In this document: piece by piece, positions 1 to 50,349 of the stretch | How positions within the stretch are numbered: the stretch's first letter is position 1 | Layout of the letters: each line of letters begins with the position of its first letter | Program-made: the position numbers and the translations under genes | Assembly (NCBI GenBank): GCA_016742095.1 | Contig: JACVCJ010000026.1 | Location: forward strand, 1 to 50,349 | Direction of reading: 5' to 3' | From: Bacteroidia bacterium | GTDB lineage: Bacteria; Bacteroidota; Bacteroidia; CAIKAF01 | DNA: 50,349 nucleotides | Notes under the pieces: model-generated | The model's input: only the letters and a program-made list of their open reading frames with translations | What the model was told of the DNA's origin: nothing | Database searches by the model: none

Positions 1-228
1 TGTCAGGCTGTTGTCGGAACTGAAGGAACCGCTGCTCTGCGGCCGGTACTGGGCCACGCCTTCCTTGACCCGGTTGCGGGCAAAGGAGATGTCGTACTCG
101 CCAACCTTGATGCTGGGGTGATTCGTGTAACCGTACTCGATACACTGCTTTAATGTAAAGTTGTTCGACTGGGCCTGCATCGGCAGCGTGCAGGTCATAG
201 CCAGGAATAGGGGATATAGCCTTTTCAT
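1..228 (-). CDS. TolC-family outer membrane efflux protein, N-terminal fragment
   Basis: Only the first 76 codons lie in the window; the gene runs off the left edge. The start ATG is followed by a Sec signal peptide (KRLYPLFLAMTCTLPMQAQ) and then FTLKQCIEYGYTNHPSI, which matches the opening repeat of TolC-type outer membrane factors (usually LTLxxCIxxALxNNPxI). These trimeric channels form the outer membrane exit of RND, MFS or ABC efflux pumps. It starts 8 nt after the marR stop codon on the same strand, so it should be the second gene of a MarR-controlled efflux operon whose pump genes would lie further left. Family call is good; substrate unknown. Confidence 0.8.
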   Translation of the reverse strand, partial: MKRLYPLFLAMTCTLPMQAQSNNFTLKQCIEYGYTNHPSIKVGEYDISFARNRVKEGVAQYRPQSSGSFSSDNSLT

Positions 229-236
229 ACCCGTGT

Positions 237-677
237 TTATAAATTGTTGCATTTTATATTTTTCTGAATTTTAGAAAGTACGTTCAGGGTCACCAGCAGT
301 TCGTCGGGCTCAATGCCCTGCAGAATTTCGCTGTCGTAGTCGGCCAGGGAGGGAAGTACGCGGTCCATTACCTCTTCGGCGCGGTCGGTGGTCTGGATAA
401 TGTTCTTGCGGCGGTCGTCCTTATCGGGGATACGCAGCACATAACCTTTGCGTTCCAGTATATCTATGGTGCGGAGAATGGCCGATTTGTCCTTGTCCAG
501 CAGATTGGCCAGGTCCTGCTGGATACTTTCCTGGAGGCGGTGGATAAAATAAAGTACCCCAAACTGTTCGATGGTAATATCGACACCCAGCTCCACAAAA
601 TGTTTGTTGAAGCTCAGCATGAACATCTTGGAGGCCTTTGCCGCATTGAATACCAGTGATTCTTCGAGTTTAAACAT
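237..677 (-). CDS. MarR-family transcriptional repressor
   Basis: A 146-aa winged-helix protein. The central part (QQDLANLLDKDKSAILRT) is the recognition helix region, followed by the wing (LERKGYVLRIPDKDDRRKN) with the DxRxK-type pattern of MarR proteins. I chose ATG at 677; an in-frame TTG at 704 would add nine residues but falls in the operator region. It heads an operon with the TolC gene 8 nt downstream, so it probably represses an efflux system and is released by a small-molecule or oxidant ligand. Two palindromes on its own promoter point to autoregulation. The ligand is not deducible. Confidence 0.88.
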   Translation of the reverse strand: MFKLEESLVFNAAKASKMFMLSFNKHFVELGVDITIEQFGVLYFIHRLQESIQQDLANLLDKDKSAILRTIDILERKGYVLRIPDKDDRRKNIIQTTDRAEEVMDRVLPSLADYDSEILQGIEPDELLVTLNVLSKIQKNIKCNNL

Positions 678-685
678 ATTAAATA

Positions 686-730
686 GTTGACTATTCAACG
701 GCAAAGGTAAGAGAAAGTTGACATGTCAAC
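686..730 (-). promoter_or_regulatory. marR promoter with two operator palindromes
   Basis: On the minus strand, a -33 TTG (729-727), a 17-nt spacer and the -7 box TACCTTTG (709-702) form a Bacteroidota promoter. GTTGACATGTCAAC (717-730) is a perfect 14-bp palindrome covering the -33 element, and GTTGACTATTCAAC (686-699) is the same palindrome with one mismatched pair covering the expected start of transcription. The centres are 31 bp apart, about three helical turns. This is the expected layout for MarR dimers bound on one DNA face; that MarR is the ligand is inference from position. Confidence 0.75.
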
Positions 731-796
731 AGATCAACGCATCAACTTTTTTCAGAATTTCGACAAATTCCCGCAAAACGGGGAAGAATGAAAGCC

Positions 797-829
797 TTTT
801 GTGTATGTTGGAGAAAGGTTGTACTTTTG
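797..829 (+). promoter_or_regulatory. ahcY promoter
   Basis: TTTTG (797-801), a 20-nt spacer and TACTTTTG (822-829) match the Bacteroidota sigma-AB consensus TTTG-N17-23-TAnnTTTG. Transcription should begin near 836, giving a leader of about 30 nt with no Shine-Dalgarno before ATG 867. Confidence 0.7.
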
Positions 830-866
830 CGACCGCAAATAACGAATAAAAACAAACAACAATACA

Positions 867-2177
867 ATGGAAGTAGCAACCGCTATGCGTTACAAAGTGA
901 AAGACATTGCCCTGGCAGAGTGGGGCCGTAAAGAAATTCAGCTGGCCGAAGCCGAAATGCCGGGCCTGATGGCTATCCGTGCCGAATACGGTCCGCAGAA
1001 ACCCCTGCAGGGTGCGCGTATCGCCGGCTGCCTGCATATGACCATACAAACCGCCGTACTCATCGAAACCCTGGTTGAACTGGGCGCCGACGTACAGTGG
1101 AGCTCCTGCAATATATTCTCTACCCAGGACCATGCCGCCGCTGCCATTGCCGCTGCCGGTATCCCGGTCTTTGCCTGGAAAGGTATGACCGAAGAAGAAT
1201 ACGACTGGTGCATTGAACAGACCCTCTATTTCGGTGAGAACCGCGAACCCCTGAACATGATCCTGGACGACGGCGGTGACCTTCCCAAGTCCTGCCTCAA
1301 TAACTCCCCCGAACTGGCCAAAGGCATCCGTGGTATCTCCGAAGAGACCACCACCGGCGTACACCGCCTGTACGAGCGCGTAAAAGCAGGTACTCTGCCC
1401 ATGCCCGCCATCAATGTGAACGACAGCGTTACCAAATCGAAGTTCGATAACAAATACGGTTGTAAAGAAAGCCTGGTGGACGCTATCCGCCGTGCTACCG
1501 ACGTAATGATGGCCGGTAAGGTGGCCGTGGTTTGCGGTTATGGCGACGTTGGTAAAGGTTCGGCTGCCTCCCTGCGCGGCAGCGGCGCCCGTGTGATCGT
1601 TACCGAGATCGATCCCATCTGTGCCCTGCAGGCCGCTATGGACGGTTACGAGGTAAAACGCCTCGAAAGCGTGATCGATAAAGTGGACATCGTGGTTACC
1701 GCTACCGGTAACTTCGGTATCGTACGCGCCGAGCACTTCGAGCGTATGAAAGACAAGACCATCGTTTGTAACATCGGTCACTTCGATAACGAGATCGACG
1801 TTGCCTGGTTAAAGGCAAATTATGGTAACACGCGCAATACCGTTAAACCACAGGTAGATATGTACACCATCAACGGTAACGATATCATCCTGCTGGCTGA
1901 AGGCCGCCTGGTAAACCTGGGTTGTGCCATGGGGCACCCGAGCTTTGTAATGAGCAACAGCTTCAGCAACCAGACCCTGGCCCAGATCGAACTCTGGAAG
2001 AACCACAACAGCTATAAGAACGAAGTATACGTACTGCCCAAACACCTCGATGAGAAAGTAGCCGCCCTGCACCTGGCCAAACTGGGTGTGGAGCTGGAAA
2101 CACTCAGCAGCGAGCAGGCTGCCTACATCGGTGTGGAAGTAAGCGGTCCGTTCAAACCGGAATACTACCGTTACTAA
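867..2177 (+). CDS. ahcY: Adenosylhomocysteinase (S-adenosyl-L-homocysteine hydrolase)
   Basis: A 436-aa NAD-dependent enzyme that splits S-adenosylhomocysteine into adenosine and homocysteine, removing the product inhibitor of methyltransferases. Seen: the substrate-domain motif MILDDGGDL, the NAD-binding loop [17 protein letters not shown] near residue 220, [15 protein letters not shown] after it, and the C-terminal KPEYYRY whose Lys and Tyr reach the NAD of the neighbouring subunit. The length equals the short form found in animals and many bacteria, without the ~40-aa insertion of the long form. It has its own promoter and a strong terminator, so it is probably monocistronic. Cytoplasmic, tetrameric by family. 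Confidence 0.97.
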
Positions 2178-2195
2178 AAAAACGGTCTACGATAT

Positions 2196-2224
2196 GCAAA
2201 AGCGGTCTGCGGGCCGCTTTTTGC
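2196..2224 (+). terminator. Intrinsic terminator of ahcY
   Basis: A stem of GCAAAAGCGG (2196-2205) pairing with CCGCTTTTTGC (2214-2224, one extra T), loop of 8 nt, followed by TTTT. It sits about 20 nt after the ahcY stop codon. Confidence 0.75.
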
Positions 2225-2325
2225 TTTTACACGGGTACCCGTTCATAAGCCAGAGCGGCGCCCCGCTGCACTAATGACATTTTTAGTACATTCGTGTTAT
2301 TCTATCAAATACAGGAGCTATAACT

Positions 2326-3039
2326 ATGCACGACGATCACGATGATCTTATATACGAGGCTTTATCCCAGAAAGACTGGAAAGAAATAAAAAGCTCAGAC
2401 AGCTGGACCATATTTAAGGTAATGGGCGAATTTGTGGGCGGTTTCGAAAAACTGGCCCGTATCGGTCCCTGCGTAAGTATTTTCGGCAGCGCCCGCACCA
2501 AACCCGATAATCCCTATTACAAAATGGCCGAAGAGATCGCCTTTAAGCTTACGCAGGCCGGGTTCGGTATCATTACGGGCGGCGGACCGGGTATTATGGA
2601 AGCCGGTAACAAAGGCGCCCGCAAAGGCAAGGGCAAAAGTACCGGACTTAACATCGAACTGCCCTTCGAACAGGGATCCAATCCCTTTATCGATTCCGAC
2701 AAACTGCTCACCTTCGACTTTTTCTTTGTACGCAAGGTCATGTTCGTGAAATATTCCCAGGGATTCATCGTACTTCCCGGCGGTTTCGGCACGCTCGACG
2801 AACTGTTCGAGGCCATTACCCTGATACAGACCCATAAGATCGGCAAATTCCCTATTGTACTGGTGGGCAGCGATTTCTGGGCGGGCCTCATCGACTGGGT
2901 AAAGACCGTACTGCTCGAAAAAGAGAAGAACATCCATGCCGAAGACCTGAACCTCTTTACCATTGTGGATACGGCCGATGAAGCCGTGGCCATCATCACG
3001 GAGTTTTACACCAAGTATACGATCAAGCCCAACTTTTAA
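2326..3039 (+). CDS. LOG-family protein (TIGR00730 Rossmann fold)
   Basis: A 237-aa member of the lysine-decarboxylase-like/LOG family. The diagnostic PGGFGTLDE motif is at about residues 150-158 and GGGPGIMEAGNKGA lies upstream; these form the nucleotide site in LOG enzymes that release the base from cytokinin riboside 5'-monophosphates. In bacteria the physiological substrate is often another nucleotide monophosphate, so only the hydrolase fold is certain. Its TAA shares one base with the ATG of the next gene, so the two are translationally coupled. Confidence 0.85.
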   Translation: MHDDHDDLIYEALSQKDWKEIKSSDSWTIFKVMGEFVGGFEKLARIGPCVSIFGSARTKPDNPYYKMAEEIAFKLTQAGFGIITGGGPGIMEAGNKGARKGKGKSTGLNIELPFEQGSNPFIDSDKLLTFDFFFVRKVMFVKYSQGFIVLPGGFGTLDELFEAITLIQTHKIGKFPIVLVGSDFWAGLIDWVKTVLLEKEKNIHAEDLNLFTIVDTADEAVAIITEFYTKYTIKPNF

Positions 3040-3863
3040 TGAAACAGGTTCTCTTCCCGGTACTGTTCATCCTACTCTGCATAGGAACTGCACAAGGGCA
3101 GGGGACCGACGTAATGCGCACCCTGAAGGTAGAAGAAGGCTACCGCAGTCCGCAACCTAAGCTCAAACTCCGCTACCCCGTGATCCATGCCGGGGCCGGG
3201 GCTGTTTTCTATACGGGTGAGATGCGCGCACAGAAACAGTTCGATAAGTTCATACGGGCTTCCTGGGGCGTTCAGTTCGGTATCGAGCAGCGCGTGGGTA
3301 AGTACGTGGGCTTCCAGGCACATGTACTGTACGGGCATGTAACGTCGAATGTACAGACGGCCTGGGAATTCAAAAATTTCAAAAGCCGTATCATCAGTCC
3401 GGATATACGTATTACACTGCATTTTGAGCACATTACGTCCAAAAAGGCCTCCGTGGCGCCGTTCATTTCGGCCGGGGCCGGGATGGTGAATTTTGAAAGC
3501 CGTACCGACCTCTACGACAAGAACGGACTCCTGTACCATGCCTGGCAGGACGGCTCCCTGCGCAGCAAGCCCGAACAGCCCGGGAACGAGAACGCTCTGC
3601 TGCTGGAACGGGACTATCGTTTCGATACGGACGTGACCCCGCCGCGCCGCAATGTATTCCAGGTGGTCGGAGAAGCCGGCATAAAGTTTAAAATTCTTAA
3701 TTTCTGGGATTTCCAGCTGAGTTATACCCAGTATTACAGCTTCGGCAGTTTTACCTCCTACAGCGGCAAGAACGACAGTTATGGCTTTATGAAGGCCGGA
3801 CTTACCTATTATTTCGGACAGGTAAAGTACCTTAAAAAAGCGGGAACGCCTCCGGCTGAATAG
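3039..3863 (+). CDS. Exported outer membrane beta-barrel protein, unknown role
   Basis: A 274-aa protein with a signal peptide (MKQVLFPVLFILLCIGTAQGQ). The mature part alternates aromatic and polar residues in beta strands (for example VGFQAHVLYGHVTS, FQLSYTQYYSFGSF) and ends near SYGFMKAGLTYYFG, the aromatic-ended last strand of an outer membrane barrel. This resembles the small porin-like and PorT-like barrels of Bacteroidota, but no specific family is recognised. The start codon overlaps the stop of the LOG gene by one base. Confidence 0.7.
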   Translation: MKQVLFPVLFILLCIGTAQGQGTDVMRTLKVEEGYRSPQPKLKLRYPVIHAGAGAVFYTGEMRAQKQFDKFIRASWGVQFGIEQRVGKYVGFQAHVLYGHVTSNVQTAWEFKNFKSRIISPDIRITLHFEHITSKKASVAPFISAGAGMVNFESRTDLYDKNGLLYHAWQDGSLRSKPEQPGNENALLLERDYRFDTDVTPPRRNVFQVVGEAGIKFKILNFWDFQLSYTQYYSFGSFTSYSGKNDSYGFMKAGLTYYFGQVKYLKKAGTPPAE

Positions 3864-3980
3864 GTCAGGACGATGGTCTGCGGTGTATTACTTGTGAATA
3901 AAATGCCGCCGGCTGCAGAATGAGGCATGCATTTTGCGTTACATTTGTATGCATAACTACTAATTGGAGATACACGAAAA

Positions 3981-4580
3981 GTGGCACGTTATATTCTACT
4001 TCCGCTTATTGCGGGTCTTATCGGATGGTTTACCAACTACATTGCGGTGGTGATGCTTTTTCGTCCCCGCCGTCCCGTACGCTTCCTGAGCATCACTTTC
4101 CAGGGGATCTTCCCCAAACGACAGAAGGTGCTGGCCGAACGCATCGGACGCCTGGTGGCCGAACAGCTGCTTTCCAGCAATGACCTGAAAGAAAAACTGC
4201 TGGCCGATGACAATATCGACGAGATCCTCTACATGATCGAAGACAAGATCGACGATTACCTGCTGAATACCTTCCCCGAAAAATACCCGATCACGAGTAT
4301 CTTTTTCGGCACCCGCCGCAAGGCCCAGATCAAGGCCGACCTGGTGGGCGAGGTACATGTGGCGGTACCCGAACTGCTGAACAATTATGCCGACCGCATC
4401 GACGAAAAGATCGATATCGAAGATATGGTACGCCGTAAAGTAGAGGCGCTGGACCCCATCATGCTCGAAAAGCTGCTCAACGGCATCCTGAAGAGCGAAT
4501 TCAAGTTCATCGAATGGGTGGGGGCCATACTCGGATTTTTAATCGGTTTTTTACAGCTGTTAATTGCCGAGTTTTCGTAA
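3981..4580 (+). CDS. DUF445-family membrane protein
   Basis: A 199-aa protein starting with GTG (no better ATG in frame). The N-terminal hydrophobic segment LLPLIAGLIGWFTNYIAVVMLFRP followed by the basic stretch and FPKRQKVLAERIGRLVAEQLL is the signature of DUF445; a second membrane segment, WVGAILGFLIGFLQLLIA, is at the C-terminus. The middle is amphipathic and probably helical. Function of the family is unknown. A TACATTTG box (3940-3947) lies 33 nt upstream, though I see no clear -33 element for it. Confidence 0.85.
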   Translation: MARYILLPLIAGLIGWFTNYIAVVMLFRPRRPVRFLSITFQGIFPKRQKVLAERIGRLVAEQLLSSNDLKEKLLADDNIDEILYMIEDKIDDYLLNTFPEKYPITSIFFGTRRKAQIKADLVGEVHVAVPELLNNYADRIDEKIDIEDMVRRKVEALDPIMLEKLLNGILKSEFKFIEWVGAILGFLIGFLQLLIAEFS

Positions 4581-4590
4581 CTTGGCCTGT

Positions 4591-5052
4591 ATGGAAGAAA
4601 AGCTTTCACTGGAACAGGATGACTACATTGGGGAATGGCACGTATTGTTTACCGATTTCCCGATGTGGCTCAAAGGCAAACGCAGTAATCCCCGCTTTAT
4701 ATACCAGGCCGGCACCCGCAACGGCAAAGAAGGACTGATCGATACCGTACGTTACGAACAGGCGGGCCGCACCCGCGAGATCAAAGGTTTTGATTTTGTA
4801 CTGGACGCACAGTATACACGTTTCTGCTGGCGGGGCAACGGACTTATGTCCCTGCTCAGAAGCAACTGGCGGCTCATTCATATTTCCAGGGACCGGAACT
4901 GGGCCATTATCCGTTTCCGCAAAACCCTGTTCACCCCTGAAGGTGTAGATGTGATCTGCCGCAACAGGGAGCCGGGCGAAGCCGTACTGGCCGAAATGAA
5001 ACAGGCCATAAAGAATTGCCTCGGCATGCGCAAACTCAGTTTTTTAGGCTGA
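4591..5052 (+). CDS. Hypothetical protein, possibly lipocalin-like
   Basis: A 153-aa soluble protein with no signal peptide. I chose ATG 4591; an in-frame TTG at 4564 would overlap the DUF445 gene. The opening YIGEWHVLFTDFPMWLKG, a central GFDFVLDAQYTRFCWRGNG and WRLIHISRDRNWAIIRF resemble the G-x-W opening and later strands of lipocalin-fold proteins, but this is by eye and could be wrong. It follows the DUF445 gene by 10 nt, so the two are probably cotranscribed. No enzymatic motif seen. Confidence 0.6.
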   Translation: MEEKLSLEQDDYIGEWHVLFTDFPMWLKGKRSNPRFIYQAGTRNGKEGLIDTVRYEQAGRTREIKGFDFVLDAQYTRFCWRGNGLMSLLRSNWRLIHISRDRNWAIIRFRKTLFTPEGVDVICRNREPGEAVLAEMKQAIKNCLGMRKLSFLG

Positions 5053-5098
5053 TCTTCCTATATTTCCGTATCTTTCTGTCTCATCAAAAACCTTTTCT

Positions 5099-5575
5099 AT
5101 GAAAAAGATCGGCTACGAACTGAAATGGGCCCTGCTTTTTGTGGTCATGCAGCTACTCTGGATGCTGTTCGAAAAAAGTATGGGCTGGCACGATGAACAT
5201 ATCGGCCAGCACCCCGTATATACCAACCTGGTGGCCATACCGGCCATAGCACTGTATGTGATCGCCCTGCTGGATATCCGGAAGAACCGTTTCGGCGGAC
5301 GTATGAGCTGGAAACAGGGCTTTCGGAGCGGGGCGCTTATCAGTATCATCGTATGTGTGCTCAGTCCGCTCAGCCTGTGGATCACGATGGAATACATAAC
5401 CCCGCATTTCTTTGAGAACGCCATACAGTATGCGGTAAGCAACGGCAAAGCCACACAGGCAGAGGCCGAAGCCAATTTTAACCTGCGCAGCTATATGGTC
5501 CAGGGCCTGATCGGTTCGCTTGCGATGGGCCTGGTCACCTCAGCGCTGGTGGCGCTATTCGTACGTAAAAAATAA
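5099..5575 (+). CDS. DUF4199 membrane protein
   Basis: A 158-aa protein with four predicted membrane helices (ELKWALLFVVMQLLWMLF, NLVAIPAIALYVIALL, GALISIIVCVLSPLSLWI and the final GSLAMGLVTSALVALFV). The helix pattern, the GRMSWKQGFRSGALIS loop and the length fit DUF4199, a Bacteroidota-restricted inner membrane family of unknown role. Ends in VRKK. Independent gene; a stem CGGTAT/ATACCG follows (about 5583-5599) but lacks a T-run. Confidence 0.75.
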   Translation: MKKIGYELKWALLFVVMQLLWMLFEKSMGWHDEHIGQHPVYTNLVAIPAIALYVIALLDIRKNRFGGRMSWKQGFRSGALISIIVCVLSPLSLWITMEYITPHFFENAIQYAVSNGKATQAEAEANFNLRSYMVQGLIGSLAMGLVTSALVALFVRKK

Positions 5576-5647
5576 GTTTTACCGGTATTCCGGATACCGT
5601 CGGGGTTTGCAGACAAAGCGGGAAAACGCGTTATTTGCACACGCGCC

Positions 5648-6268
5648 ATGGAAATACAGTATATATTCGAACTGCTGGGTACCGGTTTTTTTGCTATTTC
5701 GGGAGCCCTGGCCGCCAATGACAAGGCAAGGCCCGACTGGTTCGGCGTTACCTTTATCGGTTTCATTACTTCCATCGGGGGCGGTAGCCTGCGCGACATA
5801 CTGCTGGGCAGTTACCCGCTGGTATGGGTAGGCAATGTACATTTTATATACGCTATTTTCGCAGGGGTGGCCCTGGCCAGCCTGTTCTTCAAGTACCTGA
5901 TCCGCCTGCGCCGCACCTTTTTCCTGTTCGATACGCTGGGGATCGCTATGTTCACCATCCTGGGCACAGAAAAGGCCCTGAGCCTGGGTACACATCCGCT
6001 GGTAGCCGCCATGATGGGTATGTTCACGGCTGTCATGGGCGGCGTGATCCGCGATGTACTTACCCGGGAAATTCCCGTTATTTTCCTGAAGGAAATTTAC
6101 GCTACGGCTTGTCTGGCCGGGGCTGCCCTGTACATTTTGCTCGAGAAGGCCGGTGCCGACCGTAACCTGAACTTTTTCCTTTCGGGCGGGCTTATCCTGC
6201 TGATACGGGTTATTGCGGTGCGTTACAAACTCAGCCTGCCTCAATTCCTGAGGGATACAAACAGCTGA
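5648..6268 (+). CDS. UPF0126/TRIC-type cation channel family protein
   Basis: A 206-aa inner membrane protein made of two tandem repeats of about three helices each. Each repeat carries the family motif: SIGGGSLRDILLG and AVMGGVIRDVLTR, where the Gly pair breaks the helix in the pore of bacterial homologues of trimeric intracellular cation channels (YadS/YvgT group). Proposed to pass K+ or other cations; the physiological role in bacteria is unclear. Stands alone between DUF4199 and ssb. Confidence 0.85.
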   Translation: MEIQYIFELLGTGFFAISGALAANDKARPDWFGVTFIGFITSIGGGSLRDILLGSYPLVWVGNVHFIYAIFAGVALASLFFKYLIRLRRTFFLFDTLGIAMFTILGTEKALSLGTHPLVAAMMGMFTAVMGGVIRDVLTREIPVIFLKEIYATACLAGAALYILLEKAGADRNLNFFLSGGLILLIRVIAVRYKLSLPQFLRDTNS

Positions 6269-6290
6269 TCTTCTGCTGTCTATTTATTTA

Positions 6291-6320
6291 CAAACGTTTA
6301 CAAACGCTTCTAAACGTTTA
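6291..6320. repeat. Three 10-bp direct repeats upstream of ssb
   Basis: CAAACGTTTA, CAAACGCTTC and TAAACGTTTA follow one another in exact 10-bp register. Copies 1 and 3 contain the palindrome AAACGTTT. Same-face spacing on the helix suggests a protein-binding array. It lies about 100 bp before ssb; which protein binds is unknown. Confidence 0.6.
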
Positions 6321-6422
6321 TCCTACGACTGCTTGTTCTGAATACATCAACTTTGCTTCAGGAACGGAGATGATTCCGGCCGTTTTACAGAGTTATGTCA
6401 ATATAAAGCAAAGAGAGCAGGT

Positions 6423-6761
6423 ATGAATTCGATGAGAAACAGAGTGCAGTTGATCGGTCATCTCGGCCGTGATCCGGAGTGTCTTGAGATCGGTGACAGG
6501 AAACTGGTGAAATTTTCACTGGCTACGGACCAGAAGTTCAAAAATGCAGAGGGAGAATGGGAAACCATCACAACCTGGCATCATGTGGTAGCCTGGGGGA
6601 AAATTGCGTCCCAGATGGAGAAAGTCCTGACGAAAGGCAGCGAGATCATGCTGGAGGGGAAGATCAGCAACCGCAGTTACGAAGACAAAAACGGCCAGAA
6701 ACGTTACGTTTCTGAGATCGAAGTTCGGGATTTCATGCTTATAGGCTACAGCAGAGCATAG
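6423..6761 (+). CDS. ssb: Short single-stranded DNA-binding protein
   Basis: A 112-aa OB-fold protein. NRVQLIGHLGRDPE at the start, FSLATDQKF, TTWHHVVAWGKIA and the closing YEDKNGQKRYVSEIEV are the conserved strands of bacterial SSB. It ends at IGYSRA straight after the OB fold, so the Gly/Pro linker and the acidic DDDIPF-type tip that recruits repair and replication partners are absent. This is typical of a secondary SSB rather than the replicative one. An alternative start is ATG 6432. Preceded by the 10-bp repeat array and followed by a terminator, so it is a single-gene unit. Confidence 0.92.
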   Translation: MNSMRNRVQLIGHLGRDPECLEIGDRKLVKFSLATDQKFKNAEGEWETITTWHHVVAWGKIASQMEKVLTKGSEIMLEGKISNRSYEDKNGQKRYVSEIEVRDFMLIGYSRA

Positions 6762-6781
6762 ATCCGTTCATCACAGAGAGC

Positions 6782-6827
6782 ACTCCGTATTCCTCGCTTC
6801 TCACTTCAGGGGAGTACGGAGTTTTTA
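6782..6827 (+). terminator. Terminator of ssb
   Basis: ACTCCGTA (6782-6789) pairs with TACGGAGT (6815-6822), followed by a T-run. The loop is long (25 nt), and the position just after ssb fits. Confidence 0.65.
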
Positions 6828-7125
6828 TAACAAGGATTGGTTTTCATAAGGGTCCTGTATAAGGTTAATCAGGACAAAAACGCGTCTATACGGCATAGAT
6901 GGGTTATGGTTGATGCTGCTTCCCCCTGGTAACAGCGGGGAGGCAGTATTTTTAAGCCTCCGGTGCGGCAATATCCCGACAGACAATACTCTTGAATGAA
7001 TTTGGTTTATCGATATGGAAAGGGACAAGGTTATGAATGGACCAGCTAAAGCCTTCCACTGAAAGTGCCGGAAACTATACCAAACAGTTAGTTACCGGCT
7101 GTTCGTAAAGAGGAAAACCATGAGT
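6828..7125. other. Intergenic region without a recognised gene
   Basis: About 300 nt between ssb and the convergent MFS gene. It contains a hairpin GGAGGC (6939-6944) / GCCTCC (6956-6961) without a T-run on either side. Short open frames here have no coding character. No tRNA-like T-loop was seen. Confidence 0.5.
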
Positions 7126-8346
7126 TTACTCTGTATAATCCAGATCTTTATCAAAGCTTTCTCTCAGCCGGAACGTACTGTATAGGGCAATGACAAAAAT
7201 TACAGCGCCCGTAATCAGAGTGGCCTGCAGAGTATGGGTACCGTCACCGGCAATGGTCTTAAAGGCCAGAGTAATGGGAATTACAGAGCCACGCACAAAA
7301 TTCGGGGCCGAAGTGGTTACCGTGGCCCGCAGATTGGTCCCGAACTGTTCGGCGGCCACCATTACAAACAGCGCCCAGTAACCGGTCGCCGCACCCAATA
7401 CCAGGCAAAGGACATTAAATCCGGTACGGCCTATGGATGGGCCCATAAAGACATAATACACGGTAAGCAGCATACAGAGCAGCAGGTACAGGAAAATAAC
7501 AGTACGACGACTTTTAAGCACCTGGCTGAGGAGTCCGCTTAACAGATCGCCCAGCGACAGACCGATATAACAGAACAGGGTAGCTTCCCCGACGGAAATA
7601 TCCGGGGAGAATCCCATATACTTTTTAAAATAACTTTCACTGAGACTGATGAGTACACCTACCACATACCAGACCGGGAGTCCCACCCCGATACAATACA
7701 GGAAGCGCCTGAAGCGTTCTCCGCTGCGGAAAAGATGCAGAAATTCGCCCCGTCTTACGGAAGTATCCCGGCGAACGCCGGCAAACATATTACTTTCCAT
7801 CGTACCTACGCGGAGCAGCAGCAATGCCAGGCCCATGAAACCGCCTACGTAATAGGACACTTTCCAGTCGAACTTATCTGCCACCAAGTAGCCAAACACG
7901 GCGCCCAGCGCACCAAAGGTCACAATGATCATGGTCCCGATACCCCGTTTTGTCCGGTGCATCATTTCACTTACCAGGGTAATACCGGCCCCGAGTTCAC
8001 CGGCCAGTCCCAGTCCTGCCACAAAACGGATAGCCGCGTACTGGGTAATATCCTGTACATGAGCGTTGAGTATATTTGCCGAGGAATACAGCAGGATCGA
8101 ACCAAAGAGCACTTTCAGGCGGCCTTTTTTATCGCCCAGTATGCCCCAGAGAATTCCCCCGATAAGCATACCGGCCATCTGCCAATTAAAAAGTATAATT
8201 TCCTGCTCCCGGATCTGCTCTGCCGGCACGCCGATGGCAAGCAGACTGGGACCTTTCACAAAATTAAACAGGATAAGATCGTAGATGTCGACAAAATAGC
8301 CCAGGGAAGCTACTACAATAAGAATAACCTGTTTTCGGGTATCCAT
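7126..8346 (-). CDS. MFS transporter
   Basis: A 406-aa protein with 12 predicted membrane helices. The loop between helices 2 and 3, GILGDKKGRLKVLFGS, is MFS motif A (GxxxDxxGRR/K). The N-terminus (VILIVVASLGYFVDIYDLILF) and the RFVAGLGLAGELGAGITLVSE segment resemble the metabolite:H+ symporter and sugar-porter-like groups, so a small organic acid or sugar is likely, but substrate cannot be assigned. Probably cotranscribed with the upstream SDR gene, whose stop is 32 nt away. Confidence 0.85.
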   Translation of the reverse strand: MDTRKQVILIVVASLGYFVDIYDLILFNFVKGPSLLAIGVPAEQIREQEIILFNWQMAGMLIGGILWGILGDKKGRLKVLFGSILLYSSANILNAHVQDITQYAAIRFVAGLGLAGELGAGITLVSEMMHRTKRGIGTMIIVTFGALGAVFGYLVADKFDWKVSYYVGGFMGLALLLLRVGTMESNMFAGVRRDTSVRRGEFLHLFRSGERFRRFLYCIGVGLPVWYVVGVLISLSESYFKKYMGFSPDISVGEATLFCYIGLSLGDLLSGLLSQVLKSRRTVIFLYLLLCMLLTVYYVFMGPSIGRTGFNVLCLVLGAATGYWALFVMVAAEQFGTNLRATVTTSAPNFVRGSVIPITLAFKTIAGDGTHTLQATLITGAVIFVIALYSTFRLRESFDKDLDYTE

Positions 8347-8378
8347 TTTCAGAACGGTTTTCAGAGTGATTAAAGTGA

Positions 8379-9221
8379 TCAGAGAGAAGCAAGTACCTGT
8401 TCAGAATACTCCCACAGCCTGCGCGCCAGTTCCGGGTTTTCAGAATCGGGCAGGGGAGCTTTTTCCAGGGATTCATCAAAATACCGGCCGCTTACTTTAT
8501 CGAGTGTATCCGAAGATGCCAGGAATACACTGGTTTCAGCGCCCTTTTCCTCGCTGATCCCGGAAAGCAGGGCAAAGGTATTCCATGCCGCACCTATAAA
8601 GGCATTGGTATTTTTGGTGCCGATCTTGGTACGCACCTTACCGGGATGCAGGCAATTGGCCGTAAGCTGTTCCGGACTGTAACGCCGTGCCAGTTCTTTG
8701 GTGAACAGTACGTTCATCAGTTTGGTCTTTTCATAGGCAGAGAGCACAAAATAATCTTTCTCCCCCTGCAGGTTGTCAAATTCTATTTTGCCTTTGTAAT
8801 GACTGCCGGAGCTGACATTCACCACGCGGGCAGGAGCTGACTGCAACAAAAGGGGCAGCAGTTCCTGCGTAAGCGTAAAATAAGCCATGTGGTTCAGGGC
8901 AAAGGTCTTTTCCAGTCCCTCCCGCGTAAGCTCTCTGCGGGCATGTACGCCCCCGGCATTATTGATGAGAACATCCAGCCGGGGCAGGGTTTCCCGGATG
9001 ATGCGGGCGGTTTCCCGGATGCTTTTCTGCAGGTACAGATCGCACAGGAAATACCCGTAACGGTTATCCGGATCTATCGTTCTGAGCGCCTCCAGCGTAT
9101 CCCGGCAGGCCTGTTCACTGCGCCCGATAATGTATACATCAAAGCCTTTGGCAGCCAGTTTTTCTGCCGTTTTACGACCGATCCCGGAAGTGGCCCCGGT
9201 AATCAACACAATTTTTTTCAT
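8379..9221 (-). CDS. SDR-family oxidoreductase, retinol-dehydrogenase-like
   Basis: A 280-aa classical short-chain dehydrogenase. TGATSGIG at residues 8-15 binds the dinucleotide, NNAG is at 87-90, and the catalytic set is Ser138/Ser140 (NVSSGS), Tyr163 and Lys167 (YEKTK). GRSEQ after the second strand suggests NADP(H) preference. The overall look (HPGKVRTKIGTKNTN, C-terminal ASSDTLDKVSGRYF) fits the retinol dehydrogenase/WWOX-like branch. Start ATG 9221 puts the Rossmann motif at the usual distance. Divergent from the next gene. Substrate unknown. Confidence 0.88.
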   Translation of the reverse strand: MKKIVLITGATSGIGRKTAEKLAAKGFDVYIIGRSEQACRDTLEALRTIDPDNRYGYFLCDLYLQKSIRETARIIRETLPRLDVLINNAGGVHARRELTREGLEKTFALNHMAYFTLTQELLPLLLQSAPARVVNVSSGSHYKGKIEFDNLQGEKDYFVLSAYEKTKLMNVLFTKELARRYSPEQLTANCLHPGKVRTKIGTKNTNAFIGAAWNTFALLSGISEEKGAETSVFLASSDTLDKVSGRYFDESLEKAPLPDSENPELARRLWEYSEQVLASL

Positions 9222-9251
9222 AGGGTAAATTACAGGATGAAGGTATAATCC

Positions 9252-9284
9252 TTTTGGTAAAAAGCAAAAGCCCGTGTACTTTTG
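9252..9284 (+). promoter_or_regulatory. Promoter with apparently leaderless start
   Basis: TTTTG (9252-9256), a 20-nt spacer and TACTTTTG (9277-9284). The ATG of the downstream gene at 9288 begins only 3 nt after the -7 box, which is where transcription itself is expected to start. The mRNA is therefore probably leaderless, and this favours ATG 9288 over the in-frame TTG 9282 inside the promoter. Confidence 0.65.
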
Positions 9285-9287
9285 TAT

Positions 9288-10157
9288 ATGCGAGTAGCGA
9301 TCATTGGAGCGTCCGGCCTGGTTGGCGGAAACTGTCTGCAGGTATTCAGCAGAAAAGGCTGGCCCTGCCTGGGTACCCATTTTGGTTTTGCCACAGAGCA
9401 GACCGTCTATTACAATACCCTGGAACCGGATCATGCACAGAATCCCGACTGGGACAGTTTTGCTCCCGAAGTGATCGTGAACTGCGGAGCCCTTACCCAT
9501 GTAGATCACTGCGAACAGCACCCGGACGAGAGCTTTGAAAAAACCGTGCAGAGCAACCGGAACATACTGAAACTGGCCCGCAAATACGGTGCACGCGTTG
9601 TGTATATTTCCACGGATTACGTTTTTGACGGAGAAAACGGCCCCTATACCGAAGATGCCCCCCAGAACCCGCTGAGCGTATACGGCCTGCACAAACAGAC
9701 CGCCGAGCGGGAAACCCTCGAAAGCGGGCTGCAGGCCCTGGTACTGCGTATCACCAATGTATACGGCGACGAGATCCGGGGGAAGAACTTTGTAGCCCGG
9801 CTGCTGAACCAGCTGAACGAAGGCAGGGCGCCCGAACTGGTACTGCCCGCAGATCAGTATGCCACACCCGTGAATGCCGCCGATCTGGCACAGGCCCTGT
9901 ACCTGCTGCTGAAGGACGGAAAGACCGGGGTGTATCACATTGCGTCCACCGACTGGCTCAACCGCGTGCAGCTGGCCCTGAAGGTACTCTCGTTTTTCCC
10001 GGAAATGCCATACACCCTCAGGGCCATGCGTACTGCCGATATGCAACAGCCGGCAAAAAGGCCCCTGTTCGGCGGACTGATCGCGCATAAATTTCTATCA
10101 GAATACCCGGAATTCCGGTTTTCAGGTGTGGATATGTATCTTTTGTCTAAAATCTAA
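9288..10157 (+). CDS. RmlD-like NAD(P)-dependent sugar-nucleotide reductase family protein
   Basis: A 289-aa extended-SDR protein. VAIIGASGLVGGNCLQ is the Rossmann motif, NCGALTHVDHCE is the usual VNAAAYTxVDxAE segment, VYISTDYVFDG carries the catalytic Ser/Thr and Asp of the family, and VYGLHK holds the YxxxK pair. This matches dTDP-4-dehydrorhamnose reductase (RmlD) and MAT2B-like relatives. No other rhamnose genes are nearby, so a dTDP-rhamnose role is not supported by context. Start ATG 9288 is set by the promoter immediately upstream. Confidence 0.82.
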   Translation: MRVAIIGASGLVGGNCLQVFSRKGWPCLGTHFGFATEQTVYYNTLEPDHAQNPDWDSFAPEVIVNCGALTHVDHCEQHPDESFEKTVQSNRNILKLARKYGARVVYISTDYVFDGENGPYTEDAPQNPLSVYGLHKQTAERETLESGLQALVLRITNVYGDEIRGKNFVARLLNQLNEGRAPELVLPADQYATPVNAADLAQALYLLLKDGKTGVYHIASTDWLNRVQLALKVLSFFPEMPYTLRAMRTADMQQPAKRPLFGGLIAHKFLSEYPEFRFSGVDMYLLSKI

Positions 10158-10216
10158 AGGCGTATATGAAAAGGAGAGGTACCTTTGTAGTCTGATCTTA
10201 GATTCATAAGACGTAC

Positions 10217-11437
10217 ATGAGACATTTTCTTGCTCCTATCATATTTATTTCGCTCCTGTTATTTTCGGAGTATTTTGCATTTCGCGGCTTTCGGCTGCTC
10301 TTCGGTGAACGGGGTTCCCGTGTTTTTACCTGGGCCTGGTGGCTCTTTTTCGCTTTCGAAATACTGCTGTTCATCATAAGCCGGTCCTGGGAAAACAACG
10401 CACGCAACCTGGTCCTGAATTTTATCATGATCCTGTTCGTGGTAAAACTGATCGCCGGCCTTACCGTTTTTATCGGGGATATCGTGGTCTGGGTGCGCAC
10501 CCTGGCAGATGCACAGGCCAGCGCACAAGCGAAGGACAGTGTTTCACTTTCGCGCCGCAATTTTGTGGGCAAACTCGCCCTGGGCATATCCGCAGTACCC
10601 CTGCTCAGTATGACCTACGGGATCGTGCGCACCGCCTTCGACTTTAAACTGCACCGCGAAACCCTGCGTTTCCCCAATTTCCCGGCAGCCTTCAACGGAC
10701 TCAAGATCATACAGATCTCCGATATACATACCGGCAGCCTGGTGAACACTCATCAGCTGGAAAAGGCCGTAGAACTGATCCTGGATGAAAAACCGGACCT
10801 CATTGTATTTACGGGCGATATTGTAAACAACCGTACCGACGAGGCCTGGCCCTATGCGCATGTGCTGAGACGGCTGAAAGCTCCGCTGGGCGTATATTCC
10901 ACACTGGGCAACCACGACTACGGCGATTATGAGACCTGGTCTGACGCCGCCAGCAAGAACAGGAACATGGAAGATATGTACCGCCTGCACCGTGAACTGG
11001 GCTGGAACCTGATGCTGAACCAGGCGCGGACCTTTGAACGCAACGGCGAAAAATGGTCGCTGCTCGGGATCGAGAACTGGGGCGCCAACCTGAATTTTCC
11101 GAAATACGGCAAACTGCCGATCGCCCTGGAACAGGCCGGAGACGCACCGTTTAAAATACTGCTCTCACACGACCCGTCGCACTGGAATGCCGAAGTGAAC
11201 GAAGAAAAAACAGATATAGACCTGACCCTGGCCGGTCATACACACGGGTTCCAGTTCGGAGTGGAGATCCCCGGCCTCAAATGGAGCCCCTCTCAATACA
11301 TATACCCGCAGTGGGCCGGTCTGTACAGGAAGGGAAAACAACTGCTGTACGTGAACCGCGGCCTGGGTTGCCTGGGCTATATGGGGCGTATTGGTATACG
11401 TCCGGAGATAACCGTACTGGAATTTTTCAAGTCGTAA
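10217..11437 (+). CDS. Membrane-anchored calcineurin-like metallophosphoesterase
   Basis: A 406-aa protein. Three hydrophobic helices fill the first ~100 residues (FLAPIIFISLLLFSEYF, WWLFFAFEILLFIIS, FIMILFVVKLIAGLTVFIGD). The catalytic domain has the di-metal motifs in order: QISDIHTGS, VFTGDIVNN, LGNHDYG, LLSHDP and GHTHGFQ. This layout is that of the YkuE-like phosphoesterases, some of which act on UDP-linked lipid A precursors or phospholipids. A TACCTTTG box is at 10180-10187. Probably anchored in the inner membrane with the domain facing the periplasm, though orientation is inferred. Confidence 0.9.
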   Translation: MRHFLAPIIFISLLLFSEYFAFRGFRLLFGERGSRVFTWAWWLFFAFEILLFIISRSWENNARNLVLNFIMILFVVKLIAGLTVFIGDIVVWVRTLADAQASAQAKDSVSLSRRNFVGKLALGISAVPLLSMTYGIVRTAFDFKLHRETLRFPNFPAAFNGLKIIQISDIHTGSLVNTHQLEKAVELILDEKPDLIVFTGDIVNNRTDEAWPYAHVLRRLKAPLGVYSTLGNHDYGDYETWSDAASKNRNMEDMYRLHRELGWNLMLNQARTFERNGEKWSLLGIENWGANLNFPKYGKLPIALEQAGDAPFKILLSHDPSHWNAEVNEEKTDIDLTLAGHTHGFQFGVEIPGLKWSPSQYIYPQWAGLYRKGKQLLYVNRGLGCLGYMGRIGIRPEITVLEFFKS

Positions 11438-11506
11438 AACACGCTCTTCCCCTTGCAGGACGCAGGTTTTTGCCTTACATTTACCCATCCACCAAATACT
11501 GCGTTT

Positions 11507-11863
11507 ATGAACCCGACCTGCCTCGAATGCTCAGGTCCCCTGTTGGGCCGGGCAGATAAAAAATTCTGTGACGATCAGTGCCGTACGGCCTATCATAACA
11601 AACAAAACAAGTATACCAGCCGCCTGGTGCGGAACATAAACCGTCAGCTGATCCGCAACCGCCGCATCCTGGAAGAACTCTGGCAAAAACACCCGCAGCA
11701 GAAAGTTCCCCTGAGCGTGCTGTACGAGACGGGCTACGACTTCCGTTACAGTACACACACCCGCTGCCTGGAGCCGGGACAGGAATACGTTTTCTGTTAC
11801 GACCTGGGCCTGGCCCCGCTGGAAAACGAACAGGCCTTCCTGCTGAAAAAAGACCCGGGATGA
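11507..11863 (+). CDS. Small zinc-ribbon protein
   Basis: A 118-aa protein. CLECSGPLLGRADKKFCDDQCRTAYHNK has a CxxC-x11-CxxxC pattern, a treble-clef/zinc-ribbon of the type seen in DUF2116-like proteins, followed by a basic helix (RLVRNINRQLIRNRRILEEL). The rest is unknown. A TTG-N20-TACATTTA promoter (11453-11483) precedes the chosen ATG 11507; longer in-frame starts would begin inside that promoter. May bind RNA or DNA, unproven. Confidence 0.7.
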   Translation: MNPTCLECSGPLLGRADKKFCDDQCRTAYHNKQNKYTSRLVRNINRQLIRNRRILEELWQKHPQQKVPLSVLYETGYDFRYSTHTRCLEPGQEYVFCYDLGLAPLENEQAFLLKKDPG

Positions 11864-12038
11864 GCTGTTAGAAGCCGTGCAGAACGTTAAATAAAAAAGT
11901 CGGCCGCAAAATAAGAAAGTCCGGCAGACGCAGTACATCTTATTCCGTAAGAACCTTTGCATTACATCATTTCCCGGGGATCGGCAGCCCCTGGCCGGTT
12001 GAGCGGGGTAGCACCACTTCCGAAAAAGCCTGTATCTT

Positions 12039-12803
12039 GTGTCCGTGATACTGAATACCGTAATCGTTGACGATGAAGAAAGCGGGGCCAATGTACTGCG
12101 CCTGCTCTGTGCATCTTACTTCCCGCAGATCCATGTACAGAAAGTCTGCCTGGACATACAGTCTGCCGAAGAAGCCATCCGCAGCCTGAAGCCCGACCTG
12201 GTTTTCCTGGATATACAAATGCCCGGCGGCACCGGGTTCGATCTGCTCGAAAAGATCGATAACATCGACTTTGCCATTATTTTCGTAACCGCTTACGACC
12301 ATTATGCCCTGCGTGCCCTGAAACGCAGCGCGGCCGATTACCTGCTGAAACCCGTAAGCAAGAACGATCTGGCACTCGCTATCCAGAAAGGAGAGCAGAT
12401 GCTGAAACTCATCCGTTCGGCGCTGCCCGGCATGCAGAACGATCTGCTGCTGCAGCGTAAGATCAATACCGAAACCCTGATCATCAACAAATACAAAAAA
12501 GAATTCATCGACTTTAAAGATATTATCTGCGTAGAGGCCGATTCCAACTATTCCATCGTACACGGCACCCAGAACCGTAAATTCGTGATCAGCAAGACCC
12601 TGAAAGAGATCGACGAACTGCTCTGTGACGAACTGCACGATTTTTTGCGAATCCATAAATCATTCATTATCAATACGCACCAGATAATTTCTCAAAAAAA
12701 TGTGAACGAAAGCTTCCGTATAACACTCAGCAATCACATGACAGTGGAAGTATCCAAACGCAAAAAAACAGAGATCCGTTATATTTTATCATCGGCACGC
12801 TAA
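12039..12803 (+). CDS. LytTR-type response regulator
   Basis: A 254-aa two-domain protein. The receiver domain has the acidic pair D11-D12, phosphoacceptor D58 (VFLDIQMPGG), the Thr in FVTAYD and the Lys of LLKPVS. From about residue 148 the LytTR DNA-binding domain begins (KKEFIDFKDIICVEADSNYS, RIHKSFIINTHQI). The start is GTG 12039 or GTG 12045; there is no ATG. It is followed 39 nt later by its sensor kinase, the common Bacteroidota LytS/LytR-like pair. LytTR regulators bind pairs of ~9-bp imperfect repeats. Confidence 0.92.
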   Translation: MSVILNTVIVDDEESGANVLRLLCASYFPQIHVQKVCLDIQSAEEAIRSLKPDLVFLDIQMPGGTGFDLLEKIDNIDFAIIFVTAYDHYALRALKRSAADYLLKPVSKNDLALAIQKGEQMLKLIRSALPGMQNDLLLQRKINTETLIINKYKKEFIDFKDIICVEADSNYSIVHGTQNRKFVISKTLKEIDELLCDELHDFLRIHKSFIINTHQIISQKNVNESFRITLSNHMTVEVSKRKKTEIRYILSSAR

Positions 12804-12842
12804 GCGGGTCTAAAATGATATATTTATGGCCTGTTTCGGGCT

Positions 12843-15746
12843 ATGATCGTACGCATACTTAGTTTTTTACTTCTCTTCCTCATCTGCGGACAGCTTCCTG
12901 CACAGGCTGACAGATCCTTTAACCCGGCATTCGAACATTTTATCGGGGACAGGGAATTGCCTACCAATGAACTGTATGCCATTGAAGAAGATGAAAAAGG
13001 CAACAAATGGATCGCTTCCGACGCAGGTCTCATACGCATCACAGGTAAAGAAGTAAAGGTCTTTACACAGGAAGACGGTCTTCCGCAGACCGCAATCTAC
13101 AAGCTGTTCAGGAAGGGCAACCGCATCTGGGGCACTGCCGCCCTGGGCACCTTTTTTTATGTGGAAAATGACAGGATACACTTCCCGGACTCCCTGTACA
13201 ACAGCATCCGGCGTACGGACATTCACCTGGATATTATCCTGGGCATTATATTTGGGGACGACGGTTCCCTGTATCTCAGCTATGAATTTTCCAACAACAT
13301 ACTGCACATTTCTCCGACGCTCGACCGGTTTGAATGGTTGCCCGGCTTCAGCACAAACGCATTATACCTCAATATTGCCCCGGATAATGGCAGCTTATGC
13401 TACGGAATGGGAGTAAAACCCTCTGAATGTAAGGTTTTTCATGTAGACGAGCAGGGAAAAAGATACGATCTGCCCTGTCCGCTCAAAAATATTCCGTACG
13501 GGCGGTTCATAAGCGTCTATAAAAACGGGCGCTTCTGCTTTTCGCTAGGGCCATACCTGTTCGTATACGAAAACGGGCAAAAAATTGCAGAACACAGGCT
13601 GCCGGACAGGATACTTTCCCTGTATATAAGCGGAGACCAGGTCTTTGCCGGTACCATTAACCGGGGACTGTTCCTGCTGGATAAACAGAACCGGCTGCAT
13701 CACCTGAACACGACATCGCTGAGCATAACGCGTATCCTGATCGACAGGGAAGGAGCCCTCTGGTTTACAACCCTGGAAGAGGGACTTTTCGTATGTAAAA
13801 ACACCGCAGTGAACGTTTTATATAACGGCAGCCAGAAAATTACGAACCTGGTTGAAAACCAGGGCTCCGTAAAATACATACTGGGACGTAAAAAAGTATA
13901 CAATGCCGACGGAAGCCCGTATCTGACGCCTATCCATACGAAAGGGGATACCGTTTTACGAAATGCGGAGATCAGTATCCTGGACCTCGTCTTTCCCCCG
14001 GAAAAAGAACCTGCCAGGGAAATATTGCTGACGGATTTCGGCATTTACAGGCGCAGCCGTGCAAAAGATGTGTTCCGGGCACAGGATCCCATCCGCAGTT
14101 ATTACCGCAGAGCCGTTTTCTGCGACCACGGGGCATTTTTCACCTTCGGTTACGGGCTGTATTATTGTCCCTATGGACAACTTTCCGGTAATGCCGTTGT
14201 GCTGCCCGACTATCTCCGCGGCCTGAACGTATACCGGCGCCATATGGTACTGGCCGGCACAGAACATCAGGGAGTGGCCCTGGTATGGATAAAGAACGGT
14301 AAGGTACAATACCGCCTTACAGGGCCTGAACTGCGTATAAACGAAGTACTTCCGGTCGGGAACGATTCCTTTGCCATTGCCACCAACGAACGGGGACTGT
14401 ATATTGCCGATCTCGGGCGGAGGCAGATACGGAAGATCGACGGAACGCCGGCCGGGATATCCCAAATTAAAAAACGGGATAACAACCTGTATTTTGCGAC
14501 CAAGGAAGGCCTTTTTATATACGATCTTGCCCGGAAAGTGCTTTCGGGTTTCAATTCGCAGAACAGTTATCCGTTCAACGAAATACTCGATTTCGAGATC
14601 AGCGGCGATTCCATCTGGCTGGCCAGTCCGTCTTTCCTGCTGAAACAATCGCTTGCCAGCCTGCAGGAACCGTACAGGTACCCGGACATCTATATACAGT
14701 CGGTATTTATCGGTAAGAATGCGGTACAGGACTTCGCTGAGCTCGAAGAACTGGGTCATGACCAGAACGATATTCGTATACATATCGGGAACCCGTCTTA
14801 CCGTTATTACAGCATATCAAGGTATTGTTATACCCTGTATGACAGCAGGGGAAGGCTTGTACTCTCGGACACCTCGCGCAGCACGGAAATACGCCTGAAC
14901 CCGGCCCCCGGCAGCTACCGGGTTTCCCTATACGCAACCGATCAGCATTACCTTACATGCTCTGCGGCCGTGGAGCTGCTCATCCATATACGTCCGGCCT
15001 TTTACCAGACCTGGTGGTTTCGTATACTCATGGTCCTGCTTGTACTGGGGCTCATGTACATGGCCGTTCGTATATCTATACGTGTCATCCGGTCGCGGGA
15101 AGACAAAAAGCGGCAACTGATGCAGAAAGTGAACGAACTGGAGGCCATGGCCCTGCAGAGCCAGATGAATCCGCATTTCACCTTTAATGCCATCAACAGC
15201 ATACAGGATTACATTCTCCGTAACAAAAACGAGGAAGCCCACTATTTCCTGGCCGAATTTGCCAGGCTTATCCGCATGGTACTGGTGCATAACCGTCAGA
15301 AAAAAGTACCTGTATCCGAAGAGATACGATTACTGCGTATATATATCGGACTGGAGGAACAGCGGATAAAGGACCGCCTGGACTTTAGAGTGGAATACGC
15401 TCCGGATCTTAGTCCCGAAAATGTCTATATTCCTTCCATGCTGCTGCAGCCGGTCGTGGAAAATGCCATCTGGCACGGACTCCGTTTCAAAGAGGGCGAA
15501 AAACGTATACTCATAAAAATATCCCTGAGCGGGGGCTATACGCATATATACATCAGCGATAACGGCGAAGGCCTGAAGAAATCGGCCTCGAAACACAACT
15601 CACAGGGCCTGCAGATCATCCGCGAACGTATTAAACTCCTGTACGTGGAGGATCCCGGTTTCGATTACTTCCGGATCGGCGAAAATCCCGGCGGGGAAGG
15701 AGTTACCGTACATATTATCCTGCCCGGAGACGATGATTTTGAATGA
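12843..15746 (+). CDS. Two-component-regulator propeller sensor histidine kinase (LytS type)
   Basis: A 967-aa membrane kinase. A signal peptide (LSFLLLFLICGQLPAQA) is followed by a periplasmic beta propeller of about 600 residues (repeats such as NKWIASDAGLIRIT, GALWFTTLEEGLFV), a YYY-type beta-sandwich, one membrane helix near 727-750 (FRILMVLLVLGLMYMAV) and a His_kinase domain. The phosphorylated His lies in QMNPHFTFNAINSIQ near residue 780; the ATP lid is ISDNGEGL. The propeller is thought to sense extracellular glycans or other polymers in related proteins. It forms a pair with the LytTR regulator just upstream. Confidence 0.93.
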   Translation: MIVRILSFLLLFLICGQLPAQADRSFNPAFEHFIGDRELPTNELYAIEEDEKGNKWIASDAGLIRITGKEVKVFTQEDGLPQTAIYKLFRKGNRIWGTAALGTFFYVENDRIHFPDSLYNSIRRTDIHLDIILGIIFGDDGSLYLSYEFSNNILHISPTLDRFEWLPGFSTNALYLNIAPDNGSLCYGMGVKPSECKVFHVDEQGKRYDLPCPLKNIPYGRFISVYKNGRFCFSLGPYLFVYENGQKIAEHRLPDRILSLYISGDQVFAGTINRGLFLLDKQNRLHHLNTTSLSITRILIDREGALWFTTLEEGLFVCKNTAVNVLYNGSQKITNLVENQGSVKYILGRKKVYNADGSPYLTPIHTKGDTVLRNAEISILDLVFPPEKEPAREILLTDFGIYRRSRAKDVFRAQDPIRSYYRRAVFCDHGAFFTFGYGLYYCPYGQLSGNAVVLPDYLRGLNVYRRHMVLAGTEHQGVALVWIKNGKVQYRLTGPELRINEVLPVGNDSFAIATNERGLYIADLGRRQIRKIDGTPAGISQIKKRDNNLYFATKEGLFIYDLARKVLSGFNSQNSYPFNEILDFEISGDSIWLASPSFLLKQSLASLQEPYRYPDIYIQSVFIGKNAVQDFAELEELGHDQNDIRIHIGNPSYRYYSISRYCYTLYDSRGRLVLSDTSRSTEIRLNPAPGSYRVSLYATDQHYLTCSAAVELLIHIRPAFYQTWWFRILMVLLVLGLMYMAVRISIRVIRSREDKKRQLMQKVNELEAMALQSQMNPHFTFNAINSIQDYILRNKNEEAHYFLAEFARLIRMVLVHNRQKKVPVSEEIRLLRIYIGLEEQRIKDRLDFRVEYAPDLSPENVYIPSMLLQPVVENAIWHGLRFKEGEKRILIKISLSGGYTHIYISDNGEGLKKSASKHNSQGLQIIRERIKLLYVEDPGFDYFRIGENPGGEGVTVHIILPGDDDFE

Positions 15747-15900
15747 CAAACGAAGCATATACGAAAACGCTGCAGCGCTGGCGGGCAAAGCGCGGCCGCT
15801 GATTATAAACAATACCCCGTGTGAAATCCGTTCTGAAAAACAATATCGCGCGCACTTTTTACGTATTTTTGAAATGCACGGCACATTATTACGTATATAC

Positions 15901-17007
15901 ATGAAACATTATATTTTTTCGGCCCTTTTTCTTCTTTCCGGCACATTTTACGGCAATGCCCAGAACAGTACCTATATCCTGTCTGATTTTTATGCCGATG
16001 ACCCGGAACTCGACCGCCGGACCGAGCAGGTATTCAGCGCACTCAGCGATACACAGCGGGTAGGGCAGATGATCGTACCCCCGGCCGGTGAACTGGGCCG
16101 TTCCGAAGCCGTACTGCTGCGCCTCGTGGCCGAAGGAAAAGTAGGTTCCGTCAATTACCTGCGGGGCACCCGCGAAGCACATCGGGAACTGATCCGCAAG
16201 GTGAACGAAACTGCCGCACAATATGAACAACTGCCCGTGTTACATGGTATGGACGCGGAACCCGGTCTGCTGAAAGGCCGTATCAAAGGCTCGGAACCCA
16301 TACCCGCCGCAGCCTCCATTAAAAGCCCCGAAGCCAACGAAGCCGTTGCTCGGGCCATCAATAAAGAACTGCTGGAACTGGGCATCCTGCATAACTATGC
16401 TCCCGTATCGGACCTGGGAACGGCCAATGCCGCCATTAAAAGCCGCAGTTACGGCAGCAGCATCGATTCGGTGATCCTCTTTAACCGGGGTTTTATCGCC
16501 GCCACCCAAGAAGCCGGCATCGTGGCCACCGCCAAGCATTTCCCGGGGCACGGACTGGTAACGGGCGATACGCATAAACGATCGGTATACATCGACGGTG
16601 AACTGAAAGAACTGGGCGTATACCCGCCGCTTATTAAACAGGGCCTGATCTCTGTACTGGTAGGACATATGACCATCATCAACAACGAAAAATACAGTAC
16701 CAACGGTCTGCCGGCCAGTCTTTCACGCAATATTGTAACCGGTCTGCTCCGCGAAGAGCTGGGTTTTAAAGGCATTATCGTTACCGATGCCCTCAATGCC
16801 ATGAAAGCCGTTACCATCATCGAAAATTCGGCCCTGAAGGCATCTATGGCCGGCTGCGATCTGCTTTGCATGCCCCTGGACGAAAACCAGGCCATTAACT
16901 CCATTCTGGATGAAATGAGCCGCAACGAAGCCTATAAGGACCAGGTATACACTTCTGTAAAAAAGATCATCCGCCTGAAGATCGTACTGGGACTGATAAA
17001 AATGTAG
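15901..17007 (+). CDS. Glycoside hydrolase family 3, NagZ-like beta-N-acetylhexosaminidase
   Basis: A 368-aa exported enzyme with signal peptide MKHYIFSALFLLSGTFYGNAQ. GLLKGRI, TAKHFPGHG followed by the GDTHKRS segment (the Asp-His dyad used as acid/base by NagZ-type GH3) and the nucleophile Asp in IIVTDALNAM are all present. NagZ removes N-acetylglucosamine from peptidoglycan or chitin fragments. The fold ends after the TIM barrel, as in NagZ. A TATTTTTG box (15864-15871) lies upstream. In-frame sequence before ATG 15901 overlaps the kinase gene and lacks a signal peptide, so it was not included. Confidence 0.88.
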   Translation: MKHYIFSALFLLSGTFYGNAQNSTYILSDFYADDPELDRRTEQVFSALSDTQRVGQMIVPPAGELGRSEAVLLRLVAEGKVGSVNYLRGTREAHRELIRKVNETAAQYEQLPVLHGMDAEPGLLKGRIKGSEPIPAAASIKSPEANEAVARAINKELLELGILHNYAPVSDLGTANAAIKSRSYGSSIDSVILFNRGFIAATQEAGIVATAKHFPGHGLVTGDTHKRSVYIDGELKELGVYPPLIKQGLISVLVGHMTIINNEKYSTNGLPASLSRNIVTGLLREELGFKGIIVTDALNAMKAVTIIENSALKASMAGCDLLCMPLDENQAINSILDEMSRNEAYKDQVYTSVKKIIRLKIVLGLIKM

Positions 17008-17040
17008 AAGCTGCCGTTATAAACGATAAGCCTAAAAAAA

Positions 17041-17057
17041 CGTATCTTTGAGATACG
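17041..17057 (+). promoter_or_regulatory. osmC promoter core inside an inverted repeat
   Basis: CGTATC-TTTGA-GATACG is a 6+5+6 inverted repeat, and the -7 box TATCTTTG (17043-17050) is embedded in it. A repressor bound here would block the promoter. The WYL regulator encoded just downstream is one candidate; that is inference. Confidence 0.55.
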
Positions 17058-17097
17058 GCCCGGCAGCACCATTTGTAAACAAAAAAACAACAGCAGT

Positions 17098-17508
17098 ATG
17101 AAAAACAATGCAAGCGCCGTATGGAACGGCAGCGGAAAAGAGGGTAGCGGTAAGCTCAGCACAAAAAGCAAGGTGCTCGACAATGTAACGTATTCGTACA
17201 AAAGTCGTTTCGAGGGCGATAACCATACCAATCCCGAAGAACTGATCGCCGCGGCACACTCGGGCTGTTTTGCCATGAAACTGTCCTTCCTGCTGGATGC
17301 GGCCGGTTTCAGCGACAAGACCCTGAACGTGAACTGCGAAGTGGATTTTGTGGCCGGCGTAGTAAAAAGTTCTACCATCAGTGTACGGGCCCGCGTACCG
17401 GGAATAAGCAATGAGACCTTCCAGGAACTGCTGCAGGACGCGGCTAAGAACTGCCCTATTTCCCAGTTGCTGAACACCGAAATTACCGCCGCCGGCAGCC
17501 TCGAATAA
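17098..17508 (+). CDS. OsmC-family thiol peroxidase
   Basis: A 136-aa protein. The two reactive cysteines are Cys57 (AAAHSGCFAM) and Cys119 (DAAKNCPISQLL), in the spacing used by OsmC to reduce organic hydroperoxides; the conserved NPEELIAAAHSGC segment is intact. Works as a domain-swapped dimer in the cytoplasm. The WYL regulator starts 11 nt after its stop, so they are cotranscribed, which suggests local control of a peroxide defence gene. Confidence 0.93.
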   Translation: MKNNASAVWNGSGKEGSGKLSTKSKVLDNVTYSYKSRFEGDNHTNPEELIAAAHSGCFAMKLSFLLDAAGFSDKTLNVNCEVDFVAGVVKSSTISVRARVPGISNETFQELLQDAAKNCPISQLLNTEITAAGSLE

Positions 17509-17519
17509 CCCCTGTATCT

Positions 17520-18209
17520 ATGAACCGCATCGACCGCCTGTTCGGGATACTTACCCTGTTACAGTCCCGTAAATTTGTTACGGCCGAGACCATTGCCGAA
17601 AAATTCGGCATCAGTATACGCACCGTGTACCGCGATGTAAAAGCCATCGGCGAATCGGGCGTACCCGTTTGTTTTGAACCACACAAGGGCTACTGCATCC
17701 TGCCAGGCTATTTTCTGCCCCCGGTCAGTTTCAGTTCCGACGAGGCCAATGCCCTGCTCATCGTAGAGTCCATCATACAGGGCTTTTCGGACAGATCCAT
17801 CAAAAAACATTATTCCTCGGCCCTGGGCAAGGTAAAATCTGTATTGAAGAACACACAGAAAGAACAGGTAGAACAGTTGCAGAATAACATCATGTGGCAG
17901 CTGCCTTCCTGTTTTGTTAACGATTACGAACATCTGTCCCTGATACAGAATGCCGTGGCCTCCAAAAGCGCCCTGCTGCTGGAGTATATGAACCGGGAAG
18001 AAATAAGCAGCCGCCGTGAGGTAGAACCGATCGGCCTTATTTTCTATGCCATGAACTGGCACCTGATCGCCTGGTGTCACAAGCGGCACGATTACCGCGA
18101 CTTCCGGGTTTCGCGCATACGCAGCATAAAACTCAGCGGCCACAGCTTCGAAAAGGCAGAACACATAAGCCTTTCCGAATATATGAAACAGGTGCCGGTA
18201 GATTATTAA
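17520..18209 (+). CDS. WYL-domain transcriptional regulator (YafY-like)
   Basis: A 229-aa protein. An N-terminal HTH (FVTAETIAEKFGISIRTVYRDVKAI) is followed by the linking segment and a WYL domain in which EPIGLIFYAMNWHLIAWCH stands for the usual PxxLxxxxxxWYLxA; the WYL tyrosine is His here. WYL domains bind nucleic acid or nucleotide ligands. Gene order suggests it controls osmC and itself through the inverted repeat at 17041-17057. Confidence 0.87.
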   Translation: MNRIDRLFGILTLLQSRKFVTAETIAEKFGISIRTVYRDVKAIGESGVPVCFEPHKGYCILPGYFLPPVSFSSDEANALLIVESIIQGFSDRSIKKHYSSALGKVKSVLKNTQKEQVEQLQNNIMWQLPSCFVNDYEHLSLIQNAVASKSALLLEYMNREEISSRREVEPIGLIFYAMNWHLIAWCHKRHDYRDFRVSRIRSIKLSGHSFEKAEHISLSEYMKQVPVDY

Positions 18210-18274
18210 AAAAGCACTGCCATAGGGTTGTCAGCATCGGGTATTTCCTTTGCTGTATCAAATAAAACAACGCT

Positions 18275-18772
18275 ATGACGATCATTGAACTGTTGACCAA
18301 AGAACTGGAGCAGGAAGCTCAGACCACCCGCAAAATGCTGGAACGTATCCCCGACGACAAATACGACTGGCAGCCCCATCCCAAAAGTATGACCGTACGC
18401 CAGCTGGCCACGCACATTGCCGAACTTCCGGGCTGGGTGCCGATGGTGCTGAACTCCGATGAGCTCGATTTTGCCACCTCGCCCTACACCCCCGTAGAAA
18501 TAGCCAATACCAAAGAACTGATGGCCTATTTTGAAAAGAACCTGGATGCGGCCCGCGAACAGTGGAAGAACACTTCCGAAGAGCAACTCTGGAAAAGCTG
18601 GACCATGCGCAACGGCCAGGACATCTACTTTACCGACGACCGCGCCGCCATGGTACGCACAACCTACAGCCAGATCATACACCACCGGGCCCAGATGGGC
18701 GTTTTCCTGCGCCTGCTGAACATACCCATCCCGGGCAGTTATGGCCCCAGCGCCGACGATATGTCCTTTTAA
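18275..18772 (+). CDS. DinB-family metal-dependent protein
   Basis: A 165-aa four-helix-bundle protein. Candidate metal ligands are His47 (ATHIAELPGW) and His136/His137 (IIHHRAQMGVFLR), at the positions used by DinB/YfiT-like enzymes. Members include bacillithiol or other thiol transferases and many of unknown function; Bacteroidota copies are numerous. A strong terminator follows. Function beyond the family is not deducible. Confidence 0.9.
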   Translation: MTIIELLTKELEQEAQTTRKMLERIPDDKYDWQPHPKSMTVRQLATHIAELPGWVPMVLNSDELDFATSPYTPVEIANTKELMAYFEKNLDAAREQWKNTSEEQLWKSWTMRNGQDIYFTDDRAAMVRTTYSQIIHHRAQMGVFLRLLNIPIPGSYGPSADDMSF

Positions 18773-18794
18773 GTAACACATACATTTTTGCAGG

Positions 18795-18825
18795 TCCCGG
18801 AATACGTTCCGGGATCTTTTGTTTT
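18795..18825 (+). terminator. Terminator of the dinB-like gene
   Basis: TCCCGGAA (18795-18802) pairs with TTCCGGGA (18807-18814), loop TACG, followed by TCTTTTGTTTT. The TTTTG of this tail (18817-18821) also serves as the likely -33 element of the next promoter, whose -7 box TATCTTTC is at 18840-18847. Confidence 0.8.
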
Positions 18826-18861
18826 ACGTCAGGGCTTTGTATCTTTCGCAAAAATAACCTT

Positions 18862-19416
18862 GTGAGACCAATTATCATTCTATGCACACTGCTGCTGACT
18901 CAGAACCTGCTATATGGCCAGAAAAAAGCAGAACTCGACAAAGGCTTCGGCACGCTTTTTATTAACCAGAAATTACGGAACATCAGCAGCTGCCTGCAAC
19001 CCATTACGGATGCACAGCTCTGGCAACCGAATGAAAACCCCCTGATTGTAACTTCACTGCATACTGTTGACCTGGCCCGTTTTTCGCAGAAATCTTTTTT
19101 TTCCATACCTGTGGAACGTATCGAAGTGTTTATGCAGCATTCTCTTAATAGAAAGGGACAGGCCGCCGGGGAAGACATTTACCGCTTTATCGTATATATG
19201 CCTGCTCCGCCGGAAGCTGTATACGAAAAACTGATCCTGGACCTTATGGAACGATACGGTCCTGTTTTTACCACCTCCATACACGACGACGGCTCCCAGT
19301 CGCCCAACTGGTTTACGGAAACCACCCTGCTCACCGTTTCCGGAGAGAACGTATATTGTACCTATAAAGGCAGAAAATACATCACAGCAAATTTTTATCA
19401 GGCATATGGTGGTTAA
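18862..19416 (+). CDS. Exported protein of unknown function
   Basis: A 184-aa protein starting at GTG 18862, with a signal peptide (RPIIILCTLLLTQNLLYGQ). No family recognised. The mature part is short, mixed alpha/beta in look, with a YRFIVYMPAPPEAVYEKLI segment. A TTTTG-N18-TATCTTTC promoter lies 15 nt upstream and supports this start. Its stop codon overlaps the next gene by 11 nt, so the two exported proteins are translationally coupled and may act together. Confidence 0.6.
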   Translation: MRPIIILCTLLLTQNLLYGQKKAELDKGFGTLFINQKLRNISSCLQPITDAQLWQPNENPLIVTSLHTVDLARFSQKSFFSIPVERIEVFMQHSLNRKGQAAGEDIYRFIVYMPAPPEAVYEKLILDLMERYGPVFTTSIHDDGSQSPNWFTETTLLTVSGENVYCTYKGRKYITANFYQAYGG

Positions 19417-20086
19417 GATCATCGGAAGCGCACTGCTTTTTTTCTGTACACTTATGTATAGTTACGCCCAAAGCCACACGGCCGGCGATGTGCTGTACTG
19501 CTGGGCTAAAAAGGGACTGAACATCCGTTCGGAACCCGCCCCCGATGCAAAGATCATCGGTAAGATCGCCTATAAACAAAGTTGTATTTTCGGGGAGGTA
19601 TCCGGCCCGGCGTATACCGATACCCTGCAGAAAGGAGAACTGCCCCTGCTTGTAGAAGACCGGTGGATACAGGTACAGAGCGGGAACCTGAGCGGTTATG
19701 TGTTCGGCGGTTACCTGTCGGCAAGACCGGTGAGCGGCCTGTACGATCTTTTCGGGAGCCCGGACAACCAGCCCCGCCGGGATACGGTGATAAAAGGTCA
19801 GCCCGCGCATTACCTGCGTTTGTATGCGAAGGATAAAAGTACGCTCACCAGCATCAACAGCGATGGTTGCGAAGAAGATGTATTCGAAATAAAGAACATA
19901 AGCCGCAATGAGGCCATACTGCTGCTGCGCGAGACCTTCCCGGAAGAAAGTGCGGATCTTTGTCCCTTCGGTCTTAAAATGATCAGCAGGGACACCTGGT
20001 ATTTCCAGGCCTGTGAGGCCACTACGGAACGCAGCATCCATATAGAAAAAGGCCGTGTCCGGATAACCCTGGTAAGCTGCGACTGA
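19406..20086 (+). CDS. Exported SH3-like domain protein
   Basis: A 226-aa protein. A signal peptide (IIGSALLFFCTLMYSYAQ) precedes an SH3b-like domain: KGLNIRSEPAPDAKIIGKI is the canonical LNVRxxPxxxxxVIG opening, ending at GNLSGYVFGGYL. Such domains bind cell wall or protein ligands in the periplasm. The C-terminal half is unknown and has three cysteines (DGCEEDV, LCPFG, FQACEA). Overlaps its upstream neighbour by 11 nt; the GNAT gene starts 2 nt after the stop. Confidence 0.75.
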   Translation: MVVKIIGSALLFFCTLMYSYAQSHTAGDVLYCWAKKGLNIRSEPAPDAKIIGKIAYKQSCIFGEVSGPAYTDTLQKGELPLLVEDRWIQVQSGNLSGYVFGGYLSARPVSGLYDLFGSPDNQPRRDTVIKGQPAHYLRLYAKDKSTLTSINSDGCEEDVFEIKNISRNEAILLLRETFPEESADLCPFGLKMISRDTWYFQACEATTERSIHIEKGRVRITLVSCD

Positions 20087-20087
20087 T

Positions 20088-20609
20088 ATGAAAACGATAC
20101 GCCTCGAAGCGTTTACGCCGGCACATTTTGCCGAACTCATCGCCTGGATACCCGATGCGGAGTTTCTGCACCAGTTTGCCGGCCCGGACTGGCATTTTCC
20201 GCTGGATGCGATGCAGTTACAGAAAGACCTGGACGATCCGCTGCGCCACATGTACCGCCTTGTTTCCCTGCCGGACAATAAAGGCATAGGACATGCCCAG
20301 TTGTTGCGTATGGCCGACGGACAAAGCGCCCGGCTCTGCCGCCTGCTCATTGCCGATGCCGCATACCGCGGGAAAGGCCTGGGAAGCGCCATGCTGAGGG
20401 AACTGCTGCAGGTCTGTTTCCGGGAATGGCAGCTCAGTTATGTCGGCCTGAACGTATACGAATACAATACAGGCGCCCTGCAATGCTACCGTAATGCCGG
20501 TTTTACAGAGAAAGACCGCTGGACGGTACAAAACCCGGAGGGCGTTGTATGCGTATGCCTGCACATGCAGCTGCCCCGCGAAACCTGGGAAGCAGACCCG
20601 GAGAAATGA
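20088..20609 (+). CDS. GNAT-family N-acetyltransferase
   Basis: A 173-aa protein. The acetyl-CoA pyrophosphate loop is ADAAYRGKGLGSAMLREL (R/QxxGxG/A motif A), followed by VGLNVYEYNTGALQCYRNAGF, the conserved NxxAxxxYxKxGF segment. The N-terminus resembles RimJ/RimL-like acetyltransferases. Transfers an acetyl group from acetyl-CoA to an amine on an unknown substrate. Last gene of the three-gene run; it converges on the MFS gene 6 nt away. Confidence 0.88.
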   Translation: MKTIRLEAFTPAHFAELIAWIPDAEFLHQFAGPDWHFPLDAMQLQKDLDDPLRHMYRLVSLPDNKGIGHAQLLRMADGQSARLCRLLIADAAYRGKGLGSAMLRELLQVCFREWQLSYVGLNVYEYNTGALQCYRNAGFTEKDRWTVQNPEGVVCVCLHMQLPRETWEADPEK

Positions 20610-20615
20610 TGCACC

Positions 20616-21965
20616 TCAGGTATTCCCGGGAGACGGGGGCTCTTCCCGGAAGCGGCTGAACACCAGTGCCGCCGTGAAACAAAGTACAAAACCCAGTATA
20701 CCGTTCATGCGTATCCCTGCATCGTTGCCTATATCTTTGCCATACAGCAGGAACATCGAAAACATACCGATGCCGATGGTCTGGGCGATCTTCACAAAGA
20801 AATAACGCACCGCAAAATAAATAGCCTCTTTATTGCCGCCGCTTTCCCGGCTGTCTTTCTGTATAATATCGGCCAGTACCGCATTGGGCAGGATATTGAG
20901 CGAGGCCATAGGCACCGCGGCCAGCACCACCAGGCAGAAGATCTGTGTTTCGGCATCGGCCGGGAAACGTCCCAGTTCATACACGCCCAGGAAAATAAAG
21001 GCCAGCAGCAGCAGCGAAGCCAGCATTATTTTTTTCTTGCCCAGCCGGGCCACACCTATATTTACCAGGGGATAAAAAAGCAGGGACAGCAGCACCATGG
21101 TGATCATCAGCTTATTGCCGATGCGCTCGGGCAGTTGCAGCAGTACGGTAATAAAATACATAAGCCCCGACGTAATAATGGTAAGTGCAATGAAGTACGA
21201 AAAATCGGCCACCACGAACAGCAGGAAATTGCGGTTCCCGAGCGTCTGCCGCAGCGCTTTGCGCAGGGGTACCGCACTGGGTTTACTGATGCTGTACCTG
21301 CGCTCGTCGATGCCATAGGCCGTAATGGCCATAAATATGGCCGCCAGGGCGCTGAGCATGCAAACGGTAAGCTGCAGCGATTGTATACGTCCGCCCAGGC
21401 CCTGCAGCTGCAGGTGTTCGGCAATATTAAAGGCATTGGAGGCGATACCGATGCCGGCCACATAACCGATCGACTGCCAGCTGGCCAGGCGCATTTTGGC
21501 GGCGGCGCTGTGCGCCAGTTCCGGCAACAGGGCATTGTACGGGATGATGTAGGTGGTACTCGACATATAAAAGCCGACCAGGGTAAAAATAAGCCAGGCG
21601 ATATTCAGGTTACTCTCGTTGTAGCGCAGGGGCACGAAGATCAGGAAACAGAAGACAAAAGAGGGCAGTACGGCCTTCTTCATAAGCGGGATACGCCGAC
21701 CCTGCGGATTGCGGCTGCGGTCGCTGAACTGCGCGATGAGCGGATCGTATATGGCGTCTGCCAGTCGTCCGCCGGCCGTAACAATGGCAATTACATTAAA
21801 TATACCAAAAACGGCGGCCTGTGTAATAAGCGGGGGAATGCCGCTGCCGGAAGGAGGCAGGTAGATGTACACGAGGATCACACTGATGAGGTTGATCATG
21901 ATACTCCAGCCCGTCATACCGCACGCGTAGATGAGTTGCCGCGAAAAGGGAAGCCCTGCCTGCAT
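20616..21965 (-). CDS. GPH-family (MelB-like) sugar:cation symporter
   Basis: A 449-aa membrane protein with about 12 helices. The start LPFSRQLIYACGMTGWS, the loop AIYDPLIAQFSDRSRNPQGRRIPLM (the D-x3-G-x-x-x-D-R-s-r-t-r-w-GRR signature of the glycoside-pentoside-hexuronide group) and IIPYNALLPEL are diagnostic. It should import an oligosaccharide or glycoside with Na+ or H+. I chose ATG 21965; an in-frame GTG 22049 would add 28 residues not typical of the family and run into the cold-shock promoter. Confidence 0.88.
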   Translation of the reverse strand: MQAGLPFSRQLIYACGMTGWSIMINLISVILVYIYLPPSGSGIPPLITQAAVFGIFNVIAIVTAGGRLADAIYDPLIAQFSDRSRNPQGRRIPLMKKAVLPSFVFCFLIFVPLRYNESNLNIAWLIFTLVGFYMSSTTYIIPYNALLPELAHSAAAKMRLASWQSIGYVAGIGIASNAFNIAEHLQLQGLGGRIQSLQLTVCMLSALAAIFMAITAYGIDERRYSISKPSAVPLRKALRQTLGNRNFLLFVVADFSYFIALTIITSGLMYFITVLLQLPERIGNKLMITMVLLSLLFYPLVNIGVARLGKKKIMLASLLLLAFIFLGVYELGRFPADAETQIFCLVVLAAVPMASLNILPNAVLADIIQKDSRESGGNKEAIYFAVRYFFVKIAQTIGIGMFSMFLLYGKDIGNDAGIRMNGILGFVLCFTAALVFSRFREEPPSPGNT

Positions 21966-22031
21966 ATATGCAATATCGAAAAAATAGGGGAGTATTCCAA
22001 AAGCCGGGGCCGTTTCAGATAAAAAACAGGC

Positions 22032-22252
22032 TTTTTGTAAAAGGAACACTTTTTTGTATAACTTTGTAAAGCTTTTTAAGCTGTAATCTTCAAATTTTAA
22101 ACTTGTTTATGCAGGCCTCCGAATTCTGGAATTACTACTTTAGGCCGGTTCATTTATAAACAGGAATCTCTTCGGAGTCCCCGATATCATTAACAGATCA
22201 AGGATAGTATGCCGTTAGATGCGGCAATTATTTATAATTTAACAATAACAAC
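22032..22252 (+). promoter_or_regulatory. Cold-shock gene promoter and long structured 5' leader
   Basis: TTTTTG (22032-22037), a 21-nt spacer and TAACTTTG (22059-22066) form the promoter. The transcript leader is then about 180 nt, with hairpins AGCTT/AAGCT just after the promoter, one with a TTCG loop (about 22163-22180) and TGCCG (22210-22214)/CGGCA (22222-22226) near the start codon. Long structured leaders are the thermosensing element of cspA mRNAs; that this one works so is inference. Confidence 0.6.
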
Positions 22253-22450
22253 ATGCAAAAAGGTACAGTAAAATTCTTCAATGAGACCAAAGGTTTCGGT
22301 TTCATTAAGGTAGAAGGCAGCGGAAACGAAGTTTTCGTTCACGTTTCAGGCGTAAAAGAGACCATCCGTGAAAACGATACGGTGGAATTCGAGATCCAGG
22401 ACGGAAAAAGAGGTCCGAGCGCAGTTAACGTACGCGTAGCCGTGGCGTAG
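22253..22450 (+). CDS. Cold-shock domain protein
   Basis: A 65-aa CspA-family RNA chaperone. RNP1 (KGFGFIKV) and RNP2 (VFVHVSG) are intact, and [15 protein letters not shown] is the canonical opening. It melts RNA secondary structure and acts as an antiterminator at low temperature. Preceded by a long leader and followed by a near-perfect terminator, so it is a single-gene unit. No Shine-Dalgarno: the start is preceded by an A-rich stretch. Confidence 0.96.
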
Positions 22451-22495
22451 GCTCATCCCGCATTCACCATTTTCCAGTATATTTTAAAACAGTGT

Positions 22496-22522
22496 ATATC
22501 CCTCTTCGGAGGGATATTTTTA
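22496..22522 (+). terminator. Terminator of the cold-shock gene
   Basis: A perfect 9-bp stem ATATCCCTC (22496-22504) / GAGGGATAT (22509-22517) with a UUCG tetraloop, then a T-run. Confidence 0.9.
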
Positions 22523-22533
22523 TCTTCATGCGT

Positions 22534-23082
22534 ATGAAAAAACAGTACCTGGCGGTCCTGCTGTTTTGTCTGGTATTGGTCAATACCTCTGCACAGAACA
22601 AAAGCACAGAGCCTACTTTTATGGAATATGCAGCCTCGCTGCCGGCCCTGTCACTCCCTTTTCATACCCGCTGTTACGAAACACTCATCCGCGCAGAAAC
22701 GGGGCACCGGCCGGAACTGATCGAAAAGTTCAGCGGCCTCGACGTCGCATATATCTACGGACGACTTTTCCAGAGCGGCCCGTACACCGGCATCATTTAC
22801 CTGTATCCCGGCGATAACGTAATACCCGTGCTCGTGGTGAACGATACGCTGGGCGCCATACGTTCCAGCCTGCACCTGAGCCAGAGCTACTGCGGCGAAT
22901 CCGAGAACTCCTGGGGGATCGATTTTGCCAGTATCCGGAAGGACTATTCCGTACGCATCTGTGATACTTTCTCGCTGTTCCGCCGCGATCACGAGTCCCG
23001 CATCCTGGAACATACCCGGCGTAACGGCATGAAATGTACCGACTACCTGTTCCGCGACGGTATGTACAAAGAGGTACGATAG
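22534..23082 (+). CDS. Exported protein of unknown function
   Basis: A 182-aa protein with signal peptide MKKQYLAVLLFCLVLVNTSAQ; ATG 22528 (MRMKK) is an equal alternative, whereas a longer frame would run through the terminator. The mature part contains FSGLDVAYIYGRLFQSGPYTGIIYLYPGDN and a Cys pair region; no family is recognised. It has no obvious partner; the phosphatase gene follows 69 nt later. Confidence 0.65.
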   Translation: MKKQYLAVLLFCLVLVNTSAQNKSTEPTFMEYAASLPALSLPFHTRCYETLIRAETGHRPELIEKFSGLDVAYIYGRLFQSGPYTGIIYLYPGDNVIPVLVVNDTLGAIRSSLHLSQSYCGESENSWGIDFASIRKDYSVRICDTFSLFRRDHESRILEHTRRNGMKCTDYLFRDGMYKEVR

Positions 23083-23151
23083 GCCGAATTCTCAAAATCT
23101 TAACATTTGCGTACGATTGTATGCAGAGATATAGTAGTACCTTCACATCGG

Positions 23152-24240
23152 GTGAAGAAAGTAATTGGCATACTGATCTGCTGGGGCATTCCACTGGTAA
23201 GTACGGTACTGGTCCTGCTTATTTCGTATATACGTCCCGATGGCTGGTTCATTGATCTGCTGGCGTTCGGCGTACCGGTGGTCCTGCTGCTGAACCTGCT
23301 GCTGATACCATTCACCCTGCTTTTTACACGCAGGTGGAAATACTGGCTGCCGCCGCTGCTGCTGCTGCTTTTTTCGGTAAAACCCATCCGGGAGACCGTT
23401 AATTACCATCCCGACCGCGATACCACATGCGATTTTACGGTGATGAGCTACAACATCGCCACCTTCAATCCCCAGCGCATGGAACAGAAAAAGAGCAACA
23501 GCTACAACAATGCGTCTCTTTACAACTGGCTGCGCCAAAACCGGCCGCCCGACATACTGTGCCTGCAGGAATTTTACCACAGTGACCTGGACGATTACGA
23601 CAATACGCTCGATTCCATCCTGCGTATCGGCGGCTACCGCTATTTTTACATGAATCCCGTGTACAAGGATGAGTTCAAGGGTATTTTCGGCGTCATTACC
23701 TTTTCTAAGTTCCGCTCCCTGAAGTCGGGGCCCATCAAGTACGGCGAACATTACATGAACAAAGGCATCTACCACGATTTTGTGATCGGGAAGGATACCG
23801 TACGCCTGCTCAATTTTCACCTCAATTCCATGAGTATACGCCTGAACAACAGCGATACGCTCAGTTTTAAGGAATACATCAGCTACAATGCCCGTAATAT
23901 CTATAACCGTCTGCATTCGGGCTACCATCACCGCAGGGCCGAGATTGCCGAGGTGCAGAAGTTCATCGACGATTCGCCCTACAAAGTGATCGCCTGTGCC
24001 GATATGAACGCCGTACCGTATTCGTATACCTATCAGAAAATGCGTAAGACCCTGCGTAATGCCTTCGAGGATGCCGGCAACGGCTTTGGTTTTTCGTATA
24101 ACCGTTTCCCGTATTATATCCGCATCGATAACCAGTTCTACGACGAACGCCTGCAGGTGAAATTTTACCGCACGCACACCGAAATGAAGGCATCGGACCA
24201 TTACCCGATCGAAGCCGGTTATTCTTTTCGTAAAAAATAG
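23152..24240 (+). CDS. Endonuclease/exonuclease/phosphatase-family membrane protein
   Basis: A 362-aa protein from GTG 23152. Three hydrophobic segments (VIGILICWGIPLVSTVLVLLIS, WFIDLLAFGVPVVLLLNLLLIPF, YWLPPLLLLLFSV) precede the catalytic domain with VMSYNIATFN, ILCLQEFYH, LLNFHLNS, VIACADMNAVP and KASDHYPIEA, the EEP motifs for metal binding and catalysis. It cleaves a phosphodiester or phosphomonoester in an envelope substrate. A TTG-N18-TACCTTCA promoter ends 7 nt before the GTG, which suggests a leaderless start; TTG 23107 is an alternative 15 codons upstream. Confidence 0.88.
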   Translation: MKKVIGILICWGIPLVSTVLVLLISYIRPDGWFIDLLAFGVPVVLLLNLLLIPFTLLFTRRWKYWLPPLLLLLFSVKPIRETVNYHPDRDTTCDFTVMSYNIATFNPQRMEQKKSNSYNNASLYNWLRQNRPPDILCLQEFYHSDLDDYDNTLDSILRIGGYRYFYMNPVYKDEFKGIFGVITFSKFRSLKSGPIKYGEHYMNKGIYHDFVIGKDTVRLLNFHLNSMSIRLNNSDTLSFKEYISYNARNIYNRLHSGYHHRRAEIAEVQKFIDDSPYKVIACADMNAVPYSYTYQKMRKTLRNAFEDAGNGFGFSYNRFPYYIRIDNQFYDERLQVKFYRTHTEMKASDHYPIEAGYSFRKK

Positions 24241-24248
24241 AGTTTTAT

Positions 24249-24279
24249 TTTTTGCTTTATTAAAAAAAGTATATATTTG
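24249..24279 (+). promoter_or_regulatory. Promoter of the leader-orf-rtcB-prfH operon
   Basis: TTTTTG (24249-24254), a 17-nt spacer and TATATTTG (24272-24279) match the Bacteroidota consensus very well. Transcription should begin near 24286, leaving about 260 nt of leader before the first full-size gene. Confidence 0.75.
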
Positions 24280-24331
24280 CAGTCTGAATTTTTCCTCAAT
24301 GTATATACTTAAATAACAGGGAGGGCATATT

Positions 24332-24379
24332 ATGACAGAACGTATTCACATATCATCCGATCGTTTCATTGCCTTGTAA
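24332..24379 (+). CDS. 15-codon leader peptide with strong Shine-Dalgarno
   Basis: The frame reads MTERIHISSDRFIAL then TAA. Seven nt upstream is AGGGAGGG (24318-24325), a near-maximal anti-SD match, whereas other starts in the window lack one. Bacteroidota ribosomes normally hide the anti-SD, so such a site is unusual. The stop codon sits inside the small hairpin GCCTTGTAAGGC (24371-24382). The position between promoter and a ribosome-repair operon suggests a regulatory leader whose translation reports ribosome state. I do not recognise the peptide from any known attenuator; translation is inferred. Confidence 0.55.
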   Translation: MTERIHISSDRFIAL

Positions 24380-24544
24380 GGCAGCGGTTTCCTCTTTTTA
24401 TTTATTTTTAAAAAGCGGCGCCCTGCCGCTGATAAAGGCTGTTGTCCACCCGGACATCTGTTGAAACACGACACATTTACTGGTTTAATGTGCCCGGGAA
24501 AATTATGTCTTTTCCTGAGCCGATAACACTATACATTTTCTTGT
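24380..24544 (+). promoter_or_regulatory. Structured leader RNA between leader peptide and operon
   Basis: Hairpins seen by eye: CTTTTT (24394-24399)/AAAAAG (24410-24415); CAGCGG (24382-24387)/CCGCTG (24426-24431), which encloses it; GCGGC (24415-24419)/GCCGC (24425-24429), which competes with the previous stem; TGTCC/GGACA (24443-24456); CACATT/AATGTG (24472-24492); GGAAAA/TTTTCC (24497-24515). The T-rich stretch 24395-24409 follows the stop-codon hairpin and could be an attenuator. Mutually exclusive stems next to a short ORF are the usual design of translation-dependent attenuation. Confidence 0.5.
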
Positions 24545-25273
24545 ATGGAAACTCCGGATATGCTGTATTCAATGGAATATAGCCGGATACGCTCTGCCCG
24601 GGACCGTAAGCGGGCCGTTCTCCGGCAAAAACATAAAAATTACATAAAACTCTATAAAAAACGGGAGCATTTATCGGATACGATACGCTCTATTCCCCCG
24701 GAACCGCTCGAAAATCCTTACCAGAAAGGCTGGGTGCGCAGCTTTGTACTGCGGGAGGACCAGTGGCAGACACCGCTGGCGGAATTCTACCATACACTGC
24801 TGTCTAAAATAAATACAGAGCACTACGGTATGGATAAGCACTTCCGCAGACCGAAGAAACGCAGGCGTAAACATGTATACGCCACGCAGAAACAACAGCT
24901 GAAGGTGATCTGTACATGGTACTGGGAGCGAAACGTGTATGAGCTCAGCGAACGGGAAAAAGCCTGCTTCCGGCCGGCATACCCCACACAAAAGCATCCG
25001 TACCTGCATTATGTATTTTCGGAGCCCTGGCGCTTTGTGCTGAAGGTAAAACCGAACATCATAACGCATACGCGGCGCAAAAACGCAGAACTGGAGAGTG
25101 AACTGGCCCGTATAGAGAATTACATTACAAGACACCATCTCCAGGGGGCTGTAAGCCGCTGGAAAGGAAAAAAGGGGCGGGGCCGGTACCGTACACAGAA
25201 AGAGGTACCCGATCCGCTCCGCAACAAACCGCGGCACCTGATCGAAGAGGTGTACCGCAACGAAAAAAAATAA
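24545..25273 (+). CDS. Uncharacterised very basic protein of the rtcB-prfH operon
   Basis: A 242-aa protein with no signal peptide and no membrane helix. It is rich in Lys and Arg throughout (RSARDRKRAVLRQKHKNYIK near the start, RRPKKRRRKH in the middle, RWKGKKGRGRYRTQK near the end), with a tryptophan-rich core (CTWYWERNVYEL, SEPWRFVLKVKP) and a short predicted coiled coil (RKNAELESELARIENYI). I recognise no family. The charge suggests binding to RNA or the ribosome. The rtcB start is 7 nt after its stop, so it should be cotranscribed with rtcB and prfH. ATG 24560 is an alternative start. Confidence 0.7.
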   Translation: METPDMLYSMEYSRIRSARDRKRAVLRQKHKNYIKLYKKREHLSDTIRSIPPEPLENPYQKGWVRSFVLREDQWQTPLAEFYHTLLSKINTEHYGMDKHFRRPKKRRRKHVYATQKQQLKVICTWYWERNVYELSEREKACFRPAYPTQKHPYLHYVFSEPWRFVLKVKPNIITHTRRKNAELESELARIENYITRHHLQGAVSRWKGKKGRGRYRTQKEVPDPLRNKPRHLIEEVYRNEKK

Positions 25274-25280
25274 AACAGTT

Positions 25281-26678
25281 ATGAGCAATTTAAGACCTAA
25301 AGACCTGAGTAAACTCGGGTATACCAATGACCAGGCCCGCAGTATAGCCATACAGATCGTGGCCCGGCATTACAAACACAGCAGCCGCGAAGAGATAAGC
25401 GTGTTGCTGGCCGGTCTGCTGCAGGACCCCTCGGCCTACAGCGACCATGAATTTCTGCGGCCCCTGGCTGAAGTTTTTACCGGCAAACCGGGTAAGGACG
25501 AATTCCGCAGCTATATGCTGAAGGAAGAATGCGGCCCGCTAAAGATATACGGAGCCCGCGGCATTGAAGCATCGGCCCGTAAACAGATGGAAACGGCCAT
25601 GAGCCTGCCTGTGGTACTGAGCGGCGCCCTGATGCCCGACGCCCACACCGGCTACGGACTGCCCATCGGAGGCGTTATTGCCGCCGAAAATGCACTGATC
25701 CCCTATGCCGTAGGCATGGACATCGGTTGCCGTATGGCCCTCACGGTATTTGCGGAGAACGCGGCATTCAACCGCCGTTTTTCCTACCAGATCAAAGAAG
25801 CGCTGAAGACCCATACGCACTTTGGTATGGAAGGCTCCCTGGAGACCGTACCCGAACACGAAGTGCTGGACAACCCGCTTTTTGGCTCCACGGAACTGCT
25901 GCGTAAGCTACAGTACAAAGCCGCCCGGCAGCTGGGCACTTCGGGCAACGGCAACCATTTTGTGGAATTCGGCAGTATAGAGCTTTTTGCGGACAACAGT
26001 CTGGGCCTGGCTCCCGGCAATTACAGCGCACTGCTCTCACATTCCGGCAGCCGCGGACTGGGCGCCAACATTGCGCAGCACTATACACAGATAGCCATGC
26101 AGCAGTGTCGCCTGCCCAGACAGGTGCGTTCGCTGGCCTGGCTCTCCCTGGATACCGAAGCCGGTATGGAGTACCATGCGGCCATGAACCTGGCCGGGGA
26201 ATATGCACAGGCCTGCCACCAGGTGATCCACGCCGGGCTTACGAAAGCGCTGGGACTTACCCCGCTGGCCCTGGTGGAGAATCACCACAATTTTGCCTGG
26301 GAAGAAGATCTGAACGGCCAAAAGCTGTTTGTGCACCGCAAAGGCGCTACACCCGCACACGAGGGCGAACTGGGCATTATCCCGGGCAGTATGACCACGG
26401 CGGCCTACCTGGTACGCGGCAAAGGCGTGCCCGAAAGCCTGAACTCGGCCTCACACGGGGCCGGACGTGCCATGAGCCGCCAGAAAGCACGGGAGAACAT
26501 GACGCAGTCGGCCCTGAAGAAAATGCTTTCCGCCGCCGGCGTAACCCTTATCGGGGGAAGCACCGAAGAAAATCCGCTGGCCTATAAGGATATTGAAGGG
26601 GTAATGGCCGCACAAACGGAACTGGTGCATACCGAAGGCCGTTTTTTACCCTCTGTTGTACGCATGAACCGGGAATGA
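25281..26678 (+). CDS. rtcB: RNA-splicing ligase RtcB
   Basis: A 465-aa GTP- and Mn-dependent ligase that joins 3'-phosphate or 2',3'-cyclic-phosphate RNA ends to 5'-OH ends. Seen in order: DAHTGYGLPIGGV, the metal-binding Cys in VGMDIGCRMAL, LGTSGNGNHFVEFG, SHSGSRGLG, VENHHNFAW, HRKGATPA and the guanylylated His in SASHGAGRAMSR near residue 390. No archease is nearby; instead it sits 1 nt before prfH, the arrangement of the RtcB-PrfH ribosome-repair pair that reseals 16S rRNA cut in the decoding centre by colicin-E3-like nucleases. Confidence 0.97.
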   Translation: MSNLRPKDLSKLGYTNDQARSIAIQIVARHYKHSSREEISVLLAGLLQDPSAYSDHEFLRPLAEVFTGKPGKDEFRSYMLKEECGPLKIYGARGIEASARKQMETAMSLPVVLSGALMPDAHTGYGLPIGGVIAAENALIPYAVGMDIGCRMALTVFAENAAFNRRFSYQIKEALKTHTHFGMEGSLETVPEHEVLDNPLFGSTELLRKLQYKAARQLGTSGNGNHFVEFGSIELFADNSLGLAPGNYSALLSHSGSRGLGANIAQHYTQIAMQQCRLPRQVRSLAWLSLDTEAGMEYHAAMNLAGEYAQACHQVIHAGLTKALGLTPLALVENHHNFAWEEDLNGQKLFVHRKGATPAHEGELGIIPGSMTTAAYLVRGKGVPESLNSASHGAGRAMSRQKARENMTQSALKKMLSAAGVTLIGGSTEENPLAYKDIEGVMAAQTELVHTEGRFLPSVVRMNRE

Positions 26679-26679
26679 T

Positions 26680-27294
26680 ATGAAAACGAAACTCGTACAG
26701 ATCAGCTCCGGTAAAGGGCCTGCCGAATGTGAAAGAGCGGCGGCCCGCGTACTCGAAAAATTCCTGAAGGAAGCCCGCAGCCTGGGTATCCGGGCCGAAG
26801 TGCTGCACAAGACCGACGGGTACTTTAACGGCACCATACTCTCGGCCCTGGTACGTGTGGAAATACCGGACGGCAGTGACTTTCCGGCAGCATGGGAGGG
26901 AAGCATCCTGTGGATCGCAAGCAGTCCCTACCGAAAATTCCACAAACGCCGCAACTGGTTCACCGGCTGCCGCGTGTTTGAACTACCGCCCGCCTTTGCA
27001 TGGAAAGAAAAGGAAGTGCGCTTTGAGACCTGCCGTTCTTCGGGCCCGGGCGGGCAAAACGTAAACAAGGTGGAAACCGCCGTGCGTGGCATACACCTGC
27101 CCACGGGCATACAGGTAACGGCGTCCGACTCGCGTTCGCAGCATCAGAATAAACAGCTGTGCCGGCAACGCCTGCGGGCAAAAGTAGAAGAAGCCCACAT
27201 GCAACAGCTGCAGCAGCTGGAACAGGAACAATGGCTCGAACACCATGCGCTGCAGCGCGGCAACCCGGTAAAGATCTTTGCAGAACCCTTATAG
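26680..27294 (+). CDS. prfH: Peptide chain release factor homologue PrfH
   Basis: A 204-aa class-I release-factor relative without the codon-recognition domain of RF1/RF2. The catalytic GGQ is at residues 124-126 in SSGPGGQNVNKVETAVR, followed by the basic segment SDSRSQHQNKQLC. The N-terminal part (LVQISSGKGPAECERAA, YRKFHKRRNWF) is characteristic of PrfH. PrfH hydrolyses peptidyl-tRNA on ribosomes whose decoding centre is cut, so that RtcB can reseal the rRNA. It ends the operon and is followed by a strong terminator. Confidence 0.95.
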   Translation: MKTKLVQISSGKGPAECERAAARVLEKFLKEARSLGIRAEVLHKTDGYFNGTILSALVRVEIPDGSDFPAAWEGSILWIASSPYRKFHKRRNWFTGCRVFELPPAFAWKEKEVRFETCRSSGPGGQNVNKVETAVRGIHLPTGIQVTASDSRSQHQNKQLCRQRLRAKVEEAHMQQLQQLEQEQWLEHHALQRGNPVKIFAEPL

Positions 27295-27304
27295 AATGAG
27301 AACG

Positions 27305-27328
27305 GGGAGGGGAAACCCTCCCTTTTTT
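27305..27328 (+). terminator. Terminator of the rtcB-prfH operon
   Basis: GGGAGGG (27305-27311), GAAA tetraloop, CCCTCCC (27316-27322), then six T. It begins about 10 nt after the prfH stop. Confidence 0.92.
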
Positions 27329-27330
27329 GT

Positions 27331-29115
27331 TTACACCAGGTTGGCCTGGCCCATCTGTTTGTTGAATATTTCGCGGTAGTAACCGTCGGCTACGCGCAGT
27401 TCTTCCGGGGTGCCCGTCTGCACGATCTGGCCCTGGTCCAGCACCATAACGATATCCGCTTTACGCAGGGCCGATACGCGGTGCGATACAAAGATGGAGG
27501 TGCGTCCTTTCATCATACCGTCCAGGTTGGCCAGGATAATATCTTCCGTTTCGGCGTCCACGGCCGAAAGACAGTCGTCCAGGATCAGTATCTCCGGGTT
27601 CTTGATCAGGGCGCGGGCAATGGAAATGCGTTGTTTCTGTCCGCCCGAGAGTTTAATACCACGTTCCCCGATCAGGGTATCGAACTTATTCGGGAAAGCC
27701 TCGATATTATGCAGTACCCCGGCCAGTTCGGCGGCTTTGCGTATATCCTGTTCCGTAGCGTGGTCCTGCGTACCGAACATGATGTTGTGTGCAATGGAAT
27801 CGGAGAAAAGCTGAATTTCCTGCGGCACATAACCGATATGGCGGCGATAATCGTCCAGGTTGATGCGGTCGATGGGCTGTCCGTCGATCAGGATCTGTCC
27901 CCCCGTAACGTCGAACATGCGCAGCAGCAGCTGGGTAAGGGTGGTCTTTCCGCTTCCGGTACGGCCGGTAATGCCCAGGCGCTGACCGGGTTTCAGTACA
28001 AAATCGATGTTTTTGAGCGCCGTAATGCCGGTCTGTTCATAGGTAAAGTCCACATTTTTAAAGCGGATCTCGCCCTTCGGCACAAAAGGCTCGTTGGGAT
28101 TGGGATTCGTAATTTCGGGATCGGTCTGCAGAAACTCGTCGATACGCATCTGCGAAGCCTTGGCCTGCTGCACGATAGACGTTACCCAGCCCAGTGTGGC
28201 CGTAGGCCAGGTAAGCATGTTCACATACATAATGAACTCGGCGATCACCCCCGGACTGATGCGTCCTTCCTGTACCTCGATGCCGCCCACGTAAATGGTA
28301 AGGGTGGTGGAGAGGCCGATCAGCAGCAGGATCACCGGGAAGAACAGGGCGTCCATCTTCACCAGCTGCAGGTTCACCTTTTTATAGGATTCGGTTTCCG
28401 CGGCAAACTTGTCGGAAAAAGCCTCTGTGATGCCGAAGCTTTTCAGCACGCGTATCCCCGAAAAAGCTTCCTGGGCAAAGGTGCTCAGCGCCGAGAGTCT
28501 GGCCTGCACAATGCCGCTGCGTTTCAGGATACTGCGGTTGATGTAATAGATGAGTATGGCCATCACCGGCAGGGGGCTCAGTACAATTAACGTGAGTTTA
28601 ACATCTATGCCCAGCATGATCGTAAGCGTGATCACAAACATAACCAGGAGGTTGGCAAAGTACATGATGGCGGGGCCGGTGTAGTTACGCACCTTGCTCA
28701 CGTCCTCGCTGATGCGCGTCATCAGGTCGCCCGTACTGTGTTTCTTATAGAACGAGGTACTCAGCTTCTGGTAATGCGCAAAGATGTCGTTCTTCTGGTC
28801 GTACTCGATATGGCGGCTCATTACAATAATGGTCTGCCGCATATAGAACATAAAGAAGCCTTTGAGCAGGGCCAGTACAAAAATGCATAAAGCACTTATT
28901 ATAACCACGCGCGGACCGCTGGCTCCCTCGAAGATCCACTGCAGTATACGGTTGGGGTTCTCTTGCATGGTACCCGCCGCCAGATCGGTGATAAGGCCTA
29001 CAAAGCGTGACTGGTACACAGAAAAAAAGTTCGATAAGGTGACAAAAACAAGACCCAGGAACAGGTATTTTTTGTATCTTTTAAAGTATGTATTTAGTTT
29101 CCAGAGCGTTTTCAA
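27331..29115 (-). CDS. ABC exporter half-transporter (MsbA/MdlA type)
   Basis: A 594-aa fusion of six membrane helices and one ATPase domain. Walker A is GRTGSGKTTL, signature LSGGQKQR, Walker B ILILDDCLSAVD and H-loop FVSHR. The usual catalytic Glu after Walker B is Asp here, as in the non-canonical subunit of heterodimeric exporters such as TM287/288. A partner subunit is not in the window. The only plausible start is TTG 29115, since an in-frame stop lies about 24 nt upstream and no ATG follows soon. It probably exports a lipid or drug. Confidence 0.9.
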   Translation of the reverse strand: MKTLWKLNTYFKRYKKYLFLGLVFVTLSNFFSVYQSRFVGLITDLAAGTMQENPNRILQWIFEGASGPRVVIISALCIFVLALLKGFFMFYMRQTIIVMSRHIEYDQKNDIFAHYQKLSTSFYKKHSTGDLMTRISEDVSKVRNYTGPAIMYFANLLVMFVITLTIMLGIDVKLTLIVLSPLPVMAILIYYINRSILKRSGIVQARLSALSTFAQEAFSGIRVLKSFGITEAFSDKFAAETESYKKVNLQLVKMDALFFPVILLLIGLSTTLTIYVGGIEVQEGRISPGVIAEFIMYVNMLTWPTATLGWVTSIVQQAKASQMRIDEFLQTDPEITNPNPNEPFVPKGEIRFKNVDFTYEQTGITALKNIDFVLKPGQRLGITGRTGSGKTTLTQLLLRMFDVTGGQILIDGQPIDRINLDDYRRHIGYVPQEIQLFSDSIAHNIMFGTQDHATEQDIRKAAELAGVLHNIEAFPNKFDTLIGERGIKLSGGQKQRISIARALIKNPEILILDDCLSAVDAETEDIILANLDGMMKGRTSIFVSHRVSALRKADIVMVLDQGQIVQTGTPEELRVADGYYREIFNKQMGQANLV

Positions 29116-29142
29116 AATAACTACGTGCGCTAAATTTTATCG

Positions 29143-29150
29143 TATATTTG
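29143..29150 (+). promoter_or_regulatory. -7 box of the leucine dehydrogenase operon
   Basis: TATATTTG, a perfect TAnnTTTG element, 61 nt before the start codon. No convincing -33 TTTG at the expected distance. Confidence 0.45.
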
Positions 29151-29211
29151 CCGGGCTTTTTGGGTAAGGGTATACCCGGGAGCAAATTTACGGATTAAAA
29201 TTGTTTGTCTT

Positions 29212-30327
29212 ATGATAGTGGAAGAACTTAACGTAAAAGAGATCGCTACAGGCGTTCTGAGCCCGATGGCGGATATGCAGCACGAACAGCTCCTGTTCTG
29301 CAACGACACCAAAACCGGCCTCCGCGCCATTATTGCCGTACACAATACGGTACTGGGCCCGGCACTGGGCGGTACACGCATGTGGCCCTACAGATCGGAA
29401 CAGGAAGCCCTGACCGACGTACTGCGCCTTTCACGCGGTATGACCTATAAAGCGGCCGTTTCCGGCCTTAACCTGGGCGGCGGTAAAGCCGTGATCATCG
29501 GTGATGCCCGCACACAGAAAACCGAAGCGCTGTTGCGCCGTTTCGGTCAGTTCGTGAACGACCTGGGCGGTAAATACATTACGGCCGAGGACGTGGGAAT
29601 GACCTCCAGGGACATGGAATACATCCACATGTCCACCGACCATGTAAGCGGTCTGCCCGAAACCATGGGCGGCAGCGGTAATCCTTCACCGGTAACGGCA
29701 TTCGGTACCTATATGGGTATGAAGGCCTCTGTACAGCACGTATACGGTACCGACAGCCTGCAGGGCAAAAAAGTACTGGTACAGGGCTGCGGAAGCGTAG
29801 GCCAGCACCTGGTGGAATATCTGGTAAAAGAAGGTGCCGAAGTATTCGTGACCGATATTTTCGAAGATAAGATCGCCGAAACCACCTCTAAATACAAAGC
29901 CACTGCGGTAGATCCGAACAATTTCTACGGCATGGATATGGATATTTACGCTCCCTGCGCGCTGGGCGCCACCCTCAACGACGATACCATTCCGCAGCTG
30001 AAATGCCGCGTGGTATCCGGGGCCGCCAACAACCAGCTGAAGGACGAGAACATCCATGCGGCCGCCCTGCGCGATAAAGGCATTGCCTACGCGCCCGATT
30101 TCGTGATCAACGCCGGCGGACTCATCAATGTATACTCTGAGCTGCTGGGCAATTACAACCGCGAAATTGCCATGAACAAGGCCGAACACATTTACGACGT
30201 TACCTTACAAATACATAAGTACGCTGCTGAAAAAGGCATTACCTCCCTGGAAGCTGCCAAAGCCATTGCCGAAAAACGTATCGAGGACATGGCCGCTCTC
30301 AAAACTCCTTTTTCAAGAAACTACTAA
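29212..30327 (+). CDS. Leucine dehydrogenase (Glu/Leu/Phe/Val dehydrogenase family)
   Basis: A 371-aa NAD-dependent amino acid dehydrogenase. GPALGGTRMWPY binds substrate, the catalytic Lys is in GMTYKAAVSGLNLGGGKAVI, and VQGCGSVGQHLVEYL is the NAD-binding motif. Length and sequence fit leucine dehydrogenases, which interconvert branched-chain amino acids and 2-oxo acids, so the enzyme supplies or degrades branched-chain precursors of iso-fatty acids common in Bacteroidota. nusB follows 8 nt later, so the two are cotranscribed. Confidence 0.92.
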   Translation: MIVEELNVKEIATGVLSPMADMQHEQLLFCNDTKTGLRAIIAVHNTVLGPALGGTRMWPYRSEQEALTDVLRLSRGMTYKAAVSGLNLGGGKAVIIGDARTQKTEALLRRFGQFVNDLGGKYITAEDVGMTSRDMEYIHMSTDHVSGLPETMGGSGNPSPVTAFGTYMGMKASVQHVYGTDSLQGKKVLVQGCGSVGQHLVEYLVKEGAEVFVTDIFEDKIAETTSKYKATAVDPNNFYGMDMDIYAPCALGATLNDDTIPQLKCRVVSGAANNQLKDENIHAAALRDKGIAYAPDFVINAGGLINVYSELLGNYNREIAMNKAEHIYDVTLQIHKYAAEKGITSLEAAKAIAEKRIEDMAALKTPFSRNY

Positions 30328-30335
30328 GATCCGGA

Positions 30336-31280
30336 ATGCTTAACAGACGACAGATACGTGTAAAAATTATGCAGGCGCTCTACGGATTCCTGCAAACCGA
30401 GAACGACAACCTTGCCGCCGGCGAAAGATCGCTGCTGCAATCCTTTGAACGCATTTACGACCTGTATCTGCTTCAGTTTGCCCTGCTGGCCGAGGTACAC
30501 CGCTCCGCTTTGCTCGAACGGGAAGACAGCCGCAAAAAATTCCTGCCTACCGAAGAGGACCGCATGGAAAGTACGCCTTTTACACGCAACTGCGTCTTTA
30601 CCTGGATCGACGAGTCCGAAAAACTGCATAACCTGCTCAACAAGCGTAAACTGAGCTGGGCCAATCATCCCGATGCCGGCGATAAGCTCTTTAAAAAGAT
30701 CCGCTCGCTGGAATCGTACAAGGCCTATATCCACTCGGGCGACAATTCCGTGGAAAAGGATACCGAGTTCATGATACGCCTGTGCCGCACCCTGCTGTCG
30801 GAAGAGGAATTCCTGCTGAACATATACGACGATGAGAACATTCACTGGAACGACGATATCGACTTTGTGGTGCTCTGGCTCAGCAAAAGCCTGGAACAGT
30901 CTACCGCCGAAAAAGGTCTGCGCATCTTTAACCTGTACAAGGACGAAGAAGAAGACAAGAAATTTGCCGTGGACATTTTCCGGGACACCATCCTGAACGA
31001 AGCCGGCTACGAGGAATACATCCGCGAGTTTGCCCGTAACTGGGAAACCGAGCGTATCGCCTTCCTGGACATGCTGCTGATGAAAATGGCCGTGAGCGAA
31101 CTGCTTTCCCAGCCGGGAATACCCGTAAAAGTAACGCTCAACGAGTACATCGAACTGTCTAAAATGTTCAGTACGGCCAAAAGTAACGTGTTCATCAACG
31201 GTATCCTCGATAAGATCGTACAGAAGCTGAAGAGCGAGAACAAACTGCAGAAGACCGGAAGAGGATTAATAGAAAACTAA
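30336..31280 (+). CDS. nusB: Transcription antitermination protein NusB
   Basis: A 314-aa protein, the long Bacteroidota form. The opening MLNRRQIRVKIMQALYGFLQ and the C-terminal NusB core (ERIAFLDMLLMKMAVSELLSQPGIPVKVTLNEYIELSKMF, broken here only by my reading) are conserved; an inserted acidic region sits between. NusB with NusE (S10) binds boxA RNA to allow antitermination in rRNA operons. Its place before DUF1573 and yajC is conserved in Bacteroidota. Confidence 0.94.
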   Translation: MLNRRQIRVKIMQALYGFLQTENDNLAAGERSLLQSFERIYDLYLLQFALLAEVHRSALLEREDSRKKFLPTEEDRMESTPFTRNCVFTWIDESEKLHNLLNKRKLSWANHPDAGDKLFKKIRSLESYKAYIHSGDNSVEKDTEFMIRLCRTLLSEEEFLLNIYDDENIHWNDDIDFVVLWLSKSLEQSTAEKGLRIFNLYKDEEEDKKFAVDIFRDTILNEAGYEEYIREFARNWETERIAFLDMLLMKMAVSELLSQPGIPVKVTLNEYIELSKMFSTAKSNVFINGILDKIVQKLKSENKLQKTGRGLIEN

Positions 31281-31294
31281 ATACAGTTATAGAA

Positions 31295-31738
31295 ATGAAA
31301 AAGTGGAGCATATTTTGTGCAGCCGCCCTGCTGATGATCTCCTGCGGAAGCAAGCAGAAGAACCTGGCCGACCTGGTTTCGAACCCGGCTTCGGCAGAAG
31401 GGGGATCGGTCTCTGCTGAAAATGCAGCTAAGATCGAATTTTCCGAAACGGAATATAATTTCGGCGAAATTACCCAGGGACAGGTCGTGGAACACAGCTT
31501 TAAATTTAAAAATACGGGTAAGGTAGACCTGGTGATCAGCGATACCAAGACCACCTGCGGCTGTACCACACCCGAGTGGCCCAAGGAACCCATACCGGTA
31601 GGGGGAACAGGCGAGATCAAAGCCAAGTTCGACAGCGCCGGCAAAATGGATAAACAGGAAAAAGTAATTACAGTAATAGCGAACACCGTGCCTACCGAAA
31701 CCAAAATTAAACTGGTAGGTAACGTACTTGCACCCTAA
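31295..31738 (+). CDS. DUF1573 lipoprotein
   Basis: A 147-aa lipoprotein: signal peptide with lipobox LLMISC (acylated Cys17), then a DUF1573 Ig-like domain with FGEITQGQVVEHSFKFKNTG and the conserved KTTCGCTTPEWP, whose two Cys are typical of the family. Periplasmic; function unknown. It lies 14 nt after nusB and 23 nt before yajC, a standard order in the phylum. Confidence 0.9.
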   Translation: MKKWSIFCAAALLMISCGSKQKNLADLVSNPASAEGGSVSAENAAKIEFSETEYNFGEITQGQVVEHSFKFKNTGKVDLVISDTKTTCGCTTPEWPKEPIPVGGTGEIKAKFDSAGKMDKQEKVITVIANTVPTETKIKLVGNVLAP

Positions 31739-31761
31739 TTTTAAAAAGAGCAAAACAACAG

Positions 31762-32091
31762 ATGAAAACCGCACAGATTTTATTTATGGCTCCGCCCGCC
31801 GGCCAGGAAGGTGGAAACCCGATCATGACCTTTGTAATGATGGGTCTGATCATCGTGGTATTTTACTTCTTTATGATCCGTCCGCAGATGAAACGTTCCA
31901 AGGAACAGAAAAAATTCCGCGAGGGTCTTAAAGCCGGTGACCGTATCGTTACCATCGGTGGTATCCACGGCCGCATCATCGAACTGAAAGAGAAGACCGC
32001 CATCATCGAGTCGGAAAAGACCCGCCTGGAGATCAGCCGCGAAGCCATCAGCATGGATAGCGCCGGGCTTATGAACCAGCAGGGCAAATAA
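31762..32091 (+). CDS. yajC: Preprotein translocase subunit YajC
   Basis: A 109-aa single-pass inner membrane protein. The membrane helix (IMTFVMMGLIIVVFYFFMIRP) is followed by QMKRSKEQKKFREGLKAGDRIVTIGGIHGRI, the YajC signature. It joins SecDF in the Sec holotranslocon. Last gene of the nusB cluster; a coaE gene, often next in related genomes, is missing here. Confidence 0.96.
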   Translation: MKTAQILFMAPPAGQEGGNPIMTFVMMGLIIVVFYFFMIRPQMKRSKEQKKFREGLKAGDRIVTIGGIHGRIIELKEKTAIIESEKTRLEISREAISMDSAGLMNQQGK

Positions 32092-32111
32092 GCCGCGGTA
32101 CAAGAACGCAT

Positions 32112-32150
32112 AAAAAAAGGACTTTCCACATAGTTGAGAAAGTCCTTTTT
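32112..32150. terminator. Bidirectional terminator between yajC and the lipoprotein gene
   Basis: AAAAAGGACTTTC (ending 32126) pairs with GAAAGTCCTTTTT (32138-32150), so both strands have a stem followed by a T-run. It serves the two convergent genes. Confidence 0.88.
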
Positions 32151-32170
32151 CTTTATAGACGACGTATTTT

Positions 32171-32551
32171 TTAAGGCGTTATCATGAATTCGTAAGCGCC
32201 TTTTACCTGTATCTTATGTCCGGTTTCGTACTCCATAATGAAAGGCGTGGGCGCCGTTACATTGGACTCGAACTGCTCTCCGATGGCCAGCTCCTTGGCA
32301 TTTACCTCCTTTTCGTAGGCATATACCGTTTGTGTGGGATTGCTTTTGCGGTATATACGGATCTTTACAAATTCGATCTTTACCGCCGGGTTCGTAAACG
32401 TAGCCACTACATTTACCGGGTCCTGGTAAGTACCCCCTTTTACGGGCGACTGAAAATCGACCCTGGTCCCGTCATTTTTTTTGCACGAATAAAGCGCGCT
32501 GAACCCGGCCAGCAGTAAGGCCAGTAAAAATACCGTTTTAAATCTCTCCAT
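32171..32551 (-). CDS. DUF4625-like lipoprotein
   Basis: A 126-aa lipoprotein with lipobox ALYSC. The mature part (RVDFQSPVKGGTYQDPVNVVATFTN, VKIRIYRKSNPTQ) parallels the neighbour at 32965-33336 (EVDSPKENTEYSSPVPLMVHIEN, IEIKVYKKDDPAV), so the two are paralogues with a single Ig-like sandwich. Unlike that neighbour it has no His cluster. Probably part of the same envelope locus as the TonB receptor but separated by ~410 nt and lacking the 15-bp palindrome. Confidence 0.7.
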   Translation of the reverse strand: MERFKTVFLLALLLAGFSALYSCKKNDGTRVDFQSPVKGGTYQDPVNVVATFTNPAVKIEFVKIRIYRKSNPTQTVYAYEKEVNAKELAIGEQFESNVTAPTPFIMEYETGHKIQVKGAYEFMITP

Positions 32552-32767
32552 ACACAACTAAATGATACCCCCTATCACAAGAAGTATGTATCTACGTTTA
32601 CGTAAAGAAAACAAAATCGTTTCAGATTTGCTTAAAAAAAGATAAACATACTTTATGAATATGTGTAACTCACTAAGTAATACATACATTAAAAATCAGC
32701 GAAAGAGCGGCAGGCAGGGCGAAGCGCTTTTTTCGTATATTTAAATATAGCTGTAAACTGATGAACT
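32552..32767. other. AT-rich intergenic stretch
   Basis: No gene seen. It contains the palindrome TTTACGTAAA and ends in a weak TATATTTA box before the decayed methyltransferase. It should hold the promoter of the lipoprotein gene on the minus strand, but I cannot place it with confidence. Confidence 0.4.
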
Positions 32768-32909
32768 ATGCGTAACGATGCTCTTACCCGCTTCAGTACC
32801 AAAGTAGAGAACTATGTAAAATACCGGCCCTCGTACCCGGCCGCCGGCCCTCGCAGATAACAGCGTGTACGACTGCGTCGTTTATTCGGGCATACTGAAG
32901 CCCGCATAA
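32768..32909 (+). pseudogene. Remnant of a class-I SAM-dependent methyltransferase
   Basis: ATG 32768 opens MRNDALTRFSTKVENYVKYRP and continues SYPAA before a stop at 32858-32860. The RFSxxVENYxxYRPxYP pattern is the N-terminus of a common bacterial methyltransferase family. Immediately after, in the +1 frame, comes VYDCVVYSGILKPA and a stop (32865-32909), which looks like the extreme C-terminus of the same family. The ~200 residues in between, including the SAM-binding motif, are gone. This reads as one internal deletion with frameshift. By-eye homology only. Confidence 0.55.
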
Positions 32910-32911
32910 CG

Positions 32912-32940
32912 CAAAAAAGACCTCGCTTACAGCGAGGCCT
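32912..32940 (-). terminator. Terminator of the TonB-DUF4625 operon
   Basis: CCTCGCT (32921-32927) pairs with AGCGAGG (32931-32937), loop TAC; on the minus strand it is followed by TCTTTTTTGC. It lies about 25 nt beyond the stop codon of the last lipoprotein gene. Confidence 0.78.
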
Positions 32941-32964
32941 TCTTTTATAAACCGTGCTAAAAAA

Positions 32965-33336
32965 TTAAGGTTTGATGGTGAAGTCGTGCTTCAGCGTGGT
33001 CACTACGTCTTCGCCTGTTTTAATGTCCAGGGTGAACTGTGTGGCCGAACTTACATTGGCAAAGATCGAGTCTTCCACATGCACGTGGTGGTCTTCCAGG
33101 TGATTATCATAATCGAACACCAGCACCGCAGGATCGTCCTTTTTATACACTTTGATCTCGATATCGTGCACCGGCTCGTTCTCATTCTCAATGTGCACCA
33201 TCAGCGGCACCGGACTGCTGTATTCCGTATTCTCCTTCGGAGAGTCTACTTCGATTACATTGCCCTTGTTTTTCTTACATCCGGCCAATACAAGCCCGGC
33301 CCCCACGAAGGTGGCGATCAGAACAGATTTTCTCAT
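32965..33336 (-). CDS. DUF4625-like lipoprotein with histidine cluster
   Basis: A 123-aa lipoprotein: lipobox VLAGC, then KKNKGN and one Ig-like domain. The segment NHLEDHHVHVEDS concentrates five histidines and several acidic residues, suggesting binding of a transition metal. It starts 1 nt after the stop of the larger DUF4625 gene, so it is the third gene of the TonB operon. Likely a surface or periplasmic accessory of metal uptake; the metal is not established. Confidence 0.75.
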   Translation of the reverse strand: MRKSVLIATFVGAGLVLAGCKKNKGNVIEVDSPKENTEYSSPVPLMVHIENENEPVHDIEIKVYKKDDPAVLVFDYDNHLEDHHVHVEDSIFANVSSATQFTLDIKTGEDVVTTLKHDFTIKP

Positions 33337-33337
33337 G

Positions 33338-34069
33338 TTAATTTAAATTTATGGTAATTACTTTAACGTCCACGTTATAAACAGCATCGTACAGGACCAG
33401 GCGCAGGGTATAGGCACCCTTGGTCCAGGCCGTACCGTCGGTAGCGATATCAAAAGAAAAAGAACCGGCCGTACCCGTAAGCGTTTCGGTCCCCTGGGAC
33501 AGCTTATTGTCCGATCCCGCGCGGGTCACCGAATAGTCCAGCTTCTGCAGGGCCGCGTTGTCCGAGGCGTCTCCGCTCACCGTAAAGGTGCTGCCCAGGG
33601 CGGTGGTAAAGCCTTCGGCCGGAGCGGTCACATTCAGCGCCGGGGCGATCTCATCATCCGGGTTGCGTATAATAAAGGTACGCAGCTGAAATTCGCTCAG
33701 GTTCCCTGCGGCGTCCACCGCCTGCACCAGGCAGTGATAGGGTCCGGCACCGGCCGTATCGGGTATGGCTATCGAAATGGTCTTCTGGTCTTCGGTACCG
33801 GCCAGGTTCTCCACCCGTATGGTACTGAAGGGCGCATAGCTGATCTTTACGTGCCCGTGCCCGTCGTAGGCATTGTGTATGTCTACCTTAACCTGGGCCA
33901 GCTCCTGGTCGTCGCTTACCTGGGCCGTTACCTCGAGGGTACCGCCGGCCAGCACTTCCATACTATCGGAAGGCGCCGTGAGAATGAGTTCGGGCTTTGA
34001 CTTATCGCGGCCCTTACAAGCTGTCAGCAACAGACCAGCTAACGAAGAAAGCAGAAGTATCTTTTTCAT
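33338..34069 (-). CDS. DUF4625 lipoprotein
   Basis: A 243-aa lipoprotein with lipobox LLLTAC and two tandem Ig-like domains (ELILTAPSDSMEVLAGG and ALNVTAPAEGFTTALGS open each). HNAYDGHGHVKIS carries a His-rich turn like that of the neighbouring gene. DUF4625 proteins are typically found beside TonB receptors in Bacteroidota. Its promoter (TTTG 34117-34114, 20-nt spacer, TAGATTTG 34093-34086) lies in the 3' end of the receptor gene and is overlapped by a 15-bp palindrome, so it can be expressed separately. Confidence 0.8.
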   Translation of the reverse strand: MKKILLLSSLAGLLLTACKGRDKSKPELILTAPSDSMEVLAGGTLEVTAQVSDDQELAQVKVDIHNAYDGHGHVKISYAPFSTIRVENLAGTEDQKTISIAIPDTAGAGPYHCLVQAVDAAGNLSEFQLRTFIIRNPDDEIAPALNVTAPAEGFTTALGSTFTVSGDASDNAALQKLDYSVTRAGSDNKLSQGTETLTGTAGSFSFDIATDGTAWTKGAYTLRLVLYDAVYNVDVKVITINLN

Positions 34070-34072
34070 ATA

Positions 34073-34087
34073 TGCAACAATGTTGCA
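34073..34087 (-). promoter_or_regulatory. Operator palindrome, copy 2
   Basis: TGCAACA-A-TGTTGCA, a perfect 7+1+7 palindrome. It overlaps the last bases of the -7 box (34093-34086, minus strand) and ends 3 nt before the ATG of the DUF4625 gene. The identical element is at 36447-36461. The geometry is that of a repressor site; a Fur-family metalloregulator such as Zur is my inference. Confidence 0.72.
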
Positions 34088-34090
34088 AAT

Positions 34091-36454
34091 CTATTTACTT
34101 TTTATGGAACCGCCAAACAAAAATTGCAGAGAAACCGAAAAATTTCGTCCGGGCTCCGGCAATCCCAGGTAGCGCCAGCGGTTCACGTGTGAATAATAAC
34201 GTGTATTGATGAGGTTATTGCCTGAAACCGAGAGCCGGAACTGCTGCTTGCGTACCTCAGCCTCCAGGGTTATGGAGGCGTCCAGCAGGATATAACCCGG
34301 CGTGCTCAGCTCATTACGGGCGGTAAATACCTGGGGGGCGGCCCAGCGGCCCTGCAGACCGGTTTCAATACGTATATTTTTCTTTTTGCGCGGCTTAATC
34401 GTGTATTCCAGGTTGATGCGGCCGGAGGCGGGGGGAATGAAGGGGAAATTATAGCCGCTTTCCAGGTTGTAGGTGTACACCCACTGGCCCTGGGTGCCCA
34501 GGTGCAGGTTCTCGATGATGTGGTAGTCCACATAATATTCCAGACCGGTATGGATGCCGTCGGCCTGGTCGTAGCGGTAAATAAGTCCGCCCTCGGGCAG
34601 GGGACTGAAGCTGGACGTAGGGTCCAGGAAGATGTACTTCAGGAAATAGTTGAAGAAGGGCGATACGTACATTTCCCACTTACTGCCTTTGCGGCCGTAA
34701 TACAGGTCGAACTGTATGCCGCGTTCAGGGCGCAGGGTACTGTCTCCCTGTTCGTGCCGGAAGGTGCCGTGGTGTATGCCGTTGGCCGTCATTTCCGGTG
34801 CGGTGGGCATGCGGTAGCTGGTACCCAGGTTGATCTTTATATTGTGTTTTTTACGCAGGATCATGGAATAACCGAGCGTGCCCGATACATTGCCGAATAC
34901 CTTGCGGATATGGGGTGAACGCAGGTAGCCCGAGATCTGGCTGCCGCTGTTGAGGTAGAACGGCGTGGCCCGCTCATCGGCCTGTATGCCACCGGCATCC
35001 ACGCGTAAGCCGCCGTTCAGGAATGCTTTTTCCGGTTTGGCCACCCATTTGCCGTAGGCGAAGGCCCCGGCCTGCCAGGACCTGAAATCGGGGATCAGGA
35101 AGGCGAAACCACTACTGCGGTTCTGCTGCCACTGGCCCGAAGCGCCGTATACCAGGGACACCCGCTCGTTCACTTCGTGATGGAAACGCGTGGCCAGGCT
35201 GGCCGTAAACAGCTGGAAAGCCAGTTCGGTATTGCTGTGGATGGCCGGACCAAAACCATGGTTATCGGGATTGGAAAGTTCGGCACGGTCGTTGAACTGC
35301 ACACCAGCATCCCATTCCAGCCAGTTTTTGCGACCGGCCTGTATATTGGTGTTCCAGAGTATTTTGTAGTGTTTTACGTGCTGTGCGGGGAACTCTATGT
35401 TGCGGGCACTGCCGTCGTCCTGCAGGGAATAGGCCTGCGGAATACCATGTGCACCGGGGAACATACCGCTTTTCTGATCGAAGTACGTAAAACGAAGCGA
35501 CGTGTATCCTTTGGCGAAACTGTAACCGGCCGTCAGCGAAGCGTTACGTTCCCGCCCGGCCGTATTTTTAATGCGCTGGTTTTCAATAGGCAATACAAAA
35601 CTATTGTACACAAAACTATCGGCAGGTACTTTGTAATCGGCATAATCCTGTGTGCTGAAGCGGGCTTTGAGCCAGAAATTGTTCTTATTTACTGAAAAGG
35701 CGGCCGATTGCCCCCAGAGATCGTTCACCGAATTAAAACGCCCCAGCACCGAGGCGGACCAGGTATTGCGCGCGGGAGGCAGTCCCGGACGTATATTGAT
35801 GGCGCCCGTAATGGCGTCGGAACCATAGATAATGGCCGTCGGCCCCTTGATCACTTCCACGCGTTCCACATCGTTGCCGTCGATCTCCAGGCCGTGATCG
35901 CCGCCCCATTGCTGGCCTTCCTGTTTAATGCCGTTCTCGCTTACCACCACACGGTTAAAACCCAGGCCGCGTATGGCCGGCTTACTGATACCGATGCCGG
36001 TATTCAACGCCTGCACGCCCGGCACGCGTTCCAGGGCCGTTACAAAGGTCTGCCCGGTGTTTTTCTGCAGATCTTCCTGCTGCAATACCTGTATGTTCTG
36101 CGACTGATCATTGAGTACGCTCTTGGTGCCGAAATCCTCGATCACCACTTTCTGCAATTCCAGGTCGCCCGCTTCCAGCGTGATCACCAGGGGTTCCCGC
36201 AGCGGAAGTTCGATGTGTACATCCGCGCTCTTGTAACTTAAAAAGGTCACATGCAGATGATAATGCCCCGTTTTTACCGAAGCATCGGCAAATTTCCCCT
36301 GTGCATCGGTACTGTATACACGGTTCAGCTCGTGTATAAATACGTGTGCGCCGAAGGCCGGAGCGCCGTCTTCCAGTTTTACAAGTCCCTGTATCTGAGC
36401 AAAAAGAGGCAGGGGAAGTAGCGATAACAGTAAAAAGAAACACCTGTGCAACAT
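34091..36454 (-). CDS. TonB-dependent outer membrane receptor, probable metal uptake
   Basis: A 787-aa protein: signal peptide (FFLLLSLLPLPLFAQ), a carboxypeptidase-regulatory-like domain (GLVKLEDGAPAFGAHVFIHE), a plug domain (VTALERVPGVQ, ISKPAIRGLGFNRVVVSENG, GPTAIIYGSDAITGAINIR) and a 22-strand barrel ending in the usual FSVSLQFLFG-type strand. The plug segment QEGQQWGGDHGLEID is typical of Bacteroidota receptors linked to DUF4625 lipoproteins. ATG 36454 lies inside the operator palindrome and 5 nt after a TACTTTTG -7 box, so the mRNA is probably leaderless. Metal (zinc?) uptake is inferred from operator and His-rich partners. Confidence 0.87.
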   Translation of the reverse strand: MLHRCFFLLLSLLPLPLFAQIQGLVKLEDGAPAFGAHVFIHELNRVYSTDAQGKFADASVKTGHYHLHVTFLSYKSADVHIELPLREPLVITLEAGDLELQKVVIEDFGTKSVLNDQSQNIQVLQQEDLQKNTGQTFVTALERVPGVQALNTGIGISKPAIRGLGFNRVVVSENGIKQEGQQWGGDHGLEIDGNDVERVEVIKGPTAIIYGSDAITGAINIRPGLPPARNTWSASVLGRFNSVNDLWGQSAAFSVNKNNFWLKARFSTQDYADYKVPADSFVYNSFVLPIENQRIKNTAGRERNASLTAGYSFAKGYTSLRFTYFDQKSGMFPGAHGIPQAYSLQDDGSARNIEFPAQHVKHYKILWNTNIQAGRKNWLEWDAGVQFNDRAELSNPDNHGFGPAIHSNTELAFQLFTASLATRFHHEVNERVSLVYGASGQWQQNRSSGFAFLIPDFRSWQAGAFAYGKWVAKPEKAFLNGGLRVDAGGIQADERATPFYLNSGSQISGYLRSPHIRKVFGNVSGTLGYSMILRKKHNIKINLGTSYRMPTAPEMTANGIHHGTFRHEQGDSTLRPERGIQFDLYYGRKGSKWEMYVSPFFNYFLKYIFLDPTSSFSPLPEGGLIYRYDQADGIHTGLEYYVDYHIIENLHLGTQGQWVYTYNLESGYNFPFIPPASGRINLEYTIKPRKKKNIRIETGLQGRWAAPQVFTARNELSTPGYILLDASITLEAEVRKQQFRLSVSGNNLINTRYYSHVNRWRYLGLPEPGRNFSVSLQFLFGGSIKSK

Positions 36455-36467
36455 TGTTGCAAAAGTA
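36447..36467 (-). promoter_or_regulatory. Operator palindrome, copy 1, over the receptor promoter
   Basis: TGCAACA-T-TGTTGCA (36447-36461) is a perfect palindrome matching the copy at 34073-34087 except for the central base. The minus-strand -7 box TACTTTTG (36467-36460) runs into it, and the receptor start codon (36454-36452) is inside it. A bound protein would block initiation. Confidence 0.75.
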
Positions 36468-36537
36468 AATAATAAATCCAAAATGCCTCTCTTTTCCGTA
36501 TATGAAAACAAATAATTCTAAAATACGTTATATAAGT

Positions 36538-37071
36538 ATGAAGACACGATGGATCTTATGGACCGCCTGTGTTATCTTTACGGTATCCTGCGGAAACGCA
36601 CAGGTGAACGTACAAAAAAACGACAGTATGGCTACATCATCCGAAAAACCGGGAAATTTCGAAGTGCAGAAGACCGAGGCCGAATGGAAGGCCGTTTTAA
36701 CGCCGGACCGTTACCAGGTACTGCGTGAGAAAGGGACGGAGCGTCCGTTCAGCGGGGAACTGCTGTTTAACGAAGAAAAAGGTGTGTACACCTGCGGAGC
36801 CTGCGGCGAAGCGCTTTTTACATCGGATATGAAGTTCGACTCACATTGCGGCTGGCCCAGCTTTGACCGGGAGATCGAGGGCAAGGTGATCAAAAAGCCG
36901 GACTATTCGCACGGTATGGTGCGTACGGAGATCCTCTGCGCCAAATGCGGCAGTCACCTGGGCCACATTTTCGACGATGGTCCCACCGAAACCGGTATGC
37001 GTTACTGCGTAAACAGTCTTTCGCTCGATTTCGAGAAGAAAACCGACGCGCAGCAAGGCACAAAACCCTGA
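36538..37071 (+). CDS. msrB: Peptide-methionine (R)-S-oxide reductase, lipoprotein form
   Basis: A 177-aa protein. ATG 36538 gives a signal peptide with lipobox FTVSC, so it is an envelope lipoprotein. The zinc site is formed by CGAC and CAKC; the active-site Cys is in GMRYCVNSLSL, and HCGWPSF and GHIFDDGP are conserved MsrB segments. It repairs oxidised methionine in periplasmic proteins. An earlier in-frame ATG at 36502 would put charged residues before the signal. Divergent from the TonB receptor. Confidence 0.95.
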   Translation: MKTRWILWTACVIFTVSCGNAQVNVQKNDSMATSSEKPGNFEVQKTEAEWKAVLTPDRYQVLREKGTERPFSGELLFNEEKGVYTCGACGEALFTSDMKFDSHCGWPSFDREIEGKVIKKPDYSHGMVRTEILCAKCGSHLGHIFDDGPTETGMRYCVNSLSLDFEKKTDAQQGTKP

Positions 37072-37098
37072 ATTGGCATGGTAAATATAAACGAAAGA

Positions 37099-37123
37099 GG
37101 TCTGCTCCGGCAGGCCTTTTTTT
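37099..37123 (+). terminator. Terminator of msrB
   Basis: GGTCTGC (37099-37105), loop TCCG, GCAGGCC (37110-37116; one G-U pair), then seven T. Confidence 0.82.
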
Positions 37124-37167
37124 ATTTGAGCGGCTTTGTGTATATTTCGGTCTGAAACAACAATGCT

Positions 37168-37602
37168 ATGAATTTACAGGACATCAGTTTTCTGGTTGAG
37201 ACCAGCCTCAAAGGACTCCAGGTGGACCCGGCCGCCTGCCGCGGCGAAAAAGCAGGGCAGTGGAGCGTAAAAATAAAAGACAGCACCGTGTGGCTGGATG
37301 GGTTTAACTTCCAGACCTCACCGGATAAATGGTACTTCCAGGTAATGAGCCCGGTTTTTGCCATACCCACACAGCAGAATGCAGAGATCATGACCGACCT
37401 GCTGGAATTTGCCTATAGTATGTATGGCTGCAACGTGTGCAAAAAAGGCGACTGGTATTATGTACTTTCCCTGCGGGAGGCCGACGGACTGGACCAGGGC
37501 GAGGTGGACCGCGCCATTGACCGCGTGGCCCATTACAGCAGCGATATTTACGCCAAGTTCAGCTTTAAGTACCCGGGAGCCTGGCCCGCTAAAACAGCAT
37601 AA
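37168..37602 (+). CDS. YbjN-like protein
   Basis: A 144-aa cytoplasmic protein. The pattern of alternating strands (QWSVKIKDSTVWLDGFNF, KWYFQVMSPVFAIP), the helix NAEIMTDLLEFAYSMYGCNVCKKGDWYYVLSLRE and the closing VDRAIDRVAHYSSDIYAKF fit the YbjN/type III-chaperone-like fold. Role unknown; YbjN relatives act as sensory or chaperone-like regulators. A TATATTTC box lies at 37141-37148. Followed by its own terminator. Confidence 0.65.
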   Translation: MNLQDISFLVETSLKGLQVDPAACRGEKAGQWSVKIKDSTVWLDGFNFQTSPDKWYFQVMSPVFAIPTQQNAEIMTDLLEFAYSMYGCNVCKKGDWYYVLSLREADGLDQGEVDRAIDRVAHYSSDIYAKFSFKYPGAWPAKTA

Positions 37603-37623
37603 GCGTAACACAATAAACAAAGG

Positions 37624-37653
37624 AACGGCGGGCAGTACCCGTCGTTTTTTTTT
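37624..37653 (+). terminator. Terminator of the YbjN-like gene
   Basis: AACGGCGGG (37624-37632), loop CAGTA, CCCGTCGTT (37638-37646; one G-U pair), then a run of T to 37653. Confidence 0.8.
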
Positions 37654-37694
37654 GCGCGTCTAAATAAAACAGTGTTAAGGGCTTCTAACGAGCG

Positions 37695-37838
37695 TTAAGC
37701 TCCTGGCAATATTCTTCCTGTGTAAGGATTGAGGGTCTTTTTTACACGTTGTACCTGTGTGTACACAAAAAGGCCGGTGGCCAGAAGCAAAAGAGCCCCT
37801 GTGGCAAGGATCCGTTTTTTACCAGAATAAGAGTTCAT
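37695..37838 (-). CDS. 47-aa single-pass membrane protein
   Basis: The frame starts with ATG 37838 and encodes a basic N-terminus (MNSYSGKKRI), one hydrophobic helix (LATGALLLLATGLFVYT) and a basic tail (QVQRVKKTLNPYTG). A promoter TTTTTTG-N20-TAGTTTTA ends 4 nt before the ATG, again suggesting a leaderless transcript. Codon choice (CTG, GCC, ACC) matches the neighbours. No family known. It fills a gap that would otherwise be ~240 nt of apparent non-coding DNA. Confidence 0.6.
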   Translation of the reverse strand: MNSYSGKKRILATGALLLLATGLFVYTQVQRVKKTLNPYTGRILPGA

Positions 37839-37894
37839 AAAGTAAAACTACGTAAATTCCACTTAAAATACAAAAAACATAATTAATTCAAGTT

Positions 37895-39583
37895 CTACTT
37901 ATAAAATCTGCGGCGCACGATCGCATACAGCAATATCACACAGAGCACCCCGGCAATTATATAGCCCAGCACACTCCAGTAAGGCAGTCCGTACTGTGTC
38001 ATGTAGCGGGCGGGAAAGGGCACGGTGGCTGTGATGGAACTGCCGATGATGAGGGCACAGATAATAAAGGTGATCACCAGGCGGTTGGTGATGCTGTCCA
38101 GTTTTTTCAGCAGGTAACCGTAGCCCTGTAATTCCACCTCAAAGTGGATCTTACCGCTGCGGGCCTGCTGCATGATCTCTTTCAGGTCGACGGGTATGCC
38201 GCTCAGGAAACTGCTGATCTGTTCGCCCCGGTACTGGATCTCGCTCCAGATATTTTCCGGCGACAGCTGTTCTTCTACGATCTTGCGGCCGTAGGGCTTT
38301 ATGTAGTCATAGGTCTTCAGCTGCGGGTACATGATCTTCCCGATCCCTTCCAGGATGGCCAGTGCCCTGAAAATAAGAAATATACTTGCCGGTACTACCA
38401 TCTCGTAACGCAGCATCACCTTTTGCAGCTGGGTGGTCAGTTCGGCAATACTGGCCTCGCTCACGTCCAGGGTGGCATAATCGTCAATGAGTCCCTGCAG
38501 ATCGGTCTCCAGGGCCCGCATGTCCTTTACATTATCGCTGATGGCCAGTTTTTTCATGCTCAGGGCCATTTTGCGGGCGTCTTCCTTGGCCATGGCCACA
38601 AATACGTTGGCAAAGGCCACTTTATCACGTTTGCTGAGCTGGCCCACCATGCCGAAATCGATGAGGCAGATGGTACCGTCCTGGCGCACGAGTACATTGC
38701 CCGGGTGCGGATCAGCATGGAAATAACCGTATTCGAAGATCTGGGCCAGGTAAATATTCAGGCCGGTCTCCACGGTCTTTTTAATATCGAGTCCCCATTC
38801 GCGCAGTTGTTTTTTATCGGTGAACTTACAACCGGACACAAATTCGATCAGCAGCACCTTATCGGTACTGTATTTGCGGTATACGCGGGGGATGTAAAAA
38901 TCCCTGCGGTCTTTATAAAATTCCCTGAATTTCTGAATATTACGCGCTTCGTTGGAATAATCGAGCTCTTTGCTCATGCTGCGTTCGAACACGTTCACGA
39001 TGTCCTGGGCATTCAGCACGCCCTGTTTACGCAGGTAACGGTCGGCCCGTTTCACGATCTCCTGCAGCAGCTGCAGGTCGCGTTCCACGATGGCCTGTAC
39101 GTCGGGGCGCTGTACTTTCACCACCACTTCGGTACCGTCTATCAGGCAGGCCCGGTGTACCTGACCGATGGAAGCCGAAGCCAGGGGCACGTCGTTGAAC
39201 CATTTGAACACTTCTTCCAGCGGACGGCCGATCTCCAGCTCCACGATGCTGCGGGCCGTTTCCCCCTCGAAAGGGGGCACACGGTCCTGCAATTTCTCAA
39301 ATTCCTTTACCAGTCCGTCGGGGATAATGTCCGGGCGGTTGCTGAGCACCTGGGCCAGTTTTACAAAAGTGGGCCCCAGTTCTTCGGCGGCCATACGTAT
39401 GCGCTCAAAGCGGGAATACTGCAGGGCCGGCTGCTCCTGGCGCATCCACTTCAGGCGCAGGGCCTCGGGCACCAGGTTACGCAGGGTGCTGTTTGCGATC
39501 AGGTCCTCGAACCCGTACTTCACAAACACACTCATGATCTGCCGGAGGCGACCGAGGTTACGTATGGTTGAATTAATTCCCAA
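37895..39583 (-). CDS. ABC1 kinase-family protein (AarF/UbiB)
   Basis: A 562-aa atypical protein-kinase-like ATPase. Seen: the family-specific loop FVKLAQVLSNRPDIIPD (the KxGQ motif reads KLAQ here), ASASIGQVHRA, the ATP-site Lys in VVKVQRP, HADPHPGNVLV and LIDFGMVG, then two C-terminal membrane helices (LVITFIICALIIGSSI, WSVLGYIIAGVLCVILLYAIV). UbiB-type proteins aid quinone lipid synthesis. Start is uncertain: TTG 39583 keeps the conserved NSTIRNLGRLRQI segment, ATG 39535 loses it. Confidence 0.88.
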   Translation of the reverse strand: MGINSTIRNLGRLRQIMSVFVKYGFEDLIANSTLRNLVPEALRLKWMRQEQPALQYSRFERIRMAAEELGPTFVKLAQVLSNRPDIIPDGLVKEFEKLQDRVPPFEGETARSIVELEIGRPLEEVFKWFNDVPLASASIGQVHRACLIDGTEVVVKVQRPDVQAIVERDLQLLQEIVKRADRYLRKQGVLNAQDIVNVFERSMSKELDYSNEARNIQKFREFYKDRRDFYIPRVYRKYSTDKVLLIEFVSGCKFTDKKQLREWGLDIKKTVETGLNIYLAQIFEYGYFHADPHPGNVLVRQDGTICLIDFGMVGQLSKRDKVAFANVFVAMAKEDARKMALSMKKLAISDNVKDMRALETDLQGLIDDYATLDVSEASIAELTTQLQKVMLRYEMVVPASIFLIFRALAILEGIGKIMYPQLKTYDYIKPYGRKIVEEQLSPENIWSEIQYRGEQISSFLSGIPVDLKEIMQQARSGKIHFEVELQGYGYLLKKLDSITNRLVITFIICALIIGSSITATVPFPARYMTQYGLPYWSVLGYIIAGVLCVILLYAIVRRRFYK

Positions 39584-39647
39584 GGCGTTGAAATGGTTTA
39601 CGGTGCGTGAAATTGGTAAAAAAAAGGCGGAACCGGAAAAGAAAGTA

Positions 39648-40511
39648 CTATTTTTTGTGCACTTCCAGTAGTTCCATTTCAAAGATCATATTGGTAAAGG
39701 GCGGTACCTGCGGCGGCAGGCCTGCTTCGCCGAAAGCCAGGAAATAAGGCGCATACACCCGTACTTTCTCGCCTTCGCGCATGTCTTTAAGTCCCTGGTC
39801 CATCGCGGCCAGCCCGCCATCGCCACCGATGATGTACAGCATAGGTTCGTCCATCGTATAGCTGTTCTGCAGTTCGCGGCCTTCGAGCGTGCGCTGTATC
39901 ATGTGGATCAGCACTTCATCGCCCCACTGTGCCTGGCGGCCCTTGCCGGTACTTTCGGTCACCTTCACGATCCCGAAGCCGGTGGGTGGTTCTTCAATTT
40001 TACGCTCGTTGAGGTAGGTGCTGAACTCCGTCATGGCCTTTACCTTCGATTCTTCGCGGCTGGCCTGTATTTTCGCCTGGTATTCCTCCGGCGTCATAAT
40101 ATTCTGGATGCTTACGTGCAGGTTCAGCTCCGGTGTAACGCATTTGGGCCGTTCTATGCCGTAGTAATTCAGCAGGAAACTATCTGCCGCACAACGAAAT
40201 ACCACACTGTCGCGCACTTTCAGCAGGTGCAGGGCATGGGTAAAATCGTAGCTGTAGGCGGCCTGACCGTTCTGCGCCAGGTAAAAGAAATCGGGCTCTA
40301 TATTATCGCAGGCCAGGGTCTTATCGTCCTTGTCCTTTACGTGCACCCGCATGTAGTAGTAATCGTTCTCCCCGGAAGCGGCTTTCCCGTTGCCTTCGCG
40401 CAGCACTTTCATTTCAAGGCCTTTGGCCACCTCTTTAAAGGAGGGACCGCAGGAAGCCGCCAAAAGCAGGCCGGGAAGCAGGAGAGACCAGGTTCTATAT
40501 GTTCTGCCCAT
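39648..40511 (-). CDS. FKBP-type peptidyl-prolyl isomerase lipoprotein
   Basis: A 287-aa lipoprotein (lipobox LLAASC). The C-terminal domain has GKGRQAQWGDEVLIHMIQRTLEG, LAAMDQGLKDMREGEKVRVYAPYFLAFGEAGLPPQVPPFTNMIF (quoted in part: the YLAFGxxGxPPxIPPxxxLxF signature) and ends FEMELLEVHKK. The N-terminal half is a diverged FKBP-like repeat. It catalyses proline isomerisation or acts as a chaperone in the envelope. The sixA gene ends 12 nt upstream, so they are cotranscribed. Confidence 0.88.
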   Translation of the reverse strand: MGRTYRTWSLLLPGLLLAASCGPSFKEVAKGLEMKVLREGNGKAASGENDYYYMRVHVKDKDDKTLACDNIEPDFFYLAQNGQAAYSYDFTHALHLLKVRDSVVFRCAADSFLLNYYGIERPKCVTPELNLHVSIQNIMTPEEYQAKIQASREESKVKAMTEFSTYLNERKIEEPPTGFGIVKVTESTGKGRQAQWGDEVLIHMIQRTLEGRELQNSYTMDEPMLYIIGGDGGLAAMDQGLKDMREGEKVRVYAPYFLAFGEAGLPPQVPPFTNMIFEMELLEVHKK

Positions 40512-40523
40512 ATATTTTTTAGA

Positions 40524-41021
40524 TTAATCGAATAATCCTTTCTTAGGATACTCAAAAGCAATTAGTTTGTTTACTTCATATGAAGTATTTTCCCAGTTAT
40601 CGGCGGGGAGTTCCACTACGGCACAGCCACAGGTGGGAATATTGTCGATACGCACATTGCAAAGCCCGTTCACAAACCAGGTAAAGCCCGGGTTATGCCC
40701 GAAAACGAAGACCGTTTCCGCTTCCGGCGGAAATCCTTTGATCACATCCATAAGCGCCTCTTCATCTGCTTCATAAATGCGGTCATCTAAAATAATTTCA
40801 GGCTCAAAACGGTACACTTTGGCAAATTTACGGGCGGTTTTACGGGCCCTGCGGGCCGGGCTGCTTACCAGTGCGTCGGGCGTAAAACCCATACTGCGTA
40901 TCTTATCGGCCATCAGGGGAGCGTCCACCTTGCCGCGTTCGTTCAGCGGACGTTCCATATCGTTCAGGGTCTCATCGGTCCAGCTGCTTTTGGCATGGCG
41001 GACGAACACAATTCTTTTCAT
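40524..41021 (-). CDS. SixA-type histidine phosphatase
   Basis: A 165-aa histidine phosphatase. IVFVRHAKSSWTD contains the RHG-type motif (RHA in SixA relatives) with the nucleophilic His9; SPARRARKTARKF and VFGHNPGFTWF supply the remaining catalytic Arg and His. SixA removes phosphate from phosphohistidine in phosphotransfer proteins. First gene of the operon with the FKBP lipoprotein, from the promoter at 41079-41048. Confidence 0.92.
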   Translation of the reverse strand: MKRIVFVRHAKSSWTDETLNDMERPLNERGKVDAPLMADKIRSMGFTPDALVSSPARRARKTARKFAKVYRFEPEIILDDRIYEADEEALMDVIKGFPPEAETVFVFGHNPGFTWFVNGLCNVRIDNIPTCGCAVVELPADNWENTSYEVNKLIAFEYPKKGLFD

Positions 41022-41047
41022 GGGGATCAGGAAAAACTGTAATTGCG

Positions 41048-41079
41048 TAAAATTAACCCATAAATACGGGGAAACAAAA
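41048..41079 (-). promoter_or_regulatory. sixA promoter
   Basis: On the minus strand TTTTG (41079-41075), a 19-nt spacer and TAATTTTA (41055-41048). It gives a leader of about 20 nt before ATG 41021. Confidence 0.6.
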
Positions 41080-41171
41080 CCCTAACATAAGGCTTTACGA
41101 AATTTTATAAATGAAGATATGAAAACTGCCAGGAGGCTTCCACTGCCTGCCAAATTGGCCTGATCCGGGGC

Positions 41172-41735
41172 TTAATTGGCGCCTTCGCTGCCGTCTTTGG
41201 CCTTAAAGTCCTTGTATTCTTCGAAGCTGTCGCGGATATCCTCGATGAGTACCTTGTGTTTTTTGTAATAATCGGCCGGGGCGCCCACCGCATAGCGGAA
41301 ATAGAAACGGGGAGCATCGCATACGGTAAGGTCGTAGATCATCTCCCTGCCATTGCGTTTACCGCTGATGAGCCCGCGCAGGCCCTGCATGTATTCCACA
41401 CGGCATTCGGCCGGGGCTTCGGTCTTCAGTTCCTGCAGGTATTCGCCGAACTGATCTACCTCGAGCTGGTACATTTCGTCCAGTGAAAAGGCTACTCCAT
41501 AGGTTTTCAGTCCGTCCTTGGGTTCATAGCTTACGATCACCTCCACCGGGGTACGTTCGTTACCGGCCAGGCTCACGGCGGCGTTCTTTTTCTGGTTTTC
41601 CACCGGGTTCAGCTCTTCGGGAACTTCAAGGATAAAGATCTCGTTGCCCGTAAAGGTCTTGTATTTACGGTCGTCCACGCAGCCGGCGGAAAGCAGTACA
41701 AGTATGAAAAGGAATACAGATAGCTGTTGTTTCAC
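41172..41735 (-). CDS. Lipoprotein of unknown function
   Basis: A 187-aa lipoprotein with lipobox LLSAGC. The mature part (FILEVPEELNPVENQKKNAAVSLAG, YRVEYMQG-like strands, FYFRYAVGAPADYYKKHKVLIEDIRDSFE) has the layout of PsbP/MOG1-like stress proteins, where the ending helix IxxSF is typical; this is a tentative fold guess. It lies 24 nt downstream of the rhomboid gene on the same strand and is probably cotranscribed. Confidence 0.65.
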   Translation of the reverse strand: MKQQLSVFLFILVLLSAGCVDDRKYKTFTGNEIFILEVPEELNPVENQKKNAAVSLAGNERTPVEVIVSYEPKDGLKTYGVAFSLDEMYQLEVDQFGEYLQELKTEAPAECRVEYMQGLRGLISGKRNGREMIYDLTVCDAPRFYFRYAVGAPADYYKKHKVLIEDIRDSFEEYKDFKAKDGSEGAN

Positions 41736-41759
41736 GTTACAAAAATAATCAGTACCGGC

Positions 41760-42476
41760 TTACTGTGGAGGGTTTAGCGAATTATTAACATCGCCGGGCG
41801 TTTCTTCGGGACGCGGTTCGCGCTGTTCGGGCAGTTTCCAGTAGTCGTTCTCTTCGTTGTCTTCGGGCTCAGGTTCCAGTTCCCAGCTGTACCTGGGTCG
41901 TTCGGGCATAGCGGGTTTCATGACCAGGGCGGCGATCACTCCCGCCACGGCGCCGCAGGCATGGCCTTCCCAGGAAATACCCTGGCTCAGGTTCATTTCC
42001 AGCGGAAATACGCCCCATACCATCGATCCGTAGAAGAACAGGGTAAACAGTCCGATGCCCTGTGCCTGGCGGTTCTTACTGATAAAACCGGCCGTTACGG
42101 CAAAAGCGGCCAGTCCGTATACGATACCGCTGCTGCCCACAATGTAGGAGTCGCGCGCGATGAGCCAGGTCCAGAAACCCGAAGCAGCCCATACAAAAAT
42201 GAGCACGGGCCAGAAAATATCGCGGAAATGGCTGCGGGTAAGCCACAAAAGGGCAAAAAGCGGTACGGAATTGGAGAGCACGTGCGTCCAGTCGCCATGC
42301 AGGAAAGGGCTGAACAATACGCCCTGCAGACCGGAAAAATTACGGGGCAGAATACCATGGTCGTTCCAGTTATAGCCTCCGATCTGCTCCGTGGCAAATA
42401 CCAGTATGGGCAGCAGGGTGATCAGGAAACTCCACAGAAGGTTCCGCAGCAGGAGTATGTCATTTTCTTTCAGCAT
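41760..42476 (-). CDS. Rhomboid-family intramembrane serine protease
   Basis: A 238-aa protein with six to seven membrane helices. HGDWTHVLSNSVPLFAL in helix 2 carries the conserved His and Asn, the catalytic Ser is in YIVGSSGIVYGL, and the catalytic His in SWEGHACGAVAGVI. It cuts membrane proteins within the bilayer. The C-terminal ~45 residues are a hydrophilic, acidic Pro/Glu-rich tail (PEPEDNEENDYWKLPEQREP). ATG 42476 was chosen over TTG 42527. Confidence 0.92.
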   Translation of the reverse strand: MLKENDILLLRNLLWSFLITLLPILVFATEQIGGYNWNDHGILPRNFSGLQGVLFSPFLHGDWTHVLSNSVPLFALLWLTRSHFRDIFWPVLIFVWAASGFWTWLIARDSYIVGSSGIVYGLAAFAVTAGFISKNRQAQGIGLFTLFFYGSMVWGVFPLEMNLSQGISWEGHACGAVAGVIAALVMKPAMPERPRYSWELEPEPEDNEENDYWKLPEQREPRPEETPGDVNNSLNPPQ

Positions 42477-42619
42477 AGGATGAACCAAACCGTTCAAATT
42501 TTGTTCCTTTGTTGAATAATATGACAAATAGACATATGAAAAGGTTTAGCAAGACGCCGACCACTCTAATCCTCGTCTGCCTCGGAATTTTGTCTGTATT
42601 TTTATTCTTTGTAATTTTT

Positions 42620-43084
42620 ATGGCTGATTCAAAAACACTGAAAGTAGGGGACAAAGCGCCCGATTTTACGCTGAACGACGCCGAAGGCACCCCCGTGCGC
42701 CTGAGTTCTTTTTTCGGGAAGAAGAACATTGTACTGTATTTTTATCCCAAGGACGAAACACCGGGCTGTACGGCCCAGGCATGCAGTTTCCGCGACAGTT
42801 ACGAGACCTTTCGCAACCTGGGCGCCGAAGTGATCGGCATCAGCGGCGACGATGCGCTTTCGCACCAGAGCTTCGTAAAAAAACACCGGCTGCCGTTCGT
42901 ACTGCTGAGCGATAACAACAATGAAGTGCGCAAAAAGTATGGCGTACCCTCCACATTTTTCCTGATCCCCGGCCGCGTTACCTTCGTGATCGACAAAGAA
43001 GGCACCGTACGCCACATCTTCAATTCGCAGTTCAAAGCCGAGGAACACGTTACCCAGGCAATGGACGTGCTGAACAAAATTTAA
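42620..43084 (+). CDS. bcp: Thiol peroxidase of the Bcp/PrxQ type
   Basis: A 154-aa peroxiredoxin. The peroxidatic Cys is in [20 protein letters not shown] with the resolving Cys five residues later, the PrxQ arrangement. It reduces hydroperoxides using thioredoxin. ATG 42620 gives the normal family start ([16 protein letters not shown]). ATG 42536 would add an apparent membrane anchor ([19 protein letters not shown]), but that stretch uses CTA, CTC, TTG and TTA leucine codons that the surrounding genes avoid. The phosphatase gene follows 4 nt later. Confidence 0.9.
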
Positions 43085-43088
43085 ACAC

Positions 43089-43565
43089 ATGTCACACATA
43101 AAGGTACTTACCGTGTGCCTGGGGAACATCTGCCGTTCACCCATGGCCGAAGGCATATTGCGGCAGACCGCCTCGGAAAGAGGCATTACGCTGGAGCTGG
43201 ACAGTGCGGGAACCGGTGGCTGGCATGCGGGTGAAGCGCCCGACCGTCGCGCCCAGGCTTACATGCGTAGCCAGGGACTGGATATTTCGGGACTCCGCGC
43301 CCGGCAGTTCCGGAAAGAGGACCTGGACGCGTTTGACCATATCCTGGTGATGGACCGCGACAACCTGCGCAATGTACTGATGCTCTGCGAAAACGAAGCA
43401 CAACGTGCCAAAGTACGGCTGATGCTTTCCTACTGGAACGAAAGTCCGTCGGACGAAGTACCCGACCCGTATTACGGCGGCGACGAAGGTTTTGCCCTGG
43501 TGTACGACTGGGTACGGAACGCGGCACAGGCTTTTTTGCATACTTTTGAGGCCCATGAGCGCTAA
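43089..43565 (+). CDS. Low-molecular-weight protein-tyrosine phosphatase
   Basis: A 158-aa phosphatase. The P-loop VCLGNICRSPMAEG has nucleophile Cys10 and Arg16 (CX5R), and the general-acid Asp is in EVPDPYYGG. It removes phosphate from tyrosine or arginine residues in proteins. It overlaps the next gene by 11 nt and follows bcp by 4 nt, so these three are likely one operon. Confidence 0.94.
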   Translation: MSHIKVLTVCLGNICRSPMAEGILRQTASERGITLELDSAGTGGWHAGEAPDRRAQAYMRSQGLDISGLRARQFRKEDLDAFDHILVMDRDNLRNVLMLCENEAQRAKVRLMLSYWNESPSDEVPDPYYGGDEGFALVYDWVRNAAQAFLHTFEAHER

Positions 43566-44256
43566 GGTTTATCTCATTCCGAACGTACTGGCCGAAAATA
43601 CCCATGCTGCTGTTTTCCCGGCCACGCTGGGCGAACGTATTCAGCACATACGGCATTTTGCGGTGGAAGATCCCAAAAGTGCCCGCGCCCTGCTGAAACA
43701 CTGGGGACTGCCCCTGCAGGAACTGGAATTCTACAGCATGCACGTAAAAAAGGGCGATATTTCGGATATCATGGACCTGATGGCCGTATGCGCCCGGGGC
43801 GAAGACATCGGTATCCTCAGCGATGCAGGGCTGCCTGCCATTGCCGATCCGGGGGAGAACATCGTGCTGCTGGCCCATAAAAAAGGCTACCAGGTGGTGC
43901 CGCTGGTGGGTCCGGGCAGTATTTTCCTGGCCCTGGCAGCAAGCGGACTTAACGGCGAAAAATTCATGTTCCACGGATACCTGCCTAAAGGCGAGGGCGA
44001 CCGCATCAAAGAGCTGAAACGCCTCGAAAGCGATTCCGAAAAATTCGGTACCACGCATATTTTCATCGAAACGCCCTACCGGAACAATGCCCTGTGGAAG
44101 AACCTGTTACAAACCCTGAAACCGGCCACGCGCATCTGTATCGCCTCGCTGGTGACCGCCGCAGAAGAGTTCATCTCCACCAAAGAAGTACATGAGTGGA
44201 AGAAAACAGCTGTAAACCTCGACAATAAGCCTACCGTTTTCCTGGTAGGCTCCTGA
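43555..44256 (+). CDS. Tetrapyrrole-methylase-fold SAM methyltransferase (RsmI-like)
   Basis: A 233-aa protein. YLIPNVLAENTH at the start, ILSDAGLPAIADPG (the SAM-binding loop of the fold), VVPLVGPGSIFLALAASGLNGEKFMFHGYLP and IFIETPYRN are the same blocks as in RsmI, which 2'-O-methylates C1402 of 16S rRNA. It lacks the longer C-terminal part and belongs to a shorter Bacteroidota subfamily whose substrate is not established. A TACTTTTG box ends 6 nt before ATG 43555, inside the phosphatase gene. Confidence 0.85.
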   Translation: MSAKVYLIPNVLAENTHAAVFPATLGERIQHIRHFAVEDPKSARALLKHWGLPLQELEFYSMHVKKGDISDIMDLMAVCARGEDIGILSDAGLPAIADPGENIVLLAHKKGYQVVPLVGPGSIFLALAASGLNGEKFMFHGYLPKGEGDRIKELKRLESDSEKFGTTHIFIETPYRNNALWKNLLQTLKPATRICIASLVTAAEEFISTKEVHEWKKTAVNLDNKPTVFLVGS

Positions 44257-45412
44257 GCGGCCGGCCGGCAAACAACAGGTACAAGCCATAGACAAAGGCG
44301 GGGATCAGTCCCCATACCTTAACCTGCGCAGGGTACAGGTATTGCATGCGGAAATCAATGGGAAACAGGTCGGTAGAGCTCAGGGAAATACATATAAAAG
44401 ACTGAGCTAAAATAATTTTCGATATCCAGCTACGGTCAGACAACAGGTAAAGTAATCCAATACACACAACAGCAATTATATAAGTGGGAGATTCTGATTT
44501 GTGATTGAACAGAACCATCCACATTAAAAGCAGACTTACAGACAGATAAATAACATTACCTTCTGTTTTATTTCTAAATAAACCTGTTAATAAAATACTG
44601 ATCAGCAAGATAAGTCCTGAAATAGACAGGTATATGCTCGGGAAAGGTGGCACTCCGAGAGAGCCCAGCACGCTGTACAGGCTCAGGTTATTTTCATGCG
44701 GCAGATCGGTCCGCAGCAAATGCCACCAGGCCGCATATTGCTCCAGTAAATAAGCAGGCGAAACCACCAAGACAGGCAATATCAGCAAAATAAGCATCCA
44801 TACACAAAAGGCGAGGAGTGTCTTCCAGGGCCGGGGCGAAAAGAAGGCCAGCAGTATGGCCAGTCCGCCAAAGATCTTTATGTACACCGAAAGCGCCAGG
44901 CAAAGCGTAGCCAGCCAGGTATTTCCCCGGCGGTTCTCATATACAAAACAGATCATCAGGGCGGTGACCAGGGCGTTGCTCTGCGCATTGTGCAGGGAAG
45001 TAAGCAGCTCCAGAAGAATAAAAACACTGATAAACAGGAAAGAAGAAGTCTTCTTATCAAGTAATTTATACAAAATGTACAGTAATGACATACTGTTCAG
45101 CAGGTTCCATAGGATAAGTCCGGCCCAGTCGGGCAGAACCGAAAAGGGCGCCATGAGCAGGGCAAAGGTCGGACTGTACTTATACAGATCGCCGTACTCC
45201 GCCGGGTAATAGGTATACAGGGCTGATCCGGACAGCAGGTGCACAAAGGATTGCTTAAAAATGAGGTAATTGTTATAGGCGGTATGGTATTCCCCGAAGA
45301 AGAGTTCTTTGGGCAGCAGCAGTTTCTGCACGCTGATAACGATACTCAGCAGGGCCACTGCGGCAAATATCCATGCCGGCCGAACCCGTGATATGCGTTC
45401 TGTCCATTTCAT
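44231..45412 (-). CDS. GT87/DUF2029-like membrane glycosyltransferase
   Basis: A 393-aa protein with about ten membrane helices. The first periplasmic loop (YHTAYNNYLIFKQSFVHLLSGSALYTYYP) and YKYSPTFALLMAPFSVLP are typical of the GT87 polyprenyl-phosphate mannosyltransferase-like group, which uses lipid-linked sugars. Sugar and acceptor are unknown. A -7 box TACATTTG (45426-45419) ends 6 nt before ATG 45412. Codon use in the middle is more AT-rich than in its neighbours. Its 3' end overlaps the convergent methylase gene by 26 nt. Confidence 0.75.
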   Translation of the reverse strand: MKWTERISRVRPAWIFAAVALLSIVISVQKLLLPKELFFGEYHTAYNNYLIFKQSFVHLLSGSALYTYYPAEYGDLYKYSPTFALLMAPFSVLPDWAGLILWNLLNSMSLLYILYKLLDKKTSSFLFISVFILLELLTSLHNAQSNALVTALMICFVYENRRGNTWLATLCLALSVYIKIFGGLAILLAFFSPRPWKTLLAFCVWMLILLILPVLVVSPAYLLEQYAAWWHLLRTDLPHENNLSLYSVLGSLGVPPFPSIYLSISGLILLISILLTGLFRNKTEGNVIYLSVSLLLMWMVLFNHKSESPTYIIAVVCIGLLYLLSDRSWISKIILAQSFICISLSSTDLFPIDFRMQYLYPAQVKVWGLIPAFVYGLYLLFAGRPLRSLPGKR

Positions 45413-45434
45413 CCGGGGCAAATGTAAGGGAAAT

Positions 45435-45569
45435 AAGTCCGAAGTCCGGGGGTAAAGAGTTAAGAGGAATGAGCCCGGATCCAAAACTCCGCCTATTTGC
45501 TCTCAGCTATTCGTTAAAAACGACTATTTACTACTTCTCTCCCGGACTTCGGACTTCGGACTTCGGACT
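45435..45569. repeat. 16-bp inverted repeat with 7-bp tandem repeat
   Basis: AAGTCCGAAGTCCGGG (45435-45450) is the exact reverse complement of CCCGGACTTCGGACTT (45541-45556). The right arm continues as a tandem of CGGACTT (3.9 copies, 45543-45569) up to the stop codon of the T9SS gene. The 90 bp between the arms contain no gene. It could form a long-stem terminator for the T9SS gene or be a mobile repeat; purpose unknown. Confidence 0.7.
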
Positions 45570-47184
45570 ATTTCTTCAGCAGGGTACTGCGTAACGAAAT
45601 GCCCTGTTTGTTCTGCAGGTCGATGAAATAAGCGCCCGGGGCCCAGGAAGCTGTATTGAGTGTATAGGTACCGCCTTCCGCCGGGTTCAGGTTGGTTTCA
45701 TATACAGACTGTCCGGCGGCGTTTACTACGCGTAGTTTTTCAAAAGCCTGGGATTCGGGCAGGGTAAGGACACAGATGTCCGTAACCGGGTTAGGGTACA
45801 GTTTAAGGGACTGTCCGGCGGCCGATTCTTCCTCATCGCCGGTCAGGTTTTTAAAACGGTAGACCCAGATATCGCCATTACCGTATTGCGGCACCTGTTT
45901 ATTCCCGCCAAAGTCCGACTGACTCCAGGCGAACGTGGTTACAGAGCCGTCGCTGTTGCTGAATGATTTCAGCGAGTTATCGGCAAGGGGACCGCCAATC
46001 ACCTGCTGCCCCCTGATATTCCAGTCCTGGTCGAGGTACAGCAGCCAGTTGTCCATCATTCCTACCGGGGGAATGTTTTTATCACCGGTATACCCGTCGG
46101 ATGAAAGCGTAAGCATGAACCTGCCTCCCGGGAGCGCCAGAACCGATGCGGCCCGGTCTGTAGCGCTGGAGCCGAAACTTTTAATTCTCAGCACATTCAA
46201 CCCTAAGCTATCCAGCTCAGCCAGCCAGCCATCTTCCTCTCCCTGGTTGGTATTGTTCATGTTCATCAGATCGGGTGAAAAACCGGACCCGGTGATATAT
46301 ATGTGGCCATCGAGCAGGTCGGCATTGTAAAAATAATCGTCTTTGCTGCCGCCTATGCAGTAATCTTTAATGATATCACCGTTAAAATCTGTTTTCACGA
46401 TCCATACATCGGTCTTGCCCAATGCCGGCGCCTGTTTGTGGCCCGAAGGGGGAGAACTGCTGTTGCCGAGTAAAAGAAGTCCGTCGCTGAGCACGTGTAT
46501 CTGTAAACAGCGGTCCCTGCTGAATCCGCCGATGGTCTTGTCCCAGAGTTTATTCCCGGATGGGTCCACCGCCAGGATCCAGAAATCGTCTCCGCCCTGC
46601 GAGTTTTCTGATTTATCCAGGGATGCATCTGAGGCGCTGTAACCGGCTAGTATAAGCACATTGCCGGGCGCCATTGCCATAGAGGTTAGAATGTCAGGCT
46701 GTTCTGACCCGTAAACCTTCTGCCACAGGATATTCCCGTTCCGGTCTGTCTTTATAAGCCAGAAGTCACTGCGGTCGGCCCCGGTACCGTAGGCAGGCTG
46801 CGTTTTAGTACCCCCCGGAGCGGATCCGCTGCTGAAACCAAAATAAAAGGCATCCGGCAATTCGACAACCGCTCCCCCAAAGTCCTGCTCACTGCCCCCG
46901 AAGGTTTTCTGCCAGAGAGAGCTTCCGTAGGGGTTCAGTCTTATGGCCCAACCATTGTTTCCGCCGAATAGCGGACTTGTTTTGCTTCCCGATATGGGCG
47001 AGTTGCTTTGTGCGGCCAGCAGATAAAGATCGTTATTCAAACGGATAATACCCGGTAACATACCCTCCGTTCCCGAGCCGCCTAAAGATTGCTGTGTAAT
47101 GATGGAAACCTGGGCGCTGCAGATACTTATAAACCCAGAAAAAATGATTGCCTGAAGCCAGGCGCTAATGGAAAAATGTTTCAT
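45568..47184 (-). CDS. T9SS cargo protein with type A sorting domain
   Basis: A 538-aa secreted protein. A signal peptide (WLQAIIFSGFISICSAQ) is followed by six or so repeats of about 55 residues, each like GNKLWDKTIGGFSRDRCLQI or DFWLIKTDRNGNILWQKVYG, which should fold as a beta propeller (delta-60-like). The last ~80 residues (LKLYPNPVTDICVLTLPE, VVNAAGQSVYETNL, APGAYFIDLQNKQG) are the type A C-terminal signal for export by the type IX system and anchoring on the cell surface. Paralogue of the next gene. Confidence 0.9.
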   Translation of the reverse strand: MKHFSISAWLQAIIFSGFISICSAQVSIITQQSLGGSGTEGMLPGIIRLNNDLYLLAAQSNSPISGSKTSPLFGGNNGWAIRLNPYGSSLWQKTFGGSEQDFGGAVVELPDAFYFGFSSGSAPGGTKTQPAYGTGADRSDFWLIKTDRNGNILWQKVYGSEQPDILTSMAMAPGNVLILAGYSASDASLDKSENSQGGDDFWILAVDPSGNKLWDKTIGGFSRDRCLQIHVLSDGLLLLGNSSSPPSGHKQAPALGKTDVWIVKTDFNGDIIKDYCIGGSKDDYFYNADLLDGHIYITGSGFSPDLMNMNNTNQGEEDGWLAELDSLGLNVLRIKSFGSSATDRAASVLALPGGRFMLTLSSDGYTGDKNIPPVGMMDNWLLYLDQDWNIRGQQVIGGPLADNSLKSFSNSDGSVTTFAWSQSDFGGNKQVPQYGNGDIWVYRFKNLTGDEEESAAGQSLKLYPNPVTDICVLTLPESQAFEKLRVVNAAGQSVYETNLNPAEGGTYTLNTASWAPGAYFIDLQNKQGISLRSTLLKK

Positions 47185-47336
47185 AAAGTAGTCCGTTAGT
47201 TGTTTATACCCTAAGTATACGTAAAGGAATAATTATGTTTTTTTTTTTAACGTACACCCACTTGACGCATCGCATGTAAATCAATAGGGCAAAGGCATAC
47301 AGGCGAACTGACATTTTTTTGCCTTTGTGGAAAATA

Positions 47337-47370
47337 AAACAAAAAAGCCCCGCTGACTGCGAGGCTTTTT
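47337..47370 (-). terminator. Terminator of the second T9SS gene
   Basis: AAAAAGCC (47342-47349) pairs with GGCTTTTT (47363-47370), with an inner CGC/GCG pairing; T-runs on both strands, so it can act in both directions. It lies just after the stop at 47389. Confidence 0.75.
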
Positions 47371-47388
47371 AACATTGTAAAGAGTCTT

Positions 47389-48918
47389 TTATTTCTTCAG
47401 CAGGGTGCTGCGCATTGATATTCCCTGTTTATTCTGCAGGTCGATGAAATAGGCGCCCGGGGCCCAGGATACCGTATGCAGCGTATAGGTACTACCTTCG
47501 GCAGAGTTCAGGTTCGTTTCGTATACCGACTGCCCGGCGGCGTTTACCACGCGCAGTTTTTCAAAGTCAGCGCCGTCAGGTAGTACAATATTGCAGGCGT
47601 TTTCTGCGGGGTTGGGATATACTTTCAGAGAAAAACCTGCCGTTGCTACTTCCTCCTTACCGGCCAGGTGTTCAAAACGGAACATCCAGATATCTCCCTG
47701 ACCGTAATTAGGTACCAGCTTATCGCCAGTGATACCGGATACGCTGTACACAACCATCATAACAGAGCCGTCATCCTGCAGAAACGATTTTACCGGGCAA
47801 TCTACATAGGTTCCCCCGATTACATGCTGTCCTGTAATATTCCAGTTTGCATCCAGGTATAGAAGCCAGGTATCCAGTTGCCCTACGGGAGGAACGGTCT
47901 TATCGCCGCCGTTCCCGTCAGACATTATACTGAGCATAAGTCCCCCCCCGAAAAGAGGCAGGGCAGACATCACTCTGCTGCCGGTGGTACTTCCGAAACT
48001 TTTGAGCCTCAACACATTGGCACCGGAAGCATCCAATTCGGCGATCCATCCATCCGCCTGCCCTTTTTTGGTGTTATTTATATCCCAGAGGTAGGGCGAT
48101 GCAGTTTCTCCCATAAGGTAAATATGCCCGTTTATCAGTTCCGCATTGTAAAATGTATCATCATATAGTCCGCCGATACTGCGGTCCCAGTGAAAAGTGC
48201 CGTCGTAGCCCAATTTAACGAACCAGATGTCAAACCGACCTTCTGCTACTGCCAGTTTATCGCCCGAAGCGGGGGAATCGCTATTTCCGCAGAGCAAAAG
48301 TCCGTCGCTGAGTGCTTTTACCTGTATACAGCGATCGTTGCCCGAACCACCGATCGTCTTGTCCCAGAGCTTATTCCCGGAGGAATCCACCGCCAGTATC
48401 CAGAAATCATCCTTACCACGCGAATTTTCTGATTTATCTATGGATGCATCTGATGCACTATAACCCGCCAGTATGAGTACATTCCCGGGAGTCACGGCCA
48501 TAGAAGTAAGCACATCGAATTTATCGGAACCATACACCTTCTGCCACAACACATTTCCATCCAGGTCCGTTTTTATCAGCCAGTAGTCACTGCGATCTGC
48601 GCCGATGCCATACACCGGCTCTGTTTTAGAGCCACTTTGCCCGGAGCTGCTGCTGAATCCAAAATAAAGTGCATCCGGCAGTTCGACCATCGTACCATAC
48701 ATTTCCCAGTCATCACCGCCGTATGTCTGTTGCCAGAGCGGATTGCCATTGGCATCCGTTTTAATAACCCAGCCGTCACTTTTTCCGTATGCCGGACTGC
48801 TTTTGGTACCCGACACCTGTGACGAGCTGCTTGCTGCCAGCAGGTAACTGCCATCCTGCATGCGATAGACCCCGGAAGTAACTATGTAATCCAACCCCGA
48901 ACCGCCCAGCGACTGCTG
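47389..48918 (-). CDS. T9SS cargo paralogue, 5' end missing at contig join
   Basis: The Bacteroidota part encodes about 510 residues, from QQSLGGSGLDYIV to a type A sorting domain, and is a close paralogue of the gene at 45568-47184: the same propeller repeats (WVIKTDANGNPLWQQTYGG, KLWDKTIGGSGNDRCIQ) and a nearly identical C-terminus. The native signal peptide and first ~25 residues are absent, because the sequence becomes a different, GC-rich gene at about 48,919, at the point corresponding to ITQQSLGGSG in the paralogue. The frame stays open across the join, so a gene caller would report one false 780-residue fusion. Confidence 0.85.
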   Translation of the reverse strand, partial: QQSLGGSGLDYIVTSGVYRMQDGSYLLAASSSSQVSGTKSSPAYGKSDGWVIKTDANGNPLWQQTYGGDDWEMYGTMVELPDALYFGFSSSSGQSGSKTEPVYGIGADRSDYWLIKTDLDGNVLWQKVYGSDKFDVLTSMAVTPGNVLILAGYSASDASIDKSENSRGKDDFWILAVDSSGNKLWDKTIGGSGNDRCIQVKALSDGLLLCGNSDSPASGDKLAVAEGRFDIWFVKLGYDGTFHWDRSIGGLYDDTFYNAELINGHIYLMGETASPYLWDINNTKKGQADGWIAELDASGANVLRLKSFGSTTGSRVMSALPLFGGGLMLSIMSDGNGGDKTVPPVGQLDTWLLYLDANWNITGQHVIGGTYVDCPVKSFLQDDGSVMMVVYSVSGITGDKLVPNYGQGDIWMFRFEHLAGKEEVATAGFSLKVYPNPAENACNIVLPDGADFEKLRVVNAAGQSVYETNLNSAEGSTYTLHTVSWAPGAYFIDLQNKQGISMRSTLLKK

Positions 48919-48930
48919 CGACGTCGTGAA
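48905..48930. other. Chimeric junction between two genomes
   Basis: Left of this point the sequence is about half GC with Bacteroidota codon use; right of it, it is strongly GC-rich with G/C in nearly every third position. On the minus strand the foreign gene reads DPRVGYFTTS, then the T9SS paralogue motif QQSLGGSG begins. The exact base is uncertain within about 20 nt. Most likely an assembly or library artefact. Confidence 0.85.
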
Positions 48931-49731
48931 GTAGCCCACCCGCGGGTCCGCCACGCGCGGCTTGTACCCCGTGTTCTCCGGCAGCACGCTCCACGAATAG
49001 TGCAGCGTCGTCAGACGACCGCCCTGCAGCGGGATCTCGAACGCCATCTCCACGTTCTCCGGGAACGCCTTGGCCTTCGCGATCCGCGCCAGATTCTGAT
49101 TGGCGCCCCGCACCAGGCCGTCGCCGAAGAACTTGCCCGCGTTCGCCACCAGGAGCGCGTCCAGGTCGATCACCGGGCCGCCGTTCGGGCTCATCGCCAC
49201 GATGGGCACGTCCACCACCACCCGGTCCGTGAACAGCGTCTTGCGCGAGGCCTCCTCCGCGACCGCGCCGTCCGTCTTCACCGACACGTTCGGCTCGATC
49301 AGCGCCAGACGCTTGTCAAAGCGCTTCCAGTACGCGTACTGGTCGCTCCACTGCACGCCCGCCTCCGGGTCGCCGCCCGCGATCGTCATCGCGATGAAGA
49401 GCCGCTGACGCTCGAAGTCCCGCGGCAACTCCGCGAGCATCTGGTTGTCCTTCGCCCGCCGCCAGAGCGTGTACATGCTCTGCCCGTCCGCCGTCGAGAT
49501 CACCTTCTCGTAGTCCTTCGTGACCTCGGCGAAGTCCGGGAAGTCCTTTTCCTTCTCCTTGGCGCCGCCCCCGCCCTGAGCCGCCGCCGCCATCGCCGCG
49601 GCCGCCTCCGGCGGGATCGCGCGCTGCTCGACCGGGTTCTGCGCGGACACGACACCCGCGCAACACAGCGCGCCCGCCGCCAGCGCCACAACGGCGCCGC
49701 GCGTCGCAATTCTCAGCGTCTGCTCTGGCAT
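48919..49731 (-). CDS. N-terminal part of a DUF5117-type zinc metalloprotease, foreign
   Basis: About 270 residues from ATG 49731: signal peptide (GAVVALAAGALCCAGVVSAQ), an Ala/Gly/Lys-rich linker (AAAQGGGGAKEKEKDFPDFAEV), then the DUF5117/DUF5118 N-terminal region of a large secreted metalloprotease (SMYTLWRRAKDNQMLAEL, ending in YKPRVADPRVGYFTTS, whose DPRVGYF is the family's hallmark). The DUF4953 catalytic domain with HExxH would follow but is replaced by the T9SS sequence. GC content and codon use suggest a planctomycete, perhaps Phycisphaerae. Confidence 0.75.
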
Positions 49732-49978
49732 TGCTCGAACTCCTGCTGGCGCGGGGCTCGCCCTGATCTCCCCGGACCCCGCCCCGCGCGGGTCCGGTTC
49801 GCTTCCAAACACCTGCCTCCCCACGGTCGCCCCCCGCCGCCGCAAACGCCCCACGAGCCCCAAGGCCCGAACGAAGCGCAGCGACACCGACCAAGGGAGG
49901 AACAGCCGGCGCTCCTTTATAGGTCCCCGGCCCACCCCGGTGGCGCCGCCACCCCAAACAACCGCCATCCCGAACGGC
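49732..49978 (-). other. GC-rich intergenic region of the foreign segment
   Basis: Open frames run through it only because of the high GC. No recognised gene. It should hold the promoter of the metalloprotease; no Bacteroidota TAnnTTTG element is present, which fits a different organism. Confidence 0.4.
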
Positions 49979-50349
49979 CTACTCGTGCCCCCCCGAGTAC
50001 TGCTTCGTCCACGCCCGGTCCGGATCAAACGCCCGCATCGCCCCCGGCGCGCCCAGAGCCCCCAGCGCCCGACGCGCCTCGGACTCGCTCGGCGCCACCA
50101 GATAGAAAACCACGTCGCCCTTCCGCCAGATGAACACCGGAGGTTTCCCCGTGCCCTCAGCGCCGCTCAGGACCGAAACCACCCGCTCCGACAGCGGCCG
50201 GGCCGTCCGCTCCGCAGGGAACCGGTTCATCACCAACGTCAGCCAGCCGGGCCCCTCGTTCGAGCGGTACATCAGCACGCCCGATCGACCAGGCCACGAC
50301 AGCGAGCACGGCGCCAGCCCCGCCACGCTGTACCCCAGCGACCCAAGGT
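49979..50349 (-). CDS. C-terminal fragment of an unknown protein, possibly an anti-sigma factor
   Basis: The frame is open to the window edge and ends at 49979. The visible 122 residues (LGSLGYSVAGLAPCSLSWPG, GVLMYRSNEGPGWLTLVMNRF, PPVFIWRKGDVVFYLVAPSES) resemble the C-terminal periplasmic domain of planctomycete and proteobacterial zf-HC2 anti-sigma factors, where a similar strand order (VLMYRxxxGxxVxLxV, WxxxxxxYxLVxP) is found. That is a weak by-eye match. Part of the foreign GC-rich segment. Confidence 0.5.
   Translation of the reverse strand, partial: LGSLGYSVAGLAPCSLSWPGRSGVLMYRSNEGPGWLTLVMNRFPAERTARPLSERVVSVLSGAEGTGKPPVFIWRKGDVVFYLVAPSESEARRALGALGAPGAMRAFDPDRAWTKQYSGGHE

Follow-up and report, generated by a model that had tools for sequence, protein, structure and literature searches.

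The window analysed here, a stretch of 50,349 nucleotides from a Bacteroidia bacterium, carries an intact rtcB-prfH operon which we interpret, with a probability of about 0.65, as an inducible system for the rescue and repair of nicked ribosomes, its short leader open reading frame (uORF) serving as a stall sensor that switches the operon on. Read along the plus strand, the operon comprises a promoter, the 15-codon uORF, a gene for a basic protein of 242 aa (hereafter BP), rtcB, prfH and a terminator, and every element listed in the initial annotation was found again where that annotation had placed it. The arrangement exceeds chance, since orthologues of BP occupy the same place elsewhere and an ORF of 14 to 15 codons recurs ahead of the same genes, conserved in both sequence and length. 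The existence of a conserved leader gene ahead of rtcB-prfH operons is a new result; our literature search found no description of a leader upstream of either rtcB or prfH.

Gene content and layout of the operon

The rtcB gene (positions 25281 to 26678) encodes a protein of 465 aa, an RNA ligase of the RtcB family and of the group associated with PrfH, which matches the Pfam RtcB family (PF01139) at E 3e-77 and retains all the metal- and guanylate-binding motifs of the active site (DIGC, NHF, HSGSR, HHNFA, and HRKGATPA). With 136 bits it does not reach the threshold of 271.8 bits set for TIGR03073, an NCBIfam model of narrower scope, and it shares approximately 48-64% identity with most other Bacteroidota RtcB proteins linked to PrfH or BP. 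Directly downstream on the same strand, the order expected of an RtcB-PrfH operon, lies prfH (26680 to 27294), whose product of 204 aa is recognized as peptide chain release factor H by TIGR03072 (232.2 bits against a cut-off of 166.65), with the GGQ motif intact at residue 124 within GPGGQNVNK. Together, the family matches and motifs support the naming of the rtcB-prfH pair in the initial annotation. The intergenic gaps amount to 7 nt between the BP gene and rtcB and to only 1 nt between rtcB and prfH, and the operon is closed by an intrinsic terminator (27304 to 27328) that has a stem of 8 bp with a T run behind it. At its other end, a putative Bacteroidota-type promoter (24251 to 24279) can be read from the sequence as TTTG at 24251-24254, a spacing of 17 nt, and TATATTTG at 24272-24279; TA..TTTG boxes occur at comparable positions in related leaders. 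A scan of the window leader for E. coli-like promoters gave nothing above chance, as expected for a host belonging to the Bacteroidota.

Distribution of the leader in Bacteroidota

A uORF was present in 50 of the 51 Bacteroidota operons examined, its assignment in leader types S (which includes the window) and C being made partly by eye. None was evident at the remaining operon, L107, and the stand-alone rtcB genes of two split genomes have no uORF. The leader tracks the rtcB-prfH operon and not BP, being also kept where BP is absent. When 142 genomes were searched blindly for the type-S uORF, five matches were obtained. Four of them precede rtcB or BP, and of these four, three are new. Within the genus Flavobacterium, where 37 of 121 genomes carry prfH, the pattern A(CGAAG)-B-C of leader segments was found in 32 genomes, once in each, 1.5-3.2 kb upstream of prfH and on the same strand, while it occurred in none of the 84 genomes devoid of prfH (Fisher P 2.3e-24); five of the 37 prfH-bearing genomes lack the exact pattern, and a reversed-pattern control yielded 0 matches. 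The leader is a specific genomic marker for rtcB-prfH operons. Of the initial annotation's suggestion that it senses damaged ribosomes, the part upheld here is that this is a regulatory element under conservation, laid out in relatives in a way compatible with the sensing of stalled ribosomes.

Attenuator architecture in Flavobacteriales and Cytophagales

All 28 Flavobacteriales loci (leader type F) display the architecture of an attenuator, namely a leader ORF and an intrinsic terminator, together with an alternative pairing that overlaps the latter. Their uORF has 25-28 codons in every case, and a terminator scan placed a strong terminator with a 12-bp stem between the uORF and the genes, ending 128-145 nt from the uORF start. 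When the 5' arm of this terminator (segment C) is compared with the uORF, the stretch that pairs best with it always falls at codons 18-21 (p 0.003-0.11 for individual loci), and the resulting pairing with segment B is maintained by compensatory changes (GGCTT/AAGCC, GGTTT/AAACC, GACTT/AAGTC). B:C and the terminator pairing C:D are mutually exclusive, whereas the A:B arm of the switch is poorly supported. Most Cytophagales-type loci follow the same logic with a different terminator sequence. The type-F uORF is presumably translated. Its reading frame is kept in 58 of 58 cases, and 45% of single-nucleotide codon changes are synonymous as compared with 24% expected, the pairs compared being not independent. 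These Flavobacteriales leaders have no strong Shine-Dalgarno (SD) site. Equilibrium folding, considered as a full account of the switch, was rejected on the order in which the pairings form: B:C pairing follows immediately on the synthesis of C, with or without a ribosome, and C:D prevails after D has been transcribed. The switch must therefore be kinetic.

Proposed mechanism

We propose that a ribosome initiating on the leader and reading it normally would keep expression of the operon low, while one that initiates without advancing, for instance because its decoding centre is cut, would leave the last part of the uORF unoccupied, so that it can pair with downstream RNA and turn the operon on. 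PrfH would then release the peptide and RtcB reseal the 16S rRNA, roles that are known or proposed from E. coli, where RtcB2-PrfH guards against colicin E3 (PMC9223846); protection of ribosomes cleaved in the decoding centre has been demonstrated in that species only. As the downstream RNA in Flavobacteriales and Cytophagales is an intrinsic terminator, the switch in these orders would be one of transcription attenuation, B (the 3' part of the uORF) pairing with C and thereby displacing C:D. Ribosomes cleaved by colicin E3 initiate at about 75% and then fail in successive decoding steps (PMC2615495), and in this condition segment B would stay available for pairing.

A more specific version, which we hold tentatively and at somewhat less than even odds, is that the leader is a dedicated damage sensor: ribosomes with a cut decoding centre would initiate, stick on the uORF, flip the RNA switch and bring about synthesis of their own release and resealing proteins. 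The 3' tail of 16S rRNA lies on the fragment that colicin E3 cuts off. Where the SD is strong, as in the window, in E. coli and in many Chitinophagia and Cytophagia, initiation at the uORF may also report on this tail. It is also possible, though again short of an even chance, that the uORF responds to slow elongation of whatever cause, for instance antibiotics or a shortage of charged tRNA, and not to rRNA cleavage specifically. The pairing switch is indeed blind to the cause of the ribosome's stop, and there is precedent in the uORF of E. coli TopAI-YjhQ, which senses several antibiotic classes (PMC12121999). The confinement of the leader to rtcB-prfH in Flavobacterium speaks against this reading, and a simple amino-acid attenuator is unlikely, as the uORF peptides contain no run of codons for a single amino acid. 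In the literature cited here we found no account of how cells detect a cut decoding centre and induce RtcB-PrfH; if the damage-sensing proposal is true, the failing ribosome is its own signal, and the loop is closed with no dedicated protein sensor.

The basic protein

BP (24545 to 25273) is very basic, with a pI of 10.2 and 56 K+R against 27 D+E, and represents an unnamed RtcB/PrfH-associated family. It lies close to rtcB and/or prfH at all 25 loci where it was found, one of which, in a tRNA array, has BP about 3 kb off; homologues are not mostly elsewhere, and the earlier assignment of BP to the rtcB/prfH system is upheld by this linkage. Its position varies: it may precede rtcB, follow prfH or stand beside only one of the two genes, and sister Flavobacterium species carry the same locus with and without it (L018 and L060). 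This last pair excludes BP as an obligatory part of the operon, and the fixed four-part operon originally described has to be replaced by one in which BP can be missing or change place, the leader being found in both its presence and its absence. Nor can the arrangement be called novel as was then claimed, for Burroughs and Aravind (2019; PMC6514570) already list the genes that accompany RFH-RtcB, one of which encodes a charged, helical protein with no homologues that they could detect. BP is very probably a gene of this kind and may be their charged protein (4), whose text description it fits; its mobility and optional presence are established by the present comparison.

In Pfam, PHROGs and NCBIfam, BP had no match better than chance and no family at threshold, no relative was found among PDB sequences, and fold searches returned nothing above noise, whether run with the complete model or with its confidently predicted core (pLDDT 91). 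By tblastn, the window BP had no match on plasmids, and the homologue at L118, an IMG/VR contig on which the BP copy sits in a tRNA array, had none in phages. This optional accessory protein most likely works as a partner of RtcB/PrfH that binds RNA or the 30S subunit. That it is instead a DNA- or RNA-binding regulator of the operon, or a toxin-like element, seems unlikely to us: its gene opens the operon in many species and the fold searches gave winged-helix-like matches, but these matches are weak (Z 2.0-2.4, far below meaningful scores), BP lies downstream of prfH in several genomes, the leader is kept in BP-less loci, and no catalytic signature was found in the protein.

The window leader and its type-S relatives

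In the window, the uORF (24332 to 24379) encodes MTERIHISSDRFIAL, with ATA-TCA at codons 7-8, has conserved counterparts upstream of rtcB/BP, and is preceded by an SD-like GGGAGGG at 24319-24325. The leader folds at -73.6 kcal/mol (z -2.9 vs shuffles), and three pairings stand out. A hairpin (24291 to 24325) that joins TTTCCTC at 24291-24297 with the GGGAGGG site could mask ribosome binding to the uORF (-8.6 kcal/mol, p 0.017; combined p 4e-5 over 12 type-S leaders); a second (24371 to 24382; GCC TTG TAA GGC) encloses the uORF stop codon and has counterparts in relatives, where stem sequences differ (combined p 1e-5; about 0.09 for the window alone); and an alternative long-range pair X:Y (24380 to 24431) would join GGCAGCGG at 24380-24387 with CCTGCCGCTG at 24422-24431 (combined p 4e-4 over the 12 leaders; 0.14 for the window alone). 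Taken one by one these pairings are weak. Rfam gave no match to the leader at gathering score. No intrinsic terminator was found between 24240 and 24600, so that the window is not classed as a classical terminator attenuator. The uORF, masked SD, stop-codon hairpin and alternative downstream pair are all conserved in type S, whereas the output step of the proposed switch, with no terminator visible, is inferred.

Type-S peptides have 14 codons (15 in the window), mostly carry ATA-TCR at codons 7-8, and mostly end in a small residue. These retained features would suit an arrest peptide whose nascent chain recognizes a specific ligand or the damaged ribosome, a reading that we consider improbable, given that the sequences are wholly different among types F, S, C and E. 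coli, and that the LRG conserved in type F is encoded just where segment B lies, so that RNA pairing may account for it. Equally improbable is a uORF with no switch, whose sole effect would be to boost or adjust translation of the first gene, either through re-initiation (put forward as a general effect of leader peptides; PMC4833913) or through the opening of structure: the terminator-less window leader would allow it, but the strong terminator between uORF and genes in Flavobacteriales, its variable distance from the first gene (approximately 80 to 370 nt) and the covarying alternative pairings all argue against it.

Comparison with known systems

The closest known counterpart is E. coli RtcB2-PrfH (PMC9223846; Baranov 2006, PMC1586002), in which an rtcB-type ligase gene is likewise followed directly by prfH and, unlike in the window, BP does not adjoin. 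We found a 15-codon uORF with AAGGAGG upstream there also, and a phage-like contig has an SD-led uORF of 13 codons at the same place. Folding of the E. coli leader established no clear terminator, and the passages of PMC9223846 on the upstream region and promoter discuss no leader. The RFR neighbourhoods of PMC6514570 place a TPR protein, a Pol-beta-type NTase, a Zn-ribbon protein and a charged helical protein beside RFH-RtcB, apparently the same set as here; their description, as far as available to us, mentions no leader. The rsr-yrlBA-rtcBA operon regulated by RtcR is similarly an RNA-repair operon with RNA damage as inducer, but its sensor is a CARF-domain activator, the title of PMC7790460 names damaged tRNAs as the regulator, and the portions consulted describe no uORF leader. 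Attenuators such as those of E. coli topAI (PMC12121999) and of amino-acid operons, including those of Flavobacterium psychrophilum (PMC9723704), share the short ORF, the stalled ribosome and the control of downstream genes, and differ in their leader sequences and in that the rtcB-prfH leaders have no amino-acid control codons and precede genes that repair the ribosome itself. Finally, autoregulation of bS21 (rpsU) in Bacteroidia (PMC9976891) likewise involves a strong SD, unusual for a phylum in which such sites are mostly disregarded, whereas the SD of the window serves a uORF ahead of an rRNA-repair operon.

Organisation of the operon

All elements that the initial annotation had placed at 24249-27328 lie at the coordinates it gave. 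Downstream of a Bacteroidota-type promoter read from the sequence (TATATTTG, 24272-24279) come, all on the + strand, a 15-codon leader ORF (uORF; 24332-24379), a 242-aa basic protein of no known family (BP; 24545-25273), rtcB (25281-26678) and prfH (26680-27294), the latter two scoring high and having their motifs intact; a strong terminator (27304-27328) closes the operon. Inspection revealed no Shine-Dalgarno-like site at BP, rtcB or prfH, while the presumably translated uORF has a strong one (GGGAGGG), which is notable because ribosomes of this phylum mostly disregard such sites (PMC9976891).

A short ORF heads nearly all rtcB-prfH operons examined

A short ORF was found upstream of nearly every rtcB-prfH operon examined. 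By our tally, it occurs at 28/28 Flavobacteriales loci (type F), in 13 window-like leaders (type S) and in 9 Cytophagales-like ones (type C, including one on a Cytophagales plasmid), as well as on a phage-like contig; one Bacteroidota operon (L107) is devoid of it. The E. coli uORF, MTNPLSMTLCRPFQD up to its stop codon, is preceded by AAGGAGG and is identical in four alleles with differing flanks. In E. coli K-12 and another strain (L134, L135) the uORF leader is kept, with truncated rtcB2 and prfH behind it. The E. coli (L131, 2614-2861) and Pedobacter (L004, upstream of 5028) leaders have in common a 12-mer, TTCGTCTGCCAT, located at the downstream pairing arm of both, a match that may be due to chance. 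In two genomes with split operons (L141, L142), a small related ORF of ~50 aa (..RPVCVYG..) precedes a stand-alone rtcB. As far as our literature search shows, which returned no description of a leader upstream of rtcB or prfH, this leader is undescribed.

Attenuator architecture and specificity

Judged by its architecture in sequence, the type F leader is an attenuator. Its uORF of 25-28 codons, with a CGAAG element (segment A) in front, is followed by a terminator (arms C and D) ending 128-145 nt past the uORF start codon, in agreement with a separate terminator scan. At every type F locus the best uORF partner of C is segment B, codons 18-21 (per-locus p 0.003-0.11), and the two covary (GGCTT/AAGCC, GGTTT/AAACC, GACTT/AAGTC), with single mismatches at L073 and L074; the A:B arm is weak. 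The type C terminator differs in sequence (CCCGATC..GATCGGG), the same pairing logic holding in most type C loci. The antiterminator B:C and the terminator C:D are mutually exclusive: when the leader was folded only as far as C, B:C was near 1, and with D included C:D prevailed, so the choice must be kinetic, set by ribosome position.

The A-B-C pattern was present once each in 32/121 Flavobacterium genomes, and in 32/32 of these prfH followed 1.5-3.2 kb further on, in the same orientation. Overall, prfH was found in 37/121 genomes, and none of the 84 without it carried the pattern (Fisher P 2.3e-24); the reversed-pattern control gave no match.

Features common to type S leaders (n = 12) are a hairpin masking the Shine-Dalgarno site (combined p 4e-5), a second hairpin enclosing the uORF stop codon (1e-5) and an alternative long-range downstream pair, X:Y (4e-4; window 24380-24387 with 24422-24431). 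All three are modest in the window taken alone, and a scan of its leader for a terminator found none; the sensor there is therefore backed by conservation, and its output step is one we infer. Most type S leaders retain ATA-TCR (Ile-Ser) at uORF codons 7-8 (window 24350-24355), a possible slow or stall site. The pattern ATG-N15-ATATCRNCY-N12-GCSTRA, run on 142 genomes, gave 5 matches, 4 of them upstream of rtcB or BP (L174-L177) and the fifth apparently fortuitous, as was one control match. The L175 uORF peptide, MTERIHISPFLPAA, resembles that of the window, MTERIHISSDRFIAL.

E3-cleaved ribosomes retain ~75% of initiation and fail in successive decoding steps (PMC2615495), and RtcB2-PrfH shields E. 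coli from colicin E3 (PMC9223846). On these grounds we propose a loop, in which a cleaved ribosome would start the uORF and halt within a few codons, leaving B unpaired and free to pair with C, so that ribosomes failing on the uORF would switch on the genes for their own release and resealing.

The basic protein and its neighbourhood

BP matched nothing in Pfam, NCBIfam, PHROGs or the PDB, and a fold search with its predicted core (pLDDT 91) was likewise negative. One genome scan yielded five relatives, which come from Flavobacterium, Pedobacter and a Bacteroidota MAG and lie immediately upstream of rtcB in 5/5 cases. Among 395 sampled Bacteroidota genomes, 11 carry BP and 28 a true prfH. At 25/25 loci read, BP sits by rtcB and/or prfH; one of these copies is within a tRNA array, ~3 kb away from rtcB. 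The position of BP varies: upstream of rtcB in some, downstream of prfH at L086, L087, L089 and L114, beside prfH alone at L084 and L085 (rtcB being elsewhere in both genomes), and beside rtcB alone at Pedobacter L004 and L005. BP is also optional: among closely related Flavobacterium species that share the same neighbours, some have it and others lack it. Of the initial interpretation, the sensing leader stands in outline and BP does belong to the rtcB-prfH system, but the fixed four-part unit has to be abandoned. In a diverged subgroup KPxRHGW replaces NPYQKGW, sometimes with two copies, as at L027 (9030-9704 and 7580-8275, in tandem order ahead of rtcB). Given the strongly basic pI of the family (9.7-10.2) and its lack of a catalytic signature, BP would be an accessory protein binding RNA or the 30S subunit.

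Several neighbourhoods deserve mention. On the IMG/VR contig L118, probably from outside Bacteroidota, the BP homologue (804-1470, in the tRNA gene array) and an RtcB-family gene (4773-6254) have a nucleotidyltransferase-like gene between them; on L119, L120 and L121, also IMG/VR contigs, arrays of 19-21 tRNA genes adjoin RtcB-family genes. At L006, prfH (7142-7759) is split by an in-frame stop into ORFs of 71 and 111 aa in one frame, representing a decayed gene, a MAG error or recoding; an RtcB paralogue lies nearby, as does a TROVE/Ro60-like ORF (by reading of the sequence).

According to Burroughs and Aravind (2019; PMC6514570), RFH-RtcB neighbourhoods gather a TPR protein, a Pol-beta NTase, a protein with a Zn ribbon and, fourth, one that is charged and helical and has no homologues. 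Apparently the same accessory set is present at the loci read here, with a ~176-aa protein, TPR by reading of its sequence, after prfH, and MGAPHN (~181 aa) and Zn-ribbon (~200 aa) proteins between rtcB and prfH. BP is probably the fourth, charged helical protein, and the gene association is therefore not wholly new.
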